Below the pieces are notes generated by a model. It saw nothing but the letters and a program-made list of their open reading frames with translations, was not told the origin of the DNA and did not search any database. The position numbers and the translations under genes were made by a program. A stretch of 64,000 nucleotides of DNA from Bradyrhizobium sp. CB1650 (lineage in GTDB: Bacteria; Pseudomonadota; Alphaproteobacteria; Rhizobiales; Xanthobacteraceae): positions 3,315,501 through 3,379,500 of the forward strand of contig NZ_CP121695.1 in NCBI RefSeq assembly GCF_029761915.1, in the 5' to 3' direction. Positions within the stretch are counted from its first letter, which is position 1. Every line of letters starts with the position of its first letter. Positions 1 through 64,000 of this stretch are shown here, one piece after another.

Positions 1-7
1 TGTCGGC

Positions 8-181
8 TCACCGAGCGTCCCGCGTTGGCTCCATACGGCTTACTTCATATTGAGAGGCATGCGCAAAATGGATCATTGCTTCTGGAAGCGTGCGCTTAGG
101 CGATTCCGTCACCTCATCATCATGGATAGGGTTTTCAGTCAGAGGGAAGGTCCTGCCCGCTTGCTGATTTTCAGCAGCCAT
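8..181 (-). CDS. Small hypothetical protein (57 aa)
   Basis: An open frame of 57 codons begins at ATG 181 and ends eight bases before the window edge. The product is hydrophilic and acidic in its middle and shows no signal peptide or domain that I recognise. It lies nine bases downstream of the stop of the secreted protein gene at 190-546, on the same strand, so it could be the second gene of a two-gene operon. The upstream sequence has only a weak ribosome binding site, so this may be a chance frame. Confidence 0.35.
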   Translation of the reverse strand: MAAENQQAGRTFPLTENPIHDDEVTESPKRTLPEAMIHFAHASQYEVSRMEPTRDAR

Positions 182-189
182 GGAAATCT

Positions 190-546
190 CTAGGTCATGC
201 TCCCAGGCATGAAGCAAACAACTTGAGGGTGCCCGTCCAACCAGAAACACCAAACCATCGTTCGCCCAGCACGATTTGGCTCTGTTACAACGGCATCCTC
301 GGGGACGTCGACCCATTCCCCATCGATGTGAATGCGATAGTGACCGTCATGTGATTCCCAATCGATATCCGAGAGCGCCCGACCATCGGCGTCCGAACAA
401 CAGCGGCCTTTTTTGCTGGCCAGTTGTTCAAACCATTCGTGAAGTGGCGAATTGGCATATCTGCCGTCGCGATCACGGGCATGCGCTGACGGGAAGGCAA
501 GCAAGATGGTTGCAAACACGACGAACGACCTAACCCACAAAGCCAT
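190..546 (-). CDS. Conserved secreted hypothetical protein (118 aa)
   Basis: The ATG at 546 was preferred over an upstream in-frame start at 687 because an AAAGG motif sits just before it and the product then begins with a signal peptide: MALWVRS, a hydrophobic run, and a likely cleavage after AHA near residue 22. The mature part has two adjacent cysteines (GRCCSDADGR) and an aromatic, acidic C-terminal half. I recognise the general type from rhizobial genomes (periplasmic protein of unknown role) but cannot assign a function. Codon use looks like a normal gene of this genome. Confidence 0.72.
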   Translation of the reverse strand: MALWVRSFVVFATILLAFPSAHARDRDGRYANSPLHEWFEQLASKKGRCCSDADGRALSDIDWESHDGHYRIHIDGEWVDVPEDAVVTEPNRAGRTMVWCFWLDGHPQVVCFMPGSMT

Positions 547-743
547 CGATTGCCTTTCACATTGCTGATAGATGGCGCTACTCACTTTCATTCGGCACGC
601 GGCCCGAAAGTGGCAAGCCAGAATCCGCGGAAGTAGGTCGATGCGGTGTTCCCAAGCATTCCGATAGCGGGCGCAGGATGAAGACACTTATCCGAAGGAC
701 TGTCGCTCCACGCTGCTGCCATCATAGCTGGCCCCGGTCGAGT

Positions 744-932
744 TCACTCGTGGTCTACGGAGCCGATCTGCAAATTGCGCTTGAGCTCAGACACTTCTTG
801 TTCAAGTTGCAAGACCCGATCATAGAGAATCTCCACAGGAGACGTCTCAACAGCCTCGATCATCCGGTAAAGTTGCCTCAGAGTCCTTCGCCATCCCGTG
901 CCGGCGGTCGATGGCGTCTCTACTGTTCGCAT
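744..932 (-). CDS. Small coiled-coil hypothetical protein (62 aa)
   Basis: The start at 932 follows a strong GGGGGAG motif at good spacing; a longer in-frame start at 980 has no such support. The last 30 residues (ILYDRVLQLEQEVSELKRN) form a heptad pattern typical of a short coiled coil, suggesting a self-associating or partner-binding helix. No signal peptide or catalytic motif is visible. Function unknown. Confidence 0.55.
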   Translation of the reverse strand: MRTVETPSTAGTGWRRTLRQLYRMIEAVETSPVEILYDRVLQLEQEVSELKRNLQIGSVDHE

Positions 933-1251
933 GTTCGCTCCCCCGTAAGCTGAACCGAAACGGCGTCCTGGCACGGACAAACCAACGCGATTGGCGCAAA
1001 AAGCTGTCGGTAGCCTACTTGCCGTATTTGGTGATTGCGCCAGTTAGATTATACTTGACATCTATAATGCGAGCTCGAACAAACGGACAAGCGAAATCGA
1101 CCCCTCACACACGAAAGTGAGCGCGTACCAAGGCTGACGAGAATTGAAATCTAGGTCAGGCAAGTCTGAAAACGGCATTCGCCAGGGTGGACGAAGCGTC
1201 GTCTGAAATGGCAGGGATCTGAGCCGACTAGAAGGAAACGCCTTAGATCAA

Positions 1252-1608
1252 TCACGTGCTTTCAAACGGCTTCGGTGACCTCGACGCGATCGTGGTGTTG
1301 TGGAGGAACGTCAACGCTTGGAGTCGACCGAGGGCCAGCAGGACGGGATAGAGTTGGCGGCCCTTACGGTCAGGAGATATTCGTGAACAAGTGCCGACTT
1401 CCGCGAAGGCACTTTCTTCAGCACCCCAAGGCGAACCATTTTCTTCAGCCTCGCGGCGAGCAGCGGTTTCGACAAACCCAGCGAAGACTGGATTTCTGCG
1501 AAGCCTGAGGAAACACTGACTCGGTATCAACAGGGTCCAACGGTCCCCGATCACCGACAATGCTCTACATAGGGACGAGGACTGCTTGGCCAAAGCGTTC
1601 CACTTCAT
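1252..1608 (-). pseudogene. HxlR-family transcriptional regulator, two frameshifts
   Basis: HxlR proteins are winged-helix regulators that often respond to electrophiles. From ATG 1608 (GGAG just upstream) the frame gives RALSVIGDRWTLLI, the hallmark of the family. It then leaves the family. In the next frame the same strand reads FAEIQSSLGLSKPLLAAR and then LKKMVRLGVLKKVPSRK, followed by VHEYLLT, which is the wing region. The first frame resumes with GRQLYPVLLALGR. Two compensating frameshifts, near 1500 and 1370, therefore break the gene, leaving an aberrant middle third in any single product. The TetR gene lies on the opposite strand about 310 bases away. A sequencing error at both sites is possible but less likely than decay. 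Confidence 0.8.
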
Positions 1609-1920
1609 CAGTCCTCTCCCCCCGTCCATTACCTCTCGTTGGAACCGGTCGGCGGCCGCCCTGGCTAAGTGCTGTCTGCCTTCGGCAGCGTCGGTTCTTG
1701 ACCTTTTCATCTTGCGGCTCCCGAGTGGGGGAACTCCGGGTAGAACGGCCACATCGCTCTTGACCCGCCAGATAATGATCTGCTTTAGATGTCACTAATA
1801 CTCTAAATTTCGAGCACGTCCAGCACCGGTGACGCGGCCAAACTGCGCTCGACGACAATTGGTGGGCCCACGCAAAATGCGTAGGCAGGATGCGTTCACG
1901 TGTCCTGCAGGAGACTATTC

Positions 1921-2496
1921 ATGAGAAAGTCGAGAGAGGAAACGGCGGAAACGCGACGGAATATCGTGAGGACCGCTGGAATTCGTTTCCGTCAGAACGG
2001 GATCTGCGAAACGGGCTTGGCCGATCTAATGGAAAGTGCCGGCCTGACGCACGGCGGGTTCTACCGGCACTTCGCCTCCAAGGACCAACTCATCTCGGAA
2101 GCTTCGGCGGACGCCTTCGCGGCCAATGTCGCCGAGATGGAAGCTGCAGCCTCGACGGCCAAGGGTCGAAAAACGCTTGGGGCAATCGCCAATGCCTACC
2201 TTTCCCCCGAGCACAGGAAGGACCGGGCTCATGGATGCCCTCTAGCCGCGCTCGGGAGCGAACTCGCTAGGTCGGAGAAGTCGACACGGTCCGTGGCCAC
2301 CGAGGGAATCCTCAAGATGATCGCCATAGTCGCCGAACGGTTGAAGGATCCGAACACCGACCGGGCAAAGAAGTCCGCCAGCGTATTCGTCGGGACGATG
2401 CTCGGCGCGCTGACGATCTCCAGAATTGTTGCTGATCCGAAGGTTTCGAACGATATCTTAGCCGCCGCGCGCGCCAAGTTGACGTCCTGGGAGTGA
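1921..2496 (+). CDS. TetR/AcrR-family transcriptional regulator
   Basis: A 191-aa one-component repressor. The N-terminal 50 residues hold the TetR helix-turn-helix (GLADLMESAGLTHGGFYRHF, residues about 31-50), and the rest is the ligand-binding and dimerisation domain. The C-terminal motif HGCPLAALGSELAR is shared by a common subgroup of rhizobial TetR proteins. ATG 1921 is chosen because it follows a CAGGAG motif; an upstream start at 1900 adds seven residues. The ligand is unknown. The nearest genes are a broken HxlR regulator and a secreted protein, so the target may be itself or a distant operon. Confidence 0.9.
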   Translation: MRKSREETAETRRNIVRTAGIRFRQNGICETGLADLMESAGLTHGGFYRHFASKDQLISEASADAFAANVAEMEAAASTAKGRKTLGAIANAYLSPEHRKDRAHGCPLAALGSELARSEKSTRSVATEGILKMIAIVAERLKDPNTDRAKKSASVFVGTMLGALTISRIVADPKVSNDILAAARAKLTSWE

Positions 2497-2681
2497 CGGC
2501 ATCACCCACCCCGGCGGTGCCGGTCTTCCCGTCTGACAGGCATACACCGGGGACTTGGCGCAAGGGTCCGATCTTGATGCTTCGAGGATCTCCGACACGT
2601 ACGTGTCGTCGCAGACGGCGCGCATAAAGCCTAGCTGACAACGTCGGTCATCAACAAGTGCGGCGACGTAAGCAGGAATCC

Positions 2682-2999
2682 TTATCGCGAAGTTGTACTT
2701 GAGCGGGGCGTCGCTGGAAGGGGCGCCAAACCAGCAGTTAACGCGCTCAGATCCATTTCTTGCACGTTGCGCGGCCGCGGCGATAGGACCGCCACCTGAT
2801 GCGGGGACGCTGGCATTCCGTAGAGCATGAGCGTCGGCGTCGGTGATCTCTCTTTGACGCCAGCAGAGCCCAATACAGCAACCTGGGTCTGCGTGACCGG
2901 AAATCCGGATCTTTCGAAAGACGGACGTTCTACAGCCTTCGCGTTAATTCCGCCAAGCACAACGAACGTTGCGCCGATAATCGAAAAAAACTTGCTCAC
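2682..2999 (-). CDS. Secreted hypothetical protein (105 aa), GTG start
   Basis: A GGAGG five bases upstream selects the GTG at 2999 rather than the GTG at 3005. The product opens with MSKFFSIIGATFVVLGG, a signal peptide, followed by a conserved-looking section (QTQVAVLGSAGVKERSPTP and then LYGMPASPHQVAVL) in which the motif xxQVAVL occurs twice. I recognise this as a widespread small periplasmic protein of Bradyrhizobium with no assigned role. It is monocistronic and lies downstream of a 14-bp palindrome at 3083. Confidence 0.65.
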   Translation of the reverse strand: MSKFFSIIGATFVVLGGINAKAVERPSFERSGFPVTQTQVAVLGSAGVKERSPTPTLMLYGMPASPHQVAVLSPRPRNVQEMDLSALTAGLAPLPATPRSSTTSR

Positions 3000-3082
3000 G
3001 CACACCTCCGTTCAAAATTGCGAACAACTATCCAGCAAGGCGCGCGAACAGTTCGGCTATGCTGCGCCCCTGACCTCTTAAT

Positions 3083-3096
3083 ATGTCGATCGACAT
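3083..3096. promoter_or_regulatory. Perfect 14-bp palindrome, possible operator
   Basis: ATGTCGATCGACAT reads the same on both strands and lies 84 bases upstream of the GTG start of the secreted protein gene (2682-2999). A partial copy, GATGTCGATAATCATC, occurs at 3181-3196. Two related half-sites in one intergenic region suggest a binding site for a dimeric regulator. The regulator is not known. Confidence 0.35.
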
Positions 3097-3524
3097 CTAA
3101 TTCAATCCCCCTCGGCACATGGACGCATATCACTTTCCTGTGTGGGGATCTTTTCGCTGTCCGTCCGCGCTTGTGAGATAGATGTCGATAATCATCTGAT
3201 TAGCGCATGCGTCAAATAGAGCGGGTTCGCTACTGCTCCAAATCTTGACCTCGAGAGCGATGGTCCGCCCTATCAAGGAGATTGCACCGTGACGATGCTA
3301 CGCTACCGAAATTTTAGGACTCCGACCGCGTCGTAAGCGCCAAAGCATACAGGGTCGGAGCGGAGACGTCCTTACATGCATGTCGCTTGCGCTTGGCCTG
3401 GGACCTTCAGGTGGGGCCCCCGTCTAGACTTGGCGATCTCAACACCCCACCGCCCACAGAATAGGCTTAGCAAACAAAAACGCTTGCATCACTCTATCCG
3501 TAGGCCGTGGACGTCAATGCGCGA
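3097..3524. other. Intergenic, no supported gene
   Basis: I see no coding frame with a ribosome binding site or recognisable product here. It holds the second partial copy of the ATGTCGAT half-site near 3181 and otherwise lower-GC sequence. Confidence 0.6.
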
Positions 3525-4298
3525 TTACCTATTTGCCGCCTCTAGGATAACATCCGCTACTTCTTGAGGCTTTGACAACATCGGCGCATGACCGGTCTTC
3601 AGAACAACCGTCTTTGCACCGATCTTTTTGGCCATGGATAGCTGTAAGTCGGTGGCCATCATACGGTCATTGCCTGCCACGATGAAATAGGATGGCTTGG
3701 TTTTCCATGCTGCCATGGTGACCTTTTCTCCGAAAGCCTTGCTATTGATTGGCACCTGACTAACGGCCATCAGCCTGGTTTCTTCTTTTGGTGCATCCGG
3801 AGCAAAGTCCTGGACCATAGCTTCGGCAGGCAAGCTCAAATAGCCGCTATGATCAGCGTGCAATCTCTTCATACCGGCCGGAGGTTCATATTCTTTGCCC
3901 AAATCGCCAGCCGCCTGACCTTCGGATGGTGCAAAGGCCGAAATGTACACAAGCGCACTGACCTTATCGCTCGCCCCTGCCTCAGTGATTGCCATGCCTC
4001 CCCATGAATGCCCGACCAGGACAACTTTGCCGGCCTGCTGGGAAATAGCGCGTTGGGTCGCCGCGACATCCTCGGCCAGAGAGGTCAATGGGTTTTGCAC
4101 CGAAACCACCTTCAAGCCTTTGGCTTGCAACAGCGGAACAACCTTGTTCCACTCTGAACCATCGACGAATGCTCCGTGCACAAGCACGACGGTCGTATCC
4201 TGTGGTGCGGCCCGGGCCGAGGTCGGCATAGCCAAGCCGGACAGCAACGTCATCGTCAGCAGCAACGTTTTGAGATTGGGGACAGTGACCCGCATCAT
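3525..4298 (-). CDS. Secreted alpha/beta-fold hydrolase
   Basis: A 257-aa serine hydrolase, likely exported. Residues 1-30 are a signal peptide ending ARA. The mature protein has the alpha/beta-hydrolase start VVLVHGAFVDGSEW (oxyanion region), the nucleophile elbow GHSWGG, and a C-terminal GHAPMLSKP that supplies the catalytic His. This is the salicylate-esterase or pheophytinase-like subgroup commonly annotated as alpha/beta hydrolase. GGAAGGAATAA precedes the start. It is transcribed divergently from the HD/LuxR regulator gene, with a strong palindrome in the shared promoter region. The substrate cannot be told from the sequence. Confidence 0.9.
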   Translation of the reverse strand: MMRVTVPNLKTLLLTMTLLSGLAMPTSARAAPQDTTVVLVHGAFVDGSEWNKVVPLLQAKGLKVVSVQNPLTSLAEDVAATQRAISQQAGKVVLVGHSWGGMAITEAGASDKVSALVYISAFAPSEGQAAGDLGKEYEPPAGMKRLHADHSGYLSLPAEAMVQDFAPDAPKEETRLMAVSQVPINSKAFGEKVTMAAWKTKPSYFIVAGNDRMMATDLQLSMAKKIGAKTVVLKTGHAPMLSKPQEVADVILEAANR

Positions 4299-4362
4299 TT
4301 ATTCCTTCCGAGAGTTCGTTGTTGACTGGCTCGAGAAATGACCGAGAAACCAGCCGACCGGT

Positions 4363-4380
4363 ATCGGTCGAACGACCGAT
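4363..4380. promoter_or_regulatory. Perfect inverted repeat in divergent promoter
   Basis: ATCGGTCGAACGACCGAT has two 8-base arms around an AA centre. It lies between the hydrolase start (4298) and the HD/LuxR regulator start (4453). Another half-site, ATCGGTC, lies near 4410. The size and symmetry fit a TetR-type operator controlling one or both genes; the cognate regulator is not identified. Confidence 0.5.
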
Positions 4381-4452
4381 CCATGGACATCGTCGACGTC
4401 ACACATCATATGAATAATCGGTCAGACTGCGACGAGGAGCTTGCCCCGCACG

Positions 4453-5979
4453 ATGGAAGATAGTTCGACCCTCCGAGCCGTTGACGTTGCGAGAGCACTG
4501 GCGTTTGTCTGCGACCTCAGTATGGGACAGCCGACGGACCACTCCCTGCGCACTGCCTGGCTTGCCCGACAGCTGGCCATCGCTGAAGGCCTCAATCCCG
4601 ATGAATGTGATACGGTCTGCGAAGCGTCGCTGCTCCGATGGTCTGGATGCACGGCCAATGCATCTGAATTTGCCGAACTGCTCGGCGACGACATTGCCGG
4701 TAGAGAGGCCATGGTCGCCATGCGGCCGGGATGGGCAGATGCCATGGCCGCGAAGGGGAATATCGATGATGTGATCGAGCCGTTAGCGCGGATCCACTGC
4801 GAGGTTTCCGTGGAAGTCGCGCGTATGCTTGGGCTCGACAATGCGACCCAAACGACATTGTGGAATATTTTGGAGACTTACGACGGCCGTGGAAAACTCC
4901 ACCGCCTGCCTGGCGACCGTGTTCCGCTTCCTGTGTTCATCATTTCGGTGGCTGGTGATCTGGAGATCTTCACCCGGGTTTACGGCATCGAACGGGCGTT
5001 GGTACTCATCGCCAAGAAAGGCGGCGCCTCATATCCCGCAAGCCTTATCGACTCTGTCGCGTTACTGAGCGAGCAATGGCTCCGGGCGCTCGATCGAACG
5101 AGCCCGGATGAAATCGAAGCAGCACTCCTGACTGGGGGCATGCGGAAGGCAACGTCACCCGAGTTGATCGCCGATGTCATCGACCTCAAACTACCCTGGA
5201 TGACGGGATTTTCACGCGCCGTCGCGCAAATAAGTGCAGTGTGCTGCGAAAATGCGGGTTTGGATAAAGCCAGCCAAAGCCGCGTCTATCGTGCCGGCCT
5301 CATCCACGGAATTGGGAGCGCTGCGGTTCCCAACGCGGCCTATGACGATCCTTCGACGAGATCAGCGTCAGCGTGGGAGAGATTTCGGCTCGCCCCCTAC
5401 TGGACGTTGCGTGCGGGGCGGCAGATTGCCGCTCTCGAGCGTGAAGCGGAGATCGCGTCGTTCGTCCATGAGCGCCTTGATGGCTCCGGCTATTTCCGCG
5501 GCGCCACCGGCAAGTCTATTCCCATGGAGGCACGTATCCTTGGGACTGTTGTTGCCTGGGTCGAGTTACGATCGGAGCGGCCTTGGAGGAAGGCGCTGTC
5601 AGCCTCAGAGGCCGTGGCGCAGCTCATGAAGGAAGCGAAGATCGGGCGTTTCGATCCCACTATCGTCGAGTACGTCGGATCGGCGACGCTTGCCGATCGT
5701 CAACCTCGGCGAAGGCGTTCGAATGCGATCCGCCTTTCTTTGCGAGAAACAGAAGTACTTCATCGCATCAGCCTTGGCGCTAGCAATAAGGAGGTGGCAC
5801 GGGACCTGAACCTCAGCCCAAGTACTGTGCGTACCCATGTCGAGAGCGTTTTTCGTAAGCTTGAGTGCTCCACACGAGCGGCGGCTGCATTGAAGGCGTC
5901 CTCAATGGGGCTGCTACCCTCGGAACCGACTGATTTCGTCTCCAAAGCGATTTCTTATCGTTCAGGCAATTCCATCTGA
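4453..5979 (+). CDS. Degenerate HD-GYP domain protein with LuxR-type C-terminal HTH
   Basis: A 508-aa regulator. The N-terminal two thirds resemble paired HD-type domains. In the second, the HD dyad is HG (GLIHGIGSAAVP) and the GYP motif is GYF (HERLDGSGYF), so hydrolysis of cyclic-di-GMP is unlikely; a ligand-sensing or structural role is inferred. The last 70 residues are a LuxR/GerE helix-turn-helix (LRETEVLHRISLGASNKEVA and then STVRTHVESVFRKL), so the protein probably binds DNA. ATG 4453 was taken as start; a TTG at 4441 lies too close to the GAGGAG motif. It is divergent from the exported hydrolase, a plausible target. Confidence 0.85.
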   Translation: MEDSSTLRAVDVARALAFVCDLSMGQPTDHSLRTAWLARQLAIAEGLNPDECDTVCEASLLRWSGCTANASEFAELLGDDIAGREAMVAMRPGWADAMAAKGNIDDVIEPLARIHCEVSVEVARMLGLDNATQTTLWNILETYDGRGKLHRLPGDRVPLPVFIISVAGDLEIFTRVYGIERALVLIAKKGGASYPASLIDSVALLSEQWLRALDRTSPDEIEAALLTGGMRKATSPELIADVIDLKLPWMTGFSRAVAQISAVCCENAGLDKASQSRVYRAGLIHGIGSAAVPNAAYDDPSTRSASAWERFRLAPYWTLRAGRQIAALEREAEIASFVHERLDGSGYFRGATGKSIPMEARILGTVVAWVELRSERPWRKALSASEAVAQLMKEAKIGRFDPTIVEYVGSATLADRQPRRRRSNAIRLSLRETEVLHRISLGASNKEVARDLNLSPSTVRTHVESVFRKLECSTRAAAALKASSMGLLPSEPTDFVSKAISYRSGNSI

Positions 5980-6028
5980 ACAGAGATGGTCCCGTTCGTT
6001 CGGACGGTTGGCGGCTTGATTAAGCTAT

Positions 6029-6205
6029 TCAGCGCCGGCGCCGCATTTGCCGGGCCATTTGACGAGCATCATGGAACGGTGTCTCCAGGAGCTACTCGTC
6101 GATCAAGCGCATCAGCACCAGGTTCAACGGCGTCTCGCCAGTCGGCGCGTAATGGAGTGCGGAACGGCTGATCCAATGGGCATTGCCGCACGATCGATGG
6201 GTACG
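6029..6205 (-). pseudogene. IS3-family transposase (OrfB) remnant
   Basis: The minus strand reads ISRSALHYAPTGETPLNL and then VLMRLIDE, a stop codon, LLETPFHDARQMARQMRR. This is the start of the IS3-family OrfB, whose usual form has LMRLIDEQFLETPWYGSRQMARHLRR. Only about 55 codons remain. There is an in-frame stop and a probable frameshift near 6175. No inverted repeats were found. The rest of the 5980-6513 gap shows no gene. Confidence 0.6.
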
Positions 6206-6513
6206 AATGCGCCGTCGCGATCGTTAATCGCCTCCGCTCGACGTTCATCGATCGAAAATCTTTGACAAAATCCGACCGCTTCCCGCAGCAGCGACAGAAA
6301 GCAAATCCCCGAGCGGTTCGGTCATTTAACCGATGCAGCTCGCCTGGCCGCGCAAATATACACAGGGTCTGACCATAGCTGAGGGCTCAAGCGCATCGCG
6401 ATACCGAGGCACGCAGGACGACCGGATTAACAGCCCTGTTGCCAGATCCGATCAAGTGACCCGCCGTTATTGGTTATCAGTTGAGCTATTCGCAATCGAT
6501 GGGAGATACATTC

Positions 6514-7140
6514 ATGTCCGACTTTACCCTGTGGGGGTTCGACGCGTCCATTTACGTGCGCACGGTCAAGATGGTGTTCGCCGAGAAGGGCTTCACCCAG
6601 TTCAAGCAAGAGCCGTTGAACGTTCTTGTCGGTGAGCAAAGGACGCCCGAACATCTGGAGCGTCATCCCTTTGGGAAGATCCCTGTTCTCGACCACGGTG
6701 GGATGCGGATTCTGGAGACTCCGGCGATCACTCGCTACCTCAACGACGTGCTGCCCGGGCGATCACTGGTCCCGGCGAGTCCGCAGGATCGGGCTCGCAT
6801 GGATATGATTATCGGGATCGTCGGTTCCTACGGCTACGGCGCGCTGGGCAACGGCGTCGCCGGCTATCATCTCTTCCCCGATTACGTCGGCGGCAAGAGC
6901 GAGGAGAAGCGAAACGCCGGCGTCGAGAATGGGCGCAAGGCGATCAAGCTCGCGATGGAGACCAAAGGCACCTCGCGCTTCATCGCGGGCGATTTGAGCC
7001 TTGCCGATCTCTTTCTCGCGCCGCTCGCATTTTACGTCTCCCTGACGCCCGACAAGGATGTCGTTTTCGATGTCGATGGCTTTGCCCGGTGGTGGGCGAC
7101 CGTGCAAGCCCTCCCCACCTTCGCGAAAACTCAGCCATAG
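6514..7140 (+). CDS. Glutathione S-transferase family protein
   Basis: A 208-aa soluble protein with the two-domain GST layout. The N-terminal thioredoxin fold covers residues 1-80, with FGKIPVLDHGGMRILETPAI carrying the cis-Pro and the Glu/Thr pair that binds the glutathione gamma-Glu. The C-terminal helical domain (GDLSLADLFLAP) has the conserved N-capping Asp. GGGAGA lies before ATG 6514; an upstream in-frame start at 6481 lacks support. It probably conjugates or reduces electrophiles. It sits beside an Rrf2 regulator and oxidoreductases, which suggests a stress or detoxification setting. Confidence 0.9.
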   Translation: MSDFTLWGFDASIYVRTVKMVFAEKGFTQFKQEPLNVLVGEQRTPEHLERHPFGKIPVLDHGGMRILETPAITRYLNDVLPGRSLVPASPQDRARMDMIIGIVGSYGYGALGNGVAGYHLFPDYVGGKSEEKRNAGVENGRKAIKLAMETKGTSRFIAGDLSLADLFLAPLAFYVSLTPDKDVVFDVDGFARWWATVQALPTFAKTQP

Positions 7141-7717
7141 CTTGGTTCAACCGTACCTTGGTTGATAGTCGAGGGCTCCGGTATTGGACTCCGCTTCGAC
7201 CGTCGCTTTGTCTCACGCGGAGCGACGGTCGCAGTCAACCCGCCGGTCGCTGTACAAAGTGACATCGATGACTCGATGCAGCCGCGAGAGGTCTCGACGC
7301 AAATTGAACAGGCGCCGAGGGGCCCGAAGCAAGGATGCGACCGGGCTATCACATCGAGGTCGACAGTATTATCGAAAGTTCTCTAAAGGCGAATACGGCC
7401 CTGGTCCCGGTGTTCCGGCCATGTTGATCCTCGCGCCGGCGACGCCCGTCTTCCAGATGCGATTGATCTCCGCCGTAATTCGAGCCGTCGACTTTGCGCG
7501 GCGTGATCTAACCGTTCGCGAGCAACGGCCCGAACAGCATGCAGGCCGTCTCGGTGCAGGGCGGTATGCATTGGTCTTGATGCGCCCGTTGAGCTCCTTA
7601 AGGCGGCCGCAATTCCCGGCGGCGACGGCAACGCTGCCCACCTGGTCAACAAACGGCTTCACCGGGAACACCGCCCGTGCTGGCAGGGATAGTGGCGACC
7701 GGACGCGACAGCCGAGC
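7141..7717. other. Intergenic, no supported gene
   Basis: Several open frames exist on both strands (the longest are + 7184-7729 and - 7369-7671), but none has a ribosome binding site, a recognisable product or plausible composition. It may be decayed coding sequence that I cannot identify. Confidence 0.5.
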
Positions 7718-7745
7718 TTGACAGCTTAAATGTAACTTGTATGGT
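7718..7745 (+). promoter_or_regulatory. Sigma-70-like promoter for the Rrf2 gene
   Basis: TTGACA at 7718-7723 and TATGGT at 7740-7745 are 16 bases apart. The -10 overlaps the first two of three in-frame ATG codons (7741, 7747, 7753). If used, transcription would begin close to 7753, giving a leaderless message. Confidence 0.4.
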
Positions 7746-7752
7746 TATGGTT

Positions 7753-8166
7753 ATGACCGCGAACAGTCGTATGGCGAGCGCCATCCACATCATGAGTTTC
7801 GTCGCTTACGCTGGCGACGAGGGGACGACTTCGGAGGCAATCGCGAAAAGCCTCCAGACCAACCCGGTCGTGGTGCGGAAGATCCTCAAGCTCCTCGAGC
7901 GAGAGGGACTGGTCGCTCTTCGCCAAGGCCGCCAAGGCGGCGTCGGTCTCCGGCACCCGGCATCTCGCATTACACTCGGTCAGATCTACAAGGCGGTTGA
8001 AAGCGAGAACGGAGTTTTTGCGATGCGCGGCCAGGTGCATGAGGGATGCGTGGTGGCCTGCGCGATGAAACGAAGGCTTGGCCCAATCTTCGACGCTGCG
8101 AACGACGCCGTTGAGCAGGCTCTCAGCAAAACGAGTCTGGCGGAGCTGGTACGCGGCGTCCGCTAA
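7753..8166 (+). CDS. Rrf2-family transcriptional regulator
   Basis: A 137-aa winged-helix protein. The N-terminus (NSRMASAIHIM, then TSEAIAKSLQTNPVVVRKIL) is the Rrf2 DNA-binding domain, and LRQGRQGGVGL is the wing. Only two cysteines follow (GCVVAC), fewer than the three that bind Fe-S in IscR or NsrR, so it resembles the YwnA-like redox or electrophile-sensing branch. The third of three tandem ATGs is chosen from family alignment and the promoter position. It lies 55 bases before an SDR gene and upstream of an MFS pump, likely targets. Confidence 0.85.
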   Translation: MTANSRMASAIHIMSFVAYAGDEGTTSEAIAKSLQTNPVVVRKILKLLEREGLVALRQGRQGGVGLRHPASRITLGQIYKAVESENGVFAMRGQVHEGCVVACAMKRRLGPIFDAANDAVEQALSKTSLAELVRGVR

Positions 8167-8221
8167 ATTTGCCCGAAACTGTAACCGACACGGACATGAT
8201 TAATCTCGAGGAGTGACAACG

Positions 8222-8983
8222 ATGGGTAGGCTAGCGGACAAGAATATCCTTATCACCGGCGGCAACAGCGGGATCGGGCTGGCCGCAGCGCAGGAATTCG
8301 ACCGAGAGGGCGCGCGCGTCGCCATCTGCGGCTTGAATGAGGGGTCGCTGCAGGCAGCCAAGGAGACGCTTGGAGCCGGAAGTCTCGCCGTTCGCGCGGA
8401 CGTCAGCAAACTCACCGACCTCGACAAGCTGTTCGCCACGATCAAGCGGGAGTTCGGGTACCTGGACGGCGTCTTCGTCAATGCAGGTTACAGCGAGTTC
8501 CTGTTGTTCGAAGAGGTGACAGAGCAAAGCTTCGACAAGGTGATAGGCTCCAATTTCAAAGGGGCTTACTTCACAATTCAAAAGGCCTTGCCACTGCTCA
8601 GGCGAAGTTCGTCTGTCATCATCAATGCGTCCGTTGGCGCGCGCAAGGGGTGGCCGACAACCTCGACCGTCTCGACCTGCAAGGCCGCGGTCGTCCATCT
8701 CGCCCGAATCCTCAGCGCCGAACTCGTGGACCGCGGGATTCGCGTGAATACCCTAAGCCCGGGCCCGACGGACACGGCAATGTTCGCTCGCTTCGCAGGC
8801 GAAGAGCAGGGCGAGGCGGTTAAGGACATCCTCCGAATCAACAATCCAAGCAAGCGGATAGCCGATCCGTTGGAAATCGCGAAGCTGGCGGTTTACCTCG
8901 CGTCGGACGATTCCGCGTACGTCGTCGGAGCAGACTTCCTGATCGACGGCGGGGTCACGGCCATTTCGGGCGTGGGCGCCTGA
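8222..8983 (+). CDS. SDR-family protein lacking the catalytic tyrosine
   Basis: A 253-aa Rossmann-fold protein. Residues 12-19 are the dinucleotide motif TGGNSGIG, VNAG follows at about 87, the structural Asn is N111, the catalytic Ser is S137 and the Lys is K154. The expected catalytic Tyr at position 150 is Val (STVSTCK in place of xxYxxxK). The codon is GTC, two changes from a Tyr codon. Classical dehydrogenase activity is therefore doubtful unless another residue substitutes. The C-terminal part (NTLSPGPTDT, SAYVVGADFLIDGG) is normal. GAGGAG eight bases before ATG 8222 sets the start over GTG 8213. It is probably co-regulated with the preceding Rrf2 gene. Confidence 0.9.
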   Translation: MGRLADKNILITGGNSGIGLAAAQEFDREGARVAICGLNEGSLQAAKETLGAGSLAVRADVSKLTDLDKLFATIKREFGYLDGVFVNAGYSEFLLFEEVTEQSFDKVIGSNFKGAYFTIQKALPLLRRSSSVIINASVGARKGWPTTSTVSTCKAAVVHLARILSAELVDRGIRVNTLSPGPTDTAMFARFAGEEQGEAVKDILRINNPSKRIADPLEIAKLAVYLASDDSAYVVGADFLIDGGVTAISGVGA

Positions 8984-9177
8984 GCCTCGTTGCGGAGAGT
9001 CGAGGCCGTTCCCTGTTCCCGCTCAGGCAAGGAACGGATCGCATCGCCAACCCCGTCACCTCAAAAAGTGTCGGCCGAGAGGTTTTTGCCGTCTGCCGTC
9101 GTGCGCGGCTGAGCTGGAAAATCGTCGGTTACGCGGCTGACGGAAGTACGAGCAGGGCAGGATAAGGAGATCATACG

Positions 9178-10674
9178 ATGGAGTCCACTCTCAAGCAGAG
9201 CAAGGCGACTCATACCCAACACGTCGACCACTCTCTCTCGCCAGTTGAACTTGACGCCACTCCGAGCGCGCGACGATCTAGCGATCTCTCTTCAGCAACC
9301 TCTCCGAATCAGGTGCTGGCCATCGTCTCCGTCGGAATGATTCTGGCTAATCTCGATCTTTTCATTGTGAATGTCGGCCTACCCAACATCGCGCTGGATT
9401 TTGCCAATCCTAGCCTGGAGAGGCTTTCCTGGATACTCAACGGGTACACGATAACGTATGCGGCGCTTTTGGTATTCTTTGGACGCTTGTCAGAGCGCTA
9501 CCCACGCAATGTAAGTTTCCTCGTCGGGATCGGGGCCTTTACCGCAGCGTCAGCCGCGTGCGCCGCTGCCACCAGTACTGAGATGCTTATCGTTTTTCGC
9601 GTCGTGCAGGCGGCCGCCGCCGCGCTCATGACGCCGACATCGCTTGGGCTACTGTTATCCGCCTTCCCCCCCGAGGGCCGGAGCGGCGCCGTGCGAACGT
9701 GGACCGCTGTAGGCGGCCTCGCGGCGGCGCTCGGGCCGGTGATCGGCGGGGTTCTGGTCACGGCGAGCTGGCGCTGGATCTTCCTCGTCAATCTCCCACT
9801 CGGGTTGATCACCCTGGTCGTCGGTTGGCGAAAACTCCCGAGGGTACCTGGCCACAACAGTGCACACCCCGATTTTGGGGCAGCGCTACTGGTGACCGCC
9901 GGCGTGGCGTCCTTGGTTTTAGCGATCGTCAAGGTAAACGACTGGGGTTGGCATTCTCCGGGCATCGGTGCTGCCTGCGCTGCGACGGTCATTTTCCTCG
10001 GGTGGTTCGTTGCGCATTGCCTTCGGTCGTCCGCCCCTTTTATCGATCCGCACCTGTTCCGCATCCGCCCGTTCACGGGGGCCGCGCTGGCTATCGCTCC
10101 GTTTTCGGCGGCCTTTGGCGCGCTTTTGCTGTCGATCGTGTTGTGGGATCAGATGATCTGGGGTTGGTCGGCACTGAAGATCGGTCTTGCGATGGCGCCG
10201 GGCCCACTGCTGGTGCCCGTCATCTCGCTTCTCTTCTCGCGCCGGCTCATAGCCCAATTCGGCGCCGCCGCGGTTTCGGCCGTGGGGATCATTTCCTTCG
10301 CTCTCGGACAGGTCTGGTGGTCCGTTGTACCCGGTCTCGAGGCGAGCTTTCTCGCTGCGACTTTTGGCATGCTTCCGATCGGCCTCGGTGTCGGATTAGC
10401 GCTGCCGACCTTGATGGGGGTTAGTACGTCATCCCTGCCTCCCTCATCGTTCGCGACAGGTTCCGGAGCAATCAACATGATCCGCCAGACTGGAATCGCA
10501 ATCGGAGTCGCTCTGCTGGTCGCCATCGTCGGCGTACCTCATGAGGTCGCGGAGTGGGTACAGGCCTTCCGAGTGGCCTGGTGGGTTATGGCGGCGATCA
10601 CCCTCATTGGCCTCGTTCCGACGTTGCTTTTGATCAGGCCCAGACCCACCCGAGCGCCAGTTGTGTCGGAGTAA
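9178..10674 (+). CDS. MFS drug:H+ antiporter, DHA2 (EmrB/QacA) type
   Basis: A 498-aa inner-membrane exporter with about 14 hydrophobic segments after a 45-residue polar N-terminus. The first segment contains LDLFIVNVGLPNIA, the family's motif D1 with its Asp. WILNGYTITYAAL and the loop GRLSERYPRN (motif A) follow, and WRWIFLVNLPLGLITL is the typical TM6 region. AAGGAG precedes ATG 9178. It likely expels hydrophobic toxic compounds. The neighbouring Rrf2, SDR, NTF2-like and MDR genes suggest one stress-response cluster, though the 194-base gap before it allows its own promoter. Confidence 0.94.
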   Translation: MESTLKQSKATHTQHVDHSLSPVELDATPSARRSSDLSSATSPNQVLAIVSVGMILANLDLFIVNVGLPNIALDFANPSLERLSWILNGYTITYAALLVFFGRLSERYPRNVSFLVGIGAFTAASAACAAATSTEMLIVFRVVQAAAAALMTPTSLGLLLSAFPPEGRSGAVRTWTAVGGLAAALGPVIGGVLVTASWRWIFLVNLPLGLITLVVGWRKLPRVPGHNSAHPDFGAALLVTAGVASLVLAIVKVNDWGWHSPGIGAACAATVIFLGWFVAHCLRSSAPFIDPHLFRIRPFTGAALAIAPFSAAFGALLLSIVLWDQMIWGWSALKIGLAMAPGPLLVPVISLLFSRRLIAQFGAAAVSAVGIISFALGQVWWSVVPGLEASFLAATFGMLPIGLGVGLALPTLMGVSTSSLPPSSFATGSGAINMIRQTGIAIGVALLVAIVGVPHEVAEWVQAFRVAWWVMAAITLIGLVPTLLLIRPRPTRAPVVSE

Positions 10675-10803
10675 GGCTGGCCGGCCGCATGGCGGAGATC
10701 TCGTTTCGACGACGTCTCGCTGGAGCCCCCAATTCACAGACATGTTTGATCCAATCTCAACACTATCACTCACGCAAAGCCCGAAACGAAAAGGGTCGAT
10801 AGA

Positions 10804-11223
10804 ATGCATCCATTCCGTAGACTTCGAGAAGGTGGCCCAATGACTCCGGGACAGGCCGCCGTGGTTCTCAATGAAAACGTCGTGATGCACAGTTCGGTTC
10901 TGATAAAGCCGATCGTGGGCCGAGCGCTCGTTTCGATTGCGATTTCAATCTCGACACAGAGCCGCGACGATCCGGGCAAGTACATCTTCGAAGGCAAGAT
11001 CGACGCTCACACGACCCTTCTCCGATGGCAAGGCACCGTCCAAGGACACGAGGTCGAGAGCCTGGAGCTCCTGACCGACGACGAGAACGGACTGCTGCTC
11101 GAGCGCACAGTCGCGTACAGGCCGTTTCCGGCCCTCGAGTTATTCAGATATCGGCTGATCGCTCTGAACGCCGGCAGGCTGCCTGACGACATGTGGGATT
11201 ATCCAAATGCAACCGAAACGTAA
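10804..11223 (+). CDS. NTF2/SnoaL-like protein
   Basis: A 139-aa small soluble protein with a cone-fold pattern: NENVVMHSSVLIKPIVGRAL near the N-terminus and the strands TTLLRWQGTVQGHEVESLEL and ENGLLLERTVAYRPF. This matches nuclear transport factor 2-like proteins, which include isomerases, hydrolases and non-catalytic ligand binders. The start could be 10804 or ATG 10840, which follows AAGGTGG; alignment length slightly favours 10804. It lies between the MFS pump and MDR reductase genes on the same strand. Confidence 0.6.
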   Translation: MHPFRRLREGGPMTPGQAAVVLNENVVMHSSVLIKPIVGRALVSIAISISTQSRDDPGKYIFEGKIDAHTTLLRWQGTVQGHEVESLELLTDDENGLLLERTVAYRPFPALELFRYRLIALNAGRLPDDMWDYPNATET

Positions 11224-11295
11224 TTACGAGCGTCGCGGTCGTTAAGCCGGTTAGCGGTTTGATCATGTTAGCGACACTTCGAAAGGACTGCATTT

Positions 11296-12318
11296 ATGAA
11301 AGCATTTGTTTTTGAACGCACCGGCGATCCCAACGACGTCCTCGCCGTACGAGAATTGCCCGACGCGAAACCCGGTCCAGGTGAAATTCTCGTCCGCGTG
11401 CGACTTTCGCCGGTTCATCCCAGCGATATGCACATCATGCGCGGCCGGTTCGGTCGTCAGCCGACGGTACCAGCCAGTCCCGGCATCGAATGCGTCGGTG
11501 TCGTCGAGGCGCTTGGGTCGGGCGTCGCAGGTCCCGCACCGGGCACGCGCGTCGTTCTTCTGAACGTCTGGGGTTCGTGGCGCGAACTCATCGTGAGTCC
11601 GGCTGAGCGGGTTATACCCGTACCCGACGATCTCTCGGACGATGACGCCGCGCAGGCTTTGGTGAATCCGGTTACAGCCTGGGTGATGACGATGGTCGAG
11701 CACGATCTCAAGCCGGGCGATTGGTTGGTCCAGACCGCTGCCGGTTCGACGGTGGGCCAGCTTGTGCTGCAACTCGCTCGTTCGGAGCGTTTCCGCACGG
11801 TCAACATCGTGCGCCGTCGCGCACAAGTTCCAGACATCAAGGCATTTGGTGGTGACGTAGTGATCACCAGCGAGGACGATGATTGGGGCATGCAACTCGC
11901 GACAGCAAGCGAGGGAAAGGTGCTATCCCGGGTGATCGATTGCGTCGCCGGCAGGACCGGAGCGACGGTTGCGCGGCATCTCGCGCCTGGTGGCCGTATG
12001 CTGGTCTATGGGGCATTGTCGTCACACAGGCAAACCGATCCTTCGGCATTTGAGATGCCAGTCTTCGCACCGAGGCTGATTTACAGTGCGGCGGCTGTGC
12101 AAGGATGGTATCTCCTGCATTGGCTCGAAGTGACACCGCTCGCTGACTGTGGCGCCATCTTTGCCAAGGTCCTCGAACGTCTGGCGTCCGGCGCGCTGCG
12201 CCTCCCGCCGGCGAAGCGTCATCGGCCACAAAACATTGCAGATGCCCTGCGCGACGCGGATGGAGCACCGCGCGAAGGAAAGCCGTTGCTTGATCTTAGC
12301 AGTTGGGCTCCAGACTAG
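11296..12318 (+). CDS. Medium-chain dehydrogenase/reductase, enoyl reductase-like
   Basis: A 340-aa MDR protein without the structural or catalytic zinc ligands. The GroES-like N-terminus has VRLSPVHPSDMHIMRGRF and PGIECVGVVEALG. The Rossmann part starts AAGSTVGQLVLQLARS, and VNIVRRR is the NADPH-phosphate contact typical of mitochondrial-type 2-enoyl-CoA reductase (MECR/ETR) relatives. It therefore probably reduces enoyl thioesters or quinone-like enones with NADPH. GAAAGG precedes ATG 11296. It is the last gene of the detoxification cluster. Confidence 0.9.
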   Translation: MKAFVFERTGDPNDVLAVRELPDAKPGPGEILVRVRLSPVHPSDMHIMRGRFGRQPTVPASPGIECVGVVEALGSGVAGPAPGTRVVLLNVWGSWRELIVSPAERVIPVPDDLSDDDAAQALVNPVTAWVMTMVEHDLKPGDWLVQTAAGSTVGQLVLQLARSERFRTVNIVRRRAQVPDIKAFGGDVVITSEDDDWGMQLATASEGKVLSRVIDCVAGRTGATVARHLAPGGRMLVYGALSSHRQTDPSAFEMPVFAPRLIYSAAAVQGWYLLHWLEVTPLADCGAIFAKVLERLASGALRLPPAKRHRPQNIADALRDADGAPREGKPLLDLSSWAPD

Positions 12319-12642
12319 GCACATCGAGCTTCGGCAATGTGACCGACTTCCTCAAAGCGCCCCGCCATCACCAGCAGATTTTCGCTCAAATCCCTGTCGG
12401 CCAACACGCGCAAAAAGGCCGGTCGGCGCGCGTTGCCGTAGCATGACGGATGTAATGGCATGAAATGACCAGCTGTTTGGCAGGATATGACCTTGTCCGA
12501 ACCGGCCCGGCCATCGATCCTCCATTTTAGGGAAACGCAGATCGAGTGCCTCAAGTCTGGCGCGCGGTGGAGGACGATCTGCCGGCTGAAGGGGCTGCAC
12601 GGGTGAAAAGCGCGAGACAAGGGATTTCAGGAGGAGGATCGA
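12319..12642. other. Intergenic, promoter region of the symporter operon
   Basis: No coding frame is supported. The last 20 bases hold AGGAGGAGG, the ribosome binding site for the DUF485 gene. I did not identify clear promoter boxes. Confidence 0.6.
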
Positions 12643-12960
12643 ATGCCGCAATCAAGGCCCGAACGGATGCACGAGATTCTCACCGATCCCTCCTTCCGTG
12701 AGCTTGCCTCGGCGCGCGCGAAACTGCGCTGGAGCCTTTCGATCGTGACCCTGATCATGTTCTTCGGCTTTATTGCGCTCATCTCGACGGCAAGGGACGC
12801 ACTCGGCGCCACCGTCGCTGGAAGTGCCATGCCGCTCGGGCTCGTTCTCGCCGTCGCGATGATCGCGACCGTTGTTATGCTGACCGGCATCTACGTGGAG
12901 CGGTCCAATTCCCGCTTCGACGAGTTGACCCACGCCTTGAAGCGGGAGTTCGGCCAATGA
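12643..12960 (+). CDS. DUF485 membrane protein, acetate-symporter partner (YjcH-like)
   Basis: A 105-aa inner-membrane protein. [21 protein letters not shown] is the conserved N-terminal signature of DUF485, and two hydrophobic segments follow (about residues 30-48 and 62-85), ending in a charged tail with [13 protein letters not shown]. In many proteobacteria this gene sits directly before the sodium/solute symporter actP, as here: its TGA overlaps the ATG of the next gene (ATGA). It has a very strong ribosome binding site (AGGAGGAGG). Its biochemical role is not established. Confidence 0.9.
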
Positions 12961-14650
12961 TCCGTCGCTGTCTGTTGGCCGCATTCGTTGGGGCATTTCC
13001 GGCCGGGGCCCTGGCGCAAACGGCCGCGGCCGGAGAGGCGAGGGGGCCGGACTGGATCGCTATCGGCATGTTCCTGTTGATCGTCCTGGCGACGCTGGTC
13101 ATCACCTACCGCGCGGCGGGCAGCACGAAATCGAAGGCGGGCTTCTATACCGCGGGCCATGCCATCACACCGCTGCAGAACGGCCTTGCTATTGCCGGCG
13201 ACTTCCTGTCCGCGGCCGCGTTTCTCGGTATCTCGGCGCTCGTCTATGCCAATGGCTTCGACGGGCTGATCTACGCGCTTGGGTTTTTGACGGGGTGGCC
13301 GATCGTGTTGTTCCTGATGTCGGAACGCATGCGCAACTCGGAAGCTACACATTTGCCGATGCGGCCGCCTTTCGGCTCGACCGGACTCCGGTGCGGCTGG
13401 TCGCCGCGACAGGAAGCCTTGTTGTCGTGCTGTTCTACCTGATCGCGCAGATGATCGGAGCCGGCAAGGTCATCGAGCTCCTGTTTGGCATCAATTACCT
13501 CGTCGCGGTGGCCGGAGTCGGCATCCTGATGATTCTCTATGTCGCTGTCGGGGGCATGCAGGCGACCACCTGGGTCCAGATCACCAAGGCGATCCTGCTG
13601 CTGTGCGGCGGGACATTGCTGGCGTTGGTCGTTCTTTGGCATTTTGATTTCAGCTTCGGCGCGCTGTTTGCCGGCGTGAGCCAGATCCATCCCAAGGGCG
13701 CCGCAGTCCTCATGCCCGGCGGGCTTTTCGCCGAGCCGGTTTCCGCGATTTCTCTGGGATTGGCGCTGGTGTTTGGCACGGCGGGCCTTCCGCATATTCT
13801 CATGCGGTTCTTCACCGTGAAGGACGCCGCCGCCGCCCGCAAATCGGTGTTTTATACAACGACCTGCGTTGCCTATTTCTGCCTTGTTATTCCCATTCTT
13901 GGGTTCGGTGCTGTTCCGATCCTGATGTCCGAGCCGAGCTATTTCCACGTTGGTACATCGGGGCAGTTCAACAAGATCACGGACATGATCGGCGGGCCAA
14001 ACATGGCGGCGATCCATCTCGCTCACGCCATGGGTGGCCCGGTGCTGCTTGGGTTCATTTCCGCCGTGGCATTCGCGACGATCCTTGCGGTCGTTGCCGG
14101 ACTGACGCTTGCCGGCGCCTCTGCGGTCAGCCACGACATCTACGGGCAGGTCATCGCCCGCGGGCAGGCATCGGACACGCGCGAAGTCCTGATTTCGAAA
14201 ATTTCAGCCATCGTCATCGGTATCGCTGCTGTCTTGCTCGCCTATGCCTTTGAAAAGCAGAATGTGGCGTTCATGGCCGGCCTCGCGCTTTCCGTTGCGG
14301 CAAGCTGCAACTTCCCGGTCCTCGCAATGGCAATCTTCTGGCGCGGTATGACCACGCGAGGTGCCGTAGCCGGCGGTCTCGCGGGTCTTGTCGCGTCGGT
14401 CGTTCTGGTCGTGCTCAGCAAGACGGTCTGGGTCGCCGTATTCCATTTCGCAACGGCGCCTTTCCCATACGAAAATCCTGCGCTGTTCTCGATGCCGCTG
14501 GCGTTCCTGTTCGGCTGGCTGTTCTCGGTAACGGACCACAGCGCGCGGGCGGCACGCGAACGCGCGGCGTTCGAGGCGCAGTTCGTCCGGTCTGAAATCG
14601 GAATTGCGCTGGCGACGCAGGATACGGCAGTGTCGGCCGCGACATCATGA
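12957..14650 (+). pseudogene. actP: ActP-like cation/acetate symporter, single-base frameshift
   Basis: Sodium:solute symporter family, probably a monocarboxylate importer in the inner membrane. The first frame (12957-13442) gives a signal-like N-terminus, [20 protein letters not shown] and several TM segments as far as SERMRN. It then runs into a different sequence. From about 13338 the +1 frame continues the family with [20 protein letters not shown] and ends at 14650. Restoring one C in the sequence AACTCGGAAGC near 13337 would rejoin the halves into an about 564-aa protein. It may be a true inactivating deletion or a sequencing error. It overlaps the DUF485 gene and the fumarylacetoacetase region by ATGA junctions. 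Confidence 0.9.
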
Positions 14651-14685
14651 AGGCCGCACGCGCATCTGCCGCAAACGGAGACGTC

Positions 14686-16038
14686 ATGACGAAAGTTCGT
14701 CTCGACGAGACCCATGATCCGGCCCGCCGCAGCTTTGTCGAAGCGGCAAACCAGGCGAACACGGACTTTCCGATCCAGAATCTGCCGCTTGGGGTGTTCA
14801 GCACCAAGTCCGATCCGGTGCCAAGGATCGGTGTGGCGATCGGCGACCATGTACTCGACCTGAAGAAGGCCAGCGGGGCGACCGAGCGCCTGACCCAGCC
14901 GGTCCGCGACGCCCTGCAGGAGACCTCGCTCAATTCGCTCTTTGCGCTCGGCCGCACCAGGCTGCGCGAGCTACGCCGCATCGCAGGCGACATGCTCGAT
15001 CAGGGAGCCACCGGCAATCAGGTACGCCGGCATGCGTCGGATCTGCTCGTATCCGCGGATGAATGCACATTGCATCTTCCGACGAAGGTGGCGAATTACA
15101 CCGATTTCTATGCCGGCATCTATCACGCACGCGCAGCCGGGGCGCTGCTCACCCCCGAAAATCCGCTTCCGCCAAATTACAAGTGGGTGCCGATCGCCTA
15201 TCACGGCCGGGCCTCTTCCGTTCAGGTCGGGCAGGGTGCCGTGCGCCGTCCGCTCGGTCAGCGGCCGCCGGCGGCACCCGGGACGCCGCCGAGCTTCGGT
15301 CCCTGCGAAAGATTGGATTTCGAGCTGGAGATGGGCTTCTATCTGGCAAGCGGCAACAACCTCGGCAAGCCAATCCCGATCGCCGAGGCATCCAAGGAGA
15401 TCGCAGGCTTTACCCTGCTCAACGACTGGTCGGCGCGCGATGTGCAGCGCTGGGAGATGTTTCCGCTAGGTCCTTTCCTCAGCAAAAGCTTCGGAACCTC
15501 CGTTGCGCCATGGGTCGTGATGAGCGACGCATTGGCTCCCTTCCGCGTCGCGGCGCTGCCGCGTCCCGAGGGCGACCCGCGTCCGCTCGATTACCTGTTC
15601 GACGGCGAAGACCAAGTGAGAGGCGGACTTGACGTCCATCTCGAGGTGCTCCTCTCCACCGCGCAGATGCGCGCGGCAAATACACCTGCGCGCAGGATCC
15701 TCACCTCGAATGCGAAATATCTCTACTGGACGCCTGCGCAGATGGTTGCCCATCACACGATCAACGGCTGCAACTTGCAGGCCGGCGACCTGATCGGCAC
15801 CGGGACGATCTCCGGGCCAAGCCCCGCCGAGCTCAGCAGCATGCTCGAATTCACCAGCGCCGGGACCAAGCCTGTCGTGCTCCCGAACGGAGAGCAGCGT
15901 GGTTTCCTGCTGGATGGCGACGAAATCACATTCCGCGGGCGGTGCAGCCGCGATGGCTACGTTTCGATCGGCTTTGGATCGTGCACGGGGAGGATCGCGG
16001 CGGCCGAGATCGCAAGCTTGCAAAAGCAGGTCGCGTGA
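14686..16038 (+). CDS. fahA: Fumarylacetoacetase
   Basis: A 450-aa enzyme that splits fumarylacetoacetate into fumarate and acetoacetate, the last step of tyrosine and homogentisate breakdown. The N-terminal SH3-like domain begins DFPIQNLPLGVFS. The catalytic FAH domain has NYTDFYAGIYHA (metal Asp and general base His), ELEMGFYLA (metal Glu), LNDWSARDVQRWE (metal Asp) and SFGTSVAPWVV. AACGGAG before ATG 14686 sets the start; an ATG at 14647 overlapping the symporter stop would add 13 residues. Hydrolysis by homologous enzymes of other acylpyruvates is possible, since no other homogentisate genes are in view. Confidence 0.95.
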   Translation: MTKVRLDETHDPARRSFVEAANQANTDFPIQNLPLGVFSTKSDPVPRIGVAIGDHVLDLKKASGATERLTQPVRDALQETSLNSLFALGRTRLRELRRIAGDMLDQGATGNQVRRHASDLLVSADECTLHLPTKVANYTDFYAGIYHARAAGALLTPENPLPPNYKWVPIAYHGRASSVQVGQGAVRRPLGQRPPAAPGTPPSFGPCERLDFELEMGFYLASGNNLGKPIPIAEASKEIAGFTLLNDWSARDVQRWEMFPLGPFLSKSFGTSVAPWVVMSDALAPFRVAALPRPEGDPRPLDYLFDGEDQVRGGLDVHLEVLLSTAQMRAANTPARRILTSNAKYLYWTPAQMVAHHTINGCNLQAGDLIGTGTISGPSPAELSSMLEFTSAGTKPVVLPNGEQRGFLLDGDEITFRGRCSRDGYVSIGFGSCTGRIAAAEIASLQKQVA

Positions 16039-16058
16039 CGCGCTGACTCGAGCTCGGC

Positions 16059-16214
16059 ATGGAATGTCGTGGTCCGTTGATTTACGCGCATCTTCTCTCG
16101 CCCGGGCTCGATCCGGACGAAGTGCGCCGGGGACAGCTTCTGACGGCTCTGGCGGGGGTCTCCGTACTGCTGCTGTTGCAACTGTTCGTTTTGCTCGCCA
16201 GCGCAGCAGCCTGA
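16059..16214 (+). CDS. Small single-pass membrane protein (51 aa)
   Basis: A 51-codon frame of which the second half is one hydrophobic helix (TALAGVSVLLLLQLFVLLAS). The first half is polar with LDPDEVRRG. It lies 20 bases after the fumarylacetoacetase stop and on the same strand, so it may be the last gene of that operon. The ribosome binding site is weak. Role unknown. Confidence 0.5.
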   Translation: MECRGPLIYAHLLSPGLDPDEVRRGQLLTALAGVSVLLLLQLFVLLASAAA

Positions 16215-16217
16215 GCG

Positions 16218-17273
16218 TTAGTGGCTCCGCGCCGGATGGCGGAAGTCGGTCGGCGAACGGTCGGTCCACTTCTTGAAAGCCTTGCGAAAGCTCGTTGCAT
16301 CGGCAAAGCCGACGCGTTCGGCCACCTGGTCGATGCTCAAACGGGTGTTCTCGAGCAGCTCGGTCGCAAGCGACCGGCGCATGCCGTCGACAATGGATTG
16401 ATAGGATAATCCTTCGTCGGCAAGCCTGCGATGAAACGTCCGCAGCGAAAGGCCGAGCTCGGATGCGATGTCCGCTGCAACCGGAAAGCGGTTGGGGTTG
16501 TTGAGGCAGGCCGTGCGTATCTTGCGCACGAGATCGGAATCGTCCGGCCGCTCGGTCAGGACCGCCTCGCAAACCTGCCAGCAGATCTTTGCGGTGATCG
16601 GGTTGGCGTTTGGGCAGAGCAGGTCGAGCACGGATGCGTCGAAATGCCATTCCATGCGGTCGGCATCGAAGTCGATCGGACAATTGAACATGCGCTCGTA
16701 GTTGCGCCAGTGCACGGGCGCGGGAAACGGGAAAACCATCCGCTTGCTGGGGAAGGGCGCTTCCAGCACGCGGCTGAACAGCGTGGTCATCGAGCTCCGC
16801 CAGAACTCCGCGGCGAACGGCAGGAGATCGCCCAGCGTATCGAGCCCGTGACTGCGCAGGATTGCCGTCGTTCCCCCTTCAATCCGGAAGCTGATCTGAC
16901 GCACGGCCGGACCGGCCATGGTGATGTGATCGAGAGAGAACAGGAGGGCTTCTCCGAAGGTGCGGCTCGAGACCATCGCATAGCCATAGATGCCGTAATC
17001 GCTGATCCGCTGCCGCGCGCCCGCCAACAGGCCGATGTCGGACCGCTTAGCCAGTCGTCTGGCGTTCCGATAGAGCGCAAGGCGCTGCCGGTGCGAGATG
17101 CGCGCATGCGCATCCTCCAGCTGCGAGGCGTCGACGCCGGTTCGCGCAAACAGGTCGCGAACCGAAACCCCTTCCGCGGCAAGTTCGGCTGCGAGCGCCC
17201 CAAGACCCACGAGAATTTGGGTCGGCGCGTCGGGATCGCCCAGCAGGGGGGTCACGATCTTGATCGGCTTCAT
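16218..17273 (-). CDS. AraC-family regulator with arabinose-binding-like N-terminal domain
   Basis: A 351-aa regulator of the OruR/ArgR-like branch. An N-terminal effector domain (residues about 20-210, with RISHRQRLALYRNARRLA and GYAMVSSRTFGEAL) is followed by two helix-turn-helix motifs in the last 100 residues (VAADIASELGLSLRTFHRRL; VAERVGFADATSFRKAFKKW). AGGAGG lies before the start. It is transcribed away from the enoyl-CoA hydratase and CoA-transferase genes across a 238-base gap and converges with the fumarylacetoacetase genes. This makes it the likely controller of the acyl-CoA pair; the inducer is unknown. Confidence 0.9.
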   Translation of the reverse strand: MKPIKIVTPLLGDPDAPTQILVGLGALAAELAAEGVSVRDLFARTGVDASQLEDAHARISHRQRLALYRNARRLAKRSDIGLLAGARQRISDYGIYGYAMVSSRTFGEALLFSLDHITMAGPAVRQISFRIEGGTTAILRSHGLDTLGDLLPFAAEFWRSSMTTLFSRVLEAPFPSKRMVFPFPAPVHWRNYERMFNCPIDFDADRMEWHFDASVLDLLCPNANPITAKICWQVCEAVLTERPDDSDLVRKIRTACLNNPNRFPVAADIASELGLSLRTFHRRLADEGLSYQSIVDGMRRSLATELLENTRLSIDQVAERVGFADATSFRKAFKKWTDRSPTDFRHPARSH

Positions 17274-17511
17274 CGATCCTCCTGGCTGTTGGCACGGATT
17301 GACGCGCTCGAATTCGCTGTTTTTGGCGTTTTGGCAGCCTCAGACATCATAATTGGCAGAACCTGACGTTGTCACCTTTTTTCCGCCGGTCAATATTGCC
17401 GCAAGACCAGCGGCCAGACATCAACAGGCCGGCAGCAACGAGGAAGCGGTAGTCGGCCGAGACGCCTCTTGGCCCGGCGTGCGTCCGGTTGCGCGGAAAC
17501 GAGGGATATCC

Positions 17512-18279
17512 ATGACGACAGTGACCCACGAAATCGACAACAAGGTCGGCGTAGTTACACTTGCGAAACCACCGCACAACTTGCTTGACGACAGCCTGAT
17601 CGAAACCCTCGTCGCCGCCTACGAGGCGGTGATCGCCGGCGGCTGCCGCGCGATCCTGCTGCGCAGCTCGATGCGACATTTCTGCGCCGGCGCCGAGATG
17701 GCGTCCTGGGGGACGGGCACGACGATCCACACCGATCAGCCGAGGTTCGAGGCCCTGCTGAAGGCGCTCGAAGACGCGCCCGTGCCAACGGTAGCTGCAG
17801 TCAACGGCGGAGCGCTGGGAGGCGGGCTCGAGGTTGCGCTGACCTGCGACATGATCATTGCGGCCGACACCGCCTTTTTCGGTCAAGTCGAGGTCGCAGT
17901 GGGCCTCTTGCCTTTGCTTGGTGGCACGCAGCGGCTCGCACAGCGGGCCGGCGTGGCTCGTGCCAAGGAAATTGCGATGCTCGGGCGTCGTCATACCCCC
18001 GTGGCGTTCGAGCGCTGGGGCATCATCAATCAGGTCGTGCCGGAATCCGAGCTAGGCTCGGCCTCGATGACCTGGACCCGTCAGCTCGCCGCCGGACCAA
18101 CTCAGGTCATCAAGGGCATCAAGATGCAGGCCAACCTGGAAGCGCGCGGCGGCGTTGCCGCCGCAGATGCACGCCAGGTCGAAATCAACGACATGATCTG
18201 GAAAGCCAAGGATCGCCAGCGCGGCGCTGATGCGTTTTTCGCCTCAGGCCCCGCCACCGCCGTGTTTCAGGGAGATTGA
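17512..18279 (+). CDS. Enoyl-CoA hydratase/isomerase (crotonase) family protein
   Basis: A 255-aa cytosolic protein. The crotonase oxyanion hole is visible at CAGAEMA and NGGALGGGLEVAL. Both catalytic glutamates are present (LEVAL; FGQVEVAVGLLPLLGGTQRL), so hydration or dehydration of an acyl-CoA is plausible. ATG 17512 gives the family N-terminus; the frame is open upstream but non-homologous. The next gene, a class III CoA-transferase, begins three bases after its stop, so the two form an operon for activation and beta-oxidation-like processing of an unknown acid. Confidence 0.9.
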   Translation: MTTVTHEIDNKVGVVTLAKPPHNLLDDSLIETLVAAYEAVIAGGCRAILLRSSMRHFCAGAEMASWGTGTTIHTDQPRFEALLKALEDAPVPTVAAVNGGALGGGLEVALTCDMIIAADTAFFGQVEVAVGLLPLLGGTQRLAQRAGVARAKEIAMLGRRHTPVAFERWGIINQVVPESELGSASMTWTRQLAAGPTQVIKGIKMQANLEARGGVAAADARQVEINDMIWKAKDRQRGADAFFASGPATAVFQGD

Positions 18280-18281
18280 GC

Positions 18282-19601
18282 ATGTCCGCAGCTCCGCTGG
18301 AAGGATTGCGCGTGGTCGATTTCACCCGCGTGCTTGCAGGTCCCCATTGCACCAAGGCATTGCGCGACCTCGGCGCCGACGTCACCAAGATCGAGCCGCC
18401 CTCGGGCGATCTCGGGCGCTTCGGCTTGCCGAATGTGAACGGCATGGGCCTCTATTACGTGCAACAGAACGCCGGCAAGAGGAATATCAGCATCGATCTG
18501 AATTACGCAGAGGCCCGCGAGATTGTCACCCGGCTCTGCCGCGATGCCGATGTCATCGTCGAGAATTTCCGTCCCGGTACGTTGCCGCGGTTCGGCTTCG
18601 GCTATGAGGACGTCAAGGCGTTCAATCCGGGTGTGATCTATGTTTCGCTGAGTGGATATGGGCAAACCACGTCATGGAAAAATCGTCCGGCATTCGCGCC
18701 GACCGTCCAGGCAGAAACCGGCCTGACCGCGATCGTCCAGGATCATTTCGGCGAGGCCCTTTCGGAACCGCGAGGGGACTCGTGCAGTCACGCCGACGTC
18801 TACACGGGGTTGCAGGGCGTCATCGCAGTGCTTGCCGCACTGCATCACCGTAGCCGGACCGGCGAAGGCCAGCACGTCGACGTCTCGATGGCCGCGACCA
18901 TGCTGTCGGTGAACGAACGTGCCGGCGCGATGCTTTCGGACATCGACACCAACGGCGAGCCGATCGCTCTGTCGGCCAACGAGTCGCACATTTACGAAAT
19001 GCCCGACGGCACCCAACTGACCATTGCGTCAAGTCCGATCTATTCGCCGATGTTCACGCGCTATTGCGCGATGATGCGGCGGAACGACCTTCTCGCCGAT
19101 CCCCGCTATGCGACGGCGAAGCTGCGCAGGGAAAATCTCGCCCCGCTGCTGGCGGAGGTGCGAGCCTGGCTTGCGACCTTCGACGACCTCGATCAGCTGC
19201 AGGCGCAGGTGAGCGAAGCGGGTCTCGCGGTCGGCCGCGTGCGCACCGTCAACGAGTTTGCAAAATCGGACTGGGTCAAGGAGTGGAATGCCGTCGTTGA
19301 CGTCGACGACCGCGGCGGCGGAACACTGCGCATGCCGGGAAACCCATGGATCTTCAGTCATTCAGAACTGCCGGCTCCCGGAGCCCCAGCGTACCAGGGC
19401 GAGCATAATGAGGAAGTCCTGAAAGAGCTCTGCATGCCTGAAGACCGGATTCGCGACATGCAGCAGCGAAACGTGCTTCTGAGCCGGCGCAGGCCATCGA
19501 ACTACGGATTCAAAGGCCGAATTCCATTTTCCGGCGGTAGCTCAAACGGTGGGTTTTGGTCCAGCAAGGTCGAAAATGCATTATCTTTCAATGGGGATTG
19601 A
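18282..19601 (+). CDS. Family III CoA-transferase (CaiB/BaiF)
   Basis: A 439-aa enzyme that moves CoA between carboxylic acids. The N-terminus VVDFTRVLAGPHCTKAL and LGADVTKIEPP are the family signature. GRPGT-like FRPGTLPRFGFGYEDV follows, then the catalytic region SHADVYTGLQGVIAVLAALH with the Asp expected to form the mixed anhydride. The ATG at 18282 follows GGGAG and the stop of the hydratase gene. The last about 35 residues (from LLSRRRPSN) look unlike the family and may come from loss of the original stop. Substrate unknown. Confidence 0.9.
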   Translation: MSAAPLEGLRVVDFTRVLAGPHCTKALRDLGADVTKIEPPSGDLGRFGLPNVNGMGLYYVQQNAGKRNISIDLNYAEAREIVTRLCRDADVIVENFRPGTLPRFGFGYEDVKAFNPGVIYVSLSGYGQTTSWKNRPAFAPTVQAETGLTAIVQDHFGEALSEPRGDSCSHADVYTGLQGVIAVLAALHHRSRTGEGQHVDVSMAATMLSVNERAGAMLSDIDTNGEPIALSANESHIYEMPDGTQLTIASSPIYSPMFTRYCAMMRRNDLLADPRYATAKLRRENLAPLLAEVRAWLATFDDLDQLQAQVSEAGLAVGRVRTVNEFAKSDWVKEWNAVVDVDDRGGGTLRMPGNPWIFSHSELPAPGAPAYQGEHNEEVLKELCMPEDRIRDMQQRNVLLSRRRPSNYGFKGRIPFSGGSSNGGFWSSKVENALSFNGD

Positions 19602-19801
19602 CTGACACTCTCAAAGCGCATTCAGCGAGATCGCGCTGCATTCGATCGTCCCGACTATTGGGGTTGTATGCTCCCGGAATAGCCGACAGTTTGTTTTTGA
19701 TCTGGAGGTCAGCCTACCGTGTCCGGTCCCGCCGACCAAAAACGCCTGGTTCAGATGTCAGCCGGACTGTTCTCGAGTCCGGCAGTCTGAACGCATACGC
19801 T

Positions 19802-20085
19802 TGCATCGATGGCGAGACCGTCGTGCTCGGGGTAAACGGCATCTCCGAGTTCAACGCGCTGCACTCCCGCAAGCACCATCACGAGGTGCAGCTATACGCC
19901 CTTCGACATTCTTGCGATAGGTGGCTATGAACTGCGCTCCCTGCCCTCGCACGTGCGCAAAGCCAACCTCGAGCAGTTGCAGGCGCGCCGACCGGACGGC
20001 GTCACGGTTGCGCCCTTTGAGCGCGGCGAGATCGGGCCCAAACCTATTCCGCGCAGCGCATGGGCCTGGTCTCCAAGCTCTAGCC
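19802..20085 (+). pseudogene. ATP-dependent DNA ligase remnant (first copy)
   Basis: The frames read CIDGETVVLGVNGISEFNAL, then, after a shift near 19897, FDILAIGGYELRSLPSHVRK, then LLxRRPDGVTVAPFERGEIG. A second shift near 20035 restores GPNLFRAAHGPGLQAL. This matches the central part of the adenylation-domain ligase found on the opposite strand at 21844-22435. The lysine nucleophile motif and the C-terminal motif are missing, so it cannot be active. Confidence 0.72.
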
Positions 20086-20361
20086 AAAATCCCCACCGGC
20101 CTCGCCATCCAAGAGCGGCAGCGGCAAAAGGCCCTCTGCCGCCTCGCCAGACTCAGGAAAAAGGCATCTGCCGAGATCGACCGTCTTATAGCCTTCCTCG
20201 ACCAGTCGGACGAGTACGTCATGACCGAGCTGGAGAATGACGACGAGCGGGAGCTGGAGGACGCCGAACCCTCTCTTGGAAGCCTCGACCGTGCCCGGGA
20301 TCAAACCCGATGGGCGATGGCAATACGCCAAATTTGGAGACAGTCCATTGCTATCGCTTGA
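20086..20361 (+). pseudogene. Remnant of a small conserved protein
   Basis: The frame reads IQERQRQKALCRLARLRKKA, AEIDRLIAFLDQSDEYVMTE and DAEPSLGSLDR, a helical basic then acidic sequence that I recognise from a small conserved rhizobial protein of unknown function. It has no start codon of its own, being fused in frame to the ligase remnant, and its tail is not conserved. A short independent gene starting at an alternative codon cannot be ruled out. Confidence 0.42.
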
Positions 20362-21053
20362 AGAAGCGCTGTTCGACGATGGCGTGGCCACGCGAGGCGA
20401 TAGTGTTACCTGCGGTCTGTGGGGCTAATCTGCTATGGGAGCCCACCGGTTCACGCTGGCGGGCTTCTCCATTGCGTCTATTGCGGCTTTCTCGGGCGAC
20501 CAGTTTAATAGCTTCGCTCATTAGAAGTGCGGAGTTCGGTCCCGCGCACTCATGGCTCGAACGGGCGTCGGTCACCGGGTGGTCACCACGGGCGGTGACC
20601 GGGCGGGCATGCAAAGTCCCGAGCGTCCGCTTGCGGACTTCGTTTCGCTAGGCGTCAAGGCACGGAATGACGAAGGTTTCGCGGATTGAGGCAAAGGCCT
20701 TTTTCGCTTCATCATCCTCGAAGCAAAAGCGAATCCCCTGGTTACTCCGCTCGATTCACCAGTCCACCTTGTGGCTTCGTGAAATGCGCGATGCCTCTCC
20801 GCGCAGCTGATCAAGTTGCCTTCCGGAGGCGCTCACAATCACACAATTTTCCATTTGAATGCTCACTGGCCAAGGGATTCGCTGGTATTGAGCGGTGATA
20901 CGGAGATATCGGCACGGGAAGCGTCTCGCTGCGCGGACCTTCTTTCAAGTTCCAGAGGGATCGTACTCACGACCGGTACTCCGGGTTCGCGATCCTGCCC
21001 CACTAACATCTTTCAACGCTGGTCTTGTCCTAAAGGTCCGTATGGCGCCGTTG
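20362..21053. other. About 690 bases without a supported gene
   Basis: No frame here carries a ribosome binding site or a product I recognise. On the minus strand near 20655-20750 a 31-codon frame ending FVIPCLDA looks like the tail of a lost gene. Confidence 0.5.
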
Positions 21054-21293
21054 CTAGCAACCTTGGTCGGCCGCCGCGCAAACCTTTCGGAACCTAGCGT
21101 ATGAACTTTCTGCGGTCTGCAGCTCAGCGATCGCCTCTAGAAGCTTCCGGCGGTGCCCGACAGAACTCACGCCGATGTCCTTGATGTCCTCGGCGGTCAG
21201 CCGCACGAGCACCTCGGCCTCGACGTTGTTCTCACGAAAGGCCGTGACGTATTGCTGCAGCCCTAAGCCGCGCAGCCACCCCTCAATGTCCAT
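21054..21293 (-). pseudogene. SAM-domain stub of a class III cyclase gene
   Basis: From ATG 21293 (GGAGG upstream) the product reads MDIEGWLRGLGLQQYVTAF, then LTAEDIKDIGVSSVGHRRKL, a sterile-alpha-motif domain like that at the start of the 1069-aa cyclase at 50337-53543. After about 65 residues the sequence becomes unrelated and stops; the cyclase, ATPase and TPR parts are absent. It is probably a truncated gene, although a free-standing SAM protein of 79 aa cannot be excluded. Confidence 0.7.
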
Positions 21294-21602
21294 GTCGAAC
21301 CTCCACGGTGTGCACGCCGGAGGGCTCCTTCGAACTAACAGTTTATCACGGTCCAACAGAAGATTTCATGCAAGCAGCGGATCGAGATTTGATCGTCAAC
21401 TCGCATCGGCCGCCCAATCGGCATCTATGCTTATCCGGGTAGCCTCGCATCGACGGCGCCGGCGGAGCTGCTCGCACCACCAGCGCCGTTCACTTAACCT
21501 GCGCGAACGTAGCCGTAGCGCAGATTCGAGGGCTGCTTCGCCGCCTGCGCAAAGGCGCGAGCGTTCTAAAAGCACAGGGAAAACCGCATCGGAGCTATAA
21601 CC

Positions 21603-21821
21603 ATGCGTAGCTTCCTAAATTCCACGCTGTTTCCTGCTATGCTGATCGTCGTTCTGATCCTCGGCTTCACCGCCCGGGAGGCATGGAGGACCGAACGGTC
21701 GGATGCCGGCCGCATTCGCACGATGTGTGAAAGGGAGAACGTAACCGACACGCAAATCCATGAATGCATGATCCGACTGAGTACGCTGGGCAGGCCTGAT
21801 AAGCGATTGGGCCAACGCTGA
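21603..21821 (+). CDS. Small membrane-anchored hypothetical protein (72 aa)
   Basis: The product starts with a hydrophobic helix (LFPAMLIVVLILGFTA) and continues with a charged domain containing two cysteines (RTMCERENVTDTQIHECM). It is probably anchored in the inner membrane with the domain outside. GGAG lies ten bases before ATG 21603. It converges with the ligase gene, with 22 bases between stops. Role unknown. Confidence 0.6.
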   Translation: MRSFLNSTLFPAMLIVVLILGFTAREAWRTERSDAGRIRTMCERENVTDTQIHECMIRLSTLGRPDKRLGQR

Positions 21822-21843
21822 TGTCGGATCATCTTCCGGCGCA

Positions 21844-22435
21844 CTAAAGCTCACGCTCCATCGCCGGATGGCTGCGGTTTTTTACTTTGATCCAGAACTT
21901 CTGTCGGCCGCCGCGGTAAGGCCGATCGCGGTGCTTGGAGACCAGACCCTCGAGGCCCATGCGGCACGCCGCGCGGAATAGGTCAGGCCCCATCTCACCA
22001 CGCTTGAAAGGCGCCACCGTGATGCCGTCCGGCCTCCGCGCTAGAAGCTGCTCCAGGTTGGACTTGCGCACGTGCAGGGGCAGCGAGCGCAAGTCTTCAC
22101 CAGCCATCGCCAGAATATCGAAGGCGTAAAGCTGCACCTCGTGGTCGTACTTGCGCGAATGGAGCGCGTTGAAATCGGAGATGCCATCGACCCCCGAGCA
22201 CCACAGCCTCGCCGTCGATCACGAAATGCTTTTGCCGGTTCTTCAGAGCGGCCTCGGCGATCCAGGGATAGCGCTTCGTCCAGTCAGTCCCGTTGCGGGA
22301 TAGCAGGCGCACGCGCTTGTCCTCCCGAATGACCATCATCCGGTAGCCGTCATGTTTTACTTCGTGGATCCAGTCCGGCCCTGAGGGGACCTGCTTGCCG
22401 GCGGTCGCCAGGCAGAGCTCGTACGGCATACGCAT
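21844..22435 (-). pseudogene. ATP-dependent DNA ligase, adenylation domain, one frameshift
   Basis: The product would be a compact about 196-aa ligase with only the adenylation domain. Motif I is EVKHDGYRMM (Lys nucleophile), motif III is DGEAVVLG, motif IV is EGLVSKH and motif V is FWIKVKNR. The frame from ATG 22435 breaks after EAVVLG, and the remaining sequence (VDGISDFNALHSRKY then VQLYAFDILAMAG) lies in the next frame. The break falls in a run of five C on the plus strand near 22190, where four would keep the frame. It may be a real mutation or a homopolymer sequencing error. Nucleases or Ku genes that could partner it are absent here. Confidence 0.85.
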
Positions 22436-22708
22436 GGGCCGAAGATAAGTGCCTCGAAATCTTTTGCGAGTCGGAAAACTCGCAGACCTTGCGGGCAAAT
22501 GCAAAGAGGCCGCCCGGAGGCGACCTCAGTATTGAAAGCGCTGGTCTAAATCCGTAATGAAATAGGACTCACCGGCAACCCTAAAGCCGCGAGCCGTCCC
22601 GGGTACAACAATAGCTCGGAAATTCAAAGCCAGCCCGGCGAGAGCAAGCTAACTAGGCTTGGCGACACGTCCATAACATATGCAAATCAGTTCGGGAAAA
22701 ACAGGCAT

Positions 22709-22724
22709 GTTCCCGTACGGAAAC
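22709..22724. promoter_or_regulatory. Near-perfect 16-bp palindrome
   Basis: GTTCCCGTACGGAAAC has one mismatch between its arms. It lies in the 565-base non-coding stretch 22505-23069 with no gene reading away from it within 100 bases, so its role is unclear. It could be an operator or a mobile-element end. Confidence 0.35.
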
Positions 22725-22843
22725 AGCACCACGAACGTGCTGAACCGAACAGAGCAAGGCCTTAGGCTCGGGATAAACTGGCAACCGCTTGGTGATTCCC
22801 AATACCGCCAAGTACCTTCAACGGCCCCGGCCCACGATCCCTT

Positions 22844-22869
22844 AAAAGCCCCAAGGCCGGGGCCTTTTT
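22844..22869 (+). terminator. Terminator-like hairpin
   Basis: AAAAGCCCC, loop AAGGCC, GGGGC, then CTTTTTC. A GC stem flanked by A and T runs resembles a bidirectional intrinsic terminator. No gene ends just before it on the plus strand; on the minus strand it lies 200 bases beyond the 23070 gene end. Confidence 0.4.
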
Positions 22870-23069
22870 CAGCCGCGATTATACCGGCGACGAGGTCCTT
22901 GTTACTGCCCACGACTCACCGCGTGCCGCCCGTGCGGTGGCGCCGATCGGTCCGCACTTCGGAGCCTATAAAGCGAGGACTCACCACAGGCCTTCCTAAG
23001 GGCTTGGCGGGCTATTCCCAGTTTTGCTCACAGGGCAGGGGAAACCAGTCGACCAGGCATAAGGCCGCC

Positions 23070-23327
23070 TCAGTTGGCGGCCTCTGTCTTCAAGAGCCGG
23101 ACATAGGTCCCGCTCTCGTGCAGCTCAAGCCAGCCTCTTTCGACCGCATGTTTTATGCCGGCGCCGAACTCCTCGCCGCTGCCCTTGTGCGTGTAGAGGA
23201 AAGGCGCGTTGATCTTCTCGATGTGGATGCGGCCGTCCTGGACGGGCTCGACGCTCTTTGCGAGTTCGATCAGCTTCCGTGCGGCGGCTTCCGGGCTGGC
23301 GTATGGGCGGTCGGTGGCGAGTTTCAT
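23070..23327 (-). CDS. Conserved small hypothetical protein (85 aa)
   Basis: The product begins MKLATDRPYASPEAAARKLI and ends with HAVERGWLELHESGTYVRL, a winged-helix-like pattern of helices and a short hairpin. I recognise it as a small protein frequent in Bradyrhizobium, function unknown. Its ATG overlaps a TGA (ATGA) that ends a decayed zinc-ribbon frame upstream, suggesting they were once a two-gene operon. Confidence 0.7.
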   Translation of the reverse strand: MKLATDRPYASPEAAARKLIELAKSVEPVQDGRIHIEKINAPFLYTHKGSGEEFGAGIKHAVERGWLELHESGTYVRLLKTEAAN

Positions 23328-23560
23328 CGCTGAGAATCAGAAACTGTAACCCATGCTTGATGGCGCAGCTGCCCCGGCATGTCATGCCAGTTGGGTACGA
23401 TGTTCACAGATCCCGCGGCGCCGCACTCTGAGCAGGCGAGGCGCAAACCGACACATGCCCACGGCTGATCCTGGGGAAGCGTGGCGAACCGCACATCGAT
23501 CCGGCGATTCGCAGCGACCGTTCAGGTATTGGATGTTGCAGGTGACGTGACCATCGGCGC
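23324..23560 (-). pseudogene. Decayed zinc-ribbon-like protein
   Basis: The final frame reads GLRLACSECGAAGSVNIVPN and then WHDMPGQLRHQ, ending at a TGA that overlaps the start of the 23070-23327 gene. A CxxC pair followed by a Trp matches a small rhizobial zinc-ribbon family whose N-terminal half has another Cys pair. Here that half lies in a different frame (HVTCNIQYLNGRCESPDRC). At least one frameshift near 23455 is needed. Identification is tentative. Confidence 0.35.
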
Positions 23561-23830
23561 GCATTCAGCAGGGCTGCGGGGCGGATAGTGGCCGGCCCAT
23601 TTAGTGTATCGACGACGCATGCCGGCATGAAAGCGGCGATGTCGGTACCCCGCAAATTATCGATTCCCTAGTGGCTTGGAACGTGCGCGAGCTACTGTCT
23701 GTCGCGGCCCGGGCGGCGAACCGGCGTGGCACCAGACCGCGACAGGAACCATTGTTCCCATCAAAGGTTGGGGCTGGCGTTGGAGGAGCGACAAGACCAG
23801 CCGCGGTCGCCGGCTCGGTCGCTAGTGAAC

Positions 23831-24496
23831 ATGCGATATCGCAGGGTGGCAATCCTGGTTGGGACATATGCGCTGATATCGCCGGCGTTTGCGCAAACCT
23901 GTTGCCCCGCCGGCTGCGCGCGAGATGGTAATCGGTGCGTGCCTACAGGTCCACTGTGGACCAGTTGCATTCCCATCGCCTGCGCCGGCGATTCTCAAAG
24001 GCCGTCCGGCGAGTCCGTTGGCCCTACGCGCAAGCACCGAGCCGGAGTGCTCGCCCGTCCGACGCGTACTTACGTGACCCCACCTCAGATTCCCTCGCAG
24101 TGTCCATTAGTGAATCCGACCAAAGCACAGGTCGACGAGGCGACTACTCAATGCGTGAACGCGTTGACCCAAAATGCGCAGTTCTGGGGTTGCTTTTTCG
24201 AGGACGATGCCGGTAGGGCTGAGGACAAAAGAGCCGGTCCAAGCTGTCTTGATCGCCAAGCTGCGCTGGCGAAGCAGTGCCTCAAACGCTGCGCCGATTA
24301 CGCATCCGACACGACACATTTGGTGTGCGCCGGCAGCTATCCGAACACCGTCTGGCGTGTGTCGTTTGGCGATATTTCGCGCGACGCCGGCTCCGCCCGT
24401 GTAGACCTCTGCGGCCCTCGGCTAAGAGCCAGCGTTTCGAGCCTGCTGCGGTTCAACGCGCTGAGCGATAGCCGCACGTCGTCAGGCTATCCATAA
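23831..24496 (+). CDS. Secreted cysteine-rich hypothetical protein (221 aa)
   Basis: ATG 23831 gives a signal peptide (RRVAILVGTYALISPAFAQ) followed directly by CCPAGCARDGNRCVPTG, a tight group of four cysteines, and later FWGCFFEDD, SCLDRQAALAKQCLKRCADY and HLVCAG. The roughly dozen cysteines imply disulfide bonding in the periplasm or outside the cell. I recognise no domain. The frame is open upstream but that part is not protein-like. Convergent neighbours are an esterase remnant and small proteins. Confidence 0.7.
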   Translation: MRYRRVAILVGTYALISPAFAQTCCPAGCARDGNRCVPTGPLWTSCIPIACAGDSQRPSGESVGPTRKHRAGVLARPTRTYVTPPQIPSQCPLVNPTKAQVDEATTQCVNALTQNAQFWGCFFEDDAGRAEDKRAGPSCLDRQAALAKQCLKRCADYASDTTHLVCAGSYPNTVWRVSFGDISRDAGSARVDLCGPRLRASVSSLLRFNALSDSRTSSGYP

Positions 24497-24689
24497 ATGC
24501 TATGACCGCACGGATAGCCGGAGAGCGCAGAGGCTTAGATGACTGCTTGGTGTTGCGCCAAAGCTCCGGTCAGAGACACGGCAAAATTACCGTTGCTAGG
24601 ACCGTAGATCGCGCACGATGAGCGCTGAAAAGATGCGTTGTATCAAAAAGGTTGACCTGACACCCCTTCGCTGATCTGCGGACAGATCG

Positions 24690-24938
24690 AGTGCCGAAGC
24701 GGCTGCCGTCGCGCACGCCTGACCAGGGCTCCGCGGCCTCCGTCGGTTTCCAACGCAGTGGTCCGACCGGGGGCCGAGCATAGGGGATGCCCTTGAACAC
24801 AAGCATGTCGCCCTCAACGACCCTGCGCACCGCCCCTTACTGCGTTACACGCAATACCAGGTTCATTGGTCGCGCAGCTCGGTGTTTGCGCAGCGGCGGT
24901 TAGAGGGATCAAGGCGAGCAACAAAAGAAGATTTTCAT
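24690..24938 (-). pseudogene. Type B carboxylesterase, 5' fragment
   Basis: The minus strand encodes a signal peptide (LLLLLALIPLTAAAQ), [20 protein letters not shown] and, after a frameshift near 24834, [20 protein letters not shown] and [20 protein letters not shown]. This is the N-terminus of carboxylesterase/lipase type B proteins, normally about 500 residues. Another shift lies near the start codon at 24938. The catalytic Ser, Glu and His parts are absent downstream, so only a stub remains. Confidence 0.7.
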
Positions 24939-25046
24939 GGAGCAGGACATGGAAATATCCTTCCCCGCGCCGCCACCAACGAGCGTCAAAATCGCGTCGT
25001 CACTACCCACCCGTCAAGCCTGAAGGAGCCGGGTGGCAAAGCGCCG

Positions 25047-26093
25047 CTAACGTTCTCCCGACAGCGCTTCGCACCTGTACACTTCCAGTTTGCCCTTGCC
25101 CTTGAGCCGCACCGGCTCTACCCCCAGAACCCGACAGCGATCGCGCACCCGCGCGAAGGCGTCTCCCGACAGGTAGACAGCCCCCTCGTCGCTCAGCGTG
25201 GACAAGCGCGCCGCCACGTTCACGGTATCGCCCCACAGGTCGAAGCTGAACTTGGTCCGGCCCACAACCCCGGCGACCACCGGGCCAACGTGAATGCCGG
25301 CGCGGACGCACCAACTGCTCGGGCTGGCTCGCGCTGCGACACTCATGTCGTTGGAGCAGCGGAGAGCGGCCATGACCGGATCGGTATGCGGCTGCAGCAG
25401 GTTCGCGGTCGCCATGAAGGCATCACCGACCGTCTTGATTTTCTCCATGCTGTGCCGATGGGCGAGGGTCTCGAAGTCCTCGGCCAAACGCTGCACGCAG
25501 GCAACCACCTCCTCCGGCGGATGCGCGTGGCACCACGCCGTGAAGCCCACTACGTCGACGAACAGGACCGCGACATCGTCGAAATGACGGGGTCGCACGC
25601 GGCCGGTCGTCTTGAGCTCGGCCACGGCAGGCGCCGGCAGGATGGCGTGGAGTAGCTCCTCGCTCCGCCGTCGCTCCCGCTCGATCGCGTCGAGGTGCGC
25701 GACTTCCCGGTCGTGCAGCCGTTTCCTCTCGAGGCAGGCGCCGATCCTCGCCTCGAGGAGTACCGGCTCGAACGGTTTAGACAGGTAGTCCTCTGCGCCG
25801 CGCGCGATACAGCGCACCACGCTGGACATGTCCGTCAGAGCCGAGATCATGATCACTGGGATGTGCCGCCACGCATCGTGCGACTTCATGCGCTCTAGCA
25901 CGCCGTAGCCGTCAAGCCGAGGCATCATGACATCGAGCAGAACGAGATCGAACGGCTCGGCCCCGATCCTCTCCAGCGCCTCTGCGCCGTTCGCGGCCCG
26001 CATACTCGTGTGTCCCAGGAGCTCGAGCTCCTGCTCGAGGACATCGAGGTTGAAAGCTTCGTCGTCGACGATGAGGATATGGGCTGGATCCAT
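25047..26093 (-). CDS. Response regulator with adenylate cyclase output (REC-CHD)
   Basis: A 348-aa cytosolic protein. Residues 3-120 are a receiver domain with the acidic pair at 10-11, phospho-acceptor D54 (LLDVMMP) and Lys in LSKPF. A coiled linker follows, then a class III cyclase domain (170-345). Metal ligands D180 and D224, substrate residues K218 and D289 (adenine-type pair) and N292/R296 are all present, so it should make cAMP, presumably when phosphorylated. It is the last gene of a minus-strand series behind a hybrid kinase and a single-domain regulator, which is its probable phosphate source. Confidence 0.95.
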   Translation of the reverse strand: MDPAHILIVDDEAFNLDVLEQELELLGHTSMRAANGAEALERIGAEPFDLVLLDVMMPRLDGYGVLERMKSHDAWRHIPVIMISALTDMSSVVRCIARGAEDYLSKPFEPVLLEARIGACLERKRLHDREVAHLDAIERERRRSEELLHAILPAPAVAELKTTGRVRPRHFDDVAVLFVDVVGFTAWCHAHPPEEVVACVQRLAEDFETLAHRHSMEKIKTVGDAFMATANLLQPHTDPVMAALRCSNDMSVAARASPSSWCVRAGIHVGPVVAGVVGRTKFSFDLWGDTVNVAARLSTLSDEGAVYLSGDAFARVRDRCRVLGVEPVRLKGKGKLEVYRCEALSGER

Positions 26094-26131
26094 GGCGTCC
26101 CTCCCGGCGACGCGCTGGGCAATGTCGGCCG

Positions 26132-26500
26132 TTAATTCATGTCACCCAACCAGCGGCGCAACTTCGCGAAAAGCAGGTCCTCGTCGATCGGCTTGGTCAG
26201 GAAGTCGTCGCAACCCGCCGCCCGCGCCTTGGCCTCGTCGTCCCTCATGGCGTGCGCGGTGAGGGCGATGATGGGGATGCGCGCGGTGGCGGGGGCGGCC
26301 TTTATCCGCCGCGTCGCCTCCCAGCCGTCGATGACCGGCAGCGAGAGGTCCATGAGGATGAGATCCGGCTGTTCGATCGCGGCCTTCTCGACGCCGGCAG
26401 CGCCATCGATGGCGATCGCAAGCGCATAGTCCTCTTCGAGAAGCTGGATCAGTAAATCGCGATTGAGCTCCACGTCTTCGATGATAAGAATCTTTTTCAT
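26132..26500 (-). CDS. Single-domain response regulator (DivK/CheY-like)
   Basis: A 122-aa receiver without output domain. It has the acidic pair ED near residue 8, phospho-acceptor Asp in LILMDLSLPVIDG, Thr in ALTAH and Lys in LTKPI. The longer frame to 26545 is not protein-like. It lies 38 bases upstream of the REC-cyclase and 145 bases downstream of the hybrid kinase, so it probably shuttles phosphate between the kinase and another target, or competes for it. Confidence 0.9.
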   Translation of the reverse strand: MKKILIIEDVELNRDLLIQLLEEDYALAIAIDGAAGVEKAAIEQPDLILMDLSLPVIDGWEATRRIKAAPATARIPIIALTAHAMRDDEAKARAAGCDDFLTKPIDEDLLFAKLRRWLGDMN

Positions 26501-26645
26501 GACGTGCCTCGTTCCGCGACCGGCGAAAATCCAGGACCTTACCATCGCAAGCCGAGACGCCGCTGAGGATCATAGCCGCTCCGAACCGCATCACAGCAAT
26601 CTTGGTTCCTCGTGCCGTCCTCCACGCCGCGTCCATCCTTGGTCG

Positions 26646-29600
26646 TCAATCCGCTTTGTCCGCATCCGCCGGCTCAGTCGACAGCAGACCGCGGCGGATC
26701 TGCCGGATCAGCGCCTCTTGGTCCAGGCCATGTTTCTCGATCAGCCCCAACACACGCTCCTGCAGCGCCTGGCGATCGGCATCGGTCAAGGACTTGGCAG
26801 TGAGCACGATGACCGGGATGTCGCTATGCGCAGCGTCCGCCTGGAGCGCGTCGAGGAAGGCGAGGCCGTCCATGCGCGGCATCATCAGGTCGAGGAGGAT
26901 CACATCCGGCCGTGCTTGCACGATGCGCTCGAGCCCGGCGACACCGTCCGCGGCCCAGTCGATTGCACAGCGGTCACCCTCGAGCCACTGGCGGACCAAA
27001 TCCCCCACGTTCGAATCGTCGTCGACCACGAGGATGCGTCGGCAACGCGGGGCAACGCGAGTCAAGGCGCCGATCAGGGCCTCGCGGTCGAACGGCTTGA
27101 TGACGTAGTCGGCGGCGCCCAGCCGAAAGCCGAGATCCTTTTGGTCGACGATCGAGACCAGGATGACGGGAATGTCTCGCGTCACGGGATCGGTCTTTAG
27201 CGCGTGCAGCACCTGCCAGCCATCGGTGCCCGGCATCACGATGTCGAGGGTGATGGCGCGAGGGCGAAGCTCGCGCGCCTTCTGCAGTCCTTCCTCGCCG
27301 CTCGCGGCGCCAATCACGTGGTAGCCGGCGTCGGCCAGGTTCTCCTTCAGTAGATAGATGACATTGGGATCGTCGTCGATGACAAGCACCAGCGTGTCCC
27401 TCGGCCGGGCCGGGACCTCTTCGGTGGCCGGCGCCTCCGCCGCCGGTATCGGCGGTAGCTCCGGCGCGCTCGGAGCGAGCCGCACGGGGATGATCACCGT
27501 GAACGTCGAGCCTTTGTCTTCCTCGCTCGTGACGGTGATGTCGCCGCCCAGCATCCGGGCGAGCCGGCGGCTGATCGACAGCCCGAGGCCGGTCCCTCCG
27601 CGTGCCCCCCGCCCGCCACCGTCGCCCACCTGGCGAAACTCCTCGAAGATCAGCTCCAGCGCGGCACCAGGAATTCCGATGCCGGTGTCCGCTACGGCCA
27701 GCTCGACCCGTTCTCCGAGGCGGCGCCCGCGTAGCGTGATCGAGCCCGTTTCCGTAAACTTGGCGGCGTTGCTCAGGAGATTGATGAGGATCTGCTTGAG
27801 CTTCTCCCGGTCGGTGAAGAGGGTCAACGGGCCTTCGACGTCCTTAATCAGCCGCACGCTGCCGGTCTTGACCATAGGCTCAACGGTCGCGAGGCAGAGA
27901 TCGAATAGCGGCGTGAGCGGGCACTCGGCCGGCCTCAGCTCCATACGGCCGGCCTCGATCTTCGACAGGTCGAGGACGGCGTTGATAAGCGAGAGGAGGT
28001 GCTCGGAGCTCACCAGGATCTTTTCGAGGTTCTCTTGCTGCTTGGGCGGCAACGTGTCCCCCGCGCGGCGTATCACGAGCCGGGTGAAGCCGATGATGGC
28101 GTTGAGGGGTGTTCGCAGTTCGTGACTCATGTTCGCGAGGAACTGGGATTTGTGATGACTGGCGGCTTCGAGTGCTCGGCTCTTCTCCTCAATCTCGCTG
28201 AACAGGCGTGCGTTCTGGATCGCAAGCACCGACTGCGCGGCGAAGGTCTGAAGACGATCAACGGTGGCGTCAGGAAACCGTCCGGGCTCTTTGCGCCGAA
28301 CCACCAAGGCTCCTACAATCCGTTCAACACGGAGCAAGGGGACGATGAGGAGCGCTCGGTACCCCGAGCGCAGGATGATGTCCTCAAATGGTGGCAGTGG
28401 CCTATCCCGTAGGTCAGGGACCTGCACCGGTTGCCGCGACGCAGCCGCCTGGCCGATGGCGGTGTTGTCATCAATGCAGATTTCTTGTCGGTTTATTGCG
28501 TCGATCAGTTCTTCGCTCATGGCGTATGTGGCGCGAAGACGGAACTTCTGACGCGAGTTGCTAAACACGTAGATTGCCCCCGCATCGGTGGCAGAAAGCT
28601 GGACAGCATTAGCGACAATCGTCGATAGCACGGTCTCCAGATCTAGGACTGAATTGACTGCATGGCTGACCTCGCCTAGTACCCGGAGCTCCTCAACCGA
28701 CTTAGCCAGCTCAGCAGTACGCGCCGCGATTCGCACTTCAAGCTCCTCATTGGCTCGCCGCAACGCGTCCTGAGCTCGTGTCCGCTTTCGTATCTCCTCT
28801 TCCAACTTGCTGTTCAGATCCATCGCATCGGCCTGGGATCGCGACAGCTGTATGAGGCTCCCCTTAAAGATCTGGACTGCCCGTACCATAGTCCCGACTT
28901 CGTCTTTCCTGACTTCAGAAGGGATCTCTATGTTCGTATCACCCTCTGCCAACTTGGCCATCACAGCCGCTATGGATTTGATCTCACCGGACAGGGAAGC
29001 TGCAAGCCAGACGGTGATAAGCGCTATGAAAATAACACCAAGTAGAACTATAAATCCGAAATATGTTGCACGAATATTCGCCTCGTGCCGCATCGTCTCA
29101 ATCGATGCGGTGCTTTCCTGATGTACTTGGTTTAGTAATGACAGGAAGATCTTGTTAGCCTCATTGTAACTCTTATTTGCTTTGATCATCTGCTGGGTAG
29201 CCAGCGCGAGGTTCACCGTGGCTGTCTCGATGGCACTGATCGCGACCTCACGATAGCGAGCCACCTCTTCCGTCAGTTGTTGCTGAAGCTGCGCTTCTTG
29301 CTCGTTCAGCGTGAGATCCTGTGCGATCCCGTTGATCTGGGCCGTGATCTCGTGAATTTGATAGAGGTTGTGTTTACCGCTTTCGTAGAGCTGTTCCTCA
29401 CTAGCTCCGGAATCTGCTGAGGCAAGAAGATTGAAGATCCCAACGTGATTCGCAGCTAATTCGGAAAAAAGACGCGACATCTTGTCGATCTTTACTAAGT
29501 GGTAGTCGGCGATACGTGACAGCAGGATCTTCTGGTTGTTGAGGCTGTTTGCGAAAATTGCTCCCAGGAGCAACATACCGCCCGCCGCGACGAGTGGAAC

Positions 29601-29708
29601 CAAGAGGAACTTGAACGTGATTGTCAGATTCCTAAAGAATCTAACGCCAGGTCCCGAGCGAAACATCGTTGCACCCGAATTCATTTCAATCTGGCAAGCT
29701 CGCTCCAT
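26646..29708 (-). CDS. Membrane hybrid sensor histidine kinase with two C-terminal receivers
   Basis: A 1020-aa inner-membrane kinase. Order: TM1 (about 33-54), a helical periplasmic sensor of the methyl-accepting type (55-212), TM2 (213-237), HAMP (238-290), coiled coil (290-340), GAF (345-500), dimerisation and phospho-acceptor domain with H529 in SHELRTP, and an ATPase domain (N box near 643-647, DTGIG 674, GTGLGL 705). Two receivers follow with D822 and D940. All catalytic residues are present. Its start overlaps the end of the cyclase-phosphatase gene by 28 bases; a later ATG at 29666 would avoid the overlap. It probably drives the two following regulators, one of which is a cyclase. Confidence 0.95.
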   Translation of the reverse strand: MERACQIEMNSGATMFRSGPGVRFFRNLTITFKFLLVPLVAAGGMLLLGAIFANSLNNQKILLSRIADYHLVKIDKMSRLFSELAANHVGIFNLLASADSGASEEQLYESGKHNLYQIHEITAQINGIAQDLTLNEQEAQLQQQLTEEVARYREVAISAIETATVNLALATQQMIKANKSYNEANKIFLSLLNQVHQESTASIETMRHEANIRATYFGFIVLLGVIFIALITVWLAASLSGEIKSIAAVMAKLAEGDTNIEIPSEVRKDEVGTMVRAVQIFKGSLIQLSRSQADAMDLNSKLEEEIRKRTRAQDALRRANEELEVRIAARTAELAKSVEELRVLGEVSHAVNSVLDLETVLSTIVANAVQLSATDAGAIYVFSNSRQKFRLRATYAMSEELIDAINRQEICIDDNTAIGQAAASRQPVQVPDLRDRPLPPFEDIILRSGYRALLIVPLLRVERIVGALVVRRKEPGRFPDATVDRLQTFAAQSVLAIQNARLFSEIEEKSRALEAASHHKSQFLANMSHELRTPLNAIIGFTRLVIRRAGDTLPPKQQENLEKILVSSEHLLSLINAVLDLSKIEAGRMELRPAECPLTPLFDLCLATVEPMVKTGSVRLIKDVEGPLTLFTDREKLKQILINLLSNAAKFTETGSITLRGRRLGERVELAVADTGIGIPGAALELIFEEFRQVGDGGGRGARGGTGLGLSISRRLARMLGGDITVTSEEDKGSTFTVIIPVRLAPSAPELPPIPAAEAPATEEVPARPRDTLVLVIDDDPNVIYLLKENLADAGYHVIGAASGEEGLQKARELRPRAITLDIVMPGTDGWQVLHALKTDPVTRDIPVILVSIVDQKDLGFRLGAADYVIKPFDREALIGALTRVAPRCRRILVVDDDSNVGDLVRQWLEGDRCAIDWAADGVAGLERIVQARPDVILLDLMMPRMDGLAFLDALQADAAHSDIPVIVLTAKSLTDADRQALQERVLGLIEKHGLDQEALIRQIRRGLLSTEPADADKAD

Positions 29709-31036
29709 TCTTCCGGCCCCACCCTCGCAACTACGGTAAATCCACCGTTCTGTCGCGGCTGAAAGATGTATGCGACGCCCTCCGGTTGAGGCCAGATCCC
29801 GGCAGCCTCCTTCAAATTCGCCGAGTGCGCGACCACTATATTATTGGTTCCTGACAAGGGAGGCGTCTCAAGCAATTTGCGGAGTACCGCTCCCAAGCGT
29901 TTTGCTTCCGCCTCGTTCTTTGCAATGGCAAACTCGAGGTCCTGGACGATGGTGACGCGGCCAAAAGCGAGCTTTGCCGTCTCAACGCACCTGCAGTAGG
30001 GACTTGAGAGAACCTTCGACACATTGATGCCGAGCGCCGAGAAAGCCTCGCTGATTGCTCGCGCCTGTGCCCTTCCTTTGTCGGATAGGTTGCGCTGCGT
30101 CGCGCAATTTGCAAGGTTCAGACGGTCGGAGTCTGACTGCGATTGATCAGTTTCCGCATGACGGAAATAGATGACCTGACCGCCGCTTTGCAAGGCGTGA
30201 ACCAGAGTCTGACGGTCAAGGATAGCTCCAGGCTCTTTTTGGGCCATAGCAGTGCTGGCCCGCGCCAGCGCACCGAGGCTGAAGACCAACCTGCACGGCG
30301 CGTTTGCCACGAAGAAGGTCATCGCGGCGGTCGCAGGCTTGAGGAACTGACGCCGGTTCAACCGCAGATTCTTCACCGCCTCGTTGCTTAATGGCTTTCT
30401 CGCCACCTCTGCCAACGCGAGCGGTCGGTCAATCACTCGGCGCCGATACTTTATCAGCTCGTGTCTCCACTCCATCGCCGATGGCGTCGCGATAGCTTTA
30501 AGAGAGAGGGCGAAGACACGCACCAGCCGGGCGATGCTATTGACGCTTTGTTCGCCGCGATTCTCCAAGGAATACGGCAGCTTGTCGTGTACCTGATCAC
30601 GCACCGTCCGCGAGATGCAGAGGCCGCCCGGCTCGGCCAAGCCTTCCGGGCGCGCCGCGACATTGACGCCATCGCCGTAGATGCCCTTGGCCGCGACCAG
30701 GATGTCGCCGAGACTGGTGCCGACGCGGAAGGTGATGCGCTTGTCCGCCGGGATGCTGGCATTGCGATCGACCATGCCTCGCTGAGCCTCGACGGCGCGG
30801 CGCACCGCCTCCACTTGGCTCGCGAATTCGATCGGCATCCCGCTGCCCGTGACCTTCACGATGCGGCCGTGGTGCCCCTTGATCTTGGGATCGATCAGTT
30901 TCCGCAGGTGCGCCTTGAGGAGGAAAAGCCCTTCCTTGTCCGCGCCCATGAGACGAGGATACCCGGCGACATCAGCCGCCAGGACCATCGCCAGTCGGCG
31001 CTCGACACGCTGCGGATCGGCAAATCTTGCGGCCAT
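29681..31036 (-). CDS. Degenerate class III cyclase fused to Tat-signal histidine phosphatase
   Basis: A 451-aa fusion. Residues 8-175 are a rhizobial class III cyclase domain with first metal ligand D22, but the second is Ser (G64-S65-G66 where the family has GDG), so catalysis is unlikely. Residues 226-265 hold a twin-arginine signal (NRRQFLK, then a hydrophobic run ending STAMAQ). Residues 280-445 are a branch-1 histidine phosphatase with RHAE at 292-295 and H404. A Tat signal inside a protein is odd: either the two halves are made separately, or a deletion joined a cyclase gene to an exported phosphatase gene. It heads the kinase operon and overlaps the next gene by 28 bases. Confidence 0.9.
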   Translation of the reverse strand: MAARFADPQRVERRLAMVLAADVAGYPRLMGADKEGLFLLKAHLRKLIDPKIKGHHGRIVKVTGSGMPIEFASQVEAVRRAVEAQRGMVDRNASIPADKRITFRVGTSLGDILVAAKGIYGDGVNVAARPEGLAEPGGLCISRTVRDQVHDKLPYSLENRGEQSVNSIARLVRVFALSLKAIATPSAMEWRHELIKYRRRVIDRPLALAEVARKPLSNEAVKNLRLNRRQFLKPATAAMTFFVANAPCRLVFSLGALARASTAMAQKEPGAILDRQTLVHALQSGGQVIYFRHAETDQSQSDSDRLNLANCATQRNLSDKGRAQARAISEAFSALGINVSKVLSSPYCRCVETAKLAFGRVTIVQDLEFAIAKNEAEAKRLGAVLRKLLETPPLSGTNNIVVAHSANLKEAAGIWPQPEGVAYIFQPRQNGGFTVVARVGPEEWSELARLK

Positions 31037-31727
31037 CGGGGCCTCGCAAGCGAGCCCGAAAAGGTTAACACGCGCCGGGAGGAGCGGGCGAGCTGAATTT
31101 AGGGCGACCGGCCAGAAAGTGCCCCGACGTTCTGCGAGGCGCTGGCCGTCATCCGGATGTGTTGGGACAGCTTAGTTGTCGGATTACATCGCTTGCACTA
31201 ATCAAGTTTGAGCGTTGACTTCAATGATGATGCGCGCCCACTGCAACTCCCATAAGTTAGCGATGTACATCTGAGTTTCCGAGAGGAGCTTCACGCGATC
31301 GAATCGGTCGTCGCCGGCCAAGTTGTCGGGATTTTTAGCGATGTGCTCGTGGCGGCCGAACTCGCGTCCGGCGCACTAGTAAAGGCATTTGACCTCAGTT
31401 TGCCCGTATACCGGTTCTACGTCGTCCGCAGGCCAAGCCATCCCCGCGAAAGGATCATTCGAGCATTCACTCCCTGGTTGCTATCACGATAGCCTCGGTT
31501 CCGCCCACACCAGCGGCGCAGAGGCAGGTTCGCTTCGGGGTCACAAGCGGCGGTCGAAGCAACGCGCGGGAGGTCGTGTCCCAAGGAGTGGTGTAGCTGG
31601 TAGCGAAGCCGCTCGCGACGCGCGCCCCCACGTGGCGCCGTAGCGAGCGAGCGGCTTTGCGGGTGGTCACCGATGATTCGTCGGTAAGGTTTGGATTGCG
31701 ACACCAACCTGATTCGAGGAACCACCG
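31037..31727. other. Intergenic with a possible C-terminal gene fragment
   Basis: On the minus strand a frame ends at 31202 (RVKLLSETQMYIANLWELQW then ARIIIEVNAQT), but it is preceded by a stop at about 31376 and lacks an ATG, so it looks like the tail of a lost gene. Positions 31560-31727 are the likely left end of the IS256-type remnant that follows, with the short inverted motifs around GCGAAGCCGCTCGCG and AGCGAGCGGCTTTGC. Confidence 0.4.
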
Positions 31728-32258
31728 ATGACCGACGACATGATGAACCTGCGTGCGCTCGTAGAGAAGACCCCTGATGCCGATCTGTTGCGCGAGATGA
31801 TCGGTTTTGCCGCCCAGCGGCTGATGGAGCTCGAGGTCGATGGCCTGACCGGGGCCGCTTATGGCGAGAAGAGCCCCGAGCGCCCGGCCCAGCGCAACGG
31901 CTACCGCGATCGGAGCTGGGAGACCCGTGCCGGCACCGTCGAGCTTCGTGAGGATCTGCCAGCCTGGGCGGTGCGAGCGGCGTTGCGCAAGTGGAATCGC
32001 GGCGAATCGATCAAGCTTGACGGCAAACCTCATGATTTCAATTGGCGGCCAACGCCGCCAACGCTGCGGCGGCTCGCTCAGCATGAGATGGCACCAGCGA
32101 AGGCCCGCAAGATCGAGCTCGAGAAGCTGCTCGAGGCTGAACCGCTGGTCGAGTTCAGTCTGGAGCACCGGCAGAAGATGACCAATCGGTTGGAGGAGTT
32201 GTCCATCTCGATTAAGCAAGGCGACAGGGGAAATCCTGAATCCGCCGGGGCGTCATAA
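31728..32258 (+). pseudogene. IS256-family transposase N-terminus fused to a second gene's 3' end
   Basis: Residues 1-74 ([55 protein letters not shown]) are the start of an IS256/mutator transposase, normally about 400 aa. At about 31950 homology ends abruptly. The frame continues as [17 protein letters not shown] and [20 protein letters not shown], which resembles the C-terminal end of a conserved phage- or plasmid-type protein usually found just before the small protein encoded next. A deletion or one-ended insertion seems to have joined them in frame. The DDE catalytic part is missing. Confidence 0.75.
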
Positions 32259-32275
32259 ACATCGAGATCAACCCT

Positions 32276-32539
32276 ATGAACCAGGACTTGGTAATCCGGC
32301 TCGACAATATGCGCAGTGCGCCTCGCTGTGGCGCGAAGACGCGAGCAGGTGGGCTTTGTCAATGTCCAGCCATCCACGGCCGGCTGCGCTGCCGTATTCA
32401 CGGCGGGCTGAGCCCCGGCGCGCCTCGCGGCGCGGCAAACGGCAATTTCAAGGACGGGTACTGGACGGTAGAAGCGGCAAAGGAACGGAGATGGGTGAGG
32501 AAGGTGCTGGAGCGCTATGCCAAGGGGACCGACCAATGA
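32276..32539 (+). CDS. Small conserved HGG-motif protein (87 aa)
   Basis: The product has four cysteines and histidines in a zinc-site-like order (PRCGAKTRAGGLCQCPAIHG and CRIHGG), then LSPGAPRGAANGNFKDGYWT, a motif typical of a small protein found in prophage or integrative-element regions of Rhizobiales. It lies 17 bases after the chimeric frame whose 3' half is its usual neighbour, so the pair predates the IS256 event. Function unknown; nucleic-acid binding is a guess. Confidence 0.65.
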   Translation: MNQDLVIRLDNMRSAPRCGAKTRAGGLCQCPAIHGRLRCRIHGGLSPGAPRGAANGNFKDGYWTVEAAKERRWVRKVLERYAKGTDQ

Positions 32540-32571
32540 ACGGGCCGGTGCGAGCGCAAGTCACTTCCATG

Positions 32572-32997
32572 GCTACTACTTTGACGGACAGGAGATATTA
32601 GCCTGTGAAGAGGCTGGCATTGCAGTCACCTTGCCCAAGCCCATGACGTCGAACGCCAAGGCTGAGGGCCGGTTCGGCAAACAGGACTTCGCCTACCTGC
32701 CTGATGAGGATGTCTACCGCTGCCCATCCGGATCACGCGCTGGGAGCATGAGCACGTGGTCGAGGAGGTTCAGAGACGGCTCGATTCCAACCCAGTCGCC
32801 ATGCGGACGCGACGTGAGACAGTTGAGCATCCCTTCGGCACGATCAAGGCCCGTATGGGTGCGACCCACTTCCTGATGAAGGGCCTACGGAACGTCGCCG
32901 CTGAGATGGCGCTGCACGTTCTCGCCTATAATCTCACACGGGCGATGAACATCATCGGCAAATCGAGCCTGATTGCAGCCATCCGCGCCGCGTGAAG
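32572..32997 (+). pseudogene. IS1182-family transposase C-terminal remnant
   Basis: The first part reads YYFDGQEILACEEAGIAVTL and PKPMTSNAKAEGRFGKQDF up to DVYRCPSG. After an internal deletion of about 40 codons and a frameshift near 32730 it continues ITRWEHEHVVEEVQRRLD, ETVEHPFGTIKARMGATHF and LHVLAYNLTRAMNIIG. The N-terminal half is absent. It cannot be active. Confidence 0.85.
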
Positions 32998-33242
32998 GCC
33001 GGAAAGTGCGTCCAAAACCGCAATACCGCGTCGCGATACCCACTTTGGCCGGTTATCGGTCGATCCGATGCGACAACACCGGCCGCCCGCAATGATTGGC
33101 GACCTCGGCCGCGTCCGACCTGTCCGTTCACACACAACCAAGACCCAAAGCCGACCCGTGCTGGCGCAGCGAGTCATTCGGAAATCGGGTGGATCGATCC
33201 GTGTGAAATCCTATCGTGACCTAACACGCGTAGGAGCACGAC

Positions 33243-33437
33243 ATGGACAAGTTTCATTCTATTGCCGCTCTTTGTGGAGACGGCCTCGGGCCAGAACTTC
33301 GAGCACTGTTCGAGCGGCTGGCGATTGATCCTCGCTCTGGGCTGCGTATTCGTCACGACGGCATGATCCAAGCCGGCCCAGACCCCGCTTCTGAGGTACC
33401 AGATGTCGTTGAGGCAAAGCCTAAAAGAGTTGCCTGA
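33243..33437 (+). CDS. Small hypothetical protein (64 aa)
   Basis: A short frame with AGGAG seven bases before ATG 33243. The product (MDKFHSIAALCGDGLGPELR and on) has no signal, membrane segment or recognised domain. The ribosome binding site is the main support. It lies among IS debris in a 1.1-kb stretch otherwise lacking genes. Confidence 0.4.
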   Translation: MDKFHSIAALCGDGLGPELRALFERLAIDPRSGLRIRHDGMIQAGPDPASEVPDVVEAKPKRVA

Positions 33438-33908
33438 TTTGTCTCTGACTCAAACTGAAGTTGGCGCGTGGCAACGAGGGCCATGCCGTCCAACGAGACC
33501 GGCCATTTGAGAGCAAGGATCGGAGTGCGTCCGGCGGAAGACCGCGCCATAACCGGCGGAACACCAGATGAAACGCGCAAGACAACGACAAGAACGGCAA
33601 GATCGCAGAAGAAATGACCAGGGTGACCTGGGCACAAGAGCAAACCGTGCTTGCAAAAGGCCGCTGCCTAGCAATCGCGAACTCTGCCCCACGCCAACCA
33701 AACCTGTTCAAGGACCTTCCGATGAAATTGGCGCCCTTTGTCGCTTTGACTCGCCGCGGCCCGCGACGTCGGACAGATTCCCGCGAACTCCAATCCTAAG
33801 ATCTCAACGTGGTTTCGCACGGCCAAATCGCCAAGTGGCACCGCGTGTTGCGATGAAGCGGACGGCTATCGGGAGGGCGTGCCCGTCAGAGTCTCGGGGG
33901 GCGAACCC

Positions 33909-34109
33909 ATGGTCATCTTCCGATCGTGGTGGGTCGCGTCTGACGGCTACCACCTCAGCCTTGTTGATCCATCGGACCTGCGTTCCATGCATTTGATTTG
34001 GGATGGCCCGGTTGTCCGCGACAACCCCACAGGCGGCGCCGTGGTGTGGCTGTCGAAGGAGAACGGCATCGTGTTGGTGCGCTGCTTCTCGCCTGGCCCA
34101 GAGACCTAA
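33909..34109 (+). CDS. Small hypothetical protein or gene remnant (66 aa)
   Basis: The frame gives VIFRSWWVASDGYHLSLVDP, RSMHLIWDGPVVRDNP and VVWLSKENGIVLVRC, a plausible beta-rich sequence. Its stop codon lies inside the 4-base target duplication of the IS5-family element, so the gene may be complete or may have been longer before the insertion. No clear ribosome binding site. Confidence 0.35.
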   Translation: MVIFRSWWVASDGYHLSLVDPSDLRSMHLIWDGPVVRDNPTGGAVVWLSKENGIVLVRCFSPGPET

Positions 34110-34185
34110 CAGGCTGTTGAAAAAGGTGCTCGCCGCCGACCAGCGACCGTGATTCATTGGCTCCGACGAGATTCGGAGATGGTGC

Positions 34186-35277
34186 GTGCGCGGCGGCGAC
34201 AATCGAAGGGGTGAGCTGTTCAGCTACGTCGATCTGGAGGCGCGGGTGCGGCGTGACCATCCGCTGCGAGCGATCCGGACGATCGTGAACGAGGCGCTGG
34301 CGACGCTGGAGCGCGAGTTTGCCGCGCTCTATTCGCCGATTGGGCGGCCGTCGATCCCGCCGGAGAAGCTGCTGCGGGCGATGCTGTTGCAAGCGTTTTA
34401 TTCGATCCGCTCGGAACGGCTTTTGATGGAGCGGCTGGAATACGACCTGCTGTTCCGCTGGTTCGTCGGAATTGGCGTCGACGACGCAGCCTGGGATCAT
34501 TCGGTGTTCTCGAAGAACCGCGACCGGTTGCTGGAAGGCGACATCGCGGCCAAGTTCCTGGCGGCGGTGCTGGCGCAGCCCAAGGTGAAGAAACTGCTGT
34601 CGAGCGATCACTTCTCGGTCGATGGCACGCTGATCGAGGCCTGGGCCTCGATGAAGAGCGTGAAGCCGAAGGATGGCTCTGGCGAGCCGCCGGCGCAAGG
34701 CGGCGGGCGCAATGCCGAAGCGGACTTCCATGGCCAGAAACGCTCAAACGACACCCATGCTTCGACCACCGATCCGGATGCCAGGCTCTACCGCAAGGGA
34801 AAGGGCAAGGAGACGAAGCTGTGCTTCATCGGGCATGGGCTGATGGAGAACCGCCACGGCCTGCTGGTCGACGCCTGCCTGACGCGGGCCGACGGGCATG
34901 CCGAACGGGTGGCCGCGCTGCACATGATCGAACCGCGTGCCGACCGGCCGACAGCGATCACGCTTGGCGCCGACAAAGCCTACGACGCAGAAGACTTCGT
35001 CAACGAGCTGCGCTCGATGAACGTGACGCCGCATGTTGCGCAGAACACCAGCGGCCGCAGCTCTGCGATCGACGGGCGAACGACCCGGCACAGCGGCTAC
35101 GCCGTCAGCCAGCGCATCCGCAAGCGCATCGAGGAGGCATTCGGCTGGATCAAGACGGTCGCCGGGCAAGAGAAGACCCGCTTCCGTGGCCGTGAACGCG
35201 TCGGATGGGCCTTTACCTTCGCTGCCGCCGCCTACAATCTGGTGCGGCTGCCCAAGTTGATCGCGGAGGCCGGCTGA
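34186..35277 (+). CDS. IS5-family transposase
   Basis: A 363-aa DDE transposase. The N-terminal domain has LFSYVDLEARVRRDHPLRAI and RPSIPPEKLLRAMLLQAFYS. The catalytic core shows the first Asp in DHFSVDGTLIEAWAS, the second in LGADKAYDAEDFV and the Glu in RKRIEEAFGWIKTV. No frameshift or stop. The frame opens at GTG 34186, 76 bases inside the element. The stop overlaps the start of the passenger gene (TGATG), so the two are translationally coupled. Confidence 0.9.
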   Translation: MRGGDNRRGELFSYVDLEARVRRDHPLRAIRTIVNEALATLEREFAALYSPIGRPSIPPEKLLRAMLLQAFYSIRSERLLMERLEYDLLFRWFVGIGVDDAAWDHSVFSKNRDRLLEGDIAAKFLAAVLAQPKVKKLLSSDHFSVDGTLIEAWASMKSVKPKDGSGEPPAQGGGRNAEADFHGQKRSNDTHASTTDPDARLYRKGKGKETKLCFIGHGLMENRHGLLVDACLTRADGHAERVAALHMIEPRADRPTAITLGADKAYDAEDFVNELRSMNVTPHVAQNTSGRSSAIDGRTTRHSGYAVSQRIRKRIEEAFGWIKTVAGQEKTRFRGRERVGWAFTFAAAAYNLVRLPKLIAEAG

Positions 35278-35621
35278 TGGCCAAGGTGCCCGGCTTCGCC
35301 AAGGCCTTTGCTGGCCGCTGGCGCATCGTCGAAATGGACAACTGGGACGGCGACTTCCTCGACCTCGTCGAACAGGCGCATCTCACCTTCAACGGCAAGT
35401 CCGACGGTGAAATTGCCTTCGGTGCGCTGAAGGGCTTCCTCGATGTCCGCTACGGCGCGCGAGACGGTTCGGCCTGCGCGGAGTTCTCATGGGAAGGGAA
35501 CGATGAGAATGACCCCGCCTGCGGTCGCGGATGGGCTATGATCGGCACTGCGGGCAGGCTCGTCGGTCACTTCTACATACACAATGGCGACGATTCAGCC
35601 TTCGTTTGCGAACGTGGCTGA
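35277..35621 (+). CDS. IS passenger protein of unknown function (114 aa)
   Basis: ATG 35277 overlaps the transposase stop. The product (GFAKAFAGRWRIVEMDNWDG, HLTFNGKSDGEIAFGALKGF, GHFYIHNGDDSAFVCERG) is acidic, with an alternating strand pattern suggesting a small beta-barrel. It lies wholly within the terminal inverted repeats, so it moves with the element; similar proteins accompany related IS5-type transposases. A role in regulating transposition or in benefit to the host is unproven. Confidence 0.85.
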   Translation: MAKVPGFAKAFAGRWRIVEMDNWDGDFLDLVEQAHLTFNGKSDGEIAFGALKGFLDVRYGARDGSACAEFSWEGNDENDPACGRGWAMIGTAGRLVGHFYIHNGDDSAFVCERG

Positions 35622-35709
35622 GTTCTTCAACAGCCTGCTAAACAGCAATGCCAATGAAAGCGCTTGTGCCTCTACCAATATCAGACATCACAGGCGACTG
35701 TGCGAAAGG

Positions 35710-36464
35710 TCAGCTTGTGGCCGATTCCGTTGAAAAAAACCCGCAGTAATTGATTGTAATGCCGCGTGCACCGCCTTTTGCCGGATCTATGCGGGCCTCG
35801 GGGTGGGCCATCGGGATCAGCTTGGCCATCTTCCGAAGGTTCTGGGCGATGGCTGCGAGGATGAACTCGTCACGCGCGCCGTTTGGGCCTCGTAGACGTA
35901 GACGGTCGAGCTTGAGAATGCGCTTGAGATGCGCAAATAGCATCTCGATCGTTTTGCGAAGCCGCCGCGATATCCGGCCTTCCCAAGATCGCGCGATCTC
36001 GCGTGCCATGTCACGAGCGCCTTAATAGATCGATCGCGGCACGTATCGAGCGGGCTCCTTTGGACAGCACCGCTGCTTTAGACGGCAAGCTTGGCAATCA
36101 TACTTGCTCGCCCGGTAGCGTAGTGTCCCACCATCGATCAATGAGCCGGTCGTCGTCAGCAACTTGCCGCCGGGGCAGACGTAAACATCACTGGCATGGT
36201 CGTAGGTGAAGTCATCGCGTGAGAAGGTACCATCCTGGCGGCCTGACCTGTCGAACACTGTCACATGCGGCTCGATGCCATGCTCATAGACCGGCCAGCC
36301 GAGCATCTCAGCCGAGCCGTAAGCGCTGTCGCCCATGAGCCTGGCCGGATAGATGTCGAAGCGCTCCATCGAACGTTCGATCATGCGTTTGGCGGCGAGG
36401 ACCTCGGCCTGTCGGATCGCCGTGGTTGCTTCAACATCAACGATGATCGCGTTCTCGACGTAGA
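35710..36464 (-). pseudogene. IS1182-family transposase C-terminal half, nonsense mutation
   Basis: The frame reads NAIIVDVEATTAIRQAEVLA, DSAYGSAEMLGWPVYEHGIE and RYVPRSIY, then a TAA at 36022-36024 where the family has a Glu codon. It continues in the same frame GARDMAREIARSWEGRISRR and LFAHLKRILKLDRLRLRG. The first half is missing: homology stops near 36464, exactly where repeat copy A begins. The element is dead. Confidence 0.85.
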
Positions 36465-36540
36465 TAAGGTTTCATACGAAACGGAGTCAGTTCGTCGACC
36501 GATAAGGAAAACCAACAAAGCTTATCAGTCAGACGAACGC
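36461..36540 (+). repeat. Compound repeat, copy A
   Basis: Copy A of a roughly 77-bp unit found four times between 36.4 and 46.2 kb. Layout of the unit: GACTGATAAG, about 25 bases containing CGGAATCAG, then ACTGATAAG, 12-14 bases, and the inverted CTTATCAGTC. In copy A the first element is worn (AGATAAGG), the second is CCGATAAGG at 36499 and the third CTTATCAGTC at 36521. It abuts the IS1182 remnant. Confidence 0.8.
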
Positions 36541-36633
36541 TTAATAGTGTGCTGAACGAGGCGACCGGTCGCCGGGCTGGGGCGCCTTAGCCGTTGCAGT
36601 GCGCGAGTCGCGATTCATTTATGTCGGCGAGAT
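36541..36633 (+). repeat. Left direct repeat (primase gene fragment)
   Basis: Together with the end of copy A, positions 36501-36633 match 46119-46250 with only a few differences and one indel (133 against 132 bases). The sequence includes the codons for AVRESRFI of the primase-like gene that continues only in the right copy. The two copies flank a 9.5-kb cargo segment. Confidence 0.8.
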
Positions 36634-36804
36634 AGCGGCGCTTGCGCGCTTTGGCGGTCGAATTGCTCGCCTGCCATCGGACGACCGATCAGGCGAGCAA
36701 GCGTCCCGAGCACTTCGTCCGCGCGGAAGGAAATGACAGGAGCGCCATCGATCCGAACCTCAGCTTCCCCCTTCCCCATGAGTCGAAGCAAATCCTAAAC
36801 GTCA

Positions 36805-36824
36805 ATTGTGATAGATGTCACATA
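36805..36824. promoter_or_regulatory. Consensus CRP-type binding site
   Basis: ATTGTGATAGATGTCACATA contains TGTGA, six bases, TCACA, an exact match to the cAMP receptor protein consensus. It lies about 250 bases before the cytochrome-like gene that is cotranscribed with an adenylate cyclase gene. Binding by a CRP-family protein is inferred from the sequence alone. Confidence 0.6.
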
Positions 36825-37074
36825 TCTTACCGTAATCCCATGCTACGCTTCGCGAGCAGGGGCGCGGTATTTGTTTCTGAATGTGTCTCCCGTCAAGGTC
36901 AGTTTCGGCAAAGTTTCAAAATTTCTGCAAATTGCAAAGTTCTGCAAATTCAATTGGGGACCTCTGCCAGCGCGCTTGCGCAAACGGAATCTCCGGGTCA
37001 CATTGATAGCCGGAATCCGTGTCCTGCAGGCATGCGCACTTGAGCAGCAGTCCTACCGGCACGAAGGGGGGCAC

Positions 37075-38682
37075 ATGCCGCGATCTAGATCCCGGTCGAG
37101 CTGGGCGGTCGTCGCCACAGCCGCCACGACGCTGACGCTGAGACTTGCACTGGTACCTGCGCTCCTGCCCGCGATGGCAGTTGCGGCGGACACGCCCGAT
37201 CCGTTCGCCTCCAATTTCGGCGTCTACCCGCCGGCGGACTCCAATCCGCCGCCGTTCGAGGGGCCCTACAAATTCCGCAAGCTGAGCCACGACTATCCCG
37301 CGCAGCCGCCAGAGCGGTCGTGGCGCGACGTCAAGCCGAAGGGCCGCATCACCGTTGCCAACGCCGCCGACTACATGGCGCGGCTGAAGGAATATGTCGC
37401 GCCGTCGCTGCGCAAGATGATCGAGGCGCCCGCGCAATGGGACCCGGCGTCGAGCGGCTGGTACGACATGCCCTGGATGGGGCCGGCGGATGCGCCCGGA
37501 GACTACGACAGCGGACGCGATCCGATCCTTGGTGCATTCACCGGGCAGATCATCGTCGCCGCAAGCGAGACCAACAGCGGGCTCAAGAGCGACACCGAAA
37601 ACCACACCATCGTCTATTACGACCGCATGGCGGCGACGATGCTGGACAAGATCTGGAAGGACGTGCGCAGCCCCGATACTGCCGCCGCGAGCTTTCCCGA
37701 GGGCGGGCTCGTGGTGAAGGCCGGCGGGGTAGCGGCGACGCCGGACGACTGGCCGGTGGTCGATGGCGCCGCGATGTGGCGCGTGTATAGGCCGCCGCTC
37801 AAGGAGATCATCGACCATCGCCTGCACGGCTCGAAGGCGCCCTACACGCTGCAAGTGACGGACCTGCGCGTGATGCAGTTCGACATCATCGTCAAGGACA
37901 CCGACGCGGCGCCGGAGACGGGCTGGGTGTTTACGACCTTCGTCTATGACAAGGATGCACCCAAGGGCACAGGCGCCTGGGACCAGCTCGTGCCGCTCGG
38001 CGCCACTTGGGGCAACGATCCACAATTTGATCTTTATCCGGAAGGTCATCCGCCCGGCACGGCGCTGACGCAGTTCTGGCACAATCCGAAGGCGCCTGCC
38101 TACACCAACGCCACCCTCGGATGGGGCGGCCGCATGTCGGGGCCGATCGACATCGCCCAGCGCCACGGCGTGATCCTGGTGCAGGGTGTGCAGCGCGGGC
38201 AGCTCAAGACCGACGCCGATTGCGACTCGCCGAACGTCAAGCATACCGATGTCTCCGGTGGCTTCCATGCGTCGGCCTGCCTGAGCTGCCATGGCACCGC
38301 CCAAAGCCTGGTGCCGGCGCGGATGTATCCCTCGCCGATCATCGCGTCGCTGCCGCCGGACGGACAGCCGTTCTGCCTCTACACGCCGGGCGGCCTGGAA
38401 TGGGCCCAGTGGTATCAGAACCGCCCGGGCGACCAGCCGCAGAACCCGTTGCCCGCGCTGCTGTTGCCGGCGGCCGTAACCACCGCGAGCATGGCGGCGC
38501 TGCCGTTCGTGCGCCTCGCGCCCAATCCCGCGACGCCGGTCGATCCGCAGGCGATCCAGCTCACCCTCACGCAGCCGGTGCGCGGGCTCGACTATGATAT
38601 GCTCTTGATGTTCGCCATCGGCAACGCGCAGACGGCCAGCCAGGGCTTCACCCTGCTGCCGAAGCGGACACCGGTCCATTGA
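37075..38682 (+). CDS. Exported c-type cytochrome-like protein (535 aa)
   Basis: A strong AAGGGGGG lies three bases before ATG 37075; upstream in-frame codons are not protein-like. A long signal peptide (to about residue 38, ending AVAA) leads to a periplasmic protein. A single haem c motif, ASACLSCHG, lies near residue 405, with a nearby Met (ARMYPSP) as possible sixth ligand. The rest is rich in Trp, Tyr and Pro and matches no domain I can name; it may be an enzyme that uses haem c as electron carrier. Its stop overlaps the TTG start of the cyclase gene, so the two are coupled. Confidence 0.8.
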   Translation: MPRSRSRSSWAVVATAATTLTLRLALVPALLPAMAVAADTPDPFASNFGVYPPADSNPPPFEGPYKFRKLSHDYPAQPPERSWRDVKPKGRITVANAADYMARLKEYVAPSLRKMIEAPAQWDPASSGWYDMPWMGPADAPGDYDSGRDPILGAFTGQIIVAASETNSGLKSDTENHTIVYYDRMAATMLDKIWKDVRSPDTAAASFPEGGLVVKAGGVAATPDDWPVVDGAAMWRVYRPPLKEIIDHRLHGSKAPYTLQVTDLRVMQFDIIVKDTDAAPETGWVFTTFVYDKDAPKGTGAWDQLVPLGATWGNDPQFDLYPEGHPPGTALTQFWHNPKAPAYTNATLGWGGRMSGPIDIAQRHGVILVQGVQRGQLKTDADCDSPNVKHTDVSGGFHASACLSCHGTAQSLVPARMYPSPIIASLPPDGQPFCLYTPGGLEWAQWYQNRPGDQPQNPLPALLLPAAVTTASMAALPFVRLAPNPATPVDPQAIQLTLTQPVRGLDYDMLLMFAIGNAQTASQGFTLLPKRTPVH

Positions 38683-41618
38683 GCGCCTTCTGCACCCAGT
38701 GCGGCACGCAGCTTGGCGAGGGCATCAAGTTCTGCGGCGCCTGCGGCGCGCGGATTCCGGAGGCGAAGCCAGTGACGGTTCGGCTTGCGCTCGGCGAGCG
38801 CCGCAACATGACCGTTCTGTTCGCCGATCTGGTCGGTTCTACCCAGATGATCGACGGACGCGACCCCGAAGAGCTACTCGACGGCCTCGCCGCCTATCGC
38901 ATCGCCATCCGCGAGACCGTCGACGGCTTCGGCGGTTTCATCCTGCATCATCTCGGCGACGGCGTGGTGGTCTGCTTCGGCTACCCGATCGCTAATGAGG
39001 ACGCAGCCGAGCGCGCGGTCCGCGCCGGTCTCGCCATCGTCGACAAGGTCGCGCGGCTTGCGCCTGCGGTCGCCGGCACGCCGCTTGAGGTCCGTGTCGG
39101 CATCGCTACCGGCGTGATCGTTGCGCAGGGCAATGCGGCCACCGCGCGCATCGAGGATAATTTCACCGGCGCTGCGCTCAACATTGCCGCACGGTTGCAG
39201 TCACTGGCCGCGCCGGGCGAGGTCATCATGGCGCAGTCGACCGCGCGCCTGGTCGAGGGGGTGTTCGAGGCGCGCGCGCTCGGGCCGCAGACCCTGAAAG
39301 GTTTCGCCGAGCCGATCGCGGCGTTCGTGCCCACCGGCATCCGCGCCGGCCGCAGCCGTTTCGAGCGGCGGCTCGAGATCGCCCGCGCTCCGCTCATCAA
39401 TCGCCATGTGGAGCGCGATGCGCTCAGGCGCCTGTTCGACAAGGCGTGCGGGGGAGCGGCGCAATTCATCAATCTCGTCGGCGAAGCTGGCATCGGCAAG
39501 TCGCGCCTTGCGCACGTGCTGAACGAAACCGCGCCGGATGCCGGGTTCCAGACCGTCAATCTGCAATGCAACGCGGCGCTCGCCAACACCGTGCTGCATC
39601 CCCATATCGATCTGCTGCAGCGGCAGTGTGGCATCGTAGCCCATGACGAAGACGGCGTGCGAATGCAAAAGTTGCGCGCCTTTCTCGATGGCCGGCCGGC
39701 GACCGATCCCGATGCGCCAGCGCTGCTCGCAAGCCTGCTCGGCATCGCCGGCGAGGATGTGCCGCCTGTCCGTATGAGCCCGCCCGAGCAGCGCGCGCGC
39801 ACGCTCGCGATCCTCCAGGAGCTCATAGTTGCGCAGGCGCGGGAAAAGCCACTGGTCGTCGTCTATGAGGATCTGCATTGGGCCGATCCCACGTCGCTCG
39901 ATTTCCTCTCCGGCTTCGTCGAGGCAAACCCCGCGGCGCCCTTGATGATGATTGCGACCACGCGGCCCGGATCGCGGCTCGAATGGACTGAGCGTGAGAC
40001 GGTCACCACACTCGCGGTCGATCGGTTGACGGCAGACGATTCCTCCCGCTTTGCCGAGGCGATCGGGCACGATCTCGGGCTGTCGCCAACCGATGTGTCG
40101 CGCATCGTCGCGAAGACCGACGGCGTGCCGCTGTTCGTCGAAGAGATGACGCGCATGATGCTGGAGTCGCCGGAACGCATCCGCCGCGGCGACCTGCCTG
40201 AAACCCTCTCGGATCTCTTGACCGAGCGGCTCGACAGGCTCGGGCCGGCCCGACGCGTGATCCAGGTCTGCGCCGTGATCGGCCGCGAGTTCGCGCCCGC
40301 GCTGCTCGCCGCGGTGATGGAGCAGCCCCTTGACGAGCTCGGCGAGCCCCTGCAGGCGATCCTCGCCTCCGGCCTGGTCGGTCAGGGGCCGGGCGAGAAC
40401 CTCAGCTTCAAGCACGCGCTGATTCAGGATGCCGCCTATGCCTCGCTACTGGCGCGGCCGCGGCGCGAGCTGCACGAGCGCGTCGCGCAGCGGCTGATCT
40501 CGGACTTCGCCGAAATCGCCGAGCGCGAGCCGGAGCTCGTCGCCCGCCATCTCACCCTCGGCGGCAAGCCGCATGCGGCGGCGGGATGGTGGCTGCGTGC
40601 GGGCGGCGCCGCGATAGGCCGGGGCAGCGCGCAGGAGGCAGCGGCGCTGTTGCAAGCGGGGCTCGATGCACTCGCCGACCAGCCCGACGACGAGGCGCGC
40701 CGGCGCGAGGAACTCGGCCTCCTCGCCGTGCTCGGCCCTGCTCAGATGGTGATGAAGGGCCCCGGCAGTCCCGACTTCGGTGCCGTGCAGCGGCGCGCCT
40801 ACGACACCTGCCGCGCACTGCCCGATACGCCGTCGTTGTTCCGCATCACCTATGGTCTTGCGCTGTATCATTGGGGGAAGGCGGAATTTGCAACCGCGCT
40901 GCCGCTCGCGGCAGCGCTCGACGCGATGAAGGCCGACGACCCCAGCGAAGAGCACGTGCTCGCTGCCGGCAACATGAACGGCATGATCCGCCTGCATCTC
41001 GGCGACGCGACGGAGGCGCGCACCCGCCTGAGCGAGACCGTCGGGCTTTACCGGCCGGAGCGTCACGCGCCGCTCTATCCGCACTACATGATGGATTTCG
41101 GCGTGTTCGGCCGCTTCTATCTCGGCATCGCCTGTGCGATGACGGGCGCGGGCGATGTCGGCGCGGCCCATGCGCGGGATGCGGTGCAGCTTGCGGAGGC
41201 ACTCGGCCAACCGCATTCACGCGGCTTTTCCATGCTCGCCAATTTCATCGTCGCGATGCTGCGCGACGACGTGGAGGCCGCCCGAGACTGGGCGACGCGC
41301 TGCCGCCCGTTTTGCGTTGAGATGGGCTTCCCGGAATTCGTCGCCTTCGCCGACGTCGCGCTCGGCTGGGCCGACATCCAGGACGGCGCGGTGGAGAGTG
41401 GCCTTGCGCGCCTCGACGAGGGCATCGTCGCCTGGAAGGCCACGGGTTTCGAGACCTGGCAGACCTGGTTCGGGGCGCTCCGCGCGCAGGCATTGGTCAA
41501 ACTCGGCCGCCACGACGAGGCCCGCGCCGAAGTCGCCGACCAGGAGCGCCGCGCGGCGCAGAACGGCGAGCGCCTGTTTGCGCAGTATTTGGCGGACGCT
41601 GTGCCGTCGGCGCCGTGA
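38679..41618 (+). CDS. Zinc-ribbon / class III cyclase / AAA ATPase / TPR protein
   Basis: A 979-aa signalling protein starting at TTG 38679 (TTGA overlap). Residues 5-22 form a zinc ribbon (Cys 5, 8, 19, 22). The cyclase domain (40-215) keeps metal ligands D50 and D94 and N168/R172. A large STAND-type ATPase follows with Walker A GEAGIGKS at 268-275 and VVYEDLHWADP as Walker B. The last 350 residues are helical TPR-like repeats. It probably makes cAMP under control of nucleotide binding and a protein ligand. Coupling to a periplasmic haem protein and an upstream CRP site suggest a redox-linked cAMP circuit (inference). Confidence 0.94.
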   Translation: MSAFCTQCGTQLGEGIKFCGACGARIPEAKPVTVRLALGERRNMTVLFADLVGSTQMIDGRDPEELLDGLAAYRIAIRETVDGFGGFILHHLGDGVVVCFGYPIANEDAAERAVRAGLAIVDKVARLAPAVAGTPLEVRVGIATGVIVAQGNAATARIEDNFTGAALNIAARLQSLAAPGEVIMAQSTARLVEGVFEARALGPQTLKGFAEPIAAFVPTGIRAGRSRFERRLEIARAPLINRHVERDALRRLFDKACGGAAQFINLVGEAGIGKSRLAHVLNETAPDAGFQTVNLQCNAALANTVLHPHIDLLQRQCGIVAHDEDGVRMQKLRAFLDGRPATDPDAPALLASLLGIAGEDVPPVRMSPPEQRARTLAILQELIVAQAREKPLVVVYEDLHWADPTSLDFLSGFVEANPAAPLMMIATTRPGSRLEWTERETVTTLAVDRLTADDSSRFAEAIGHDLGLSPTDVSRIVAKTDGVPLFVEEMTRMMLESPERIRRGDLPETLSDLLTERLDRLGPARRVIQVCAVIGREFAPALLAAVMEQPLDELGEPLQAILASGLVGQGPGENLSFKHALIQDAAYASLLARPRRELHERVAQRLISDFAEIAEREPELVARHLTLGGKPHAAAGWWLRAGGAAIGRGSAQEAAALLQAGLDALADQPDDEARRREELGLLAVLGPAQMVMKGPGSPDFGAVQRRAYDTCRALPDTPSLFRITYGLALYHWGKAEFATALPLAAALDAMKADDPSEEHVLAAGNMNGMIRLHLGDATEARTRLSETVGLYRPERHAPLYPHYMMDFGVFGRFYLGIACAMTGAGDVGAAHARDAVQLAEALGQPHSRGFSMLANFIVAMLRDDVEAARDWATRCRPFCVEMGFPEFVAFADVALGWADIQDGAVESGLARLDEGIVAWKATGFETWQTWFGALRAQALVKLGRHDEARAEVADQERRAAQNGERLFAQYLADAVPSAP

Positions 41619-41664
41619 ATGGCGGAGGCCGCGCATCACCACTCTCTGCCGGTCGACTTGTCGA

Positions 41665-41736
41665 CTGACAAACCTTCAGACGAAACGGAATCAGTTCGCG
41701 AACTGATAAGCAAATTGCCAAAAGCTTATCAGCCAG
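41665..41736 (+). repeat. Compound repeat, copy B
   Basis: The first element is GACTGACAAAC (worn), followed by CGGAATCAGTTCGCG, ACTGATAAGC at 41702, 12 bases, and GCTTATCAG at 41724. The inner pair forms 9-10-base arms. It begins 46 bases after the cyclase stop and separates that operon from the AraC/NYN cargo. Confidence 0.8.
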
Positions 41737-42029
41737 CCTCGGCTCTTCCTTGGGAACGGGTTAGCTGCGAATATCATTCGGACCGAGCTGGCTGTTTGGA
41801 ACGGCTTCGACTTCGGACCACGCATTGGGCCAAGGCAGAAAAACGCCGTCGTCACCCAGTGCGGAGTCAAAACAATATCGCTCAATGTTTCAGAGGAGCT
41901 AATGATCTCCTGCCTACTGAGCTGGCAGGGCATGGGCGGTGGCACGGGGTAGCGCAAGAGTATCATTCCGGTGCAACGGAAGCCTGGGTCCATTCAACAC
42001 GGAATCCGCGGCCGAGAACGCTGGTAGCT
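41737..42029. other. Intergenic, no supported gene
   Basis: Downstream of copy B and upstream of the AraC gene's stop I see no frame with a ribosome binding site or recognisable product. Confidence 0.55.
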
Positions 42030-42959
42030 TTAGCATAAGCCACTCTCGCGTCGAAAAACCGTTGGCGTGATTCCCGTCAACTTTAGAAACGCGCGGTTCA
42101 GTTGGGCGGCGTCGCTAAATCCTACCATGAGCGCCACGGCGGCAATCGATAGATCGCGTTTCAGCAGAAGCTCCTTCGCAACACTGATCCGCTCGGATAG
42201 GACGTACTGATAGGGCGAAAGCCCGACGGATTGTTTAAACGCCCGAATAAAGTAGAACTGGCTCAATCCCACCAAGTTCGCCAATTCAGAAATCCCGATT
42301 TGTTTCGAAATGTGAGCTTCAATAAACTCTTTGACGCGTCTTAATTGAAGTGCAGTTAAACCTCCGCGAACCGGATTCAGTTGTGAGTGCCGCGGATCAG
42401 CGACGTGCTCGAGTTCCCACAAAAGCAACAGTCCGAGCGTTTCCGCATAAGCGTGGTCGTTTATACTCGAGCCATCTAAGACCCTTTGGAGTTTTAGGAG
42501 CGTGACTTTAAGATTGTCGTTTTCAAAATACAAAGACGGAGGAATTTTTGAGATATCGTTTGCGTCGCGATCTGCTGCGGGAGGCGAAAGATGGACTGCA
42601 AAGACCGACGACATGCGGCTCTTGAAACGAGCCCAGCCTTCCGTAGAACACCCGATCGGCGCGAACGTTAGTTTACCTCGGACATCAGCAAGCGTCGAAC
42701 GGTTCGCGCCATTTATAGTAGTCTCGCCATCAGAGCGGACAAAGTCATGCAGCGCTACATAAGCTGCATCTCCTCTTACTCGATATTCCACTTCCACTGA
42801 TGGAGTACGAACAAGCTCCGCAGAGAACCACGACCAGGACATCCGCCTAACTAAAGATGGATCCTGGGCATCAGCGTGTCGCTTATTACACTCGATTTTA
42901 GCGTCCGGCCCCAAACCCATTTCCCCTCGAAGAAGTCGATTTTTGGACTTAGTGTACAT
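42030..42959 (-). CDS. AraC-family transcriptional regulator
   Basis: A 309-aa regulator (ATG 42959 after TAGGA; a start at 43034 would add 25 residues). The C-terminal 100 residues carry both helix-turn-helix motifs (ISELANLVGLSQFYFIRAFK; AAVALMVGFSDAAQLNRAFL) and the PYQYVLSERI linker. The N-terminal part (YRVRGDAAYVALHDFVRSDG) is a cupin-like sensor of unknown ligand. Base composition is lower in GC than its neighbours, suggesting separate acquisition. It is alone between repeat copies B and C apart from the NYN gene. Confidence 0.86.
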   Translation of the reverse strand: MYTKSKNRLLRGEMGLGPDAKIECNKRHADAQDPSLVRRMSWSWFSAELVRTPSVEVEYRVRGDAAYVALHDFVRSDGETTINGANRSTLADVRGKLTFAPIGCSTEGWARFKSRMSSVFAVHLSPPAADRDANDISKIPPSLYFENDNLKVTLLKLQRVLDGSSINDHAYAETLGLLLLWELEHVADPRHSQLNPVRGGLTALQLRRVKEFIEAHISKQIGISELANLVGLSQFYFIRAFKQSVGLSPYQYVLSERISVAKELLLKRDLSIAAVALMVGFSDAAQLNRAFLKLTGITPTVFRRESGLC

Positions 42960-43307
42960 ACCAATAAGTCCTACTAAATAGCAATAATTGCTCGAACTAT
43001 CGAAAATTGCTTGGCGAACAGGTTTAAAAAACAACCTCAGGGTCTTACAACTTGCGCCAAATAGCTTTTCTTGCGCTGAAATAGTTTCAAAGAGCAGTGC
43101 TCCTATTGCTGATCATAGTTCTTCATGGTGTCGTTCCGGTTCGCTGGACAAGCTCGGGTACTGTTACGTAGTGGGGCTTAGCTTGGTCAGTTCGACAGCG
43201 CATTTGGAGGATCATGAAGAAGCCGGTTCTTGCACTTGCAGCATCTGTTCTCGGAACCGTTGTCGCGAAGGCCGACTGTGCGCCTCGAACAGTTTACAAC
43301 TGCACAC
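42960..43307. other. Divergent intergenic region
   Basis: This low-GC stretch separates the AraC and NYN genes, which point away from each other, so it must hold both promoters. No clear operator was identified. Confidence 0.5.
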
Positions 43308-43895
43308 ATGTCGTATGAAAACGCCAACAGGGTTGCGCTCTTTATCGACGGCGCTAACCTCCATGCGACGGCCAGGACACTCGGTTTCGACATCGATTAC
43401 AAGCGCCTGCTGAAGGAATTTCAGAGCCGCGGGACGCTGCTGCGCGCGTTCTATTACACCACGATCATTGACGATCAGGAATACTCGTCGATCATTCCCC
43501 TAATCGATTGGCTCGATTACAACGGCTACACGGTCGTCACTAAGGCGACCAAGGAATTCATCGATGCCAGCGGCCGCCGTAAGATCAAGGGTAACATGGA
43601 TATCGAGCTTGCGGTCAATGCCATGGAGCTTGCCGAGCATATCGGCCAGATGGTGCTATTCTCGGGCGACGGCGATTTCCGGTCTCTGGTCGAGGCGGTG
43701 CAGCGGCGGGGCGTGAGGGTGACCGTCATTTCAACGATCGCCAGCCAGCCTCCGATGATCGCCGACGAATTGCGCCGCCAGGCCGACGTCTTCACCGACC
43801 TCGTCGAGCTGCAATCCAAGCTTGGCCGCGATCCGTCCGAACGCCCGACCCCGCGCGAGCCCGCACGCATGCCTCATGTCGCGCAAAACAAGTAA
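43308..43895 (+). CDS. NYN-domain (LabA/DUF88) protein, PIN-like nuclease fold
   Basis: A 195-aa protein with the NYN domain. Acidic residues of the metal site are present: D14 in LFIDGANL, D98 in GNMDIELAV, and D121/D123 in LFSGDGDFRSL. The C-terminus ends in a Pro-rich tail (PSERPTPREP). Such proteins are predicted RNases. The ATG at 43308 gives the family N-terminus. The family is normally a single conserved chromosomal gene in Bradyrhizobium, so this may be an extra copy carried as cargo. It lies 110 bases before repeat copy C. Confidence 0.9.
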   Translation: MSYENANRVALFIDGANLHATARTLGFDIDYKRLLKEFQSRGTLLRAFYYTTIIDDQEYSSIIPLIDWLDYNGYTVVTKATKEFIDASGRRKIKGNMDIELAVNAMELAEHIGQMVLFSGDGDFRSLVEAVQRRGVRVTVISTIASQPPMIADELRRQADVFTDLVELQSKLGRDPSERPTPREPARMPHVAQNK

Positions 43896-44005
43896 GCGTA
43901 TGGCAGCGTCGCGTCCTGCCCGGCACCCCCCGATGGGCTCCGATCGAAGCTGAGGCAAAAGTCGATCTGCTGGCCGAATTTGACCGCAAATGAAGCCACT
44001 CTGCT

Positions 44006-44086
44006 GACTGATAAGAAAATCCTACCGACGGAATCAGCGCGCGGACTGATAAGGTTTCGAGCATTTGCTTATCAGTCCGATCGGCC
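44006..44086 (+). repeat. Compound repeat, copy C
   Basis: The best-preserved copy: GACTGATAAG, 20 bases, CGGAATCAGCGCGCG, GACTGATAAGG near 44044, 12-13 bases, and GCTTATCAGTCC near 44067. It separates the NYN gene from the PepSY/RND remnants. Confidence 0.82.
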
Positions 44087-44277
44087 ACGTAAGGGGAGAG
44101 AATCCCTCCCTGCGCTCCGAGCTAAATCAAATGTCAGTACTTGCAGCGGCTTGAGCGACGCAGACTCTCCGCCGCTGCGGTCAACGCCGCCAGTGGTACA
44201 TACGGTCTCACCGACTAGCGCTAAACCCTGACTCTCGCAAGAATGAAAGCGGACATAGGGACCGGCTCAGCCGATGC

Positions 44278-45001
44278 CTACTCATTACCCCGATCAGAAG
44301 TGGCCATTAGGTGAGGGGACGTAAAGCGGTGCAAGGTTTGCTTCGGTCGTTTAGGAGAGCGCATGCGATGAGTGGCCGACCGACTTTTGGAAGTGGCGCG
44401 TGGTGGTTCGAGGAAGACCTCCTTCACGTGGTCATCGCTTAGCACGACAACCACGAAATTGAGCTGATCGCCTTCCTTGATCAGACCTCCGCTGATGGCC
44501 TTTCCAGCTGCGGCTTTCTCAGCGATCGCGACGGCGTCAGATAGATCCTGTTTGACCACTCTCAACGCGTTGATGCCGTCCCGTTCTTCCATTTCAAGCT
44601 CGTTAAGAGTCCACGACGTCTCAGGTCCGGCTATCAGCCCCGTACGAGCATCAACGACGTTTTCCCATATCTCTTTGTCTTTGATGGTCCTCACCCGATA
44701 AGAGGGATTGTCCGAGGTATCGAAATATCGCGGCGGCTCGAGACCCCTTATGTAATCGTTCGGCAATGCCAATCGCCTGGACGAGCGAAAGCTGCGCAGC
44801 ACGGAATGCCCCAAGGAACCGCTGATCGGACTCCGTGTTCGTCTCACGATGAGCTGATGCGCTTTGGCCAGTAGAGTTCAACGATCCATCGTTGAGTTCA
44901 GCCATGGCGGCGCGAGGGACAAGTGCTAGGGACAGCAGAAGGATTCCGATGAACGCTTGCTTCTTCGGCATCACACCAATTGGACGGCTTGATAGATTCA
45001 T
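44278..45001 (-). pseudogene. Secreted PepSY-domain protein, one frameshift
   Basis: The first frame (45001 down) gives a signal peptide (KQAFIGILLLSLALVPRAAM) and LSLVQAIGIAERLHKGSRAA, the start of a PepSY domain. Near 44725 the frame must change to read FDTSDNPSYRVRTIKDKEIW and ENVVDARTGLIAGPE, then a second PepSY-like unit (LSDAVAIAEKAAAGKAISGG). One base lost or gained explains it. PepSY domains usually restrain peptidases or bind metal-linked partners in the periplasm. The tail after EPPRAT is not family-like. Confidence 0.75.
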
Positions 45002-45104
45002 GAGATGAGCGTTGGGTTTGAGTAATGGACGGAGGGGAAGTAGCTCCGCCGGGGCACTTCACATTAGTAGCGGGAACCGGCGCACGATCTTTGGGTCGCG
45101 CTGG

Positions 45105-45311
45105 TCACTTGTGCCTCAGGACGTCAGGCCACAACGCCGCAGCAACTATCAGTGATTGGCAGGCAAGCGTAGGCGGAGATTTCGTGCTGCACCGGCCGGG
45201 TTCGCCCGACCCCGAAGCCGCAGTAACGGCAGTCGGTTTGAGAGTGGTAAAGAACGCAAGGAAGAACAACGCCCCGATTCCGAACATAAAGACGCTGATA
45301 ACTTGCCTCAT
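45105..45311 (-). CDS. Small membrane or secreted protein (68 aa)
   Basis: AGGAG six bases before ATG 45311 overlaps the stop of the RND remnant, so the gene is coupled to it. The product begins MRQVISVFMFGIGALFFLAF, a membrane anchor or signal, and continues TAVTAASGSGEPG. I recognise the first half as a small protein found next to transporters in Bradyrhizobium. Role unknown. Confidence 0.65.
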   Translation of the reverse strand: MRQVISVFMFGIGALFFLAFFTTLKPTAVTAASGSGEPGRCSTKSPPTLACQSLIVAAALWPDVLRHK

Positions 45312-45319
45312 ATTGGCTC

Positions 45320-45983
45320 CTATGCATTTTCCAGTTTGCTCAGAGAGGGCGTATGCGTTGACACGGCAGCTTGCATTTCTGGGGCAAGCAGATTTTCGTG
45401 AGTGCCCTCGCTGATGGGCGCCGGCTCCTTGATCCGGAACCACGCGACATAGAGCGCCGGCAAGAACAACAGCGTCAGCACAGTGCCTACGATGATGCCG
45501 CCCATCATCGCGTAGGCCATCGGTCCCCAGAAGATCTCGCGCGCGATCGGGATCAGCGCGAGACTTGCGGCAGCCGCGGTCAGCATGATCGGCCGCATGC
45601 GGTGTTCGGTCGCTTCCATGACCGCTTCCCATGCAGGCCGTCCTTCCTTCCTCAGGTCCTCGATCTGCACAATCAGGATCACCGAGTTGCGGATCAGGAT
45701 GCCGATCAGCGCCAGCACACCGAGGATCGCAACGAAGCCGAGCGGAGCTCCGCTTGGCAGCAGGGCCATGACCACGCCGATTACGGCGAGTGGCGCAACC
45801 GCAAACACCAGGAACAGCCGGTGAAAGCTCTGCAGCTGGATCATCAGAATGGTGGCCATGATGAACAGCATCAGCGGAACGACGGCCGCGATCGGCGCCT
45901 GGCTTTTCGCGCTTTCCTCCACCGAGCCTCCGATTGCGAGCGAGTAACCGGCCGGCAATCCCCTTGCGAACTCGTCCACCTCG
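45320..45983 (-). pseudogene. RND efflux pump, C-terminal fragment
   Basis: About 220 codons of the last membrane domain of an AcrB/MdtC-type pump: LPAGYSLAIGGSVEESAKSQ, LQSFHRLFLVFAVAPLAVIG, ILIRNSVILIVQIEDLRKEG and IIVGTVLTLLFLPALYVAWF. The remaining about 800 residues are missing. The break at 45982 is where a 90-bp sequence shared with 59607-59696 begins, so rearrangement removed the 5' part. Confidence 0.9.
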
Positions 45984-46071
45984 GCCAATTTTGAGGTTCG
46001 TGATGGAATGCATCTCCTGGGCTGATCTCGACGCGGAGGAGCAATGCGCCATCGCGATATTGGGAGCTGGA
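45982..46071 (+). repeat. 90-bp exact copy of 59607-59696 (truncated small gene)
   Basis: This segment is identical to the 5' part of the small gene at 59628-59825, including its start and codons for MECISWADLDAEEQCAIAIL. It is cut at 46071, six bases before repeat copy D. Confidence 0.85.
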
Positions 46072-46073
46072 TC

Positions 46074-46155
46074 GCGGACTGATAAGCAAATCGCAGAAAT
46101 GGAGTCAGTTGCCTGACTGATAAGGAAAACCAACAAACCTTATAGTCAGACGAAC
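46074..46155 (+). repeat. Compound repeat, copy D
   Basis: GGACTGATAAGCAAATC, then TGGAGTCAGTTGCCT, GACTGATAAGG near 46115, 12 bases, and CCTTATAGTC (one base lost). Its right half plus flank (46119-46250) is the right direct repeat matching 36501-36633. Confidence 0.82.
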
Positions 46156-46250
46156 GCTTAATAGTGTGCTGAGCGAGGCGACCGGTCGCCGGGCTGGGGC
46201 GCCTTAGCCGTTGCAGTGCGCGAGTCGCGATTCATTCAGGTCGGCGAGAT
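46156..46250 (+). repeat. Right direct repeat (start of primase fragment)
   Basis: Counterpart of the left repeat ending at 36633. Here it leads without a break into the primase-like pseudogene, so this is the older arrangement and the left copy is the partial one. Confidence 0.8.
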
Positions 46251-47470
46251 CGCGTCGGCGGTCCTGCCGAAGACGCCCGCGATCTTCGGTCGCGCCTCGA
46301 AGCGCCAGAGCCATTATCTGTACAACACGTCGCTCGCATCGGCATTTGAGCGGGGTGCGGTGCCGTTCAAGGACCCTGAGAGCAAGCGTATGTTGCTGGA
46401 GCTCCGCATTGGAGGTGGCGACAAGGGCGCGCAAACCGTGTTTCCCGGTTCCGTTCACGAGAGCGGTGAGCCGATCAAGTGGGAAACAGAGGGTGAGCCA
46501 GCGCAGGTCGATCCTGATGAGTTGTTGTGTCGAGCTGGGCAGCTTGGCGCGCTTTGCCTGCTTGCACGCTACTGGCCCAGAAGCCCGAGCCGGGCGAAAG
46601 CGGCGGCCGCCACGATGCGGCTCTGACCATTGGCGGCTTTTTGGCGCGCTGCGGGTTCAAGCCAAGCGACGTCAAGCTGTGCGCCGAATGGATCACGCGT
46701 TGCGCGCAGGACGAGGAATGGCGCGACCGGATCAAGGCTGCCCACGACGCGGCGCTCGCCTATAAGAAGGGCGACAAGACCCGCGGCTATCCTAAGCTCA
46801 AGGAGACCTTCGGCGAGAAGGTTGCCTCTCAGGTTGCTGAATGGCTCCGCTATAGCGGACCGAGCGATGATGATGCACGCGCAAGCGAGCGTAAGGCGCG
46901 GCCAAGACCGACGAGGAGGCAACGCAAGGGGCATCGCTCCCCACCATTGAAGTCCGGGGCGGCGAGCTTTCCAACCTCGCGAGCCGGGGCGAAGAGATTT
47001 TGAGCGTGGCTGGCGTTCAAATCTTCCAGCGCAGTCGGCAGTTGGTTCGGCCCGTGATTGAGGAGGTTGACGCGACGCGCGGCCGGAAGACCAAAATCTG
47101 CCAACTCATTCTGGTCGTGCCGGACTACTTGCGTGATCTGCTGTGCCGTCACGCACGGTGGGAAAGTCTTGCTGGCAAGAAGTACCTGGCGATCGATCCC
47201 CCGCGCGGCATCGCCGCGACCATGCTGGCGCGCACTGCGGAATGGCAGCTGTTTTCCCCGGTTTACGGAGTGACCTCAGCGCCCACCATGCGGCCCGATG
47301 GTACGTTGGTGACGGAGCCGGGCTTCGACCAGAAAACGGGGCTGCTGCTGGTTGAACCTCCGCCGATGCCGGCGATCCCCGACGCGCCGACGAAGGATTG
47401 CCGCTCTGATCTGGTCGGCAACTGCCAAGCAAAAGCCCGTCAACGTGATCGTCACAAGCAGTGCGCCGGC
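46206..47470 (+). pseudogene. Prophage-type primase-polymerase/ATPase protein, several frameshifts
   Basis: The first frame reads AVRESRFIQVGEIASAVLPK, RMLLELRIGGGDKGAQTVFP and SVHESGEPIKW, typical of the bifunctional primase-polymerase domain of integrated elements. Near 46600 it shifts to SGGRHDAALTIGGFLARCGF and EEWRDRIKAAHDAALAYKKG. Near 46885 it shifts again to [20 protein letters not shown] and [20 protein letters not shown]. The N-terminus and the helicase core are missing. It marks an old prophage or integrative element. Confidence 0.78.
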
Positions 47471-47481
47471 GCAGTCACCGC

Positions 47482-47628
47482 CCTCTACGTAGGAAACCTG
47501 CCGCCGCCCATGCCCGGCGTCTTCCCTGACTATGATGAAGAGCGGGATGTCTGGATGCGTGCACCGTGGGATGAGGCGAAGGTGCTGCAACGGCCGTTAC
47601 GGAATAATGCGCTTAGGATTCTCTTGGC
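47482..47628 (+). pseudogene. SRAP (YedK-like) fragment with internal deletion
   Basis: Reads [16 protein letters not shown] and then [20 protein letters not shown]. These two parts are about 120 residues apart in the full SOS-response-associated peptidase, so the middle, with the active-site Asn and His region, is deleted. The N-terminal catalytic Cys is also absent. The IS701-family element begins 43 bases downstream. Confidence 0.7.
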
Positions 47629-47670
47629 GCAATATCCAGACATCGGGCGTGTTAACGAACTAGTTACTAG

Positions 47671-49107
47671 CACTACTTTGGCAGATCTTGTTGTCGCTGC
47701 AGTTCTTCACGGATTGGTTTACTGCAGTATGGGCACCGTTGCGATGGCGGCCGAAGAATGAGATCGACGATGGCGTGGCGTACGGCGGGCATGGTTGGTT
47801 GAGGCGGAGGGCCGTTGCTTCTTTTTTTTCCGACCCGCGTGTGCGAGGCGACGGTGCTGCAAGAAGGCGTAGGCAATCATAGTCATCAGGGCGTGACGAT
47901 GAAGACCTTGCCATGATCGCCCCTCGAAGTGATCGAGGCCAAGCTCCTCCTTCAACTGCTGATGGGCCTGCTCACAAATCCATCGGGCCTTGATAGTGGC
48001 TGCCAGTGTGCGCAAATCCGTCGTCGCGGGCAGATTAGCGAGATAGTATTTCTTCTCCCCGGAGGCGCGTTGCTCGCCAATGAGCCAGGCTTCGTCGCCT
48101 GGCAGATGCTGCTGACCCTTATCCCATATTCGCTGCGGAGGCCCGTCGGCGATGCGCACACGGACAGCAGCAAATCGGGCTTTCAGCCGACCTTTGGTCC
48201 CACTGCGCCAACTCACGGTCTTCCACTTGGCGTCGGCCAACATGCGTTCTGCCGCGATCGATAATATATCCGGCACGTGGTGCCTCCGTGCTCGCCCCCG
48301 AACTTTGGTCACCGGCCAAATGAGCTGCACATTGACCGGATACACCTTGAGATGACGAGGAATGCCAACGGCCCAGGCCAGTCCGCGTTCCGTTAGCCCT
48401 TGTCGAAACGGCGCGCTGAGCCCGTATCCTGCATCCGCCAACACACACCCAAAACGCACTTTGGCTGCCATCGCGCGGTCAATCTCGGCCAAAGCAATCT
48501 CCGGCTTGGATCGTGGCGTTCGGTATTCGGCCGGTACGCGGGCGCGTTTCAAACGAGGGGCGTCGCTTGTCCAACTCTCAGGCAAAAAGAGACGCAGTGC
48601 GACCATCACCGGCACTTCGTCGCGCGCGAGTGTCAGCGACACCAGCGTTTGGCAATTTGCTGTTTTGCCAAGAGCCGACGCATATTGAGCCGCAACGCCA
48701 ACTGAGCGGTCGCCCTTCTTCGGCATTGCCGTGTCGTCAATAACCAGCACCGCATCGTTGCCGCCGACAAGCCGATCGGCGTGATTGAGCAGTTCAGATT
48801 CCAGCGGTGTCGCGTCCCAGACACCATCGGCGATGAAATGGTGCAACTGATCGTAGTTGCCCGTTGCAAGGCGTTCCGCCATCGGTTGAACACTTTTGCG
48901 ATCACCAGGACCGATCAATCCCGCAACGTAAAGCGGACACATCCGCTGCCGGGTCTTATGACCCAACCGATCCAGGAATGGCTTCAGCCAGCGTTCGAGT
49001 TCGTCTTCCCAGTCCACCATGGTCAGCCCTCCAAGAGCCGACCACCCATGAGTCACAGAAAAACTGATTTGGGAATCCCGTGCTGCTCAAAATCCGCCAA
49101 AGTAGTG
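47671..49107 (-). mobile_element. IS701-family insertion sequence (1437 bp)
   Basis: Inverted ends CACTACTTTGGCAGATC (left) and CACTACTTTGGCGGATT (right, opposite strand). It is flanked by a perfect CTAG duplication (47667-47670 and 49108-49111), matching the YTAR target rule of the family. It encodes one intact transposase. Confidence 0.92.
47719..49020 (-). CDS. IS701-family transposase
   Basis: A 433-aa DDE transposase. GGAGG seven bases before ATG 49020 selects this start over a GTG at 49056. Landmarks are [20 protein letters not shown], the first catalytic Asp in [19 protein letters not shown], the second in [11 protein letters not shown] and the Glu region [20 protein letters not shown]. 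The basic tail [10 protein letters not shown] is typical. It appears intact and could be active. Confidence 0.92.
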
Positions 49108-49299
49108 CTAGGGTGCGTACTCATAAAAGTCGGTTGCTGCGAGTCGGCCACCTGATGTCTGCTTCTCCCCCAACAGCGGCGCGGGAGCGGACATCGCGGC
49201 ACTTCGCATTCGGGCCACAAGCGGTCGCGCCCATAACCTCGCGGCAAGCATAGAGGTTGGCAGCTTCTGGGGGGAGGAGCGGAAGAGCGATCGACAGCC

Positions 49300-50088
49300 C
49301 TATCCGGGCCGACGGCCGACGATCGCATTGGCGCACGCCTCGATCGAGACACGCCCACTCGCCTCGATAGGCACCTGCTCACGAACCCGAGACTTGAGTT
49401 GCGCCACGTCGGCTGACGCCATCGTTGTGAGCATCGGAGCGAGATTGGGCGCCGCGATCGTAGTGGACCAATAGTCCTCGAAATCGTCGAACGTTCGTTG
49501 CGTGCGAACAACGCGCGCTTCGATATCGGCGAAACCTGCCCCTGCCCATAGCGCATGTAGTCCTTCGGGCGTCGAGGCTTCCGCTTTCGGAGCCCGCGGT
49601 GGCGTGAACCCCATGCCTCTCATCTGGATTATGATGGCCTCCGACGGGCCGCCGCCGTTGACGACGTCCCAGACATAGGCGGACGCGAGACCGCCCGGCC
49701 GCACGACGCGAGCCATTTCAGCGACGCCCCTGGCAGGGTCCGGAATGAAAAACACAACGAGCGCCATTACGGCCGCATCGAAGGTGCCATCGGCAAATGG
49801 CAATGCCATTGCATCGCCCTGTCGAAACTTCGCGACAGGTGTCGCCAGCCGCTCTCGCGCAAAGGCCATCTGACCTTCCGAGGGATCCACGCCTTCGACG
49901 GTCATTGGGGCGAAGTGCTCGACCAGCAACTGTGTAAACGCGCCGTTGCCACAACCGATGTCGACCCATCGCAAATTGGGTGGGGGCGAGAGCCAATCCA
50001 TAAAAGCGCGTCCGGCCAGTCCACTCCACTTGCCCATCATCCGTTCATAGACGGCGCCGTCATCGAATTTGATCGTGGGCGCAGACAT
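49300..50088 (-). CDS. Class I SAM-dependent methyltransferase
   Basis: A 262-aa cytosolic enzyme of the UbiE/methyltransferase-11 type. Motif I is WVDIGCGNGAFT, motif II VEGVDPSEGQM, post-motif GDAMALPFADGTFDAAVMAL, and motif III VVRPGGLASAYVWD. GAGGTGACCCA precedes ATG 50088. The acceptor is unknown. It is flanked by the IS701 element and a convergent-free gap before the cyclase gene, and looks monocistronic. Confidence 0.9.
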   Translation of the reverse strand: MSAPTIKFDDGAVYERMMGKWSGLAGRAFMDWLSPPPNLRWVDIGCGNGAFTQLLVEHFAPMTVEGVDPSEGQMAFARERLATPVAKFRQGDAMALPFADGTFDAAVMALVVFFIPDPARGVAEMARVVRPGGLASAYVWDVVNGGGPSEAIIIQMRGMGFTPPRAPKAEASTPEGLHALWAGAGFADIEARVVRTQRTFDDFEDYWSTTIAAPNLAPMLTTMASADVAQLKSRVREQVPIEASGRVSIEACANAIVGRRPG

Positions 50089-50336
50089 TGGGTCACCTCG
50101 CTGCGTGTTCGCGCGTCTCACGGCCGTCGGCTCCGACGATAAGCGGACACAACCTTGGGGTCAACGCACCGATCGCGCTGATGACTGTTCGGGGTCAAAG
50201 TCAGAACAACTCAGCATGAGCACATGTCTTCCGGGTTACCCGTGAGAGCGGACATCGCTCGATGCAGTTGGCTTGTCGTAAACGTGCCATGAGCTGACCT
50301 CTCAGGCATGGTCTCACGGTCGCAATCCGGCGACTG

Positions 50337-53300
50337 CTATGTTGCAAACTCGGACAATGAAGTCTCGGCGCGACGCTCGAAGATGACCGCGCCCTGACGC
50401 TTAGCAATATCGGCAGCGGTTGCGAAGGCTGACCGTGCCTCAGCCTTGTTGCCGCGGTCGAGCGCCAGCAGGCACACGCCGCGCAAGCGATAGATCTCGG
50501 GCAGGTAGATGCCGACGCCGGCCTCGTCGATACCTGCGATCGCGCGGTCGAGATGACCGAGCGCGTCCGCGGGCCGGCCCGCGGCAAGCAGAACTTCGGC
50601 TGCGAGGCCGAGATAATATTGCGGAAGCGGACCGGCCGCGGTGGCTTTGGCGATCTCGGTATCGATCAGCCGCACGGCGTCCGCAGCGGCTGCGCCGGTT
50701 GCGGTGGCCCACCCGACCAGGATCAGGCTGCTGGCGCGCCATGGCGGCAGGGCGAACTTGTCGGCCAGCGCGGCCGCGCGATGTGCCGCCGCGTAGGTCG
50801 CTTCGCGGTCTCCCCCAAGCTGATAGCCAATACCGACGTTGTGCAGCCCGTGCGCGAGACTGTTCGGGTGATCGAGCAGTTCGGCCAGCGCAACGCCTTG
50901 CGTGAAATGCGGCGTCGCCTGTCGTTCATCGCCCGAAAGCCGCCAGGAATTGCCGCACTGGATATGAGCGCAGACGGCGGGATCGTGGCCACCAAAGGCG
51001 TGCGCGAGATGACGATGCTGCGTCATGTCGTAAAGCGCGATGACTTGCTGGCAGCCCTCTAGCGCGCCGCCGACGTCGCCGCGAAAATATGCCGTTGAAA
51101 GCTGGCAATGATAGGCTTCGAGCAACAACTCGCGATCGCCCGATTGTTGCGCGAGCGATACCAGTTCACCGGCGCGGTCGCGCGCGAGGGCCGTTTTGCG
51201 CCTCAGGTTGGCGTTGATCCAGAGGCCCCATTTCGCCTGGAAGGAAGCGGCGCTGTCACCGAGCTGCTCGCCGATCTCGCCAGCCTTGGTATAGGCTGCT
51301 TCGGCCTCGACGCTTTGCATGCCGTGGGCGACCACCGACGCCGCGCCGAGCTTAAGCCAGAACTCCACTTGCCGGCGCAGGCCGTTTTGCGGCGGCATAA
51401 TTTCGGCGAGCTTGAGACCCGCCGTGAAATGCGCGATCGCCTCCACATAGGCCGAGCGGCTCACGGCCTGGTTGCCGGCACGCATGCGGTAATCGCAAGC
51501 GAGTGAGAGCTGCCCCGCTTCGCCAAAATGATAGGCCAGCAACTCCGGTTCCTTGGCGGCGACATCGCCAAAGCGCTGCTCCAGCGCAAGACCGACGCGC
51601 CCGTGCCATTCTCGGCGGCGCATCAGCAGCAGGCTTTCATAGGCGGCGTCGCGCACCAGCGCGTGCTTGAAGTTGAAGCTCCGCTCGAGGCCACGCTCCT
51701 CGGGAAACACAATTCCCGCGGCAACCAGCTTTGCCAGCATGTCTTGCAGTTCGTCGTTGTCCTTGCCGGCTACCGCTTCCAGCAAGGCAATGGTGAATTG
51801 CCGGCCGATCACCGCGGCAATTTGGGCCACCTCGCGGGCGCCGCCGAGACGGTCAAGGCGGGCCATCAGCGAGTCCTTCAGCGTCGCCGGCACCGACTCT
51901 TCGCCCGCCGATTCCATCACGCTTCGGGTAAGCTCTTCGACGAACAGCGGCACGCCATCAGTCTTGGCGATGATCGCGGCGATCGTGTCCGCCGTCAGTC
52001 CATGCGCGGCGGCGACGCTCGCGACCACCTGCATACATTCGGGGCGTCCGAGGCGTCCGAGCGTGATCAGCGTGGAGTGTGGCCTTGACAGCCAGGGCGA
52101 TGTGAAATCCGGTCGCGCCGACACCACGACAAGGAGCCGCGCGCGGGTGATGCTGTCGGCCAATCGCGTCATCATTTCGAGCGTGGTCGCATCGATCCAG
52201 TGTGCGTCTTCCAGCACGATCAGCACGGGATCGCTATCGCTGGTCCGCGTCATGATCTCGACGATCAGCGCGAGCGTCGCGGCCTTGCGCTGCGCTGGCG
52301 GCGCGGCGGGAGCTGCCTCAGTCAGCGGGATTGACAACAGCTCGGCCAACAGCGGCAGCGCAGCCGGATTGGCGATGTGCCGCGCCCCAAGAAGGGAGCG
52401 GAGTTTCGCGGCGCGCACATCCGCTGGGTCGTCAGGCGCAAGGCCAGCGGCGCGGCTCAGATACTGGATCACCGGGTAGAGCGCGGTGTCGCTGTGATAG
52501 GGAGAGCATTGCAGATTGATGCGCGCATGAGCTTCGGCTGCAAGCTCTTGCTGTAGCGCCTCGATCACGCGTGATTTGCCCATGCCGGCTTCGCCGGTCA
52601 CAGTCAATATCTGGCCTTCGCCCTGCCGCGCCATATGCCAGCGTTCGCGCATCAAGCCCATTTCATGGGCCCGGCCGATCAGCGGCAGGCCGCCGGCGCG
52701 GATCGCAACAAAGCGGCTCTCGACCGAGGCTTCGCCACACACGCGCCAAGCGGGCACCGGACGGCTAAAGCCCTTCAGCTCGTGCTCGCCGAAGTGGGTA
52801 AGCTTGAACAGGCCGCCTAACAGCTTTTGGGTTGACTCGCTGACGAGGATGCAGTCCGCACCGGCAAGCGCCTGCAGTCTTGCGGCAAGGTTCGGCGTTT
52901 CACCGACGATGGTCCGCTCCTGCGCCATACCGGTACCGATGATTTCACCGACCACGACGAGACCGGTGGCGATGCCGATACGCGCCTGCACGCGCGTACC
53001 GTCAGGCGATTCGATCGCGCCGACTTCCGACAGAATTCCAATCGCGGCGCGAACGGCGCGTTCCGCCGCATCCTCAAAGGCATGGGGAAATCCGAAATAG
53101 GCCAGCACGCCGTCGCCCATGAACTTGGCGACGAAGCCACCGTAACGTCCGATCGCGCCGGCCACCGCGTCCTGGTATCGCCGGATCAGGCCGCCGAGCA
53201 GCTCCGGATCGAGCTTCGCCGACAGCGCTGTGGAGCCGACCATGTCGGCGAACATCACCGACACCTGCCGACGCTCGGCATCCCCAGAGCCGGGCTCCAC

Positions 53301-53543
53301 GGCCGCGGACGAAGCTTTGTCGGGCGAAGGAGCCTTGTCCTGGGCGGAAATCAGGGCTGGTGCGGTATTACGCGCCGCGATCGCCTTCAAAAGCCGGCGG
53401 CGATTGCCCAGCGAGAGACCCAATTGCTCGAGATCATGGTCATCGAGGTCGGGCAGGATGTCGAGGTCGATGTCATTCGCCTCAAACGCGTCGGCGTATT
53501 GTTCCAGATTGTGCCCACGCAACCAGTCGCGCAGATCGCTCAT
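50337..53543 (-). CDS. SAM-domain / class III cyclase / AAA ATPase / TPR protein
   Basis: A 1068-aa signalling protein. Residues 1-60 are a SAM domain (LRDWLRGHNLEQYADAFEAN). The cyclase domain (92-270) has metal ligands D100 (MFADMVGS) and D144 (FMGDGVLAYFGFP) and the TPNLAARL transition-state motif. The STAND ATPase has Walker A GEAGMGKS at 317-324 and LIVLEDAHWIDA as Walker B. The C-terminal 450 residues are TPR-like repeats. It has the same plan as the cyclase at 38679 except that a SAM domain replaces the zinc ribbon. A longer in-frame start at 53588 is not supported. It likely makes cAMP on binding a protein partner. Confidence 0.94.
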   Translation of the reverse strand: MSDLRDWLRGHNLEQYADAFEANDIDLDILPDLDDHDLEQLGLSLGNRRRLLKAIAARNTAPALISAQDKAPSPDKASSAAVEPGSGDAERRQVSVMFADMVGSTALSAKLDPELLGGLIRRYQDAVAGAIGRYGGFVAKFMGDGVLAYFGFPHAFEDAAERAVRAAIGILSEVGAIESPDGTRVQARIGIATGLVVVGEIIGTGMAQERTIVGETPNLAARLQALAGADCILVSESTQKLLGGLFKLTHFGEHELKGFSRPVPAWRVCGEASVESRFVAIRAGGLPLIGRAHEMGLMRERWHMARQGEGQILTVTGEAGMGKSRVIEALQQELAAEAHARINLQCSPYHSDTALYPVIQYLSRAAGLAPDDPADVRAAKLRSLLGARHIANPAALPLLAELLSIPLTEAAPAAPPAQRKAATLALIVEIMTRTSDSDPVLIVLEDAHWIDATTLEMMTRLADSITRARLLVVVSARPDFTSPWLSRPHSTLITLGRLGRPECMQVVASVAAAHGLTADTIAAIIAKTDGVPLFVEELTRSVMESAGEESVPATLKDSLMARLDRLGGAREVAQIAAVIGRQFTIALLEAVAGKDNDELQDMLAKLVAAGIVFPEERGLERSFNFKHALVRDAAYESLLLMRRREWHGRVGLALEQRFGDVAAKEPELLAYHFGEAGQLSLACDYRMRAGNQAVSRSAYVEAIAHFTAGLKLAEIMPPQNGLRRQVEFWLKLGAASVVAHGMQSVEAEAAYTKAGEIGEQLGDSAASFQAKWGLWINANLRRKTALARDRAGELVSLAQQSGDRELLLEAYHCQLSTAYFRGDVGGALEGCQQVIALYDMTQHRHLAHAFGGHDPAVCAHIQCGNSWRLSGDERQATPHFTQGVALAELLDHPNSLAHGLHNVGIGYQLGGDREATYAAAHRAAALADKFALPPWRASSLILVGWATATGAAAADAVRLIDTEIAKATAAGPLPQYYLGLAAEVLLAAGRPADALGHLDRAIAGIDEAGVGIYLPEIYRLRGVCLLALDRGNKAEARSAFATAADIAKRQGAVIFERRAETSLSEFAT

Positions 53544-53772
53544 GCCATCGATTCCCCCACCCGGCGCTCCAAGGGCAGATTGGCACATCTACAACACCTT
53601 AGGGTACAAGACTTTGGGCGCGGGATTTCAAGCAGCGGAAGGAACGTCCCGTCCGCCTTGGGTCATTCGCGTCGATTCGGCGGCGTTTCCGCGATGTCCG
53701 GTCTGGCTCGGCTGCTGACACGCCGCACCCCTTCCCAATCTTCGCCTTCGGGCCATTTGCGGACATGGCCTG

Positions 53773-54750
53773 CTATTCGATCACCTCATCGGCGCGAGCG
53801 AGCAGCACCGCTGGAATTTCGAGCCCGAGCGCCTTCGAGGTCTTGAGATTTATGATCAGTTCAAACTTTATAGGTTGTTCAACCGGGATGTCGGCAGGTC
53901 TCGCGCCCCCTATAATTTTTGCAACGTAACCGGCCGACCGGCGGTACATATCCGGAAAACTCGGACCATACGATAGCAGCCCTCCCTCTCTGACGAAGGC
54001 GGCACCATACCAAATCGATGGCAATCGATAGCGTCCCGCCAATTCGATTAGTCGCTTGCGATTATAATTCAGGAACGGAGATGCCATGGTTAGAAGCGCA
54101 TCCGCGCCCTGTTCCTTCGCCTGCGCGAATGCACCCTCGAATTCGCTGGGATCAGCGGCCTGAACAATCAATGGTTCAACCTTGAGCGCACTCGCAGTGG
54201 CCTGCACTTCAGCCACTCCGGCCTGCCCCACCTTCGGGTCATGCAGGACCATGATCCTTGTGGTTGCTGGTACAGCCTCCTTCAGCACTTCCACGCGTTT
54301 GGCTTCCAAATCTGTGCCAGACATCGCCAGTCCGGTGACATTACCGCCGGGCCGACTGAGGCTCTTCACGACTCCCGTTCCGATCGGATCACTGATGATC
54401 GCAAATACAATGGGCGTTTTGGTCCCGGTGTTCATGAGCGCAAGTGTCGCCTCTGAGCCGGCAGTGAGGATGACATCGAGATCCCGCTGTCCGAGAACTG
54501 CTGCCAGTTCGTTGAGGCGTTTTGGATTGCCTTCGGCCCACAGATAATCAACCTCGATCGTTCGTCCCTCTATGAGGCCATTCTCGAGCAGCCCTTGTTT
54601 GAACCGTTCGATCTGCCGAGGATCGAAGGCGCCCGGGCTCCCAACACCCAAGTAGGCGACGCGGGCGACATGGTCGTTCTTCGATTGAGCGCACGCTGGC
54701 AAAGGCAACGCTGCAGCGCCAAGGCCGGCTATGAAAGCGCGTCGTCTCAT
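53773..54750 (-). CDS. Tat-exported ABC-type substrate-binding protein
   Basis: A 325-aa periplasmic protein of the ABC substrate-binding (TrpX-like) family. MRRRAFIAGLGAAALPLPA is a Tat signal. The mature part has VARVAYLGVGSPG, EGRTIEVDYLWAEGNPKRL, TPIVFAIISDPIGTGVVKSL and the ending LEIPAVLLARADEVIE, which is the family's stereotyped C-terminus. No permease or ATPase gene is nearby, as is common for these orphan proteins in Bradyrhizobium. The ligand is unknown. Confidence 0.9.
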   Translation of the reverse strand: MRRRAFIAGLGAAALPLPACAQSKNDHVARVAYLGVGSPGAFDPRQIERFKQGLLENGLIEGRTIEVDYLWAEGNPKRLNELAAVLGQRDLDVILTAGSEATLALMNTGTKTPIVFAIISDPIGTGVVKSLSRPGGNVTGLAMSGTDLEAKRVEVLKEAVPATTRIMVLHDPKVGQAGVAEVQATASALKVEPLIVQAADPSEFEGAFAQAKEQGADALLTMASPFLNYNRKRLIELAGRYRLPSIWYGAAFVREGGLLSYGPSFPDMYRRSAGYVAKIIGGARPADIPVEQPIKFELIINLKTSKALGLEIPAVLLARADEVIE

Positions 54751-54995
54751 GTTAACCCCGCTGAAAAAGGCCTCGCGAAATGCCTATCGCAGCCGAGGTG
54801 CTGGGGCAACTATCCGTGCCTCTCAGCTCAGGCGCTGACAAGTCCGATATCTGAAAATAGGGCAAAAGTGCCGATTTGGTCCGGTGCTGACCATGTCGGG
54901 ATCGCGCCTGACTGCCGACCTCGGAGGAGGTGGGAGCGGTCGAGAAGAACCAATTGCTGACTCATGCAGTGCAAAGGAGCATTGTGGCTGCACCT

Positions 54996-55424
54996 TTACT
55001 CGATCACCTCGTCGGCGAGCAAGGTCTGTGGAAGCGTCAAACCAAGTTCTTTCGCGGTCTTGGCGTTGACCAAGAATTGAAATTGATTCGGCTGCTGGAC
55101 TGGCAAATCTGCCGGGCGCGCTCCCCTCAAAATGCGATCAATATAATCCACTGAACGGATGATAAGGCGATCGATCGGAACACCATACGACATCAGATCG
55201 CCCTCCGTGACGAAAGACGGAAACGGATACATCACCGGCAGGCGGTTTTTGCTCGCCTGGCTTATGATCAACTGTCGATGTGCGATCGGAAAGGCATCTG
55301 GAAATATCAATAAGCTGCCATGTGGCTGCTCTGCGAAGCTGGCGATTGCCTCGTCGAGCGCGGTGGCATCATGCGCCGGTGCCGGAATTAGTTGTAACTG
55401 AAAGGACGGGATAGCGGCTTCCAC
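54996..55424 (-). pseudogene. ABC substrate-binding protein, C-terminal fragment
   Basis: About 140 codons of the same family as its neighbour: LIFPDAFPIAHRQLIISQAS, SYGVPIDRLIIRSVDYIDRI and the ending LTLPQTLLADEVIE. The signal peptide and first lobe are gone, and no homologous sequence precedes 55424. A remnant. Confidence 0.82.
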
Positions 55425-55588
55425 AGAAGGTAGCGACCGCTCGGCGATGTTGGTCGACCGTCCGCTTTACGCCCGCAAGCGGGCTTAAGCGGAAATTTGC
55501 CAACCAACACGATGGGACAGAAACAGAACTCGACCACTTGTGTCCAGACGAACCGGCATCAGCGGAGGAAGGCTTGGCCGGCTGATCT

Positions 55589-57022
55589 TCATCCTGCAGC
55601 GATATCGGACTTCAGGAACGATTTTATTTCCTCGAGGAAGCGCGGGAAGGCAGGTTCGTCTTCCAGGATAAGGTGATTACGACTTTCGAGCGGAACGAAG
55701 CGTGCTCCGGGAATGCCCGCGGCCAGCCGCCGTCCCATTTCAAAGGGCACCCGCGTCTCATGACGCGAATGCATCACCAGCGTCGGCACGCTGACCTTGG
55801 CAAGCAGCGCCGTCACGTCGGTTTCGCCATTCGCCATGAGATTGCGGGCGGCGTCCTCGGGCGATGCCGAGATCCGCTGTAACTCGTTGAACCAGTCGGC
55901 CTGCTCTTTGGTACCGCCCGGAATGAATTGCGAGGTGAAGAGCTGGCGGAACGCCGGATTTTCCTGGCCCCATCCGACGCGCACCAGCGTGAGCATCGCT
56001 TCGCCGGTCTCCTTGTCGGCCTGCGTCCTTGCCCGTTTCCTCCAGCCCACGGCGTAGCCGCCAAAAAGCACGAGATGGGAGACGCGCTCGGGGTGCCGCA
56101 CCGCGTAGGCGATCGATACCGCGCAGCCCTGCGAGACGCCGAGCAGCGCGAAACGATCGATGCCTGCGGCATCGACGACGGTTTCGAGGTCGTCAACAAA
56201 ATGATCGAAGGTGACATCGGGCACCTCACGATCGGAAAGACCGTTGCCCCGCGCATCATAGCGGATGAGGGCGTGCTCACTCGACAGCTCGCGGTGGAGA
56301 TGCCGCCAGATCGGGCTTTCCAGGTCGAATTCAAGATGGGTCATCCAGTTGCCGGTCTTGACGATCGGCGGACCCTGGCCGGTTTTGGCATAGGCCAACT
56401 GCACGCCATCTTTCGTCTGACAGAAGTGGATCTCCTGTGTGTCGGCGGTAATCGGCCGCGCCGGCTCCGGCGCTCCCAAAGCCGCAATGTCCGGAAGCGA
56501 CATGATGTCCTTGGCCGCAAGCCCATACACGCCGACGGCGCGGGCGATATTCTTCACCGTCTGCTCGCCGAGATCGGCGAAAGCGAGCGACAGCTTGGCC
56601 CTGATTTGTTCGTTGGCCGCGCGCGAGATGCAGATGCCGCCGGGCTCGCACAACCCCTCGAGCCGTGCGGCAATGTTGACGCCGTCGCCAAAGATGTCAT
56701 CGCCGTCGATGATGATGTCGCCGACATTGATGCCGATCCGGAAGATGATTCGCTTGTCCTCCCGGATGGCGGCGTTACGTGCGAGCATCGCACGCTGGAC
56801 CTTGACGGCGAATGCTACCGCATCGACAACGCTTGCGAACTCGAGCAGCATGCCATCGCCGGTGGTTTTGACGATGCGGCCATGGTGTTCCGAGATGGCC
56901 GAATTGATTAGTTCCCGACGATGGAACTTAAGGGACGTGAGCGTGCCGACCTCATCGGCTTCCATCAGTCGGCTGTATCCGACCACATCGGCAGCCAGCA
57001 CTGCAGCAAGCCGGCGTTGCAT
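55589..57022 (-). CDS. Class III adenylate cyclase fused to alpha/beta hydrolase
   Basis: A 477-aa fusion. Residues 4-175 are a rhizobial cyclase domain with metal ligands D12 and D56 (TGDGM) and [10 protein letters not shown], so it should be active. Residues 195-470 are an alpha/beta hydrolase ([19 protein letters not shown]) with nucleophile S297 in GVSQG and a late His in ESRNHLI. The hydrolase may be an enzyme or a small-molecule sensor for the cyclase. GAGGGGG before ATG 57022 sets the start. It stands between two ABC substrate-binding loci. Confidence 0.93.
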
Positions 57023-57268
57023 CCCCAACCCCCTCAACTATTTCGACATTATCATCGCACGCGACGGCCAGCCGGCGCAACGGTCGAAGCGATTTGGTCG
57101 GACCATCTTTAGGAGTAACGGCGGGTCAAAATGCGAAGAATGCGGCCCGAGCAAATCTCGTCCGCTCCGACCCACCAAGCAGACCTCGATTAGAGGCTGT
57201 CCCTTCACTGATGAAGCGGTCGCTCGCCACGCCGAGTTCGTGCGCCTCATTCAGGACTGATAAGCCGA

Positions 57269-57294
57269 AAGCCTAAGCGCGAAAGCGCTGGCTT
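57269..57294. other. Stable hairpin
   Basis: AAGCC-TA-AGCGC, loop GAAA, GCGCT-GGCTT: a ten-pair stem with a two-base bulge and a GNRA-type tetraloop. It lies just after GGACTGATAAGCC (57255), a single half of the compound repeat motif. No T run follows, so it is not a typical terminator. Confidence 0.4.
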
Positions 57295-57354
57295 GTCCCA
57301 CAAAGAACCATGCCCGCCACTAACCGACTCGCGCGCTGCAAAAAATTGGCCTCT

Positions 57355-58338
57355 CTATTCGATCACTTCATCGGCGCGTCTGAGCAGGGAGGGCGACACT
57401 GTGATGCCGAGCGCCTTTGCTGTCTTCAGGTTGACAACTAGCTGAACCTTGGTCGCCTGCTGCACCGGCAGGTCGGCAGGCTTTTCGCCTTTCAAGATGC
57501 GGCCCGCGTAGATGCCGGCAAGGCGGTTCGCCTCGGCAAAGTCGCCGCCATAATCCATCATGCCGCCGGCCGCGGCGAAGGTACCGCCCTGAAAAATGGC
57601 CGGGAGCGCATGCCGTAGCGCCATCATGGCGAGTTTGTCGCTATTCCCGTGAAGAGAATATCTCCGCCGATCACCAATCCACCGGACCGCAATTGGCCTG
57701 CGCGAGTGAAGGCTTCTTCAAAATCGCCCTCGGTGCTCGCGGGCAACACATGGAGCCGTAGCCCGAGCGCATCTGCCGCGGCCTGCATCTCCTTACTGGT
57801 TTTCCGTGGTGGGACTGTTCGGATTTACCAACAGCGCAAAATCTTTCGCCGCTGGCAGGAGTTCGTGCATGAACTCTAAGCGCTTCGGTCCGACCTCTAC
57901 GTTCAAAGAGGTCGCGCCGGTGACGTTTCCGGCCGGCCGACTGAGACTGGGCACCAGACCAATCTGCACCGGATTGCCGATAGTTGTGAAAACGATCGGA
58001 TCGCCACGGTCGTTCTCTTTGCGGCTAATGCCGCCGGGGGTCGTGAAGGTGGCGATCGCGGATAGCTGGCGTTGGACCAAATCGGCCGCCATTGCGGGGA
58101 GGCGATCATACTGGCCTTCCGCCCAGCGGTATTCGATGGCAAGGTTTTGGCCCTCGACGTAGCCCACCTCGCCGAGACCTCGGCGAAACGCGGCCGTAAG
58201 CGGCGCCCACCCCTCCGAACTCCCACTGCCAAGAACACCTACCACTGGCACGGGTGCAGCCTTTTGCGCTCGCACGGGGCCCGACCAAAGTGCAGCCGCA
58301 CCGGCCGTCAGCATGAATTCCCGACGCTTCATATCCAC
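57355..58338 (-). pseudogene. Tat-exported ABC substrate-binding protein, two frameshifts
   Basis: The first frame (58338-57793) has a Tat signal (MKRREFMLTAGAAALWSGPV) and the family's first lobe to VNPNSPTTENQ, then a stop. The next frame continues SKEMQAAADALGLRLHVLPA and GGLVIGGDILFTG, and near 57645 another single-base loss moves the rest (ALPAIFQGGTFAAAGG, LLRRADEVIE) into a third frame. All parts are present, so decay is recent. Confidence 0.88.
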
Positions 58339-58578
58339 ATATCCACCGCTCCAAGGATCGCCGCGATCGATAGTATCTGCTCAGTTCAGTCCGGCAAGCG
58401 CGCGGCGCTGCGAAGCTCTGCTCATGTTCGAGTCGGGCCATTTTCGACAGTTTCAGCGGAGATTGTCGGCTGGCTGATGTCCGCTTCTACCCCGTAAGCG
58501 TCCTACCGGGGCCTGCCCGGAAGCGTTGCGTCTGGCCAGACCCCTGTGATTCAAGCTTCCAAACTGGGGGCTCGAATC

Positions 58579-59340
58579 ATGCGCTACGAACTCGCCGATT
58601 ATGAATGGAGTGCCATCAAGCCCATGCTGCCGAACAAACCGCGTGGCGTTCCTCGGGTTAACGACCGTCGTGTCCTCAATGGCATCTTCTGGGTCTTGCG
58701 CTCTGGAGCACCTTGGCGTGATCTGCCCGAGATGTTTGGTCCGTACACCACGTGCTACAACCGCTTCGTCCGTTGGCGGCGGGCTGGTGTCTGGAGCCGC
58801 ATCATAGACGCACTTGCTGCTGCTCACGATGCCGATGTCCAGATGATCGACACCTCGATTGTCCGCGTGCATCAACATGGAGCCTGCATCGAAAGGAACC
58901 AGCGCCAATCGATGGGAAGGTCACGTGGCGGCTTGACGAGTAAAATCCATGCGGTGGTCGATAGCAATGGTTTGCCGGTACGGTTGGCGTTGAGCCCCGG
59001 CGAGGCCCACGACGTTCGACTTGCCGGAAAACTGCTCTCTCGCCTGAAGCCCGGGTCAATGCTGCTTGCCGACCGTGGCTATGACGCAGACTGGATCAGG
59101 GAGCTTGCCATGAAGAAGGGCGCATGGGCCAACATCCCGCCGAAAAGCAACCGCAGCAATCCAATCTGCTTCAGCCCGTATCTCTACCGCGCTCGCAATC
59201 GGGTCGAGCGGTTCTTCAACAGGATCAAACAATGTCGTCGCGTCGCGACGCGCTATGACAGGCTTGCTGCCAACTACCTTGCCTTCGTTCAGCTCGCGTC
59301 AATCAGGCTATGGTTGCGCCTTAATGAGTCCGCGTCCTAG
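58579..59340 (+). CDS. IS5-family transposase (254 aa), second type
   Basis: Single-frame DDE transposase: RYELADYEWSAIKPMLPNKP, NGIFWVLRSGAPWRDLPEMF, first Asp in VQMIDTSIVRVHQHGA, SRGGLTSKIHAVVDSNGLPV, second Asp in LLADRGYDADWI, and Glu in RNRVERFFNRIKQCRRVATR. It is intact. It is unrelated in detail to the transposase at 34186. I could not find matching inverted ends around it, so the element limits are not given. Confidence 0.9.
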   Translation: MRYELADYEWSAIKPMLPNKPRGVPRVNDRRVLNGIFWVLRSGAPWRDLPEMFGPYTTCYNRFVRWRRAGVWSRIIDALAAAHDADVQMIDTSIVRVHQHGACIERNQRQSMGRSRGGLTSKIHAVVDSNGLPVRLALSPGEAHDVRLAGKLLSRLKPGSMLLADRGYDADWIRELAMKKGAWANIPPKSNRSNPICFSPYLYRARNRVERFFNRIKQCRRVATRYDRLAANYLAFVQLASIRLWLRLNESAS

Positions 59341-59456
59341 CTAGCTAGTCACTGTCACCATTTACATATTAGGCGGCCATTTGCGTCAGCGAATTCTGAG
59401 AACGGTTTAATATATTTCGACACGCCCGGTTGGCGGTCTCTTTCAGGAGAGGCCCA

Positions 59457-59591
59457 ATGTTTAAGGGCTTCACGGTGGCAGTTGTGGCGCTGATTAGCAC
59501 AACGCAACTGGATCGATACCTAACCAACGGTCGGTACACCGATGCGGCTGTGGATATGCTGCGGCAAATCGCGCACGCTTTTGGGTTTTGA
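59457..59591 (+). CDS. Very small conserved protein (44 aa)
   Basis: ATG 59457 follows AGGAG at seven bases. The product starts MFKGFTVAVVALISTTQLD and ends YTDAAVDMLRQIAHAFGF. I recognise it as one of the tiny proteins frequent in Bradyrhizobium, function unknown. The N-terminal half is mildly hydrophobic. Confidence 0.65.
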   Translation: MFKGFTVAVVALISTTQLDRYLTNGRYTDAAVDMLRQIAHAFGF

Positions 59592-59627
59592 TAGACTGCC
59601 TTTTGGCGGCCAATTTTGAGGTTCGTG

Positions 59628-59825
59628 ATGGAATGCATCTCCTGGGCTGATCTCGACGCGGAGGAGCAATGCGCCATCGCGATATTGGGAGCTGGACTTT
59701 CTATCGAGTTGTGTGACCCCGTTGCTCTCCTGAAATTAAGGCAGCTCGGGCTGATCGTAGGCTCCCATTTGACGGCTGCTGCGCACGAGTTGCGGAGGCG
59801 CGTTGTTTTAGACGGGGGCGCGTGA
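59628..59825 (+). CDS. Small hypothetical protein (65 aa), source of the 90-bp repeat
   Basis: The product (MECISWADLDAEEQCAIAIL then GLSIELCDPVALLKLRQLGL) looks like a compact helical protein. Codons LLKLRQLGLIVGSHLTAAAH resemble a winged-helix end. The start could also be the upstream ATG at 59616. Its 5' part is repeated exactly at 45982-46071. It lies 36 bases after the 44-aa gene. Confidence 0.6.
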   Translation: MECISWADLDAEEQCAIAILGAGLSIELCDPVALLKLRQLGLIVGSHLTAAAHELRRRVVLDGGA

Positions 59826-59921
59826 TTGCGTGATGTAACCAAGCGCCCGCCCGCGAACAGACGGTCGGAAGTCCTCGCCGACGACGAGCGTGATGCAGGA
59901 TCGCTTAGTTACGAGCGTCGG

Positions 59922-60299
59922 TCAGTCGTGCGCCAGCTTTGGACTTGAAATCCTAGCACGCCATCGCTCTTCAAAAGTGTCAAAGTCTTCCAACGCCAAC
60001 GCTTGTGCATCTAATGGATTGCCGGGCTTGCCTGCTATGACAACGCCTTTAGCTTCTCCGCGAGAACTGGGTTCTGGGGGGACCTCTGTAGGCCACTCCA
60101 ACAATGATTTCGAAAGCATGGGCTTGCCCGCGTACCAGCACTTTCGTCCATCGATGAGACGATAGGACCACCACTGCCCTTGCGGATTTACCGGCATTGC
60201 GGCGCTGCATTGTTGCTTAGCATGCACGCTTGTAATTTCGAGCGACGCGAGCGCACCAATGCAAACTGCCAGAGCAAACGATTGAAGCGGCTTGCTCAT
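59922..60299 (-). CDS. Secreted hypothetical protein (125 aa)
   Basis: A signal peptide (SKPLQSFALAVCIGALASLE) leads to a mature protein with QQCSAAMPVNPQGQWWSYRL and IDGRKCWYAGKPMLSKSLLE, where two cysteines flank an aromatic stretch. I recognise the QWWSYRLIDGRKCWY pattern from small Bradyrhizobium exported proteins of unknown role. Its ATG lies eight bases after the stop of the 57-aa gene upstream, so they are one operon. Confidence 0.75.
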   Translation of the reverse strand: MSKPLQSFALAVCIGALASLEITSVHAKQQCSAAMPVNPQGQWWSYRLIDGRKCWYAGKPMLSKSLLEWPTEVPPEPSSRGEAKGVVIAGKPGNPLDAQALALEDFDTFEERWRARISSPKLAHD

Positions 60300-60307
60300 G
60301 GGCTCGC

Positions 60308-60481
60308 TCAACTGCCGTGTTGCTGCAATCGCCCTACGGCAACGATCAAGGCGGGGCGTTCGAGAACTTCCACCAACTTTTCAAGGATATGCGCATTATC
60401 CTTGGGACTGGGCTGAAGGTATTCCTCCAATATAAGTTGCGCTTCGCTAATCGCTTGCAGGGCTAATTGCTGATCAGTCAT
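60308..60481 (-). CDS. Small conserved helical protein (57 aa)
   Basis: The product begins MTDQQLALQAISEAQLILEE and continues HILEKLVEVLERPALIVAVG, two amphipathic helices. I recognise the type as a small conserved Bradyrhizobium protein of unknown role. It is followed on the same strand by the secreted 125-aa protein. Confidence 0.65.
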   Translation of the reverse strand: MTDQQLALQAISEAQLILEEYLQPSPKDNAHILEKLVEVLERPALIVAVGRLQQHGS

Positions 60482-60696
60482 TGCTGCTTACTCATCAATT
60501 AAATTACGCTGAAGGCGCTAGCGAAGGGAGAAATCAAGTCAGCTTTGGGGAATATCCCCGCTGTTAATTTCACTTTTTGTTTCAAATTCAAGCCGTGGCA
60601 ATGTGACGGGCATCACCTCGATCAATGTGCGCAGGCAGCCGCGCACAGGCGTGTCGCGTGCGGACGGATCGCGGTAACATAGTATCTTGAAGGCTG

Positions 60697-60890
60697 CCGC
60701 CCGATCTTCCTCCCCGCACCACGCGCGTCACGATCCTGAGCGCATCGTCCGACAACGATCGCTGTAGCACCTTCGCATCTTCCACGGTGCGCGCACCCCA
60801 CACATCCCGCTCTTCATCAGAGGTTAGGATGACCAGCATCGCCTTGGGATGGATCGGCTCAATCACAGCATTCGGCGAAGTGTCAGGAAG
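60697..60890 (-). pseudogene. SRAP (YedK-like) C-terminal remnant
   Basis: Reads, after a frameshift near 60880, TSPNAVIEPIHPKAMLVILT, then SDEERDVW and DAKVLQRSLSDDALRIV, the last third of an SOS-response-associated peptidase with the conserved IHPKAM His. Its N-terminal counterpart lies 820 bases upstream at 61713-61847 on the same strand, with two plus-strand genes between. Confidence 0.72.
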
Positions 60891-61073
60891 CCGGGCCCGA
60901 GACCGGCTTCAACTCGATGACGCGGTCCGCCGGTCGCCGACTGTGGGTGTCTGTGTTCGAATTCCCACACTTGCGACCAAAAGCGCATCCGTTTGTCGCC
61001 TTTCGGACAGACAGGTCAAATCCACTCCGTTCCAACTCAACTATTGGCAGCAGTCATCGGTTGGGGAGACGAA

Positions 61074-61310
61074 ATGGAACGATCCCTTCTAATTGAGCTG
61101 ACGCGCGACAAATATGTCGAGCGCTGTAAGCAACGGGCCTTCGATCATCTCGACCGAGGCGATCTTAAGAACGCAGTCGCATCGTTTCTCGGCAATATGA
61201 ACGCGCGTCCCGATTGCGAATTGCCACACTACTTGGCAACTCTCGGCGCTTCGCTGGTAACGGCGAAAGATGCGCTGGGCTGGAGAGCGCTCATTGAAGG
61301 ATTGAGGTGA
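61074..61310 (+). CDS. Conserved small hypothetical protein (78 aa)
   Basis: GGGGAG lies six bases before ATG 61074. The helical product (TRDKYVERCKQRAFDHLDRG, DLKNAVASFLGNMNARPD, LGWRALIEGLR) is a type I recognise as widespread in Bradyrhizobium, function unknown. It lies between the two halves of the split SRAP gene. Confidence 0.72.
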   Translation: MERSLLIELTRDKYVERCKQRAFDHLDRGDLKNAVASFLGNMNARPDCELPHYLATLGASLVTAKDALGWRALIEGLR

Positions 61311-61428
61311 TGATTCCATGATCAACGCGCGAAAGGGATGGCATGAAGCGCGAACTCCGGAGCCCAAAGCTTTGTGGTTTCCCTTTGTATGAATGAGAGT
61401 ACTGCTTTTTTGACCTTGGGGGCGTGGG

Positions 61429-61668
61429 GTGGCGCACTACCGAGCTTACCTTTTGGATCAGCACCGCCGCGTTATAAGCGTGGCCAATTTGCAGTGTGCC
61501 GACGAGCGCGAAGCACGAGAACGTGCTGAGCAGTTGGTTGATGTCAACGATGTCGAGCTATGGCAACTCGATCGCCGTATTGCGGTGTTTGAGGCCGCCA
61601 TAACCCGAACCTCGCAGGCGGCGGGACAGGGAAGCCTTCAGCGGGCGCGGCCCCCTACAGACAAATGA
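61429..61668 (+). CDS. Small hypothetical protein (79 aa), GTG start
   Basis: The product (AHYRAYLLDQHRRVISVANL, REARERAEQLVDVNDVELWQ) is a small alpha/beta protein seen repeatedly in Bradyrhizobium, function unknown. GTG 61429 is the only good start and follows GGGGGCGTGGG. The second half is less conserved. Confidence 0.6.
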   Translation: MAHYRAYLLDQHRRVISVANLQCADEREARERAEQLVDVNDVELWQLDRRIAVFEAAITRTSQAAGQGSLQRARPPTDK

Positions 61669-61712
61669 AGCGTGCGTGAAAGTTCAGCGTCATCTCGGTC
61701 CCGGCTTCGGTG

Positions 61713-61847
61713 CTACGGATCAACGGGCGCTGGATGGTTAGGGGAGACGCCGGGCATTGGCCGTAAGTTGCCGACATAGCGATTGACCGCGCGGAATAGT
61801 GCGAGGATCGCGGCTCGGTTGGTGGTGATGCCGTAGAGGTTGCGCAT
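61713..61847 (-). pseudogene. SRAP (YedK-like) N-terminal remnant, catalytic Cys lost
   Basis: From ATG 61847 it reads MRNLYGITTNRAAILALFRA and VNRYVGNLRPMPGVSPNHPA. The family starts MCNLYSITTN, in which Cys2 is the catalytic residue that links to abasic DNA; here it is Arg (CGC for TGC). The frame ends after 44 codons. It is a dead fragment. Confidence 0.75.
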
Positions 61848-61875
61848 TAAGCCGGTCTGCCCCGTTTCTCGGTCC

Positions 61876-62070
61876 CTAATGTTTCCCAATCTCTCGCAGC
61901 TTACGCATGTAATAGCCTTGCCTCTGAACGGTTGACTTGATCTCGTCACTGACCTTGAGGACCTTTTTCTTCCTCTTGCGCCATCTCCCTGATGTGCCGA
62001 CGAGCGGTATCGGAAATCCTTTCCTCACGACGAGCAGATCATGTTTGTCGCTCAAATAAACATCGAACAT
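61876..62070 (-). CDS. Conserved basic small protein (64 aa)
   Basis: GGAG six bases before ATG 62070 sets the start. The product (MFDVYLSDKHDLLVVRKGFP, GRWRKRKKKVLKVSDEIKST, GYYMRKLREIGKH) is strongly basic, suggesting nucleic-acid contact. I recognise it as a short protein common in Bradyrhizobium, function unknown. Confidence 0.65.
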   Translation of the reverse strand: MFDVYLSDKHDLLVVRKGFPIPLVGTSGRWRKRKKKVLKVSDEIKSTVQRQGYYMRKLREIGKH

Positions 62071-62375
62071 GGCAAACTCCGAAAGCCCAGAGCTTATCAC
62101 TTCATGCAGGGACGCGGGTTGCTAAAGTGCAACAGCCAGTACGTCGTTCGCTTGAACTGACGAACCCGACTTCGCATCGATCCCGCTGGTTTTTTGAGCG
62201 CGGATCGAGCCGCCGGATTAAGCAGCGAAAAAGTCTTACAGGTGCTCGTGGCTCTTGCGGGTCACCGGGATGGATAGTCTGGAAATGAGCCCCGACACAG
62301 GCGGCATGTAACCGAGGGTGGCGATTGACGAGCTGGGAGGATTGGGAGTGGTGGTGGTTGATTGGCCTCACGTCC
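62071..62375. other. Intergenic, no supported gene
   Basis: Frames here on both strands are basic and repetitive without ribosome binding sites. Nothing identifiable. Confidence 0.5.
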
Positions 62376-62603
62376 TCATACCCAGAACGATCCTCGATTT
62401 TCTAAGGGCTCATTGAGCCATATCAAAGCCTCTCGCGGTTCCAGAAACAAGACCCGCTCTTCCGTGGCCGATGACGGCTCACCGCTGGAGAGGTAAAGGA
62501 TGAAGCCTTTGCGATTGTCGTGCAGTAGCGCTTCTCTGGCGTGGCTAACTGAAAGAGACTGGACATCGATGAAGGGAATAATCCTAGAGGAAATGAGCTG
62601 CAT
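62376..62603 (-). CDS. Small conserved hypothetical protein (75 aa)
   Basis: The product ends LEPREALIWLNEPLENRGSF, a C-terminus I recognise from small rhizobial proteins of unknown function. The N-terminal part (FIDVQSLSVSHAREALLHDN) fits a compact alpha/beta fold. ATG 62603 has only a weak ribosome binding site. It begins 15 bases after the natural stop of the PilZ frame, so it was probably its operon partner. Confidence 0.55.
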   Translation of the reverse strand: MQLISSRIIPFIDVQSLSVSHAREALLHDNRKGFILYLSSGEPSSATEERVLFLEPREALIWLNEPLENRGSFWV

Positions 62604-62617
62604 ATAAAGGGCGCGTC

Positions 62618-62930
62618 TTATTGTGAACGAGCAAGGCCTGTCTGTGCGTTCGGCTTGCCCTTTGTCTTTGCGGTGACGAAACGAACTCCGACCTGAGGTC
62701 CATCGATCCAAATTAGCTCGCACCGCCGAAATGCCAAACCAGTGGAGGACAACGAGGAAAAACTCCTGTGCCCTTAGAGGGTCGGTTGAGCCCTCGACCT
62801 CAAGTTTGGCACCGCTTGCAGAGACGTCCAGAAGAATACAGCTTCGCTGCCATGTTCCATCGATACCCATGATGTTGACGGTATGCTTGTGCTCAAACCG
62901 AACACGGTCTGCTTTTCGATTGTTTCCCAT
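62618..62930 (-). pseudogene. PilZ-domain protein, one frameshift
   Basis: From ATG 62930 it reads NNRKADRVRFEHKHTVNIMG and SCILLDVSASGAKLEVEG. Near 62750 two bases appear lost; the continuation in the other frame is SSTGLAFRRCELIWIDGPQV and GVRFVTAKTKGKPNAQ, ending at 62618. PilZ proteins bind cyclic-di-GMP through an RxxxR motif and a D-x-S-x-x-G motif; here the N-terminus has RKADRVRF and DVSASG. In one frame the product is a chimera ending in the next gene's sequence. Confidence 0.75.
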
Positions 62931-63575
62931 CATCTGCAATATCCAAATTTACAGGATCGTCTTTCGACGCGCTGCCTCCCCGCGCGCGGTCTCAATGAGC
63001 TGACCGATCCTCGCAGAATGAGCCAGCAACGTCGTTCCTGTCGTCTCATTCACAACGACCCGCTTGAGGATGGATCGAATGCACGCGTTTGCGGGATTAA
63101 GAATAAAGATGGCCTGACGTAGGTCCTCTCTCGTTAAACGTCGGGTAGTCTCAGGCGTGAAAGGTCGGGTCCAGATTTTCGTGGGTGAGGCCGTTGAAAT
63201 TCTATGACCGTAGACATCGTCACGATGCTCTCTTGCGTGTCACAATCACTGCCGTTGTCGCTTCGCCAAATCAGCAGCGACTAAAAAACCAAAAAAAACA
63301 AAGCAAGCTGTTCCATGATGACCATGGCTGCGTCGATTCGATTGCGGAACGTTCGCGCTTCAACGGAAGAAATCTGGTGCCAAAACAGTTAACAGAGAGT
63401 TATGGGTTGCTGACATCCGGTAAGGTTGTATTGGGGTTGTATAAGCGAAACGAGATCGAAATTGCGCAAACGCAGACGCTCGATCCGTAGTCTTCCGGAA
63501 TCTCTAGAACTGGAGTTTGGCTTTAATGGTATTGTTTGGGTGTCCTGACCCGTCCGGAGAATATCGGCTATTCCA
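62931..63575. other. About 640 bases without a supported gene
   Basis: One plus-strand frame (63185-63490, 101 codons) is possible but has no ribosome binding site and no recognised product. The region probably contains the promoter of the AraC-like gene that starts near 63576. Confidence 0.5.
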
Positions 63576-64000
63576 GTGCTGGCGCCAAAGAGATTTCACT
63601 TTACTGATCTCGATCAGTATCGAACAGCGGTGCGAAATCTGAAGGTCGAATTTACGCCTCTCGTGCGGGAAATCTCTGCTGAGCAAGTCATCCTAAATCT
63701 CCCGGGATGCGACATCAATTTCGCCAAGTCTTTCCCACGCATTGCTGATGGTCAGCTTGCCGAAAATTGCACCGCTGTCGGATTCTCGATGGATGACGGC
63801 TTCCCGATTCGCTTCAACGGGGTCGAAAGGGATCAGGCGGCGATAGTGATCGGCAGCAGCGGCGCTGCATATTCCACAGTCGAACGCGCTGAGCGGAAAT
63901 TTACATCAATTATCTTCACGCAGGAGGTTCAGAATCGCGGCTGGCCCAGAGCAGGTTCCAACTGGAAAGCGTTTGAAACGAGCGTCGCTGCGCAGCATGG
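63576..64000 (+). CDS. Probable AraC-family regulator, 5' part (cut by window end)
   Basis: A frame open to the window end gives FHFTDLDQYRTAVRNLKVEF, REISAEQVILNLPGCDINFA, GFSMDDGFPIRFNGVERDQA and KFTSIIFTQEVQNRGWP. The pattern (a short basic start, then a cupin-like sensor with an aromatic recall of the inducer pocket) resembles the N-terminal domain of rhizobial AraC regulators, but the helix-turn-helix part lies beyond the window. The GTG at 63576 is the best start after a stop at 63546. Identity is moderate. Confidence 0.55.
   Translation, partial: MLAPKRFHFTDLDQYRTAVRNLKVEFTPLVREISAEQVILNLPGCDINFAKSFPRIADGQLAENCTAVGFSMDDGFPIRFNGVERDQAAIVIGSSGAAYSTVERAERKFTSIIFTQEVQNRGWPRAGSNWKAFETSVAAQH

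Follow-up and report, generated by a model that had tools for sequence, protein, structure and literature searches.

Palindromic 13-6-13 sites at gene-block borders in Bradyrhizobium point to a probable integron-like cassette platform served by a small tyrosine recombinase

Integrons are run by a tyrosine recombinase whose gene has a site next to it, carry their cassettes between sites and vary next to the recombinase, and clusters of their sites that lack an integrase are termed CALINs (features and definition from the portion of PMC9024848 used here). In the pdif or pXerC/D modules of Acinetobacter plasmids, genes are bordered by arm-core-arm sites with a 6-bp centre; in the excerpt of PMC9947245 on which we draw, the XerC and XerD arms are unlike, the host Xer proteins are used and active pXerC/D pairs shared their central 6 bp. 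RIT elements, Tn554-like TnpA and other simple tyrosine recombinases are likewise linked to mobile elements (PMC8138268, in the passages used here).

In this study, we analyze a 64,000-nucleotide stretch of Bradyrhizobium sp. CB1650 (the window; contig NZ_CP121695.1), in which four repeat units punctuate a run of gene blocks, together with the corresponding sites of other genomes. A preliminary description had likened the units to recombination sites between gene cassettes, served in trans by, for instance, a tyrosine recombinase. This proposal is supported, at the level of sequence, by a recombinase of relatives that has a like site upstream of its gene, by paired block ends and by one comparison of an empty with a filled locus. 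We consider it likely (probability roughly 0.8) that the sites belong to an integron-like platform for cassettes, operated by a small tyrosine recombinase that has the catalytic domain only and is not an integron integrase.

As in integrons, a tyrosine recombinase has a site beside its gene, the putative cassettes lie between sites, variation is found next to the recombinase and some site clusters have no recombinase. Unlike in integrons, the recombinase has no N-terminal domain and falls far short of the cut-off of the integron-integrase model, the sites are short symmetric 13-6-13 palindromes, the cassettes can carry many genes and, in close relatives, an endonuclease-III-like gene follows the recombinase. 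Short arm-core-arm sites with a 6-bp centre that border gene blocks are shared with pdif modules, from which the platform differs in having two like arms per site and a 191-aa recombinase of its own that is linked to the sites. With RIT and Tn554-like elements it has in common a simple tyrosine recombinase and the link to mobile elements, but a single 191-aa recombinase takes the place of the RIT trio, and dispersed sites that of two element ends. By analogy, the platform may work in the manner of integrons and pdif modules. FimB/FimE-type invertases are tyrosine recombinases of about 200 aa that invert one fixed switch; the recombinase here is of similar size and matches NCBIfam DNA invertase models weakly (E 0.003-0.007), whereas the blocks vary in content and place between genomes.

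Paired sites in the window and their distribution

All four repeat units occur where the preliminary description had placed them (Table 1). It had read each as one three-part element; the repeats stand but the single element does not, each unit being composed of two tandem 30-bp sites spaced 38 bp, a degenerate P-core-Q' followed by a palindromic P-core-P'. The P arm is ACTGATAAG-S-WWW and the core consists of 6 variable bases, giving a basic site of the form ACTGATAAG-S-WWW-(6 bases)-WWW-S-CTTATCAGT in which P and P' are like inverted arms of ~13 bp each; Q' (WWWCGGAGTCAGT) is the right arm of the 38-bp repeats, and arrays then read P-core-Q'-P-core-P'. This simpler grammar was derived from copies in other genomes, where many sites are solitary and others terminate an array of 38-bp repeats, with three or four repeats in some arrays (loci L009, L020 and L040). 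Every window unit is a two-repeat array, and the orientation is identical in all four. ACTGATAAG occurs eight times in the window (0.12 expected from shuffles), and seven of the eight copies lie inside the units. No terminators were found on the units (three terminator-like sites in 36000-47000, with 8.9 expected), and a search of the same interval against Rfam gave nothing above the gathering cut-off, its two matches both lying far below.

Table 1. Sites, gene blocks and genes in the window (positions in window coordinates)
Feature	Position	Strand	Description
Unit 1, first site	36461..36490	+	Degenerate P-core-Q', core CATACG, 2 mismatches; first arm mutated
Unit 1, second site	36499..36528	+	P-core-P', core ACCAAC, left arm 1 mismatch
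Block between units 1 and 2	36543..41646	+	624-aa protein and 979-aa cyclase/AAA protein
624-aa protein	36808-38682	+	No Pfam match
979-aa cyclase/AAA protein	38679-41618	+	Pfam Guanylate_cyc, AAA_16
Unit 2, first site	41665..41694	+	Degenerate P-core-Q', core CAGACG
Unit 2, second site	41703..41732	+	P-core-P', core TTGCCA, exact arms CTGATAAG/CTTATCAG
Block between units 2 and 3	41733..44007		AraC-type regulator and NYN-domain protein (Pfam)
AraC-type regulator	42030-43034	-	Pfam
NYN-domain protein	43230-43895	+	Pfam; start position provisional
Unit 3, first site	44008..44037	+	P-core-Q', 0 mismatches
Unit 3, second site	44046..44075	+	P-core-P', core CGAGCA, 32 bp exact
Block between units 3 and 4	44076..46078		PepSY-domain ORF and AcrB-type fragment (Pfam)
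PepSY-domain ORF	44278-44847	-	Pfam
AcrB-type transporter, C-terminal fragment	45320-45988	-	Pfam
Unit 4, first site	46079..46108	+	P-core-Q', core TCGCAG, 0 mismatches
Unit 4, second site	46117..46146	+	P-core-P', core ACCAAC as in unit 1, last arm one base short
Copy of left edge of block behind unit 1	46147..46257	+	Part of 163-bp 92% match

The reported gaps between genes and units are also as first described, unit 2 lying 46 bp past the cyclase stop and unit 3 ~110 bp past the NYN stop, and the reported duplication at unit 4 is present as a 163-bp match at 92% between 36478-36640 and 46096-46257, made up of a portion of unit 1 and ~110 bp of the block behind it. Since unit 4 repeats a portion of unit 1, the same-core sites of units 1 and 4 form direct repeats around 9.6 kb. 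Beside unit 1, one ORF only among those tested (35710-36009) has a transposase-domain match (DDE_Tnp_1_6). The absence of a recombinase from the window, likewise asserted earlier, agrees with the lack of any integrase-family match there; the window’s genome has 20 such matches, the nearest of which, at C1:3202102, has an internal stop, and no homolog of the 191-aa recombinase described below was found in this genome at E<=1e-20. Copies of the units 1-2 block at 91-92% in two relatives, genomes G111 and G054, have no sites nearby, showing that this cyclase block can, to judge from the copies, exist without sites. In G111 the homology to the block breaks off 18 bp before unit 2, and the flank resembles the window, by eye, almost up to unit 1; from these limits of homology, both ends of the block fall at units. 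We read the window as a putative decayed, recombinase-less remnant of sites and cargo, the counterpart of a CALIN.

Across the 9.43-Mb genome, a search allowing up to 2 mismatches with a fixed 14-base spacer returned five places: units 1, 2 and 3, one further good site at C1:8305600, and C1:937186, which has an unfitting spacer and is taken as chance. Unit 4 was missed by this fixed-spacer pattern because one base has been lost from it. Exact sites (spacers of 12-16 bases; reversed-pattern control 0 throughout) occur in 76 of 265 Bradyrhizobium genomes. A sample of the order gave an exact site in five of 397 genomes, all five among the 15 of the same genus, and in none of the 382 sampled from outside it. 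Sites are clustered: in G099, a genome of 10.4 Mb, all five fall into one 60-kb stretch, and in G006 five of the seven share a 56-kb stretch of one contig. The exact 32-bp pattern was also met in four IMG/VR contigs; their spacers do not have the S-WWW-N6-WWW-S form, and we take these occurrences as chance and reject a viral origin. Neither the recombinase nor its partner was found on the IMG/VR stretches examined.

A 191-aa recombinase linked to the sites

Among the integrase-family matches listed for ten genomes, frames of ~200 aa lie within the site clusters. One such protein, P0001, is 191 aa long and is covered from residue 9 to 178 by Phage_integrase (PF00589), with no other Pfam family; E values to this model are 5e-17 and 2e-20 for the recombinase proteins. 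Residues R43, K74, H137, R140, H167 and Y176, whose roles were assigned by motif, are invariant in 15 sequences. By its domain and motif content, the 191-aa protein is a tyrosine recombinase with the catalytic domain only. Against the integron-integrase model, the recombinase P0003 reached 16.9 bits (E 0.003; cut-off 265) and P0001 was unlisted at E<=0.01, and by this integrase comparison the platform falls outside the integrons. The recombinase of G111 is identical to that on NZ_AXAY01000002.1 (Bradyrhizobium sp. WSM3983). The family is very large—7,997 of 8,000 candidates scored match at E<=1e-10—and databases name its members only integrase or XerD.

Homologs of the recombinase (E<=1e-20) are present in 38 of the 265 Bradyrhizobium genomes. 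A close homolog of full length is present in 25 genomes, 20 of which have exact sites, versus 56 of the 240 others (Fisher p 3e-8, on a split made by hand and with relatedness ignored); the remaining five of the 25 have no exact site. Upstream of the recombinase gene, at ~100 bp (99-106), a site with <=3 mismatches is found in 9 of 29 loci, and a second recombinase subfamily has a half-site at -66/-67 (7 of 29); some of the 29 loci have neither. On a Bradyrhizobium japonicum plasmid, the recombinase has a site ~160 bp upstream. In close relatives, the recombinase gene is usually followed by a gene of ~340 aa, whose predicted product resembles endonuclease III.

The arms of the upstream sites were compared over named recombinase loci, these being the best 80 of 383. 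A 13-6-13 ACT..AGT palindrome lies <=200 bp upstream in 16 of the 80, versus 8 of 1778 control stretches, and at the set threshold 64 of the 80 have no such upstream palindrome. The 16 palindromes have at least six arm sequences, including ACTGATAAG, ACTGATTAG, ACTTATTAG (Xanthobacteraceae), ACTCGCTAA, ACTCATCAT (Magnetospirillum and Paramagnetospirillum) and ACTCGACAT. The ACTTATTAG form is present in two copies in its own genome, one at the recombinase and the other at a distance of 237 kb, and is absent from the six other genomes searched. Similarly, a more distant Bradyrhizobium recombinase, in G175, has a palindrome of its own upstream, which is single-copy in that genome and absent from all ten other genomes searched. 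As far as these sequences go, the site arms change with the lineage of the recombinase, with the 13-6-13 design kept.

Block ends, an empty and a filled locus, and cargo

An all-versus-all comparison of 28 cluster regions (1.234 Mb, 128 sites) yielded 392 matches of >=200 bp. Of 1568 match ends, 54 fall <=18 bp from the centre of a site (random mean 5.6, maximum 21 in 300), and ends lie at sites in both genomes in 23 of 784 (0 in 300 random placements). When recombinase-overlapping matches, as judged in the first region of each match, are left out, the both-genome ends number 14 of 602 (random mean 0.004, <=2 in 1000). Among the blocks that end in this way are a 12.2-kb block shared at 89.6% by G111 and G189, with one end on a site in both and the other within site arrays, a 7.0-kb block shared at 96% by G031 and G093, and a 1.9-kb block at 95% that starts at C1:8305600, the second locus of the window’s genome. 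One 5.1-kb block ends with P-GGTCGC-P' in G239 and with P-GGTCGC-Q'-P-CTAACA-P' in G143, i.e., with one extra repeat. As a property of such alignments, a conserved 32-bp site may draw an alignment across itself, only where homology already arrives there.

Beside the recombinase gene, an empty and a filled form of one locus can be compared. G111 and G225 have the order recombinase-site-X, and G263 has recombinase-site-Y-site-X, where X is ~770 bp with one clear frame (93-95% identical between G263 and G111/G225) and Y is ~940 bp. The position of Y is occupied in G221 by a longer relative of Y, 1.3 kb and DUF5131-like by eye, followed by other DNA, and in G143 by a different gene of which the first ~200 bp are shared; DUF5131 also appears in the cargo tally of the clusters. 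Because an upstream site is present in 9 of 29 loci and Y is present in G263 and absent from G111 and G225, the site beside the recombinase would be attI-like, as a cassette entry point, in function only.

The outer sites of the empty/filled locus share the core TCAGAA; in the filled genomes, the site nearer the recombinase has another core or is degenerate. The 109 exact sites have 44 distinct cores, versus ~103 expected (>=93 in 2000 draws), in a count that retained related copies whose flanks differ; arm variants and cores combine freely. In general, the cores of Bradyrhizobium are drawn from a small shared vocabulary. At some block boundaries that genomes share, the core is not the same in each, contrary to the expectation from a strict same-core rule. 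Among P-core-Q' cores, 21 of 37 recur among P-core-P' cores. The notion that Q' repeats are paired insertion ends with matching cores was not supported: within clusters, P-core-Q'/P-core-P' pairs with the same core number 4, versus 5.4 by permutation, and 1748 of 2000 permutations were as high.

Cargo was assessed on 143 ORFs of four clusters and 133 control ORFs, both obtained with a simple longest-ORF caller. The totals of PADLOC defence families at E<=1e-15, 40 and 30, respectively, hardly differ; the strength of the matches does. Among the matches listed, seven named families fall below 1e-100 in the clusters—PDC-S37 (E 0), LmuB (3.5e-258), PDC-S65 (1.6e-215), LmuA (4.7e-213), BovA (2.6e-202), Hhe (1.6e-198) and PDC-S14 (5.6e-115)—and the best control match is 1.1e-72, most control families among those listed being models hit by one UvrD-like helicase. 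Weaker cluster matches include SduA and a SAVED-HNH effector, and other cargo has transport, amidase and insertion-sequence domains. Some of the putative cassettes carry genes with strong matches to anti-phage systems.

Competing explanations and proposed mechanism

The sites could be operators, of some regulator or of the recombinase itself, that lie at block ends because these are intergenic. Autoregulation would fit both the palindromes ~100 bp upstream of the start and the half-sites of the second subfamily, which at -66/-67 (7 of 29) are near the promoter region, and operator use and recombination can both be true. As the explanation of the sites we nevertheless regard it as improbable, since it leaves unexplained why homologous blocks end at sites in both of the genomes compared, why Y is inserted between two sites and why the core varies between fixed arms. 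Still smaller odds attach to the main alternative of the preliminary description, a non-mobile REP/RIME-type repeat used by rearrangements as short homology. Such repeats are palindromic, intergenic and multi-copy, and a 32-bp repeat could align by chance at breakpoints; the copies here, however, are neither many nor evenly spread, with about five in 9.43 Mb and four of them in 10 kb, and the explanation is disfavored because they are few, clustered and coincident with changes of gene content. The clusters near the recombinase, the arms co-varying with it and the variability of the 6-base core between constant arms also speak against it.

The sites might also belong to another recombinase, e.g., host XerC/XerD as on pdif modules, with the 191-aa protein a mere neighbor. 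Their arm-core-arm size is like that of dif-like sites, 11-6-11 in Acinetobacter according to the excerpt of PMC9947245 used here, and host Xer proteins are always present, also in genomes without the 191-aa gene. This is nonetheless very unlikely, given that the sites are enriched in those genomes that carry the 191-aa gene, are absent from the 382 genomes of the order outside the genus, which should all have Xer, and have arms that change with the lineage of the 191-aa gene. That the sites are the ends of RIT elements, a trio of recombinases having been suggested earlier as a possible source, is barely credible and we reject it: RIT-like trios do occur in G012, and a site array lies close to one of them, but for the other four of the five copies the 13 kb examined around each contain no ACTGATAAG, and the site clusters hold a single 191-aa recombinase rather than a trio.

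We favor the cassette platform and propose the following mechanism. A palindromic site resembles a Xer or Cre site in its layout, with a 13-bp arm on either side of a 6-bp core. Two such sites would be paired by the recombinase, which would exchange strands at or near the core, presumably cutting there, and the exchange would insert, remove or reshuffle gene blocks of ~0.7 to 12 kb, which may pass through circles. Blocks would enter next to the recombinase’s own gene and then move among sites. The endonuclease-III-like partner and the Q' repeats may each have some role in this process. On a wider view, about which we are evenly divided, this would be a second, independently evolved integron-like platform, in which a minimal tyrosine recombinase, with an endonuclease-III-like partner in close relatives, takes up and shuffles cassettes that range from a single gene to 12 kb and include anti-phage systems. 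It would operate in Alphaproteobacteria, and maybe more widely, with lineage-specific arms on a constant 13-6-13 design and, in Bradyrhizobium, a common set of 6-bp cores, and the arrays of 38-bp repeats would document earlier events.

In the open full-text literature, searched by title and start of abstract and with subscription papers and preprints outside the scope, we found no description in which the sites, or the recombinase family, figure as a system of cassettes; the coverage is limited and this is therefore weak evidence of novelty. We know of no endonuclease-III-like partner of a tyrosine recombinase, and such a partner would raise the new question of how the reaction is resolved. 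The platform would bear on how strains exchange chromosomal defence genes. If our reading is true, a very common family named integrase or XerD would be a machine that moves cassettes and whose sites are recognizable in the sequence, and the borders of cassettes, together with cargo of unknown function such as new defence genes, would become directly mappable.

The recombinase and its neighborhood

Seven of the stretches around recombinase genes of relatives (L070, L071, L073, L075, L076, L077 and L079) carry, at -66/-67 upstream of the tyrosine recombinase, a single half-site, ACTGATAAG; it lies close to a promoter-like stretch and could have a role in autoregulation of the recombinase. A gene that follows the recombinase encodes a cysteine-rich protein of ~340 aa (alignment A4; table), which matched no Pfam family and whose modeled fold is likely endonuclease-III-like. 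Among the plasmid and phage records searched, relatives of the recombinase were found in 145 Piscirickettsia plasmid records and 38 Caulobacter phage records. In two Bradyrhizobium genomes, G143 and G018, broken or truncated recombinase copies lie near sites, as if the presumed cassette platform had decayed in place.

Locations of the genes and gene remnants described
Feature	Location	Remark
Broken or truncated recombinase copy, G143	C1:5028975-5029460	nearby site at 5042319
Broken or truncated recombinase copy, G018 cluster	8146-8232 (in L054)	close to sites
Cysteine-rich partner gene	L044:9612-10649	
Cysteine-rich partner gene	L036:10038-11036	
Apparent TIR-domain/helicase-like gene, G006	L036:12800-14800	minus strand
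NYN gene, window	43230-43895	
NYN gene, second copy, G000	C1:4372754-4373293	

Genes beside the sites

Read by eye, site-adjacent DNA in G006 appears to encode a protein with a TIR domain and a helicase-like part, a candidate defence gene. G000, the genome from which the window comes, has a second site locus (C1:8305600, in L003) that lies next to a gene which, also by eye, looks DUF2130-like, a family with two entries in the tally of domains among ORFs of the site clusters; DNA homologous to this locus is present in G006 and G099.

The NYN gene of the window

The window's NYN gene matches a second copy in its own genome at 86%, and most Bradyrhizobium genomes also contain DNA that resembles it; because of these matches the window copy may, judging from sequence, be an acquired duplicate.
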